26,182 nucleotides of DNA from a virus, in the IMG/VR virus record IMGVR_UViG_3300025030_000381, positions 1 through 26,182 of that record; one strand, written 5' to 3'. The notes below the pieces were generated by a model, which searched no databases, was not told where the DNA came from, and worked only from the letters and a program-made list of their open reading frames with translations. Shown here in pieces: positions 1 to 26,182 of the stretch (its first letter is position 1; each line of letters begins with the position of its first letter). The translations under genes were made by a program, and so were the position numbers.

Positions 1-90
1 CCTCGGGGCGAAGCCACGGGCCGAGGTGGACGAAGCTCAGCCTCGAAGGCGAAGCCTGCGGGCCGAGGGAAGCCACGGGCCTGAGAGAAG
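1..90. repeat. GC-rich hairpin repeat cluster
   Basis: Two and a half imperfect units share a GGCGAAGCC core. Unit 1 (1-26) is bounded by CCTCGG and CCGAGG; unit 2 (41-68) by CCTCG and CGAGG; a partial unit follows (69-87). Each can fold into a hairpin with the GGC-GAA-GCC core nested inside. A further copy at 5992-6013 matches the first 22 bases with one mismatch. This looks like a REP-type dispersed element. No gene is supported in 1-174; the open frame over it is repeat translated through. Confidence 0.6.
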
Positions 91-174
91 GAGAGAAAGA
101 ACGACTCGTCTGGGCGGAGCACCCAGCCGTAGCCTGAATGAAATGTCGTTTCAGCGTCCTTGCCATTATTCTCT

Positions 175-372
175 TCAACAAAGGGCCATTTCTTTTTCTG
201 AGGCCGTTTGAATTACTCGGTCTAAGCTGGATTCGATGAATTTCCGCCGCCGGCCGACTACCACTGTCCGCATCCCCTTGGCAATCAGAGCCGGCTTGAG
301 CCGATAAAATTGACTGCGTGAGATTCCTAATTGCTCTGCAACTTGCTCAGGTGTCAATAATCGTTCAGGCAC
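175..372 (-). CDS. Small HTH DNA-binding protein, excisionase/AlpA-like
   Basis: A 65-residue protein made almost entirely of a MerR/excisionase-type helix-turn-helix (residues 5-45): LTPEQVAEQLGIS, then a second helix, then a basic wing containing VVVGRRRKF. In temperate phages such proteins act as excisionase (directionality factor) or as small transcription regulators. The start is GTG at 372, chosen because AAGGAGG lies 5 bases upstream. It is 121 bp downstream of the RHH regulator on the same strand, so the two are probably co-transcribed from the promoter at 753-781. The region between them is covered by the antisense unit at 447-495. A host-type Xis is the first guess, but the integrase is 2.5 kb away, so a replication or early-control role is equally possible. 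Confidence 0.75.
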   Translation of the reverse strand: MPERLLTPEQVAEQLGISRSQFYRLKPALIAKGMRTVVVGRRRKFIESSLDRVIQTASEKEMALC

Positions 373-411
373 AGATGCCTCCTTGCACTAGGATTTGCTC
401 AGCTTTTTTTC

Positions 412-440
412 TTGACCCAACATCTGATTTGTGCTAGACT
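412..440 (+). promoter_or_regulatory. Sigma70-type promoter of the small antisense RNA
   Basis: The -35 is TTGACC (412-417), the spacer is 17 bases, and the -10 is TAGACT (435-440) preceded by TGC, an extended -10. The predicted start is near 447. No protein gene on this strand follows it closely; the transcript meets a strong terminator within about 50 nt. Confidence 0.65.
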
Positions 441-446
441 TCATCA

Positions 447-495
447 TCTTGCTAGGTTCCCTGGCCACGGATGGGTTTATTCCGTGGCCTTTTTT
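447..495 (+). ncRNA. OOP-like short antisense RNA (predicted)
   Basis: The unit consists of the promoter at 412-440 and the intrinsic terminator at 463-495, giving a transcript of about 50 nt, half of which is the terminator hairpin. It is antisense to the mRNA joining the RHH regulator (ends 494) to the HTH gene (starts 372). Lambda OOP RNA has the same layout: a short RNA opposite the 3' end of an early regulatory gene. That the RNA exists and regulates its target is inference. Confidence 0.5.
463..495 (+). terminator. Intrinsic terminator
   Basis: A perfect 9-bp stem GGCCACGGA / TCCGTGGCC (463-471 with 481-489) has a 9-base loop and is followed directly by six T (490-495). The opposite strand has no T-run after the stem, so it works for plus-strand transcription only. 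The T-run touches the stop codon of the minus-strand RHH gene. Confidence 0.85.
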
Positions 496-745
496 ATTGG
501 TCTGCGACTGCTGGTGCAGGGGTTGCATTTTGCTCTGCTCGTTCTTGTATGAATCTGTCGTAGCCCTTGCGCACCAAAAGCCGCAGGGTACTGCTTCGAT
601 TAGGTTTGGTAGGGTCATTCAGAGCCGCCACATAGTCGATCCGGGCCACCTCTTCCGGGCCAAAATCAGCGGCTAGTCGTACTGTTTGGATTTCTGGAGT
701 CTCACTCATGCTAATCTTGGTTCCTGGTTTAGGGGTAATGCTCAT
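494..745 (-). CDS. Ribbon-helix-helix-like regulator, divergent from the repressor
   Basis: An 83-residue protein whose central part (TVRLAADFGPEEVARIDYVA, then RSSTLRLLVRKGYDRFI) fits a CopG/Arc/MetJ ribbon-helix-helix: one short strand then two helices. The tail is Ala/Pro-rich. Lying divergent to the CI-like gene, it sits where Cro or an Arc-type antirepressor would be. The frame is open back to 844, but that stretch is AT-rich operator DNA. I chose ATG 745 because the promoter at 753-781 places transcription start on it. ATG 709 (71 residues) is the alternative, with a weak AGGA 12 bases upstream. Confidence 0.65.
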   Translation of the reverse strand: MSITPKPGTKISMSETPEIQTVRLAADFGPEEVARIDYVAALNDPTKPNRSSTLRLLVRKGYDRFIQERAEQNATPAPAVADQ

Positions 746-752
746 GGTGGCA

Positions 753-781
753 AGTATCGACAACTTCTTGATTTTCGTCAA
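753..781 (-). promoter_or_regulatory. Early leftward promoter (leaderless mRNA)
   Basis: Read on the minus strand: -35 TTGACG (781-776), 17-base spacer, -10 GATACT (758-753). Seven bases later comes the ATG at 745, so transcription should start on or next to the start codon. A 5-6-5 inverted repeat CTTGATTTTCGTCAAG (767-782) overlaps the -35 and could be a repressor site. Confidence 0.6.
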
Positions 782-810
782 GTATAAAATTATCAATAGA
801 TGGTAGAAAT

Positions 811-827
811 ATATCAACGCTTGATAT
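811..827. promoter_or_regulatory. 17-bp palindromic operator of the genetic switch
   Basis: ATATCAACGCTTGATAT is a perfect 7-3-7 palindrome midway between the two divergent -35 boxes. Extra TATCAA/TTGAT half-sites occur at 791-796 and 768-772, and a second imperfect palindrome, AAGATATAAAAATCTT (844-859), overlaps the rightward -35. This is the expected arrangement for a CI-like dimer. Which protein binds is inferred from position. Confidence 0.65.
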
Positions 828-857
828 AAGTATCTGAAATACAAAGATATAAAAATC

Positions 858-886
858 TTGACTTTTTTTACAAAAAATTGTATTTT
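858..886 (+). promoter_or_regulatory. Repressor promoter (leaderless mRNA)
   Basis: -35 TTGACT (858-863), 17-base spacer, -10 TATTTT (881-886). The predicted start is A893 to A896, so the ATG at 896 has a leader of 0-3 nt. The imperfect palindrome at 844-859 touches the -35, which suggests autoregulation. Confidence 0.6.
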
Positions 887-895
887 CTACTTATT

Positions 896-1357
896 ATGGT
901 AGATACCCGATTAACCTTCGATCATATTCGTATGCGGGAGATTAGGCGAAAGAAGTGCATATTTGCCAAGATATTGGCCCAAAGAGTAGGCTGTAGTGCT
1001 GATCATATAAGCCGCATCGAGAACGGCAAAACACCTCCCGGAATGGGGCTTGCAGAGAAAATAGCAAAGACGCTCTGTATAGCCCCTGAATCGCTCTACC
1101 TGCCCCCAGGATCGACTATCTCTCCCATATCGACCTCTGGGCTATCCCCGGACGAACGGGAGCTACTGGACGCCTACAGGCGACTCCCAGCGAGTTTTAG
1201 GGACTTCGTCAATGCCTTGACCCTGAATCTCACTCAGGCCGAGAAAGGCGAAACACAACAGGAGGCGATTGATATGGCAAGGGGCTATCAGGCAGTGCAG
1301 GATACCCGGCGAGCTTCCGTAGAGTCGGCAAGCAAACGCTCAAAGTCTGCGGGCTAA
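896..1357 (+). CDS. XRE-family phage repressor (CI-like)
   Basis: A 153-residue protein. Residues 8-65 form an XRE/Cro-CI helix-turn-helix (IFAKILAQRVGCSADHISRI, then ENGKTPPGMGLAEKIAKTL). A linker is followed by an acidic-aromatic segment, LSPDERELLDAYRRLP (83-98), common in short XRE repressors. There is no S24 protease domain, so RecA-stimulated self-cleavage is not expected; induction may depend on an antirepressor such as the divergent RHH protein. The frame also opens with TTG at 878, but that codon overlaps the -10 region, so ATG 896 is preferred. No Shine-Dalgarno is present, consistent with leaderless translation as for lambda cI from PRM. Confidence 0.8.
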   Translation: MVDTRLTFDHIRMREIRRKKCIFAKILAQRVGCSADHISRIENGKTPPGMGLAEKIAKTLCIAPESLYLPPGSTISPISTSGLSPDERELLDAYRRLPASFRDFVNALTLNLTQAEKGETQQEAIDMARGYQAVQDTRRASVESASKRSKSAG

Positions 1358-1550
1358 GTGAATCGATCAAGAAGCGGGCCTCAACATGGACAGCATTCCT
1401 ATGCCCCCGTGGTTGTCTCTTTGCTATCATGGTGTACCCCTGATTTGCCCGGTCGGCCCCCTATCTTGATCTGGGGGCGGGATTCGCCGGGTGGGGGAAT
1501 GTTAGGTAAATGTTAGTGGCAAGTCAAAAAGAAAATTTCAGGGGGTAAAT
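1358..1550. other. Non-coding stretch with nested GC hairpin
   Basis: The stem GCCCCC/GGGGGC (1456-1461 with 1473-1478) lies inside a second stem CCCGG/CCGGG (1448-1452 with 1487-1491). Neither strand has a T-run, so it is not a standard terminator. ATGTTAG is repeated at 1499-1505 and 1510-1516. A 27-codon frame from 1386 has no ribosome site and is not called. GGGGG lies 5 bases before the next start codon. Confidence 0.4.
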
Positions 1551-2363
1551 ATGCTACAATTTCAAGTCCACGGTTATGGCCGGGATTCGGGGCAAAGACG
1601 TAAGCGAACTTACAAGGCCAAAGATGAAAAAGAAGCCATTCTCAAAGCAGGCGAAGATGGAACAATTGTCGAAAGGATAGAACAGCTTCCCGATGAACCA
1701 GCAACTGAACGACAAATTGTTTATGCTCGTGGCATAGGCTTAGCCTTTCCATCTGATATAACTAAACAGGAAATGAGCGATTTACTCACTAGGTATGAAT
1801 CGGAAGATGAACCGTCTCCAGCAAGATTGTGTAATTGGGCGAGGGACTTGGGCGTGCTTTGCAGTGATTATAGTGGGAAAGTCGCACTATTCGAGCGGAT
1901 AACAGAAGCCCTTAAAGAACCGGGTAGAGAAAAAGATTTGGCTCTGTGGTTCACCTATATGGTCCTTCGTGAATTTCAACACGCCAATTGGTATCATCCT
2001 GCTGACAGCGGGTTTGACAAAACCTTTGTCCAAAACATTTCCTCGGAGCTTACCGAGGATGAGAAAGTTATCAGTTCTATTAAGCGATATAGCGGGTTTG
2101 AATTGATCAGTTTCGGCGAGAAAACGGATAGCGATGGTACGGTTCACGTAGGCGGCAGCAAGAAAACCATTGCTTATATGACCACAGCAGGATTAATCCG
2201 AAAAAAACTTGGAATACAAGAACGGCCTGCTCCAATGCGCAATCTCAGAGATGAATTTATCCCCCTGGTGGAGAAAAAAAACAATCCGACTGGTTGTGCG
2301 ACCGTAATTGGAGTAATAATACTGATATTGATTGTTATGTTTTTGCTTAGAACAAGTAGTTGA
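1551..2363 (+). CDS. Accessory protein with C-terminal membrane anchor
   Basis: A 270-residue protein. Residues 15-85 contain a basic N-terminus and the segment ATERQIVYARGIGLAFPSDI, continuing into a TKQEMSDLL helix; I have the impression of a small SAP-like helical module seen in hypothetical proteins, from memory only. Residues 86-245 are unrecognised and mixed alpha/beta. A single hydrophobic helix at 249-266 ends four residues before the C-terminus, so it would be tail-anchored with the bulk in the cytoplasm. GGGGG precedes ATG 1551. The gene is followed 22 bp later by a second membrane-protein gene, and the pair sits between repressor and integrase, a usual site for lysogenic conversion, superinfection exclusion or defence genes. 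No such function is shown by motif. Confidence 0.7.
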   Translation: MLQFQVHGYGRDSGQRRKRTYKAKDEKEAILKAGEDGTIVERIEQLPDEPATERQIVYARGIGLAFPSDITKQEMSDLLTRYESEDEPSPARLCNWARDLGVLCSDYSGKVALFERITEALKEPGREKDLALWFTYMVLREFQHANWYHPADSGFDKTFVQNISSELTEDEKVISSIKRYSGFELISFGEKTDSDGTVHVGGSKKTIAYMTTAGLIRKKLGIQERPAPMRNLRDEFIPLVEKKNNPTGCATVIGVIILILIVMFLLRTSS

Positions 2364-2385
2364 GTTTCAGCAAAGGGAGCCTGAT

Positions 2386-2871
2386 ATGGATCGCTGCGAA
2401 CTTTGCGGGTTGGCTACATCGCCGGAGAACCTCCGGCAAATAGATTCTGGAGAGCATGTCTGCCCCACGTGCCAGCAGGGATTACGAGAAGTGAAAACTA
2501 ACCAGGTTTCGCCGACAAAACCAATTTTTAAACAATCCATTTTGCCCGTACATTATAAGCCTTCTGGACAACCATCCAGTAGATTATATATCGGATTAAA
2601 TATAATGTCTGTGATCTTTGTTCTTGTCGGTTTGTTCGGCGTGTGGCTTGGATCATGGATAATATCTCGGACAGAATCTAACGAACTGAGTATAGTAGCT
2701 GGACTGATGTTCGCAGCTGTATCGATCCTGCCTATAGCCATAGGTCTCGTGCTGAGCTGTTTGCGAGACATTGCTATTTATAACCGAGATACGGTCCAGG
2801 CAATTAAAGAGCTGCGGCAATCACAGAATTTACAGCACACAGAATCTCAAGTCCAATCTAAAACCGATTAA
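2386..2871 (+). CDS. Zinc-ribbon protein with two transmembrane helices
   Basis: A 161-residue protein. The N-terminal zinc ribbon has C4/C7 (CELC) and C26/C29 (CPTC). A 40-residue linker leads to two predicted membrane helices at about 70-94 and 102-126 with a short loop, and then a polar, Gln-rich tail. ATG 2386 is chosen because AAAGGGAG lies 6 bases upstream; the open frame extends further back but overlaps the upstream gene. It is probably co-transcribed with the 1551 gene and its last 4 bp overlap the 3' end of the convergent integrase. The pairing of a membrane-anchored partner with a zinc-ribbon membrane protein is consistent with a two-protein membrane complex, which is inference. 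Confidence 0.7.
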   Translation: MDRCELCGLATSPENLRQIDSGEHVCPTCQQGLREVKTNQVSPTKPIFKQSILPVHYKPSGQPSSRLYIGLNIMSVIFVLVGLFGVWLGSWIISRTESNELSIVAGLMFAAVSILPIAIGLVLSCLRDIAIYNRDTVQAIKELRQSQNLQHTESQVQSKTD

Positions 2872-4028
2872 CCTAACTGCCTAGCTACTTCTTCGGCCCG
2901 GGCCAGGTCCCGCTCGGCGTAGATCTCCGTGGACGACATGTTGGAGTGCCCGCCGGCGATGCGGGCCGTTTCTATATCGAAGTGTTTGCGGATGTTGGTC
3001 AGGAAGGTGTGCCGCAATCGGTGCGGCCCCCAGCATTCCACCTGAAGCCCATCACGCCTGGCTGTCTTGATGGCGTACCAAATAGCACGGTAGTAGGTCC
3101 GCCGATCGTACAAGGGCCGCATAGCCTGCCGGGACCGCCCACGCTGGGCCATAGAGTCATCAGGAGTAAAGCAATATTGATCAGGCTTTCGCTCCAGAAA
3201 AGGCCTTAGAATCTTTTGACTTTGAGGCCCGATCGCCACGTGCCGGGTATGTCCCAGGTGCTCGGTCTTATGCTGCTCCGGCCGGTAAATCCACACCGTC
3301 CCTGAACGGTCAATATTCTGGGGTCTCAGTAAGCAGACCTCTGTGCTACGCATACCTGTCAAGAGCTGTAGCTGGACCATAGATTGCAACGTAGCAGGCA
3401 TGTAGGGCAGGACGGCTCTCACCTGTTTCTCGTCAATTGGGCGTACTATAGCGGTTTCACGGGCCCCTGAGCGGCCGCGTTGGAGATTACGGACGACCTG
3501 GACCGCATGCCACGTTGATGGAGGCACTATTTGTTCATCGGCGGCCCAGTAATACATGCGTTTGACGATATTGATCTTGGCATTGATGGTCGTCCGGGCC
3601 AGATTGTCATCGATCATCTTTTGACGAATCGCCTTGATTTCCGTCTGTGTTACCGCATCGGCCGGCAACGATCCGTAATGTTCGCTAACCAGCCTGATTC
3701 CCCAAATAATCCTTTTTGCCTCACCTGTGAGCGTACCATCTTGACGGCGGTAGTATATCTGGGCATGCGCAATATAGGCAGCAACCAGGTCAGATACAGT
3801 TGTAACCTTTCCGCCACTATGTTTTCTGGCTGCGGTCTCCCACCAATTACGGACGATATACACAGCAGCTTTACGGTTGTCAGGCGAGTCCAGGAGGGCG
3901 TGTCTTGCCCCCGGAGGCCGGATGGGTCGATATTTTTGCTTGTCCTCCCCAGGCAGCTTGCCTCGCCACCAGAGCCGGCCATTGTTAGCGTATATGCATC
4001 CGGGCGGCTTGGATTGCGATTTTGCCAT
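2868..4028 (-). CDS. int: Tyrosine site-specific recombinase (phage integrase)
   Basis: A 386-residue protein, normal for phage integrases. Residues 1-60 look like an arm-binding domain and 75-175 like a SAM-like core-binding domain (VSDLVAAYIAHAQ). The catalytic domain shows R227 (LLTGMRSTE), a likely K254, H336-x-x-R339 (PHRLRH), H361 (GGHSNMSS) and nucleophile Y370 (STEIYAE). All hallmark residues are present, so it should be active. ATG 4028 is chosen over an upstream TTG (4061) because the extension is not conserved-looking; neither has a clear ribosome site. The adjacent tRNA half at 4171-4208 is the likely attP core. The gene converges on the accessory pair with a 4-bp overlap. Confidence 0.93.
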   Translation of the reverse strand: MAKSQSKPPGCIYANNGRLWWRGKLPGEDKQKYRPIRPPGARHALLDSPDNRKAAVYIVRNWWETAARKHSGGKVTTVSDLVAAYIAHAQIYYRRQDGTLTGEAKRIIWGIRLVSEHYGSLPADAVTQTEIKAIRQKMIDDNLARTTINAKINIVKRMYYWAADEQIVPPSTWHAVQVVRNLQRGRSGARETAIVRPIDEKQVRAVLPYMPATLQSMVQLQLLTGMRSTEVCLLRPQNIDRSGTVWIYRPEQHKTEHLGHTRHVAIGPQSQKILRPFLERKPDQYCFTPDDSMAQRGRSRQAMRPLYDRRTYYRAIWYAIKTARRDGLQVECWGPHRLRHTFLTNIRKHFDIETARIAGGHSNMSSTEIYAERDLARAEEVARQLG

Positions 4029-4168
4029 TGAAAAATACCCAACCCCGCGTGATAATGACAAGCGTGAAAGATAGCTTTATAATTCTTAGTGTTATAAAAC
4101 GATTTGTGCTGCAGGTCAAGCAGAAAATAAATTGTTCTAACTGTTTGGTTGAAAGATATTTAGAAAAT

Positions 4169-4208
<40 letters not shown>

Positions 4209-4366
4209 ATTCTTCCAAGGTAATTTCTAAGTTTTTGAACAACAGAGACTTGTAATATAAGCCCATTTACAACATTGGCTTATAAAGTCTCATTCTGTGT
4301 TAGTCTGTACTGATTTTGTTGCACAAAAGGGGGGAATTATACGGTGTGTTATACTGGCGATATACC
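4209..4366. other. Non-coding region with large imperfect palindrome
   Basis: TATAAGCC (4254-4261 region) pairs with GGCTTATA (4277-4284), and flanking GAGACTT / AAGTCTC plus ACAGA / TCTGT extend the inverted repeat over about 4241-4301 with small bulges. There is no T-run on either strand. Further right, a minus-strand TATAAT (around 4335-4340) lacks a good -35. The region separates the end of the late operon from int. It may hold integrase-arm, accessory-factor or termination functions. Confidence 0.4.
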
Positions 4367-4804
4367 CTATGATGCTATCACAGGCCAAAGCTTCCTTGGA
4401 CATTCAAAGTTTTTATACTTCCATTTAGATTCCAATAGACAACCACAGCCTTTTTTTTCTCCTCCCAATCTTAATTCCTGAGTTATAGGTTTGCCACACC
4501 AAAAACCCATTTCATCCTTCGTCAGCAGTTCGCATTTGAAACAAACTTCCTGGCGTCGCTGCAATACTACTGCAGAAACAATCCCTCCCCCTGCTACACG
4601 GCCCAGAGCTTGAGAGGTTCGATGTATGATCTTTTGAGAAAAACTCTTGTCTTTTTTTCCATCTCGCCGGGCAAACAGATCGCCAATGTAATCCGGTCCC
4701 TGCTCCGCACATAATCCGCAAAAGACGGCACTGGTATAAGCCTCATGTTTCTTACACCAGGGGTACTTCCCTTGCTGTCCTAAGAATATACATTGAGTTA
4801 CCAT
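4367..4804 (-). CDS. Cysteine-rich double zinc-ribbon protein (last late gene)
   Basis: A 145-residue protein with ten cysteines in two groups. The N-terminal group is C5, C17, C29, C32. The C-terminal group is C88, C91 (CFKC), C103, C120, C122 (GCGC) and C135 in CPRKLW. The C-terminal CxxC, CG, CGC, CPxxLW pattern resembles small zinc proteins found in tailed phages. Between the groups is a Gly/Ala-rich hydrophobic stretch (70-82). ATG 4804 overlaps the stop of the previous gene (ATGGTAA), consistent with translational coupling; no good Shine-Dalgarno is seen. It is the last gene of the late run. A virion or assembly role is likely from position; its function is unknown. Confidence 0.65.
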   Translation of the reverse strand: MVTQCIFLGQQGKYPWCKKHEAYTSAVFCGLCAEQGPDYIGDLFARRDGKKDKSFSQKIIHRTSQALGRVAGGGIVSAVVLQRRQEVCFKCELLTKDEMGFWCGKPITQELRLGGEKKGCGCLLESKWKYKNFECPRKLWPVIAS

Positions 4805-5982
4805 GTCGGCGTCAGTTCGCAACTGCCTCCCTCGGCACAAGGACTATACTGTTTGGCATCGTAAGAACCGCCGCCACCAGAATTGACATGTCCGTTGCAA
4901 GCTAAATCATTTGCCAAGGTTGGCGGGCTGTTGCATTGATACCTAGCAGTATCTTCAACGGCATAAAAAAATAAATGAGTATTCCAGTCGTAATCACAAG
5001 CATATTTTTGGCCTAAACTAAGGCCGGGTTCAGAAAGAATAGGGCGCGTATGCCGATAATCTATGATAACTGCCCATACGACCCATTGAGTATCAGTGCC
5101 GTTGGCTACTAGCTGCAAAGTCGCATACCAGTACCAACCAGGATACCCTGGAACGCCAAACTTGGGTGTGTTCCACATACAAGAGTTGCCGAGCGTGGGT
5201 ATCAAAATCCAGCCTGCGGGGTTTTTGAGTTCTTCTATAGCTGCGGCAACTACCGCTTGCTCAGTGCAATTCCCGCAAGGAGTTATAGTGCCGGAAAAAA
5301 CAGCCGTATAGTATCGGGGAGTTACTCCAAGATGGCTCCAGGCAACAATCGCAGAACCATCATATCCGCTGTTTCCGAAAGGAAAACCACAGCCGGTAAC
5401 GATATTATCATTGGGTATGGCCGATGTACTTCCAGCCTCACACCAAGCGGGTGTAATTTCGTATGCCGTTCCAGGGGCATATCCAGCAGTAAAGAGACCC
5501 GCTCCTCCGCCTGAAGCTCCTGCACTTATTAATAACTCTCTTGTAGCCGACGGTCCTAAAAGAGAGCCGGAAAGAAATAAAGTATTACTGCCTGAACATA
5601 TCGGAAATTCGGCTGACCAGATGCAGTTAGTCTCAGAAACCAAAGGCAGTGTCCAGGTATTATTCACCTCAGCAAAACAAGCAGGATACCCACTACAAAC
5701 TATCACGTCAGAAAAAGTTATGGTTATGTTTTCACTTATCCCGCCTTGATCTATACCGCTACAGGCACAAAGGCATCTGGAACACTGCTCACAACAGGTT
5801 CTTGTTCCTTGACATCCCCGTTTGGCTTTCGTCTGGTTAGGCGTATCGCAATGCCTGGCGAACATGCGGTAATAATAATCGTTTTCCGGCGGTGTGAGGG
5901 GGTCTCCGCATTCCTTTGGGTCGCCAGCGGCAACGTACTGTTCCCAAGTCGCCACCGCATAAGATGTATAATAATCAGACAT
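4798..5982 (-). CDS. Cysteine-rich putative tail-tip/receptor-binding protein
   Basis: A 394-residue protein with 23 cysteines, exceptional for a phage structural protein. A dense cluster lies at residues 57-74 (C57, C63, C64, C67, C70, C72, C74), with others spaced through a Gly/Ser/Thr/aromatic beta-type sequence to the C-terminus. No signal peptide is visible. It is the second-to-last late gene, downstream of two minor tail proteins, where receptor-binding or tail-tip proteins lie in siphoviruses. The cysteines could bind metal or form disulfides in the extracellular virion. The start at 5982 has a weak CGAG ribosome site, and the copy of the GC-rich repeat lies 10 bp upstream. No family is recognised. 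Confidence 0.6.
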   Translation of the reverse strand: MSDYYTSYAVATWEQYVAAGDPKECGDPLTPPENDYYYRMFARHCDTPNQTKAKRGCQGTRTCCEQCSRCLCACSGIDQGGISENITITFSDVIVCSGYPACFAEVNNTWTLPLVSETNCIWSAEFPICSGSNTLFLSGSLLGPSATRELLISAGASGGGAGLFTAGYAPGTAYEITPAWCEAGSTSAIPNDNIVTGCGFPFGNSGYDGSAIVAWSHLGVTPRYYTAVFSGTITPCGNCTEQAVVAAAIEELKNPAGWILIPTLGNSCMWNTPKFGVPGYPGWYWYATLQLVANGTDTQWVVWAVIIDYRHTRPILSEPGLSLGQKYACDYDWNTHLFFYAVEDTARYQCNSPPTLANDLACNGHVNSGGGGSYDAKQYSPCAEGGSCELTPTW

Positions 5983-5991
5983 ACCAGCTCG

Positions 5992-6013
5992 CCTCGGGGC
6001 GAAGCCACAGGCC
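5992..6013. repeat. Dispersed GC-rich repeat, second copy
   Basis: It matches window positions 1-22 with one mismatch (A for G in the 18th base). It occupies the only gap (54 bp) between the last tail genes, directly in the ribosome-binding region of the cysteine-rich gene, and would form a hairpin there in the mRNA. Confidence 0.6.
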
Positions 6014-6036
6014 TCGCCGACTCATCTAGGCAGGTT

Positions 6037-6777
6037 TTAGGTACAGGAACAAACGATAACCTTAAGAGATTCTCCACCGAGAATGCCAGCCTCGATTATT
6101 GAATTTGTTAACTTATCCCATGCAAGAATAACTCCACAATATTGGTCCACAGACATGGAGATATAAACAACATTTCCGTCTTGACTTGTTTGTACTCGAA
6201 GCCCATTTGTGGATACCGTACTCAAAAGCGGGTCTAGAGAATAGCCTCCCCATACCTCAGAGAAATATTCCAATGTAACTGCAACCGCTTTACAATTTGT
6301 CGCTGAGATAACAAATAGGTTCGAACTGTCCGCCGCACCAACGCCTAGAACGCTAGCTGCATAACCACCCGCTAAAGCATTAATGGCAGCTACCATCGTA
6401 GTTAGCGTAGTATAGACGCTAAATAGCAAGGTAGAAGTGCCTGGTCCCGTACCGCCCGTTTTTACCAAGATGACAGCCCCGGCTGTTACCTGTACTGTGT
6501 AAGCCGTGCCATCACCAGTACCTAATACCGATAGAGCATCACTGATACTAACGGGATCAACGTAGAGACCGCCGTATTTATGGCTAGTTGGCGGACCTTC
6601 ATTTATAGCAACTTCCTTTATTTGGCCAGGCCGGATAGAAGAAGTAGCCGTTTGAGCGGCAAAAGAGATTGATTTTCTAATAACTCCCAGCGGGCCGTGA
6701 TGCCTTTTTTGCTCGCTGATATATTTGACGGCTTCGTTAAGAATCCGAGCGGCTTTGCTGTCTATAACGTACCTCAT
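6037..6777 (-). CDS. Minor tail protein, unrecognised
   Basis: A 246-residue protein. The N-terminal 35 residues are helical and basic (DSKAARILNEAVKYISEQKR). The rest is rich in Thr, Ser, Gly and Val with beta character, including a TGDGTAYTVQVTAGAV region suggestive of a virion surface domain. ATG 6777 forms an ATGA overlap with the upstream stop, so it is translationally coupled; an upstream ATG at 6792 lacks a ribosome site. It lies between the tail gene at 6774-7709 and the cysteine-rich protein. Tail-tip membership is inferred from order only. Confidence 0.6.
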   Translation of the reverse strand: MRYVIDSKAARILNEAVKYISEQKRHHGPLGVIRKSISFAAQTATSSIRPGQIKEVAINEGPPTSHKYGGLYVDPVSISDALSVLGTGDGTAYTVQVTAGAVILVKTGGTGPGTSTLLFSVYTTLTTMVAAINALAGGYAASVLGVGAADSSNLFVISATNCKAVAVTLEYFSEVWGGYSLDPLLSTVSTNGLRVQTSQDGNVVYISMSVDQYCGVILAWDKLTNSIIEAGILGGESLKVIVCSCT

Positions 6778-7709
6778 GCAAGTCCCGCCCATTGAACAAA
6801 GGGGTATCGTTTTTGATAGACCCAGTGTACCTTTGAATAATCAGTTATTATCGTGCCATCGACAACACTGATATAAACCGGCACACCATCAGGCGCAAGG
6901 GGGAATTTCCCTGTCGCCGGGTTATAGTAATGATTTCCTTGATGAGCATATCTGCGATACCAAGCATACTCATCTTCTTTGCCCGCAGGTATGAGCTCAA
7001 AATTGGCTCCATTGTTTATAACGCGATAACAATACTCATATCTGATAGGCGCAATTTTCCAGCGGAAGTAAATTTCATAATTTACCTTACTGTATAAAAT
7101 TTCCCCGGCCGAATTTTTCACGTGTTCCACCCTAAGCCGGCGAATCAAGGCCCGCCCGCGAGGAGCCCCACGAAACGGAACCGCATTAACCGAAAAATGC
7201 CAGTCGAAAGCTACAGACTCATCAAAAGCGGCTTCATTCCTGACAATAGTCAAAACTTGATCTGGAATTTCCTCATCGACCTCAATGGGTTCGCCAAGTT
7301 TGTTTATATATGAATAGCCATCCGCATCGACATCCACCTTTTCGGTAGTGGTGACTGTATCCCATGATTCTTCCGCCGGCTGATTTAATGGATCTGCCGC
7401 ACCTTCTTCCTCTTGCTTACCACCCTCATTTACGCTGCCGCCATAATTCACCACGACATTGAAAAAAGTCGGCGATACCTTTGTTACCTGTGGTTCTTTA
7501 GACCGCAGAGTCGTCCATCCGGGATAGAATGTTCCGGGAGCAGGAATTATAATAGACGGGGTTAGGGGATCAGACTGTGGCCATAAGAATCGAGCATCAT
7601 CGGCAACACTATCGGTAATCAGGGAAAAACATCTCACCGATGTTTTATTGTCGGCTTCTCCGCCGGCCGAATGACCTCTAAAACCTTCTCTTATACTGAC
7701 TATAGCCAT
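6774..7709 (-). CDS. Minor tail protein downstream of tape measure
   Basis: A 311-residue protein that begins 5 bp after the tape measure stop. The N-terminus (IREGFRGHSAGGEADNKTS) is followed by a segment of strands, an acidic low-complexity insert at about 95-130 (GGKQEEEGAADP), and a C-terminal aromatic beta-rich part with many Tyr. In lambda-like order the gene after the tape measure encodes a tail-tip component (lambda M, L), and I assign a similar place to this one without recognising a specific family. The start ATG has GGA 9 bases upstream. There is no signal peptide or membrane segment. Confidence 0.65.
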   Translation of the reverse strand: MAIVSIREGFRGHSAGGEADNKTSVRCFSLITDSVADDARFLWPQSDPLTPSIIIPAPGTFYPGWTTLRSKEPQVTKVSPTFFNVVVNYGGSVNEGGKQEEEGAADPLNQPAEESWDTVTTTEKVDVDADGYSYINKLGEPIEVDEEIPDQVLTIVRNEAAFDESVAFDWHFSVNAVPFRGAPRGRALIRRLRVEHVKNSAGEILYSKVNYEIYFRWKIAPIRYEYCYRVINNGANFELIPAGKEDEYAWYRRYAHQGNHYYNPATGKFPLAPDGVPVYISVVDGTIITDYSKVHWVYQKRYPFVQWAGLA

Positions 7710-7714
7710 GGCTG

Positions 7715-9415
7715 TTATTCCGCAAGAGTCAAAACGCTTGTACCTTCGCCGCTTCCCATCTTGGCATACATTCTTTCCAGTACTTCTTTTACCTGCTCGG
7801 TGATCTTAAGATTTCCATCCTGGAGTTTTATTTGATCCTGATTGTCCTTATGCAACTGTGCGTAAGGATCAGAATAGCCAGGGGCCCTGGACATCATCCG
7901 GGATTCCGTTGCTCGAAGTTCACTAAATCTATCTGCCGGAGCGGCGGTCTCCGCTTGGTCGCTAATTATTTGCTGCTGCTTCAAAGCGAACTTCAGTTGA
8001 GTCGCTTCCATCACCTCAGAGCCTAACCGTTGGGCCTCAATCATGGCCTCTTGATATTCTACAGCTAATAATGCCAACTCTTTATCGAGGCCGGTTTTGG
8101 TTATATTAATCCACAGATTGCTGATCTCGCCGAAAAGACCTTTGGTGCTGTCCAGCCGTTCCTTGGCCAGGGCTTCCGTCTGCTTACGCTGTTCGTCTTG
8201 TTCCTTATCGGCATATTTTTTACGGATACCATACAGCTCCCATTGGAGCATCTCTTCTAATATCTTGGTATTGTCACCGGCCTCCTCAGCCGCCTCAATT
8301 TGATTTTTATATTTTAGTTTGACGGTTTCTTCTTCTTCCTCCATCCCTTCTTTCAAAATCTTAATTTTTAGTTGTTCCAGATCACGTAAATGCACTGCCT
8401 CTTTCGCCGAGGCCTCCGAGTCTGATTTGCCCGGCGGTGGCGTCTGCGGCCCTGATGGTCCGCCCGCGAACAGACCGGCTAATAGCCGCTCGTCACTTAC
8501 CAGCGATTCTCTGGTGCTGAGCTGGTCCAGTCTTTCTTCATAACCTATTAATCCAAGGGTAAGAAAATCCATCAATTTTGCGTTCGCATATATAGCTTTG
8601 TTTGCCAGCCAACCTAGATGTTCGCCAGTCCAATAAATACCCCGGCCTAAATACAAAAATCCCTTGGCAAGAATACCAACGATCTGAAGAGAATTAGTTA
8701 GAGCCTCTGAATCCTTTTTGATCCAGTCCGTGAATTCCACGACTACGGGCATTAATTGATCGCCCAATGTTTCCTTTAGGTCGCCAATGGTATTTTTAAA
8801 TTGCTCCAATTTACCGCTGTCGGTTTGAGCTTCCCCGGTGGCCAGGCTAAAATTATCGGCACCAATACGCAGCAAAGCATTGAATTTTTCCTGGGGACTC
8901 AGCGTCTCAGCAAGAACTATGCCGAAACGTTTGAGCTGAGATGTATTTCCCATTGCAGCCTTGGCCACTAATCGCATAGATGCCTCTAGGTCCATCTTAT
9001 ACGCCCGGGAAAGCCCGATGGCCGCAACTGTGGCGTCCTGCAGCTGCTGGCCGGAGAGTTTGCCCATACTCGCTCCCAGAGCCATTATTCCCAGAACAAC
9101 CTCATCGTCTATAATCGTTTGTTTCTGGATTCCAGCAGCAAACTTTTTCATATCATCAACGGCAGCTTGCCCGCCGGCGCCTAACAGATTCAAGGCATCA
9201 GATAGATTACGAACTGCTTGTTCTTGCTTGCCAAAAGCAGTTATGGATTCCCGGACCAGATTGACTAAGGCGTATATGCCCAATCCCCCTAGCGCTAAAT
9301 TACGCATGCTGGTTAATTGCTGGCTCAGACCGCTAAGCCCCTGCCCCACGGAGGCAAAGGCCCGCGGCGTCTGATTCTGTGCAGCTATAACAACATCCAG
9401 TTGACGCTTAGCCAT
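7715..9415 (-). CDS. Tail tape measure protein (short)
   Basis: A 566-residue protein. The N-terminal part fits phage tape measures: the MAKRQLDVVIAAQNQT opening, a hydrophobic segment at about 40-60, and the run DDEVVLGIMALGASMGKLSG then LSRAYKMDLEASMRLVAKAA. A second hydrophobic stretch lies near 245-262, and a long Glu/Lys-rich coiled coil at about 340-460. It is short for the family (lambda H is 853). At the usual 0.15 nm per residue this predicts a tail of about 85 nm. ATG 9415 follows directly on the GT-frame stop (TAAAATG) and has GGTGG 8 bases upstream; a GTG at 9427 would add 4 residues. Location right after G/GT supports the call. Confidence 0.88.
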   Translation of the reverse strand: MAKRQLDVVIAAQNQTPRAFASVGQGLSGLSQQLTSMRNLALGGLGIYALVNLVRESITAFGKQEQAVRNLSDALNLLGAGGQAAVDDMKKFAAGIQKQTIIDDEVVLGIMALGASMGKLSGQQLQDATVAAIGLSRAYKMDLEASMRLVAKAAMGNTSQLKRFGIVLAETLSPQEKFNALLRIGADNFSLATGEAQTDSGKLEQFKNTIGDLKETLGDQLMPVVVEFTDWIKKDSEALTNSLQIVGILAKGFLYLGRGIYWTGEHLGWLANKAIYANAKLMDFLTLGLIGYEERLDQLSTRESLVSDERLLAGLFAGGPSGPQTPPPGKSDSEASAKEAVHLRDLEQLKIKILKEGMEEEEETVKLKYKNQIEAAEEAGDNTKILEEMLQWELYGIRKKYADKEQDEQRKQTEALAKERLDSTKGLFGEISNLWINITKTGLDKELALLAVEYQEAMIEAQRLGSEVMEATQLKFALKQQQIISDQAETAAPADRFSELRATESRMMSRAPGYSDPYAQLHKDNQDQIKLQDGNLKITEQVKEVLERMYAKMGSGEGTSVLTLAE

Positions 9416-9416
9416 T

Positions 9417-10108
9417 TTATAATCCACCCAATCTCGCTTGGTGGCGAGCCTTCTCCGCCCAGACGAATCGACAATAGCTCAAGAACGCCTGAGCCTGGTC
9501 CAAGGCTCCGCCGGCTACCGGCGGCAAGCCCTTTTCGTATAGGTCGGCGTAATCCATAAATTCCCAAACCTCTGCCGGTATGCTTTTTCTGGGACATTGC
9601 TTCAACGAGAAACGCCCCGTTTGTTTACAACCATCGCAGCCGAACCCGCTGCACAGCGGACACTCGTACTCATAAGGCGACTGCTCGCTTACGGGGTCTT
9701 TACAGGTGTTGCATTTTCCGGGCCGGCAGATTTGCCCGAAGGAATAGGCGACTGCGATTCTAAGTTTTTTAGGTCCTCAATTCTGGGACTGTAGGACCAG
9801 GCCCGGTAAATTAATTCCTGAGCTTCGCTGAATTGCAGGACGTCCTCAACACGCTCGAGGTCATAAGCCAAGCCATTGGGCATGTTTTCCCATCCCACTA
9901 GAACGTTTTTGAGGATAGCAAATAATTTATCGATCCGCTGTACAGAGCTATTAAGCCGCTCCAGTTCGTCGAACTTCTCGGCCTGTCTGCGTTGTTCACG
10001 CCCGCTCAAAAACCGAAAGAAAAACCGGGGCTGTTTTTCCTGGGGTAATTTTTCATCGGTGCGCAGGACCAGACTGAATCTATCCTCGGTACTCAAAGGT
10101 AAGGGCAT
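9417..10108 (-). CDS. GT-like tail assembly chaperone made by -1 frameshift
   Basis: Join 10108-9764, then re-read base 9764 and continue to 9417. After A AAA AAC (9770-9764) the -1 frame is open without a stop for 115 codons, giving a 230-residue fusion: 115 residues of the G-like protein plus a T-like part. The T part has many cysteines: C128, C133, C136, then C150-x2-C153 and C158-x2-C161 (YECPLC, CDGCK), then C172, a zinc-finger-like region. A conserved-looking helical end follows (SIPAEVWEFMDYADLYEKG). In lambda, G and GT bind the tape measure and tail tube during tail assembly. The T frame has no start codon with a ribosome site of its own. Frameshifting efficiency is not known. Confidence 0.75.
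9689..10108 (-). CDS. G-like tail assembly chaperone (unshifted product)
   Basis: A 139-residue protein, the same size as lambda G (140). It has an N-terminal beta-type part (DRFSLVLRTDEKLP) and helical remainder (REQRRQAEKFDELERL). It lies between the tail tube and the tape measure, the fixed place of this chaperone. The start has AGGAG 8 bases upstream and forms a TAATG junction with the upstream 57-residue gene. It stops with TAA at 9689 unless ribosomes slip at codons 113-115. Confidence 0.85.
   Translation of the reverse strand: MPLPLSTEDRFSLVLRTDEKLPQEKQPRFFFRFLSGREQRRQAEKFDELERLNSSVQRIDKLFAILKNVLVGWENMPNGLAYDLERVEDVLQFSEAQELIYRAWSYSPRIEDLKNLESQSPIPSGKSAGPENATPVKTP
9764..9770 (-). promoter_or_regulatory. 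Slippery heptamer A AAA AAC for -1 frameshift
   Basis: On the minus strand the heptamer AAAAAAC is in the correct X XXY YYZ phase of the G frame (CTA AAA AAC, codons 113-115). A 7-bp stem, UUCGGGC with GCCCGGA, begins about 23 nt downstream, farther than usual. GAGG lies 4 nt upstream. The -1 frame continues uninterrupted into the T-like region. Confidence 0.75.
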
Positions 10109-10281
10109 TAGTTTTTCTCCTTATCGACAATCTTTTTAGACTCCGCCAAACCGTCCAGGTATCGCTGCTGCACTTCGGCGGGCAGCGAATCCCAGACACG
10201 CTGTATCTGTAAATCGGTGGCTTGTTCAAAGCCACCGTGATGTTTGCGAACGGCCTCTCTGATTTTAGATATGTTTTCCAC
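10108..10281 (-). CDS. Small helical tail-module protein
   Basis: A 57-residue protein not previously flagged because of its size: helical and charged, with the core IREAVRKHHGGFEQATDLQI followed by RVWDSLPAEVQQRYLDGL. It starts GTG 10281, with AGGAG 7 bases upstream; an in-frame ATG at 10287 is only 1 base from that AGGAG. Its TAA overlaps the G-like ATG (TAATG), so it is coupled to the chaperone. The mRNA leader (10289-10326) is a copy of the one ahead of the gene at 17684-18598. Its function is unknown; a chaperone or tail-completion role is suggested only by position. Confidence 0.75.
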   Translation of the reverse strand: MENISKIREAVRKHHGGFEQATDLQIQRVWDSLPAEVQQRYLDGLAESKKIVDKEKN

Positions 10282-10288
10282 AGTCATT

Positions 10289-10326
10289 CTCCTTTCATGC
10301 TATGGCAGGGCCTACGCCCTGACGAG
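10289..10326 (-). promoter_or_regulatory. Repeated mRNA leader with hairpin, copy A
   Basis: A 38-nt element that ends in AAAGGAG and contains the 6-bp hairpin CAGGGC-GUAG-GCCCUG. It matches 18605-18643 over its length, with a divergent loop. It covers the Shine-Dalgarno region of the 57-residue gene. It may tune translation or mRNA stability. Confidence 0.6.
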
Positions 10327-10371
10327 TTCATCTTTCAGAGCCTAACAGAATAAGTAACTGCATCAGGATGA

Positions 10372-11334
10372 TTAAGTTGCCGTCAAGGTCAGCTCGTCAT
10401 TGCCGGTGTCATGATCGCTTACATTCAATTGGGCCGTGATCTCCTCAGTCAATTTACCGTCCCGATCGCCTTCTTGCGGTGCCCGATGCTGTAACTTAGG
10501 AGCAGCCAGGGTCAGACCACGAGTGCCATTAGTAAAAGCCATGCTCAAGGCGGCTTCAGTTCCAACCAACCATAATCCATAAGCGTCATAGTAAGCAATT
10601 AATTCAGCCAAGGCATCCATGGTGATCACCGGATCACGTCCAGTGATCACATAAAAAGTCACTCCCTGGGCTTTTTGAATATCTTCCACCGGTGTGATTT
10701 TGTTGCCCATGTCCAAATTGAAAGTAGAAATCAGAGGATTGTAAGAACCGATGGTGAAAGTAACCGCGGCTGCTCTGATAGGCAATTGGGTATTTATGGT
10801 AGCTGTCGGCACAGCAACCGTGGTAGGTGGATTCCATACTCCGCTAAAATCAAATTCAAAAAAAACCGGCTTGCCGAATTCACCGCTGATCCGTACGTTA
10901 CCCATACAACCATGCAGTTGCTTATACATGCTGTTTGGATTATCCCCGCCGCCTTCGTGCATACCGATAGTAATAGTTTTCATAGCGGCGACGGAACTTA
11001 CCGGCGCGAAAACATTCGGAGGCCCAGCAGTTAAGCCAAAACCACAAGCTTGCAAAAGAATGGCCAACCCCGCGTCTATGGCTGCCGTGGCAGCGCCGGA
11101 AACAGCGCGCAATTCGGTTCGGAAAGTACAGGTTCCAACTCGTTCTCCGGAAACAGCAGGGAAATGACCCAAAGCTGCGCCCGAAGGTTCTCGTGATTGC
11201 GTACTATCAGTCAATTGCATAACCGGCTCAAAAGCCAAAACATGGGTAGCTCCGGCTACCAATGTACCCTTTTCTGTTTCCAGCGACACTTGTAAAACTT
11301 TAACTCTACCGAGTTTTGTTGCCGCATTTGCCAT
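10372..11334 (-). CDS. Major tail tube protein
   Basis: A 320-residue protein, largely beta-type, rich in Thr, Gly and Ala. It lies immediately upstream of the chaperone cluster (57-residue gene, G/GT) and downstream of the U-like terminator gene, the position of lambda V. Features include an N-terminal strand KVLQVSLETEKGT, a central TFTIGSYNP region (typical of tube-forming folds with an extended loop) and a C-terminal LTEEITAQLNVSD strand. It is longer than lambda V (246). The start has AGGA 7 bases upstream. High expression is expected. Confidence 0.8.
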   Translation of the reverse strand: MANAATKLGRVKVLQVSLETEKGTLVAGATHVLAFEPVMQLTDSTQSREPSGAALGHFPAVSGERVGTCTFRTELRAVSGAATAAIDAGLAILLQACGFGLTAGPPNVFAPVSSVAAMKTITIGMHEGGGDNPNSMYKQLHGCMGNVRISGEFGKPVFFEFDFSGVWNPPTTVAVPTATINTQLPIRAAAVTFTIGSYNPLISTFNLDMGNKITPVEDIQKAQGVTFYVITGRDPVITMDALAELIAYYDAYGLWLVGTEAALSMAFTNGTRGLTLAAPKLQHRAPQEGDRDGKLTEEITAQLNVSDHDTGNDELTLTAT

Positions 11335-11366
11335 TTTTGTTTCCTTTCAATAAAATTATGCCTTCT

Positions 11367-11888
11367 TTATGACGGAGTTTCATCGACCCAAACCGTTACA
11401 ATCAGACCTTGCCCCTGAACACCTGTCGATCCACTGACAGCTATCACGGCCAGTAGGCTATCTCCGGCCACCAAACTGGAGGAGCTGATGGTGCCGGTTT
11501 CGACCTCACAGTCGGCTTGGGTGCTACTGTAATTAATAACTCCGCTGAGGACGGTTGCCGGAGTCGGTACATCTTGATCCGCCTTTTTAAGATCGACTGT
11601 GAAGGCCTTATCGCCACCGCTGGGAGAATCAACACAGGCAACTTCGATAGCCAGAATTGTAGCCGTTGCTCCGCGAACCGTGTGAATCGGTACAATAGCT
11701 GCGACCACGTCAGTCCCATCGTCCTGTTTATAATGAATAGCATATCGATGTATCATCTTACTGGTTACGATAGCCGCCCCAGCAGCTATCGCGTCATTGT
11801 CGACTGTTCCATCCGGTAGAACGAGCGAGCCGATAAAAGTTACCGTACCTAGAAAAGTAAAATCGCCGTATATGCGTGAAACTGACAT
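11367..11888 (-). CDS. Virion-associated beta-rich protein, unrecognised
   Basis: A 173-residue protein. The first 30 residues (FTFLGTVTFIGSLVLPDGTV) resemble the short collagen-free N-terminal strands of virion fibre or decoration proteins. The rest is a compact Val/Ala/Thr-rich sequence ending VTVWVDETPS. GGAG lies 6 bases before the ATG. It is placed between the U-like tail terminator and the tail tube. I do not recognise a family; a tail-surface or decoration role fits the context, but a second tube-like protein cannot be excluded. Confidence 0.65.
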   Translation of the reverse strand: MSVSRIYGDFTFLGTVTFIGSLVLPDGTVDNDAIAAGAAIVTSKMIHRYAIHYKQDDGTDVVAAIVPIHTVRGATATILAIEVACVDSPSGGDKAFTVDLKKADQDVPTPATVLSGVINYSSTQADCEVETGTISSSSLVAGDSLLAVIAVSGSTGVQGQGLIVTVWVDETPS

Positions 11889-11898
11889 TTTTCACTCC

Positions 11899-12375
11899 TT
11901 AGATTCTCAGGTAGGGATCGTTTTCAGCAACCCGATAAATTACCTCGATCCAAACAGTAGCGCCCTCAAAGCCTCTGCTAGGCTCGGCATAGTCGACAGA
12001 ACCGAGATCACTACGAATAGCCAGTCCGCCCCACTGAACATCAGCCATCAGAGCCTTTTGGACATCGGCAATAAAGCTATTCAAGGCCTGATCCATAGGC
12101 ACCGTATTCTTTTCGCTATGTCTTAAAAATAAATCAATAGTGAATGGCTGACGCCAGCCGATAGCCGGCGGGTTGCCGACTATATCCTCGCTCGTCTCCC
12201 GCTCGGCGTTATCCTGCAAGACGGAAATACCCTTATCCGCAGGGTGAAAATTTTCTCCAGTACGCCGGGGCCTCACTACTTCCGAGACGGTATTCGCATA
12301 ACCGTTGGCTGCGGTAATCGTCTTCAGCTTGGTGACGATGGCTTGAGCGATCTGTTCGATAATTGATTCGGCCAT
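11899..12375 (-). CDS. Tail terminator protein, GpU-like
   Basis: A 158-residue protein. The sequence begins with a long helix (MAESIIEQIAQAIVTKLKTI) and later has the pattern DYAEPSRGFEGATVWIEVIY, typical of tail-completion proteins that cap the tube (lambda U, 131 residues). It follows the GpZ-like gene by 2 bp, exactly as Z-U in lambda. GGAGG lies 10 bases upstream of ATG. The assignment rests on order plus fold-like pattern. Confidence 0.72.
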   Translation of the reverse strand: MAESIIEQIAQAIVTKLKTITAANGYANTVSEVVRPRRTGENFHPADKGISVLQDNAERETSEDIVGNPPAIGWRQPFTIDLFLRHSEKNTVPMDQALNSFIADVQKALMADVQWGGLAIRSDLGSVDYAEPSRGFEGATVWIEVIYRVAENDPYLRI

Positions 12376-12376
12376 T

Positions 12377-12982
12377 TTATGCAGACCTCCGATGTCTCTG
12401 GAGTATCACGCCTACCTGGGTAGTTATCTCTTTTTCGAGCCGCGAGCCGATGACGTTATTCAGGGAGGCCTCAGTCAGTGCGGATATATTCTCTGCTGCT
12501 ACAGGTACGGATGGGCCAAATATTTCTTCAATTGGCAATCGAGCAAGCTCATGTCCCTCGAGCTGCCTGCGCCGAAACACTCCACGGTGTCCGCTTCTCA
12601 TTTGTATCGGAGTTCCGCTCGCATAAGACTCCATAAAAGCGCCTAGCGCTGTTTTTCGGCCACCACTGCGACTTATACGATACGTTACTCCCTTCTTTGT
12701 TTGCCTGGCTCCAAAGTTAAATATAGGAATTCGCCGGCCACTGATAACTATATTGGCCATCAAATCACGATAAGTAGCCCTCCGCAAAGTAACATTTCTG
12801 TTCCGTAAATCACTTTTTTTTACAGCAATCTGCTGAGCTATAATATCAATGATTCTCTTTCTCGCAGTTACCCCAACTTTGTTGATTGCTCTGCTAAGAA
12901 CAGTCTGCAGTTCTCTTGGGGCCTCGGCGAAAAAAGCCTTGAGCTCTCGCATCTGCCGGCGATTGACCGTAATCTCAATCAT
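12377..12982 (-). CDS. Minor tail protein Z (GpZ family)
   Basis: A 201-residue protein, close to lambda Z (192). It contains the family's helical basic N-terminus (LQTVLSRAINKVGVTARKRI), the KKSDLRNRNVTL segment, then IFNFGARQTKKGVTYRIS and a Gly/Arg-rich part with GHRGVFRR. Z acts in tail completion, before the tail is joined to the head. ATG 12982 is preceded by AGGAGGT at 8 bases and lies 1 base after the upstream stop (TGAGATG). A longer frame to 13018 is not supported. Confidence 0.85.
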   Translation of the reverse strand: MIEITVNRRQMRELKAFFAEAPRELQTVLSRAINKVGVTARKRIIDIIAQQIAVKKSDLRNRNVTLRRATYRDLMANIVISGRRIPIFNFGARQTKKGVTYRISRSGGRKTALGAFMESYASGTPIQMRSGHRGVFRRRQLEGHELARLPIEEIFGPSVPVAAENISALTEASLNNVIGSRLEKEITTQVGVILQRHRRSA

Positions 12983-12983
12983 C

Positions 12984-14354
12984 TCAGGCCACCTCCTGCT
13001 GCACATAACAACTACCAATAGCGATGGTCAGCTTTTTGCCGCCGGAAGTGATTACCTGGAGCTGATAGGTGTAATTGTATTTATCGCCCGGGGGACTCCC
13101 AGCCAGAGCCGCCGTCTGGGCTGCGGTTAGATCGACCTTGAAAACTGCAGTGGTGCCATCCATAGAAACCGCGACGCTGACTTCGAGGTCCTTTGTGTTG
13201 TCGCCCACGTCATAATCTTCTTGCACCACCAAGCGAAGTTTGCCCGTGGCCCCTACCAAACTGGGGGTAGTCCAGTTCTCGTTCTGCCATTCCAGAGCCC
13301 GGCTATCAGCATCCAGATAATCATCACCCTGGATAATGGTAATGTCCCCGTCGCTGGCCACAGGAGCCACTACGTTGACGCTGGCTGTGCCGATCCGCTG
13401 TACATAGGTCTCCACAGTAGCTAATTTCTCTTGGATCGCTTCTGTCGAGTCAGTAGCCGCGCTGAATGTACCGCCCACGTCAGACGGTGTGCTGGCCGCC
13501 TTGCTCATCAGGCCCTTGAGGAATCCAAATATGGTATTTGCGCCCGTAACGGTAAACGCGCCTATGCGAGCCAGGAGCGTAGTCTGGTTGGCCAGCGTGC
13601 CTTGCAAGTCCGCCTGGTCGCTGAGCGTCTTAAGCGTATCGCTATCCGCCCCGCGTATGTTACCTTCGGCGGTGGTTATCTCGGCGGGCGTGCTGCGGCT
13701 GGAGATAGTAGCATCGAGCTTGCCGAGTCTGATTTCAGTACACACACTGGCTAGAGCAGCATTGTCTGTGCCTCGCATAGCCGCCCCATCTAAGCCCGCA
13801 ACGTCCACTTTCATAATATCAATTTCAGCAGCAGCCTTACCAGGCGTTCCCGCGTCCAGTTCTGCCAGACGAGCTTCAGTGCAAACCGTAGCCAAGGCCG
13901 CGCCATCTGTGCCTCGCATAGCTACTCCACCAATGCCTTCCACCTCGGCCTTGATAGCGGCGTTGCCGTTGGTCGCATCGTCCAGAATATCCGTGTAGCC
14001 TTCGATAGTTGTTTCGTGAGTGTGTAAAGCCGAGGCGTCAATCTCCGCAGCACCATCCCAGTGCATTTCGCCTGTCGAGCCGATGATGGTATCCGTAGAG
14101 GCGGGAGAGGCCCCAATTCTCAAAAACATTACAACACTATAAACTCCGGCAGCTACTACAGGGAACGTGCCTCGATATTGTCCAGTGGTTCCTACTTCGG
14201 ATAAGACAATATCATAATCGTCTTGTACATGTCCGCCTGTGCCATAAGTTTCAAAAGCACCGCCCACAGGATAATATACTTGGCCGGCGGCATTAAAAAC
14301 CAGGGTGTATAGGTTTGCTCCGGTGTTATATGTAGCTCTGATTTCATTAGCCAT
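12984..14354 (-). CDS. Large fibre-like virion protein with internal repeats
   Basis: A 456-residue protein. Residues 1-95 form a beta-type domain (ATYNTGANLYTLVF, then GTTGQYRGTFPVVAAGVYSV). A repeat of about 27 residues occurs at 142-168 and 189-215, each containing AMRGTD, AALA, VCTE, RL and LDA. A helical stretch follows (240-320), then a C-terminal domain (ITIIQGDDYLDADSRALEW, ending TIAIGSCYV) somewhat like the N-terminal domain of baseplate upper proteins (BppU); that similarity is from memory and weak. It shares TAATG with the upstream gene. The position between fibre genes and Z suggests a neck or side-fibre component. Confidence 0.65.
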   Translation of the reverse strand: MANEIRATYNTGANLYTLVFNAAGQVYYPVGGAFETYGTGGHVQDDYDIVLSEVGTTGQYRGTFPVVAAGVYSVVMFLRIGASPASTDTIIGSTGEMHWDGAAEIDASALHTHETTIEGYTDILDDATNGNAAIKAEVEGIGGVAMRGTDGAALATVCTEARLAELDAGTPGKAAAEIDIMKVDVAGLDGAAMRGTDNAALASVCTEIRLGKLDATISSRSTPAEITTAEGNIRGADSDTLKTLSDQADLQGTLANQTTLLARIGAFTVTGANTIFGFLKGLMSKAASTPSDVGGTFSAATDSTEAIQEKLATVETYVQRIGTASVNVVAPVASDGDITIIQGDDYLDADSRALEWQNENWTTPSLVGATGKLRLVVQEDYDVGDNTKDLEVSVAVSMDGTTAVFKVDLTAAQTAALAGSPPGDKYNYTYQLQVITSGGKKLTIAIGSCYVQQEVA

Positions 14355-14608
14355 TATGGTAGAGCCTCAACGGTAATGTTTTTGGCAACTTCGATAGCCT
14401 CTTTGAGCTTGGTATAGACCGTGAGCATAGCCGCAGCATCGGTGCCGAGTTGGGCAGCAATGGCTGTGCGGCTGCGGAGTTTGACGATGCTGCGAATCTC
14501 GGCCAGCCGAATCTCCGCAAAACTTACTACCTGGGAAATCTTTTTACGGATTTCGATAGTCTCGTCAGCTATGGTTATTGTTTTTTCAGCAACATCGGTT
14601 AGAGCCAT
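14354..14608 (-). CDS. Small helical protein coupled to the fibre-like gene
   Basis: An 84-residue all-helical protein (EKTITIADETIEIRKKISQV, then SFAEIRLAEIRSIVKLRSR). It may form a coiled coil with heptad-like spacing. ATG 14608 is chosen because GGAG lies 7 bases upstream; the open frame to 14713 runs through the inverted repeat and into the upstream gene, so it is rejected. The stop overlaps the next start (TAATG). No family is recognised; a fibre chaperone or connector is a guess from position. Confidence 0.65.
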   Translation of the reverse strand: MALTDVAEKTITIADETIEIRKKISQVVSFAEIRLAEIRSIVKLRSRTAIAAQLGTDAAAMLTVYTKLKEAIEVAKNITVEALP

Positions 14609-14627
14609 CAATTTACTCCTTTCAATC

Positions 14628-14684
14628 GGGCTTTGGGCTATGGACTTTGGACTGTAGGCATCTAAAGCCCAAAGTCTAAAGTCT
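14628..14684. repeat. Intergenic structured repeat with crossing pairings
   Basis: GGGCTTT (14628-14634) can pair with AAAGCCC (14664-14670), and GACTTTG (14643-14649) with CAAAGTC (14670-14676). The pairings alternate and would form a pseudoknot-like fold. GGACT/AAAGTC words recur. It fills the 79-bp gap after the HAEG fibre gene. Confidence 0.45.
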
Positions 14685-14687
14685 ATT

Positions 14688-15944
14688 TCAATATCCAACC
14701 TCAAGGGCTTCAATCACGGCTACCCAACGAACAGTATCTCCTGCAAAGGTAGTATCTCGAACCTGTATATCAAGAGCCTCATTGTTATTATCGGCAATGG
14801 CCTGAACTTCATAATCCGTATCGTCAGCCTCATACACATTTGTTATTGTTGGTGTTCCGAGAATCACGGTAGAATTGGCTCCATTTCTAGCAATAGCTCC
14901 CGTGATATTGTAAGCAAATCGTTTGCTGTCGTCATCTGTTTTACCAACAATCATAACCCTGAAATTGATAACCGTATTCGCAGGGATTTTGAATAGTTCT
15001 GTGGCCGTAACTCCATCAATAAAAAGACTGTACCAAGTCGCCACACTACTGCTATGCGTTATTTGGCGACGCATAACAACACGGGTAAATTGGGCATCTC
15101 CCCCTGCTGAAAAATATCCGGAGGCCGTGGCGAACAAATAGGTTATGAGCCTGGTTGAAGAAGCCCCACCTTCGGCATGAGAACCGAAACCGTTGGCTAA
15201 TGTGCCGTTGCCTTCGGCATGGGAACGAGTGCCAGTGGCTGTTGCACCATAACCTTCGGCATGAGCAGATTCACCGCTAGCTGTTGTATATCTACCTTCG
15301 GCATGAGCACCAGCACCGCTGGCTATTCCGAATAAGCCTTCAGCATGAGCATTCTCGTTATTAGCTGTTGTAGATGTACCTTCAGCATGGGAACGAATAC
15401 CACTGGCTGTTGTAGTGTCGCCTTCAGCGTGAGCAGAAGTCTGACTAGCCACTGTAAGATTGCCTTCAGCATGAGAACGAATGCCGCTGGCCGTTGTGGC
15501 ATTGCCTTCAGCGTGAGAAGATTCACCGCTAGCTATTGTACCCGTACCTTCAGCATGAGAATTAATGCCGCTGGCCGTACCGGTGCCGTCATTTGCGCCT
15601 GTTTCAATCCATTGAGAGGCCGTCTGGTCCCAGGACAATTTCAACCAAGTTTCAACGACAGCCCTATACCAATCTCCCCGGAGAGCAGTATTAGCATTGT
15701 CCTTAATTATTATTGAATTTCCGTTACCAATATCTTTGAGTACCAGAGTTAATATCTGACCGTCTTTAACCCCGTCAGCAATGGCCGTAGTGGCATCGCT
15801 GGTACGGGTTTGAAACGTTCCAGTAAGCGTAATCAGCACCACCGGCTGGTTATTATGCTGGATGGTGAAGTTGCTGGCACTGATAGTCTGCGTAGCAGCA
15901 GCGGCGATTTCGGCGGCGGTAATGTTATGAACGGGTATTTCCAT
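14688..15944 (-). CDS. Trimeric-type tail fibre with HAEG repeats
   Basis: A 418-residue protein. Residues 1-120 are an N-terminal attachment domain. Residues 126-265 are ten consecutive 14-residue repeats with the consensus G-x-x-S-H-A-E-G-x-x-T-x-A-S, a pattern known from the beta-roll (YadA-head-like) shafts of trimeric adhesins and phage fibres. Residues 266-418 form a beta-rich tip ending DTVRWVAVIEALEVGY. Receptor binding on the virion surface is likely. There is no strong ribosome site; its ATG lies inside the 3' end of the upstream cysteine-rich small gene (20-bp overlap), suggesting coupled translation. It sits among head-completion and early tail genes instead of at the tail-tip end. 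Confidence 0.82.
   Translation of the reverse strand: MEIPVHNITAAEIAAAATQTISASNFTIQHNNQPVVLITLTGTFQTRTSDATTAIADGVKDGQILTLVLKDIGNGNSIIIKDNANTALRGDWYRAVVETWLKLSWDQTASQWIETGANDGTGTASGINSHAEGTGTIASGESSHAEGNATTASGIRSHAEGNLTVASQTSAHAEGDTTTASGIRSHAEGTSTTANNENAHAEGLFGIASGAGAHAEGRYTTASGESAHAEGYGATATGTRSHAEGNGTLANGFGSHAEGGASSTRLITYLFATASGYFSAGGDAQFTRVVMRRQITHSSSVATWYSLFIDGVTATELFKIPANTVINFRVMIVGKTDDDSKRFAYNITGAIARNGANSTVILGTPTITNVYEADDTDYEVQAIADNNNEALDIQVRDTTFAGDTVRWVAVIEALEVGY
15150..15569. repeat. Ten tandem 42-bp coding repeats
   Basis: The DNA encodes ten 14-residue HAEG units with constant length and moderate sequence divergence. The core word (CT)TC(AG)GC(AG)TG on the plus strand recurs every 42 bp. 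Such arrays can expand or contract by recombination, changing shaft length. Confidence 0.85.
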
Positions 15945-16119
15945 TTTCTATTTCAGTTATACGAGCCTGTTCCCAACCTTTACATTCTTTAGGCCGACTA
16001 CCGCACCATTCCACTTCCAGCAGATTTCTCTCTACGTTTGTACAACCATAAAAGCCCTTGACATAAGGAACCTGGTGCCGACAGTTTCGAGCCGCTTTGC
16101 CGTGCAAACACAAACGCAT
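15925..16119 (-). CDS. Small cysteine-rich protein
   Basis: A 64-residue protein with five cysteines (RLCLHG, ARNC, FYGC, EWCG, KEC) and several His and Trp, compatible with a small metal-binding fold. ATG 16119 is a tentative start; a TTG at 16143 is possible, and neither has a clear Shine-Dalgarno. The 3' end overlaps the fibre start by 20 bp. It may be real and act in coupling translation, or be a fibre accessory protein; coding status is less sure than for its neighbours. Confidence 0.45.
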   Translation of the reverse strand: MRLCLHGKAARNCRHQVPYVKGFYGCTNVERNLLEVEWCGSRPKECKGWEQARITEIENGNTRS

Positions 16120-16191
16120 ATAACTAACATTTTCCGGCAGCAATTCGTTGAGAGCAAATCGTTCATTACATCTATAACTTTTTCATATCTG

Positions 16192-16842
16192 TCAAGTATT
16201 ATGCACTTCCATCACCACTGCTCTGGCTTCCGGAGTCTGGGAATCTTTCAGAACTAGTTTGGCCTTAGCAGCTTCAGCCTCGCTTAAAGATTTGAGCAGA
16301 GCATCGACAGATTCCACAATATTGGTTGTGGTAGCGTCTTTCTTCTTGAGCTTCTGCAAACTAACAATTATGGAGCCTATCAATGCCAGGCCCGTACCAC
16401 CCAGACCAACCCAGGGGCCTATAGGCTGCGGTACATAGCCTCCAATTTTTTGGATGCCCTGTCCGTACAGCTGTAATTCCTGGCCAAGTCCTTGCTCCCC
16501 AGATTGTACTGCCAGAATTTGTTGCTGATAACTTGTAAGGTCAGTTTGCACTTGCATTTTTTTAGCCAAAGTATTAGCCAAAATATTCTGGGCATCGGTT
16601 AGAATCTTTGTAAGTTTGGCCGTGGTATCGGCATCCAGTCCGGCAGTTGCTAAATAAGTTTGGCTGCGGGTAATGATGTCCTGCAACGTAGCCACGTCTT
16701 TGTCCATATTGGCAACAGCGGCCTGACTAGTAGCCACTGCTTTTTCTAGATTGGCAATTCGTTGTTCAGAAGTCCCCCATTGAAAACCGTTGCATCCCAC
16801 CAGCAACACAGTTAATAGAATTAGAATCCATAACTTTTTCAT
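16192..16842 (-). CDS. Lipoprotein with coiled coil and C-proximal membrane helix (u-spanin-like)
   Basis: A 216-residue protein. Lys-Lys then a hydrophobic signal segment end in the lipobox LLVGC, with Cys17 as the lipidation site. Residues 25-130 are a predicted periplasmic coiled coil (LEKAVATSQAAVANMDKDV). A single membrane helix lies at about 143-163, followed by KLKKK and a 50-residue polar tail that would be cytoplasmic. An outer-membrane lipid anchor joined to an inner-membrane helix is the architecture of unimolecular spanins such as T1 gp11, which disrupt the outer membrane at lysis. The long cytoplasmic tail is unusual for them. No endolysin is adjacent, so a membrane-tether or envelope-stress role is an alternative. 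Confidence 0.6.
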   Translation of the reverse strand: MKKLWILILLTVLLVGCNGFQWGTSEQRIANLEKAVATSQAAVANMDKDVATLQDIITRSQTYLATAGLDADTTAKLTKILTDAQNILANTLAKKMQVQTDLTSYQQQILAVQSGEQGLGQELQLYGQGIQKIGGYVPQPIGPWVGLGGTGLALIGSIIVSLQKLKKKDATTTNIVESVDALLKSLSEAEAAKAKLVLKDSQTPEARAVVMEVHNT

Positions 16843-16897
16843 TTTAGTCCTCCTTGACTTATGACAATCAACTGCTTCACACTTTCGAATCCTATTC

Positions 16898-17245
16898 TCA
16901 AACCTTCGTACATTTCCTGATTACATTAATGGTTTCATTGTGCAACTTTTCCAACTTCTCATCTCTCTTTTCAAGTTTTAAATCCTTCTCATCTACCTTC
17001 GCTTGTTGAATTCTAATAACCTCAAGTAACTCCTTTCTCTGTATTGCAAATTCTGCAATAGAGTTCTTCTGTGCCCGGTAATTCTGAAAAACCATATAGG
17101 CGCACAAACCAAAACCACCAAATTGTAAAAACATACCTTCCGGTGTGCTCTGCCCAACCGTGCCTGTGGAAAAAACAGACAAAATTCCAAAAATAAATAA
17201 CCCCAAAACCGATAAGATAAAAGTTTGCGGCACTCCATTGAACAT
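16898..17245 (-). CDS. Two-helix membrane protein with coiled-coil tail (holin-like?)
   Basis: A 115-residue protein. Membrane helices lie at about 8-27 (FILSVLGLFIFGILSVF) and 38-54 (MFLQFGGFGLCAYMVF), followed by a highly charged coiled coil to the C-terminus (KVDEKDLKLEKRDEKLEKL). Small size, two helices and a charged tail fit some phage holins. It is immediately upstream of the lipoprotein, so the two may be a lysis cassette placed inside the structural operon. GGAG lies 8 bases before ATG. There is no holin signature beyond topology. Confidence 0.6.
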   Translation of the reverse strand: MFNGVPQTFILSVLGLFIFGILSVFSTGTVGQSTPEGMFLQFGGFGLCAYMVFQNYRAQKNSIAEFAIQRKELLEVIRIQQAKVDEKDLKLEKRDEKLEKLHNETINVIRKCTKV

Positions 17246-17343
17246 AAATCAATCTCCTACAAATCCTCCGTGTTTTCACCTCTTAAACCAATCTTCGCAT
17301 ATCTCTCCGCGTTCGTACCACCACTCATTCCTGTTCAGTAAAA

Positions 17344-17670
17344 TCAAATAACTTCCAAAGTCGCAAATTCACTATCCTGATCAACAATTCGTTGAATTGC
17401 CCGTGTGCTGAGTTCACCACCTATTCGTTCAGCTACATCCAACCTGTCGGTTCCACGATCCATTTGGGCAGGATCAATGCCTTTGAATTGGTCATTGAGC
17501 ACCGTAACCCGTAAAGGAAAAACGGTGCTATTCATGACTCCTTCGGGAGCTTGCCTATCAACTAAAGCTGTGATCTGGCGAGGGGAGCCTTGGGCAGGCC
17601 GATAGACAACATCCTCGGTCTGCCCGAGACCATTAAATTTCGCCATCATTCGCTCAGCCAAGGCGCTCAT
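17344..17670 (-). CDS. Head-tail connector, lambda FII-like
   Basis: A 108-residue protein, near lambda FII (117). It begins with a helix (LAERMMAKFNGLGQTEDVVY), then the strand-rich segment YRPAQGSPRQITALVDRQ typical of FII/attachment proteins, and ends with a short strand. FII forms the ring at the head-tail junction. AAGGGG lies 9 bases upstream of ATG. It lies downstream of the DUF2190-type gene and before the fibre/lysis-like cassette, which separates it from the Z and U genes it normally adjoins. Confidence 0.72.
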   Translation of the reverse strand: MSALAERMMAKFNGLGQTEDVVYRPAQGSPRQITALVDRQAPEGVMNSTVFPLRVTVLNDQFKGIDPAQMDRGTDRLDVAERIGGELSTRAIQRIVDQDSEFATLEVI

Positions 17671-17683
17671 GGATCATTGCCCC

Positions 17684-18598
17684 TTAGCTAGAGGCTTGTA
17701 GGCCAGCAGCTTTTATGGCAGCAATCTCTGCATTCAGCGTAGTTCTGGCAGCCGCAACGTCAACTTTGACCTTGGCATCTTGAGCGGCCAAAGATGCAAC
17801 CAAATCTTCAACCCATTCGTTAAGAGCCAAAATGTCGGCCTTGACTTTGGCATCTTGAGCGGCCAAAGATGCAACCAAATCTTCAGCCCATTCATTGAGA
17901 GCCAAAATGTCGGCCTTCGCCCGATTCAGTTCGGTAACACACTCGGTGAAGTTGTTGTTGATCTTGGCCGCATCACCATCAGTCAATTCAACACCGGCTC
18001 CGCCCGCCTGTTGCGTTACCGCATCAAAAGTCAAGTCTGCCGCTCCACCAGTGCTGTTAACCAGTATGCCTTGGGTTGCAGTTGGACCTACGGCTAGCGT
18101 GGTTCCTGCTGTCCCGGTGGTGTTGTCAGTAACAACATCTTGGGTTGCAGTCGGACCTACGGCCAGTGTGGTTCCTGCCGTACCAGTAGTATTGTCGGTA
18201 ACAGCATCTTGGGTTTGAGCGCCCATAGCCGCGACATTGGCCGCGGTTTCACCGCCCTCGCCGCCGGCACCGGTATTCAGAATGACGGTGGCCGTGGTAG
18301 TGCCGTTGCCATAAATTTTCTCGGAAACACCGATCAGGGCACCGGCAATCACTGTTTCGGTCAAACGACTATTTCCCGAATCCCAGTACAGATTCTGGCC
18401 GGCGGTAAAGGTATCCGTAGACAACTTTGCCAGGCTGTGAACGCCGCTGATCATCAGCGCACCATAAGCCGTTGAGGCAATGTCTGTCACAGCAATACCA
18501 TAAACGCCGCCAAGATTGACGACGGCGCCGGATGAAACAGCCAAACCGGTTCCGTTGTACCACCTAATAAGTTTACCTTCGCCTCGATAAGTATTCAT
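17684..18598 (-). CDS. DUF2190-type capsid decoration protein with duplicated C-terminal segments
   Basis: A 304-residue protein. Residues 1-110 match the DUF2190 pattern of capsid-associated proteins (GAVVNLGGVYGIAVTDIAST, ALIGVSEKI). The C-terminal 190 residues are an extension with two exact-period tandem duplications: 23 residues at 130-152/153-175 (VTDNTTGTAGTTLAVGPTAT core) and 25 residues at 228-252/253-277 (ADILALNEWxEDLVASLAAQ core). The last looks like a helical coiled-coil trimer. ATG 18598 is chosen because GGAG lies 6 bases upstream; the 18646 frame start would read through the leader hairpin. It probably decorates the head, with the extension projecting as a fibre. Confidence 0.72.
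   Translation of the reverse strand: MNTYRGEGKLIRWYNGTGLAVSSGAVVNLGGVYGIAVTDIASTAYGALMISGVHSLAKLSTDTFTAGQNLYWDSGNSRLTETVIAGALIGVSEKIYGNGTTTATVILNTGAGGEGGETAANVAAMGAQTQDAVTDNTTGTAGTTLAVGPTATQDVVTDNTTGTAGTTLAVGPTATQGILVNSTGGAADLTFDAVTQQAGGAGVELTDGDAAKINNNFTECVTELNRAKADILALNEWAEDLVASLAAQDAKVKADILALNEWVEDLVASLAAQDAKVKVDVAAARTTLNAEIAAIKAAGLQASS
17768..17917. repeat. Tandem 75-bp coding duplication
   Basis: Two 75-bp units, nearly identical, encode residues 228-277 of the DUF2190-type protein. Only a few base differences are present (for example Ala/Val at one site), so the duplication is recent or kept homogeneous. Confidence 0.85.
18074..18211. repeat. Tandem 69-bp coding duplication
   Basis: Two 69-bp units encode residues 130-175 of the same protein. 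Differences are mostly synonymous (third positions), which indicates selection on the repeated peptide. Confidence 0.85.
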
Positions 18599-18604
18599 AA
18601 TTGA

Positions 18605-18643
18605 CTCCTTTCGTGCTACGGCAAGGCTCTTCGCCCTGACGAG
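18605..18643 (-). promoter_or_regulatory. Repeated mRNA leader with hairpin, copy B
   Basis: The same element as 10289-10326, here 39 nt and upstream of the DUF2190-type gene. The stem is CAGGGC with GCCUUG, retaining 6 pairs by a G-U change relative to copy A, while the loop differs in sequence and length (GAAGA). The element ends in AAAGGAG. Confidence 0.6.
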
Positions 18644-18684
18644 CAAAGTTTATCAGTCATCCCTAACCACTAGGTTTCCAAAAC

Positions 18685-18735
18685 GACCGGCCATTATCAG
18701 CCAACGGCGACGGCTGGCCGGTCTTAGCCGTCGCC
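18685..18735 (-). terminator. Two mutually exclusive hairpins after the capsid gene
   Basis: In the late mRNA a 10-bp perfect stem, GGCGACGGCT with AGCCGTCGCC (18735-18726 with 18715-18706), competes with GACCGGCC/GGCCGGTC (18723-18716 with 18692-18685), which is followed by GTTTTGG. The second is a weak terminator candidate and the first would prevent it. This is an attenuator or capsid mRNA stabiliser candidate. Confidence 0.5.
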
Positions 18736-18753
18736 GCTTATCTGATTCAACTA

Positions 18754-21039
18754 TTAGGTGACACCATCGTTGTAAAACAGGCCACGATAATCGATAGCCT
18801 TGGCAACAACGCTATGGCGAACTGAAATCTTCAGATCGCCGGTGTCGAAGTCCGTCTCCGACTGGGTAACAGGGGTTTGCTCTTCTTCGAGGAACGCCAC
18901 CACGATGGTATCTACCAGGCTGGGATCAGCCGCCAAATACCAACCATTGGCATTGGCCGCATCCAGCCGAGCGTTGGCGACAACCTCAAGTCTGTTGCGC
19001 CAAATATTTTCAGCGGCGTTGTTCTTGGATGGATCAACCACAGAAGCAATCAACTGCTTCACCGTTCCGGAAAGAGCGATAGGACAGAGGATACTCTTGG
19101 GCTGAATATCCAGATAAGAGGCTCCACCAATACCCTTCTGTACACCCATGGCCGCAGCCCCGACATTCAGAGTAGCAACACTGGGAACGGCACCGGCAGT
19201 GATGTAGTTTTTGTGCGTGGCCGCATCGAAGAGGGCAATGCTATCCTGACCCAAGGCGGCATTAGCCGTCAAAATAGCAAAAGCCACATCGTCCTCTTTT
19301 CGCTTGGCCGCGGGTCCCAGCATCTGGGGCAGTCGACTGAAGGCATTCAGATCGTCATTCACCATGGTCCGGCGAGTGATCCGAATCCCTTTAGCGAACT
19401 CAGCGAGAGTTGCCACTTCTCGATTTTCCGTCAGGGTTCCGTATTCGACCGGGCCACCCTCGTCTCGCTCCACCAAGTCAGGAGCCTCGCTCAAAGATAC
19501 CAGAGAGAATTGCTTATAATCCGGAACCAAGAGTCTGGAACAGAACATCGGCCACTGAGTAGGAGCTTCGGCGTAAGCCGCTCGAAGGTTTTTATTCAGG
19601 GCATTGGCCAGGATATACGGAAAATCGCTGGTCCCCTGGGCTAAGGCCACTATGCCGTACTGCCCCTGCAGCTTGTGCGGATTGAGCAACAATTCAGCGA
19701 TTTGAACCCGGCCCATGTAGTCCACTCCCGGCACGCCAAGAGCAGCCAGGTAATGACGGCCCATGTCCAGCAGGGAGAGCTTGCGGAACTGTAGAGCCCG
19801 TTCGTGGGGCTGGCGGACAACAGTTTTGCCGGCGGTATCGCGGACGGCAATGCCGGTATCCTTGTCCAGTTCGATCATTCGCGCTCCGGAACGAAGTATG
19901 ATGGCATCGGTGATACCATCTGCCAGCGTGGAGCGGTTGAGATCCTCGCCCACGCCAATCCGCGGGCCAGCGCCTACCGGCAGTGGTTGATGGGTTTTAG
20001 CCAACTCCACCAGTTCTGTAGCATGAGCCAACGTCACGCCGCGATCGCAAAGGCCTTGAGCCCAGGCAGTATCCAAAGCGTTTAGTTTGGCTAACGCCAT
20101 AATGCCTTCACGCCGGGTGCGGTCAGCCACCAGAGCCTTCGCTGCGGCTTCGCCCGCCATGATCTCTTCACCGACGGTGCCCACTTCATCGGCTACGACC
20201 GTTCCTGAGTGAGCGGTATCGGTATTCTTGCCGGCACCCTTGCTTTCACCATCAGAAAGGGCATCCGCTGCAGCCTTCTGATCGCCGCTTAATCCTTTCC
20301 AGAAAAGGATGGCGGTTTCCAGACTGGCATCAGCCGCTAAGCCGACACTTTCCAAATAGGTCCTCAATTTCTTATTCATAATACACTCCTTCAAAAATGT
20401 GAGCGATGGTCCTTCATCGCTACTGTTGCTAGACAAGAGACCCCCTGGGTTAGCCCCTGGGTCTCCAACAAAATCCACAGCTAAAACATCCTTAACTCTG
20501 CCGGCCGGCGGCAAAGATTGATCATTTTCATCGGTGCGGGGTTCGTAATCATCTGGGATGAAAACAATGGAAAGGCCGATCACTTCAGGGTCTTCCTGAG
20601 CGATTCCCATCAGGTATTTTCTAAGGTCCCCATTCGGACCGTCTGCTGCATAATTGCCAAATTGAATGTCGCCACGTACCTGATAATCATCAACACGAGC
20701 ATTCTTGGCCCGCCCCAACATGACTTCGATCGGATCTGTTCCACCACCAAACATTCCCCCCGAATTTTTCGGATGAGTCAGTCGACACTTAACGCCTTTG
20801 GTGTGTCCATTGATCGCCTCGGCCACCTGTTTGAGCATCACATCGTCCACATCAAAGCCGTGACCTATTGCCGGACCTCTGGTAATAATTGAAACATTGC
20901 TAAGCACCCCTTTCTCTATATCAACTTCAAACTCACCAGCCACCAAAGCCTTAACAGTAGAAAGCCTTATGGCTGTATCGAGTGCCGCAGTCAACGCCCT
21001 ATTTTTTACTTGTTGTTTGTGCCGTCTGCGATTTGCCAT
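18754..21039 (-). CDS. Prohead protease - scaffold - major capsid fusion
   Basis: A 761-residue protein. Residues 30-200 form an HK97-type prohead protease with likely catalytic H89 (RLTHP) and S157 (GLSIVF). Residues 221-420 are Ala/Glu-rich and probably scaffold-like. Residues 470-761 match the Mu gpT-like major head family (FPYILANALNKNLRAAYAEA, RITRRTMVNDD). Such fusions are known in phage genomes. ATG 21039 overlaps the portal stop (TAATG), with AGGAG 8 bases upstream. An internal ATG at 20379 (Met221) is preceded by AAGGAG at 6-7 bases and would give a 541-residue protease-free precursor. The protease would then cut out scaffold during maturation. The fusion means every full-length copy carries a protease. 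Confidence 0.88.
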   Translation of the reverse strand: MANRRRHKQQVKNRALTAALDTAIRLSTVKALVAGEFEVDIEKGVLSNVSIITRGPAIGHGFDVDDVMLKQVAEAINGHTKGVKCRLTHPKNSGGMFGGGTDPIEVMLGRAKNARVDDYQVRGDIQFGNYAADGPNGDLRKYLMGIAQEDPEVIGLSIVFIPDDYEPRTDENDQSLPPAGRVKDVLAVDFVGDPGANPGGLLSSNSSDEGPSLTFLKECIMNKKLRTYLESVGLAADASLETAILFWKGLSGDQKAAADALSDGESKGAGKNTDTAHSGTVVADEVGTVGEEIMAGEAAAKALVADRTRREGIMALAKLNALDTAWAQGLCDRGVTLAHATELVELAKTHQPLPVGAGPRIGVGEDLNRSTLADGITDAIILRSGARMIELDKDTGIAVRDTAGKTVVRQPHERALQFRKLSLLDMGRHYLAALGVPGVDYMGRVQIAELLLNPHKLQGQYGIVALAQGTSDFPYILANALNKNLRAAYAEAPTQWPMFCSRLLVPDYKQFSLVSLSEAPDLVERDEGGPVEYGTLTENREVATLAEFAKGIRITRRTMVNDDLNAFSRLPQMLGPAAKRKEDDVAFAILTANAALGQDSIALFDAATHKNYITAGAVPSVATLNVGAAAMGVQKGIGGASYLDIQPKSILCPIALSGTVKQLIASVVDPSKNNAAENIWRNRLEVVANARLDAANANGWYLAADPSLVDTIVVAFLEEEQTPVTQSETDFDTGDLKISVRHSVVAKAIDYRGLFYNDGVT
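20379..20394 (-). promoter_or_regulatory. Internal ribosome binding site and start for scaffold-capsid
   Basis: On the minus strand GAAGGAG lies 6 bases upstream of ATG 20379, in frame with the fusion ORF (codon 221). It is better than many genuine starts in this window. Its position exactly between protease and scaffold domains makes chance unlikely. Confidence 0.65.
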
Positions 21040-22676
21040 TAGCGAACTCCTTGCGAGAAAATTGAATCACTAAGCACCGGCTCGGTAATTAACCGACTCA
21101 GGTCCCAGTTATCGTCCCCGTTATCGCCCGGATGTTTCTTATCCGGTCGAGGTTCACGAGGATCAACCTTGCCAAATGTGGGATCGATCAAATCATCTAT
21201 GCCGAAATCTTTGCGCATTTGTCGAGCTTCTGCGATTTCTGCATAAATGTCGCGTATCTCCAGCCCTTGCTCGTTGGCCCAATCCTGCGGGCTCAATAGT
21301 CCCATAGACATCAGCAGCTTAGTTCCGGCCGCGTCCTTGGCCCGATCGATCGAAGGTTTAGGCGGACCCTTCCAGTTGGTTCGTAAATAGGCATTCCGCC
21401 AGCGCTCGTTTTCAAAATAACCAGAAGCCTCAAGCCGACCTTCCAAAATACACTGTTCGATAAATCGCCTGCGAATTCTTCGCATCGTTTTATTGATGAA
21501 ATAAATCTGTTGAATAGGATCGGTCTCAGCATAGATTTCCAGCTTGGCTTGCCGCTGGCTGGAAAAATTACCATCCGCGTACCAACGAACCATGGTAGCC
21601 AAGTCCAGACCTGTGCCGGCAGCTATTCGCTTGAGTTGCTCGAGCACAAAAGGCGGGTATTGGGTATTGGGAGTCTGTGGCGGCGGAAAAGTAACCCTCT
21701 GCCCTGGCTTGAGAAAGGGGAACAGTCCCGGCTCAATTCTTACCTGCAACTCGTTGGTGCTGTCAGATTCTCCGCTAGGTGTAGCCGCCCCGACAGTCTT
21801 CGCTATCTGCAAGGGGGTAAAAGCATTGCCCGGCTGCTCCTGTTCGACAAACCCGGTATAAGCCGCCTCATTTCGGGCTTTGAGCTGTGTATATGTTTCG
21901 TACATCGCCAGATTGCGTATGCTTGGTAAAATGGCCGACATCCAAGGGACGCCGCGTTTCTGACGAATCCTATCCTGGCGAAAAAGATGGATAACCCGCG
22001 AGGCCTCGATGCGACTGCTTTGAGTACTCCAATCATTCAAAGGATGTTTAATGGTATTCAAGTGATAAGCTATAGGCGCACCATATTCATCAATCTCTAT
22101 TCCTCCACGAACTTGCCGACCTTCATGCTCGATTTTAGTGGTATCCGCCTGCTCATATTCAACTTCCTGCAGAATCAAACCTACACTTTTATCTCGCTGG
22201 CGATAATTCTCGATAATAAATAATCCGCCGGCGGCGAATAATTCATTCATCCACAGACGTTGCTTTTCGGCCAAGGTTTTGGTTCTTTCAACATCACAAA
22301 ACTCCGGAGTGTTGGACCAATCATCCCAAAGAAGATCAACTTTCTGATTGAACCCATCGAGCATTTCGCCGGATTCCGGATGTCTAGCAGATGCCCGGGC
22401 GGTAATTCCACTCCCTACCACATACCGCTGATAGCCCGCCTGGGCGCTGGCAGCATATCCATCATTACGGATAGTTGCCCGGCTACGAGCCAGCAAAGTA
22501 TCCAAATCGTTCAGAATCGCCGAATCGGCTGAGGTGAGAACAGTTCGCCAGTCTCTATTAGTACGGTCCTTTTTTGCAGCATCATAATGTGCTAAGCCTA
22601 TTGATTTTGATGCCTCTTGTACCCGAACAATGAATTGCCCGATGGCAACAGCTGATTTTTCTAAAAGCTTACCCAT
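21039..22676 (-). CDS. Portal protein, lambda B family
   Basis: A 545-residue protein (lambda B is 533). The family pattern includes DLDTLLARSRATIRNDGYAA with GYQRYVVGSGITA near the N-terminus, the GGIEIDEYGAPIAYHL strand, VIHLFRQDRIRQKRGVPWMS and WYADGNFSSQRQ near the C-terminal third. It forms the 12-fold portal ring and binds terminase. ATG 22676 is the start: it overlaps the W-like stop as TGATG, with AGGAG 8 bases upstream. An extended frame to 22772 overlaps W and is rejected. The C-terminus is acidic and disordered (DKKHPGDNGDDNWD). Confidence 0.92.
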   Translation of the reverse strand: MGKLLEKSAVAIGQFIVRVQEASKSIGLAHYDAAKKDRTNRDWRTVLTSADSAILNDLDTLLARSRATIRNDGYAASAQAGYQRYVVGSGITARASARHPESGEMLDGFNQKVDLLWDDWSNTPEFCDVERTKTLAEKQRLWMNELFAAGGLFIIENYRQRDKSVGLILQEVEYEQADTTKIEHEGRQVRGGIEIDEYGAPIAYHLNTIKHPLNDWSTQSSRIEASRVIHLFRQDRIRQKRGVPWMSAILPSIRNLAMYETYTQLKARNEAAYTGFVEQEQPGNAFTPLQIAKTVGAATPSGESDSTNELQVRIEPGLFPFLKPGQRVTFPPPQTPNTQYPPFVLEQLKRIAAGTGLDLATMVRWYADGNFSSQRQAKLEIYAETDPIQQIYFINKTMRRIRRRFIEQCILEGRLEASGYFENERWRNAYLRTNWKGPPKPSIDRAKDAAGTKLLMSMGLLSPQDWANEQGLEIRDIYAEIAEARQMRKDFGIDDLIDPTFGKVDPREPRPDKKHPGDNGDDNWDLSRLITEPVLSDSIFSQGVR

Positions 22677-22909
22677 CAACTCGGCTCCTGAAAAACCACT
22701 ACCGCAGCTCCGCCGCCGCCGGCATCGATTTCGTTCTGTGCAGTTAGTTGGACTTTTTGAGCGCTTAACCAATCAATATGATTTTGGAGTTCCGTCAAAC
22801 TGCGAAATTCCACTCTCCTCCCGTTCAGAGTGTAAGCCGTTTCCCCCAAAGTAAAGGCGGCAAAAGCGGCATCAATCGCCGCATCAACTTGTGCAAGAGT
22901 AATCGCCAT
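22676..22909 (-). CDS. Head-tail joining protein, gpW-like
   Basis: A 77-residue protein (lambda W is 68): a first helix ITLAQVDAAIDAAFAAF, a hairpin with YTLNGRRVEFR, a second helix LTELQNHIDWLSAQKVQL and a flexible Gly/Ala tail. This helix-hairpin-helix layout and its place between large terminase and portal are those of gpW, which plugs the packaged head. ATG 22909 has GGGGG immediately upstream (spacing 1); TTG 22933 would add 8 residues. Confidence 0.8.
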   Translation of the reverse strand: MAITLAQVDAAIDAAFAAFTLGETAYTLNGRRVEFRSLTELQNHIDWLSAQKVQLTAQNEIDAGGGGAAVVVFQEPS

Positions 22910-22952
22910 GCCCCCAAAATCGCAAAGGCACAAACAATAAACAAGGGGGTAA

Positions 22953-22969
22953 TTACCACAGCGTGGTAA
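22953..22969. promoter_or_regulatory. 17-bp palindrome, copy 1
   Basis: TTACCACAGCGTGGTAA is a perfect 7-3-7 palindrome. An identical copy lies 42 bp away, centre to centre. It sits 43 bases upstream of the W-like ATG 22909. A minus-strand TATAGT -10-like box (near 22975-22980) lies between the copies. Confidence 0.7.
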
Positions 22970-22994
22970 GTTTTTACTATAAAAATGAAAATTC

Positions 22995-23011
22995 TTACCA
23001 CAGCGTGGTAA
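22995..23011. promoter_or_regulatory. 17-bp palindrome, copy 2
   Basis: Identical to copy 1 and located one base after the stop codon of the zinc-ribbon gene. The 42-bp spacing equals four turns of B-DNA, so bound dimers would face the same side. As RNA each copy could also form a 7-bp hairpin. Confidence 0.7.
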
Positions 23012-23012
23012 T

Positions 23013-23240
23013 TTAATCGACCATTACACTATCTGACCTGCCGCAAGCAAGACAATGGACGTATCTAACTTTACCTTGAGTGTTATAAATCTTCCACTTT
23101 CCCACGGTCAGACAATGCCTGCACTTCTTCTCCCCCAGTTTTTTTTGCAGATCGGATATAGCCAATCGTTTATTGACCGCATCTTTTTTCTCGCGAAGGG
23201 CTTCGGTAGTTTCAATTGGTGTCGGTTTTTTTGCATCCAT
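23013..23240 (-). CDS. Small zinc-ribbon protein between terminase and gpW-like gene
   Basis: A 75-residue protein. The N-terminal half is charged and helical (IETTEALREKKDAVNKRLAI). The C-terminal zinc ribbon has C40/C43 (CRHC) and C63/C66 (CLAC), followed by GRSDSVMVD. ATG 23240 lies one base past the large terminase stop and has AGGAG at 10 bases; ATG 23249 is only one base from that AGGAG. Lambda has no gene here. A DNA-binding accessory to packaging is a reasonable guess. Confidence 0.75.
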   Translation of the reverse strand: MDAKKPTPIETTEALREKKDAVNKRLAISDLQKKLGEKKCRHCLTVGKWKIYNTQGKVRYVHCLACGRSDSVMVD

Positions 23241-23241
23241 G

Positions 23242-25284
23242 CTATTCATTCTCCTGTTTAAAAGGTTGAGGAATCCAGGCCTCCATGCCTGATCGACGCT
23301 CTTGATTTTGTTTCTTCTGCTGTTCTCTTTGCTTAGTATCCTGGGCTCTCATCTGGATCAGTTCTTCTTCAGGTGGAAGCAAATGCACATTAGCCATATA
23401 GGCAGCTGCTACCTGATAAGCCTCACAATCGCGATAATCTAAACGGCTTCCACGATGCACAGGCTTCCATTTTTCGATGATTTTTGCTCCGGTCCGATCG
23501 GCGGTTTTATGTACTGCCGCCAAATGATGGTTGTACTCTTCGTCATTATCCTGATTCAATAACCAAATCTCCGGCAGCGGTGGCTCGCCCCGTGAGCGGT
23601 CTTTTTCCTTTGGCACTCCCTGCAAAATCAGATCAGCCAAAAGATCATTGCAATGATGAGTATCTACCATCCAGGCCCGGAGGTCCTCGGGAGCTTTACG
23701 AGTAGCAGATTTTCCCAGTGGATTTTTCATAGGCCAGTACAAACCCGGGCCTGGCCGGGAAGCACCTTTGATGGTCCGGACAATCCCTTGTCGAGGTACA
23801 ACCCATTCATACACTTGCATGGTTCGAGTAACGCCCAGCACCTTATCCTCCGTTCCACCACTATCGATCAAGGCCAACGCAGGAAGCATGGGAGCAGATA
23901 CATTGTCTTCCACCGGCCAACTGGTCATAAAGATCAACTTATCCAGCTCCTCAAAAGTCATTAATCGCCCATGCCAGATTCGCTGGCTCTTCCGGCCTGA
24001 TCCCCACGCTCGGATAACAGCGTAAAAATGATCTATCTGTGTGTCTATCGTGGCCAATAGAAGCCAAGCCCATTTAGGTACTAGCCCAGCCGGCAATGCA
24101 GCGTGGATACTTTTCTGACTGAAAACATTTGATTCCACGCGACTGATCTGATATTCGAACGGCTCACCGAGCGTTTCTGTCCGAAAGTTGATACTCTTTT
24201 CCAAATCTCCTTCCGCCAGTAAGAATTCAGCGGCGACCTCCGCCCATGATTCCCATAAACAGTAAAGTGCAGATATCTGCATAGCAATACGTGTACCGGT
24301 TGGCCAGTGTTCCACTTCTTCAGCGTTCTGGTGCATAATACTGTCCGCATCAATTACCCTGCCTGTTTCGGATGACCAATAGCCTTGACGAACCACAAAA
24401 GCTTTCTGATCTTCAATAATCCGCTCATGGCAATGTTCACACTCATACCATGCAGATCCATCCCGGATGATTAACTTCACCAGCTCGGACTTATTCTCCG
24501 CTTCCCTATAAGTACCCCATTTGAGATGGGGAAATACCAAGCGTTGAAATTTTCCGCAGTGTGGACAGGGTACATAGAAATACAATTGGACTGTCGATCC
24601 CTCGCACAACTTGTGAATCTGTCCGCTGGTGGTGGTTGGTGTGGAAATGTTGAACTGTAAACGGCGATCTCCATAAGTCCTCATTCGTTTCCATGTTCGG
24701 GCTACCGGGTCCGGCTCATCGCCAGCCCAAGGTTTGAACTTATCTACTTCATCGTTGATAATTCGCCGTTCCGGATTACTCGCGGTAGAGGTAGCAGAAC
24801 CCGACCACATCAGATCGAGCTGAAATCCATTGTTGAGACTAATGGTTTCTATCAAAGCATCGCGGGCCTCACTATCCAGGCGTTTCCGTAGAACTGGAGT
24901 CTGCTTAAACAGAGGCAAGATATCACTTTTGATAATCTTGCGGCCCTTGATCCGATCCGGCAAAGTTAAACCAACTGGGTCCGGGTCCATATGGGCCCAA
25001 TAACCTAACAAGTTACGGCCGGCTTCTGAGACCCCGATCTGTGCGGCCTTCATGATGTTGACCTGAACACAGCCAGGCCTCGAGGAAATATCCATAATGC
25101 CCCGCAAATAGGGGGCGTTGGCATTGCGATAAGGACCGGGAATACTGGATTTGAAGAGATAGCGGTATTTTTCTGCCCACTCACTGGGGCGTATTGGCTT
25201 TGGGATTCGCCAAGCTTCGCGTTCCCTTTCGTTCCAAACCTCATGGCTTGTCGCGGGGTTATCTAGTACTATCGGCGAATTCAT
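23242..25284 (-). CDS. Terminase large subunit, GpA family
   Basis: A 680-residue protein (lambda A is 641). The ATPase part has a Walker A-like AAQIGVSE (80-87) and Walker B RIINDEVD (174-181). A zinc-binding insert follows: C240/C243 (CPHC) and C282/C285 (CEHC), typical of GpA. The nuclease part shows D414 (ATIDTQID), D474 (LIDSGG) and acidic residues D617/D619 (DYRDC). It translocates DNA into the prohead and cuts it. ATG 25284 lies within the small subunit gene (26-bp overlap), with GAGG 9 bases upstream, so expression is coupled. The tail is Gln/Arg-rich and presumably contacts the portal. Confidence 0.95.
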   Translation of the reverse strand: MNSPIVLDNPATSHEVWNEREREAWRIPKPIRPSEWAEKYRYLFKSSIPGPYRNANAPYLRGIMDISSRPGCVQVNIMKAAQIGVSEAGRNLLGYWAHMDPDPVGLTLPDRIKGRKIIKSDILPLFKQTPVLRKRLDSEARDALIETISLNNGFQLDLMWSGSATSTASNPERRIINDEVDKFKPWAGDEPDPVARTWKRMRTYGDRRLQFNISTPTTTSGQIHKLCEGSTVQLYFYVPCPHCGKFQRLVFPHLKWGTYREAENKSELVKLIIRDGSAWYECEHCHERIIEDQKAFVVRQGYWSSETGRVIDADSIMHQNAEEVEHWPTGTRIAMQISALYCLWESWAEVAAEFLLAEGDLEKSINFRTETLGEPFEYQISRVESNVFSQKSIHAALPAGLVPKWAWLLLATIDTQIDHFYAVIRAWGSGRKSQRIWHGRLMTFEELDKLIFMTSWPVEDNVSAPMLPALALIDSGGTEDKVLGVTRTMQVYEWVVPRQGIVRTIKGASRPGPGLYWPMKNPLGKSATRKAPEDLRAWMVDTHHCNDLLADLILQGVPKEKDRSRGEPPLPEIWLLNQDNDEEYNHHLAAVHKTADRTGAKIIEKWKPVHRGSRLDYRDCEAYQVAAAYMANVHLLPPEEELIQMRAQDTKQREQQKKQNQERRSGMEAWIPQPFKQENE

Positions 25285-25891
25285 CCAGAAGTTCCTCTAT
25301 TCTTTTGTTCAATATCTGCTCAATTGCATTGCGGTCTTGTCCAACTAAGGCATTGGCTACTGATCGGGGCAGGGTAACCAATAAACTTTTGGCTGCTTGA
25401 ATTTGTCTGAGTCGGTACCGCTGGGCCTCCTCTGCATCGATCAATTTGCCAGCCTCCACCAGCCTCCTCTGACGAATCCACATAGCCCTCTCGAGGGTGA
25501 CCTGTATTTTGGCCCTGGTCAGAGCCCCGATCTCGCCATATGCACCGCTGCCGTTGCGGAGCGAGGCCAGCTTTTGCTGGTAGGCCTTGCCCGGATCGGG
25601 CCGCAAGTTTATCTCCGCCCAGGCCTGTACCTGTTTGATATCCCAGGGCGGAGTTCGTGGAAAAGGCCAGTCCTCTCGCTTCATCCATTTACGGACCGCC
25701 GTATCTGATCTGCCAAGGTGACGGGCAAGCCGGCGGATACTTTTAGCAAATATTTCAGGTTGCGAACCCAATTTTGTATTTTTGCCCGTCGCCGGCTTAT
25801 TTTTGGCATCATCAATTACATTGCTGACTAACCCCTTTCGCCCGTGATCAGCATCCGCCTTTGTTGCCTGTACTGATACACGTTTCGGCAA
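25259..25891 (-). CDS. Terminase small subunit, Nu1-like
   Basis: A 210-residue protein (lambda Nu1 is 181). A winged helix-turn-helix lies at about 45-75 (SIRRLARHLGRSDTAVRKWM) with WPFPRTPPWDIKQVQAWAE after it, as in Nu1-type proteins that recognise the packaging site. The C-terminal half is helical (AKIQVTLERAMWIRQRRLVE). The start is uncertain: TTG 25891 has AGGG close by, and the frame stays open upstream through a Lys/Thr/Pro-rich stretch that includes an A11 homopolymer before a stop. It overlaps the large subunit by 26 bp. Confidence 0.85.
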   Translation of the reverse strand: MPKRVSVQATKADADHGRKGLVSNVIDDAKNKPATGKNTKLGSQPEIFAKSIRRLARHLGRSDTAVRKWMKREDWPFPRTPPWDIKQVQAWAEINLRPDPGKAYQQKLASLRNGSGAYGEIGALTRAKIQVTLERAMWIRQRRLVEAGKLIDAEEAQRYRLRQIQAAKSLLVTLPRSVANALVGQDRNAIEQILNKRIEELLDEFADSTR

Positions 25892-26182
25892 TCCCTGCCG
25901 CTTTGGCCAGCGGCCGTGAGCAGGCGGCGCTTTTTCTAGTCTGGCTGTCTTGGTCGGTTTCGTGGTTTTTTTTTTTGCTCAACGGCACAACAAGCCTTAT
26001 GTGGACTCAGTCCTTAATCCAAGACCTATATCAGCTACCAGACTGAACCCGTAAAACCCCCAATCACGAATTGGTCGGCAATCCCCCAAGTAAGCGACGC
26101 CAACCAAATGATCAGAGTTCTAACCCGCGAACCTCCAAATTTCAAACAGAAAAATTCACGCTTATCGGGCCTCGCTTTGACC
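25892..26182. other. Non-coding region upstream of small terminase
   Basis: No gene is supported. It contains an 11-base A/T homopolymer (T on the plus strand, around 25966-25976), an inverted repeat CCAAT-CACGA-ATTGG (near 26072), and two CCCCCAA-type words. By position it could hold a late promoter and the packaging (cos or pac) site, but no recognisable signal settles it. Confidence 0.4.

Follow-up and report, generated by a model that had tools for sequence, protein, structure and literature searches.

A conserved slippery heptamer in a lambda G-like tail gene predicts a cysteine-rich frameshift extension

In phage lambda, most ribosomes that translate the tail assembly chaperone gene yield gpG and a minority yield gpGT, of which the G part binds the tape measure protein and the T part binds the tail tube protein (PMC5009743). 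For HCTV-2, the reported g-t shift site is A_AAA_AAC, a heptamer far less prone to shifting in E. coli than A_AAA_AAG (PMC5009743). AAAAAAC has also been reported for the tail chaperone of phage Loki (PMC5313236). In lambda (gpG/gpGT), HK97, N15, and phiC31, the gene lies between those for the tail tube and the tape measure protein and carries a -1 slippery heptamer toward the 3' end of G, with a T frame that remains open to approximately the start of the tape measure gene. The locus described here has the same arrangement and, like gp12/gp13 of Acinetobacter phage Loki, a chaperone gene with the slippery motif AAAAAAC.

The analyzed window, i.e., the complete 26,182-base virus record IMGVR_UViG_3300025030_000381, encodes its structural genes on the minus strand. 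The features relevant for this study were the following:

10372..11334, minus strand: putative tail tube protein and presumed partner of T, assigned by position and by a match to phrog_290 (minor tail protein; E 5e-9)
10108..9689, minus strand: G-like tail assembly chaperone, zero-frame product of 139 aa; open reading frame between the tail-tube-like gene and the tape measure gene
9770..9764, minus strand: A AAA AAC, the in-phase slippery heptamer of G, read from the sequence; a slippery heptamer occupies this place in 44/44 and 20/20 loci
9417..9764, minus strand: T extension in the -1 frame, 115 codons plus stop, read from the sequence; conserved family A9, with dN/dS of relatives
9594..9728, minus strand: eight-cysteine block of T (residues 13-57), defined by conserved cysteine columns
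9627..9662, minus strand: CPLCSGFGCDGC knuckle of T (residues 35-46), with predicted strands on both sides
9495..9530, minus strand: GLPPVAGGALDQ motif of T (residues 79-90), nearly invariant in A9 and located between helices in the predicted model
7715..9415, minus strand: tape measure protein, matching tape measure PHROGs; its ATG lies one base past the T stop

The position of the locus, between a tail-tube-like gene and the tape measure gene, corresponds to that of a lambda-type G/GT gene. In relatives, T was also followed by a long, mostly related open reading frame. A 59-aa open reading frame (10287..10108, minus strand) is situated between the tube and G genes, its TAA overlapping the ATG of G (TAATG), and a similar frame (IREAV..HGGFEQASD..I.RVW.SLPA....YL) precedes G in the relatives L002 and L009. 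Elsewhere among the structural genes, a 418-aa protein (15944..14688, minus strand) contains many SHAEG-type repeats with a weak match to the YadA head repeat, and a 761-aa protein (21039..18754, minus strand) matches both head protease and major capsid PHROGs and is an apparent fusion.

A Pfam search with G gave no match above the cut-off. A few relatives of G weakly matched tail assembly chaperone PHROGs (phrog_313, best E 1.1e-4). The AlphaFold model of G had a pLDDT of 87.8, and its top structural matches, although weak, were YqbN, the HK97 chaperone, and RBSTP2171 (Z 5.1-5.3), followed by a PICI-like ORF19 (Z 4.6) and others at 3.1 or less. These predictions are suggestive of a chaperone fold for G, without being conclusive.

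A first-pass annotation had proposed that a programmed -1 frameshift adds a cysteine-rich extension to G, with the heptamer in phase and the -1 frame open for 115 codons up to the tape measure ATG. Computation of the phase confirmed this layout: AAAAAAC occurs at offset 338 of the G open reading frame (338 mod 3 = 2), so that the zero frame reads CT(A AAA AAC). A shift to the -1 frame, in which base 9764 is read twice, would yield a fusion of 230 aa, 115 codons of which form the extension, with ...EDLKN|LRIAVAYSFGQICR as the predicted sequence across the junction. Two codons ahead of the heptamer, a TGA closes the -1 frame; past the heptamer, the frame ends at a TAA (9419..9417), which a single base separates from the tape measure ATG (start at 9415). 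The heptamer occurs 10 times in the window, vs 5.9 expected. Since it is common by itself, the case for frameshifting rests on its phase, the open frame, and the comparison with relatives.

A first scan retrieved L001, which is the same virus (99%), as well as a relative at 42% identity (L002); a first genome scan with two sequences found nothing. In L002, A AAT TTT occupies the place homologous to that of A AAA AAC in the window and T continues in the -1 frame. The slip site was again found at the same place in two loci reached through their tape measure genes, L009 (A AAA AAA) and L010 (G GGA AAA). A profile of the four T domains (window, L002, L009, and L010) then retrieved 48 viral loci and three MAG contigs. 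An in-phase X XXY YYZ heptamer was present at the site in all 44 loci analyzed, which encode 43 different T proteins, vs 10 of 5,647 other in-phase positions of the same G genes. In a wider, later scan, the best 80 of 134 relatives yielded, after removal of near-identical loci, 20 further loci, all with the heptamer (control 5/2,363); because the same family profile was used and many loci are mutually close, this set is not a wholly independent sample. With both sets pooled, 64 of 64 loci combined the heptamer with an open -1 frame, vs heptamers at 15 of 8,010 control positions. Homologues lacking the heptamer or with stops in the -1 frame would have spoken against the first-pass proposal, which this comparison instead supported. 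A scan of 385 genomes from the class to which the MAG of L071 belongs returned one true T, which was already known. One weak match in that scan (L079) reads as a RecR-like protein, and others, of 26-30 residues, were set aside on length only.

The fact that 64 loci drawn from different metagenomes, including two MAG contigs, share this split at one position argues against a sequencing error or a decayed gene, as does the strong purifying selection on T described below. Nothing specific favored this explanation, and its probability is close to negligible. Instead, an in-phase heptamer near the 3' end of G that is conserved in relatives is as expected for a lambda-type G/GT gene.

Heptamers among the relatives included A AAA AAC, A AAT TTT, G GGA AAA, A AAA AAA, and A AAA AAG, and the T tree requires at least seven changes of type. 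Maintenance of a slippery site while its letters and the encoded residues vary is the expected mark of selection for slippage. This diversity also bears on transcriptional slippage, by which RNA polymerase rather than the ribosome would reach the -1 frame on a run of A. Stretches of 7-9 A, in many cases eight or nine, are indeed present at the site in most relatives and are long enough for polymerase slippage, but the window has only six, and L002 (A AAT TTT) and L042/L046 (G GGA AAA) have retained a tandem-slip heptamer without a long A run. Joint slippage of two tRNAs accounts for all variants, whereas polymerase slippage does not, which makes the latter improbable. A -1 slip of the ribosome is almost certainly the means by which the virus makes a longer version of its chaperone, and support for the predicted frameshift has reached the limit of what sequence can provide.

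In close pairs of relatives, dN/dS was 0.02-0.21 for the T frame and about 0.8 or more for the remaining two frames of the same DNA. As in a lambda-type G/GT gene, the -1 frame is open to about the start of the tape measure gene and under selection as a protein. The earliest ATG, GTG, or TTG in the T frame of the window is a TTG at residue 54; all but one of the eight conserved cysteines precede this codon, and the cysteine domain can therefore not be made from an ordinary start. An independently started T gene whose frame overlap with G is incidental would agree with L002, L054, L062, and others, in which ATG, GTG, or TTG precedes the first cysteine. However, such a start is absent from 29 of the 44 loci of the first set (the window and 28 others), many T frames open at a TAA immediately adjoining the slip site, and none of the loci examined lacks the heptamer, so that a separate gene is very improbable. 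Low dN/dS and missing starts therefore indicate that T is selected as a protein and reachable mainly through G. Selection on T was thereby observed alongside the frame arrangement and its conservation. In L062 (about 4992-5007), G stops at a TGA right after the slip site, where T has ATG ATG; coupling of G and T by reinitiation is possible in this locus.

RNA structures around the site were compared with shuffled sequences. The first-pass annotation had placed a downstream stem at about 23 nt and suggested that another stimulator may act; neither proposal was supported. Folding of the 70 nt downstream gave z-scores of 0.23 in the window and -0.64 as the family mean, with values below -2 in 6 of 44 loci, and 104 nt downstream, analyzed in the window only, was ordinary (z -0.69), so that the stem does not exceed chance. 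In the 40 nt upstream, a hairpin that abuts the site (GGUCCU/AGGACC) gave z -1.1 in the window and a family mean of 0.0; neither flank exceeded shuffled sequences in the window or in the family average. An internal Shine-Dalgarno-like GAGG occurs 3-8 nt upstream of the site in the window, and its presence and spacing are not conserved. A PreQ1 riboswitch match over the site (9806..9755, minus strand), whose stem abuts the heptamer, was well below threshold (20.4 bits vs a cut-off of 39, E 0.19), not conserved, and probably due to chance. The low propensity of A_AAA_AAC for shifting in E. coli and the absence of a detected stimulator fit a low fraction of GT, without proving it.

The first-pass annotation had also described two CxxC pairs plus CNTC in the extension and proposed conservation of the cysteines as a check. 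T of the window indeed contains CNTC, CPLC, and CDGC, as well as C13, C57, and C98, and in the alignment of T domains eight cysteine columns were each occupied in 39-41 of 41 members. In the window and L002, the second of these columns holds a glycine, with a cysteine two residues further on (18 instead of 16), and the count of eight is thus kept. The T model (pLDDT 89) predicts strands at residues 31-34 and 51-54 that flank CPLCSGFGCDGC (CxxCxGxGCxxC), so that a hairpin would carry cysteines 35, 38, 43, and 46 at its tip; residues 13, 18, 21, and 57, presumably at its base, may form a second site. The eight cysteines fit two metal sites and T probably holds metal, most likely zinc, as read from the conservation of the cysteines and the predicted hairpin. 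The last third of T contains a GLPPVAGG.LDQ motif. In L073 (Alphaproteobacteria MAG, about 1451-2160), whose slip site A AAA AAC is followed at once by TGA, T lacks the CxxCxGxGCxxC knuckle and retains the other four cysteines, as the two-site layout predicts.

No Pfam family was found for the T family and no convincing match among 50,697 phage records. The T model had no structural relative in PDB or BFVD at E 0.001, a threshold beyond which a relative may still exist. Matches of T to PheRS were taken as a coincidence of CxxCxGxG, and those to phrog_25876 and to Bacillus and Synechococcus phage proteins were weak and confined to about the cysteine block. A literature search that covered open papers and little of the subscription literature found no cysteine- or zinc-bearing extension of a tail chaperone.

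In the proposed mechanism, most ribosomes would read G and stop at 9691..9689, while on A AAA AAC a minority, with two tRNAs, would slip back one base and enter the -1 frame. The resulting GT would consist of G plus the 115-residue T extension, predicted to be a small domain of its own with an N-terminal helix, the eight-cysteine block, and a helical end that includes GLPPVAGG.LDQ. Two metal ions would be bound, one by residues 35, 38, 43, and 46 at the tip of the beta hairpin and one by residues 13, 18, 21, and 57 at its base. If the analogy with lambda holds, the G parts would coat the tape measure protein and a few T domains would recruit tail-tube subunits, so that the rate of slippage would set the G:GT ratio. 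On the same analogy, GT may be made at a few percent and its T part may bind the tube protein. Slip rate, metal binding, and tail-tube binding are inferred. We assign a probability of roughly 0.86 to the reading that the locus is a lambda-type G/GT gene in which a minority of ribosomes slip to produce GT, whose T domain is probably a two-metal, tube-recruiting domain.

A -1 frameshift in a tail chaperone gene is known; the widespread cysteine-rich T domain described here is new. Tail chaperones thereby gain a large family of T domains that are encoded by frameshifting and lack annotation. Standard gene callers will miss or truncate these domains because the window and many relatives offer no ordinary start. 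The family also offers a naturally occurring set of alternative slippery heptamers at a single site, and its cysteine-rich T is a candidate for metal-dependent recruitment of the tube. A further reading, to which we give somewhat less than even odds, is that in this uncultivated tailed-phage lineage an unrelated two-metal module replaces the lambda-type T and tail assembly needs a metalloprotein that is made only by frameshifting; if so, this protein may be metal- or redox-responsive.

The T regions of lambda, N15, HK97, phiC31, and Loki, a small sample of five phages, contain 0-1 cysteine (zero in Loki) and no CxxC, in contrast to the eight conserved cysteines of T in the window. An hmmsearch with the T family gave no significant match to these five regions, and hhalign indicated no relation to those of lambda, N15, HK97, and L011 (probability 0.04, one aligned column). 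Membership of the lambda T domain, defined by homology to T of lambda, N15, or HK97, was not detected. Because no relation to lambda-type T is detectable, a role of T in tube binding rests on its position and on analogy. The frameshift could thus be real while the cysteine block serves binding of RNA or a host protein, or a redox switch, rather than tube recruitment. In addition to the lack of sequence relation to lambda T, the likeness of the knuckle sequence to cysteine motifs of DnaJ and anti-TRAP is in line with such a role, but the position between G and the tape measure gene matches the lambda arrangement, where T binds the tube protein, and expression depends on G, again as in lambda. 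A role other than tube recruitment is therefore considered unlikely, and recruitment of tube subunits is the preferred reading. With DnaJ-type CxxCxGxG modules and anti-TRAP, T of the window shares the CxxCxGxGCxxC-like spacing and a knuckle between two predicted strands. By contrast, the best structural match of the T model (Z = 2.7) was to another protein, and Pfam DnaJ_CXXCXGXG (PF00684) matched only one of 41 T members (E 0.058), short of the Pfam cut-off, and not that of the window. Three loci related through their tape measure genes (L018, L020, and L021) have, like the window, a -1 extension with two CxxC pairs after A AAA AAC, upstream of the tape measure gene. Their T sequences (CxxC...PPCxxC) differ from the window family in sequence and spacing, and the A9 profile gave no match in the L018 and L020 records; T of L020 matches phrog_680, labelled tape measure though only 98 positions long. 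Cysteines in T thus also occur outside the A9 family.
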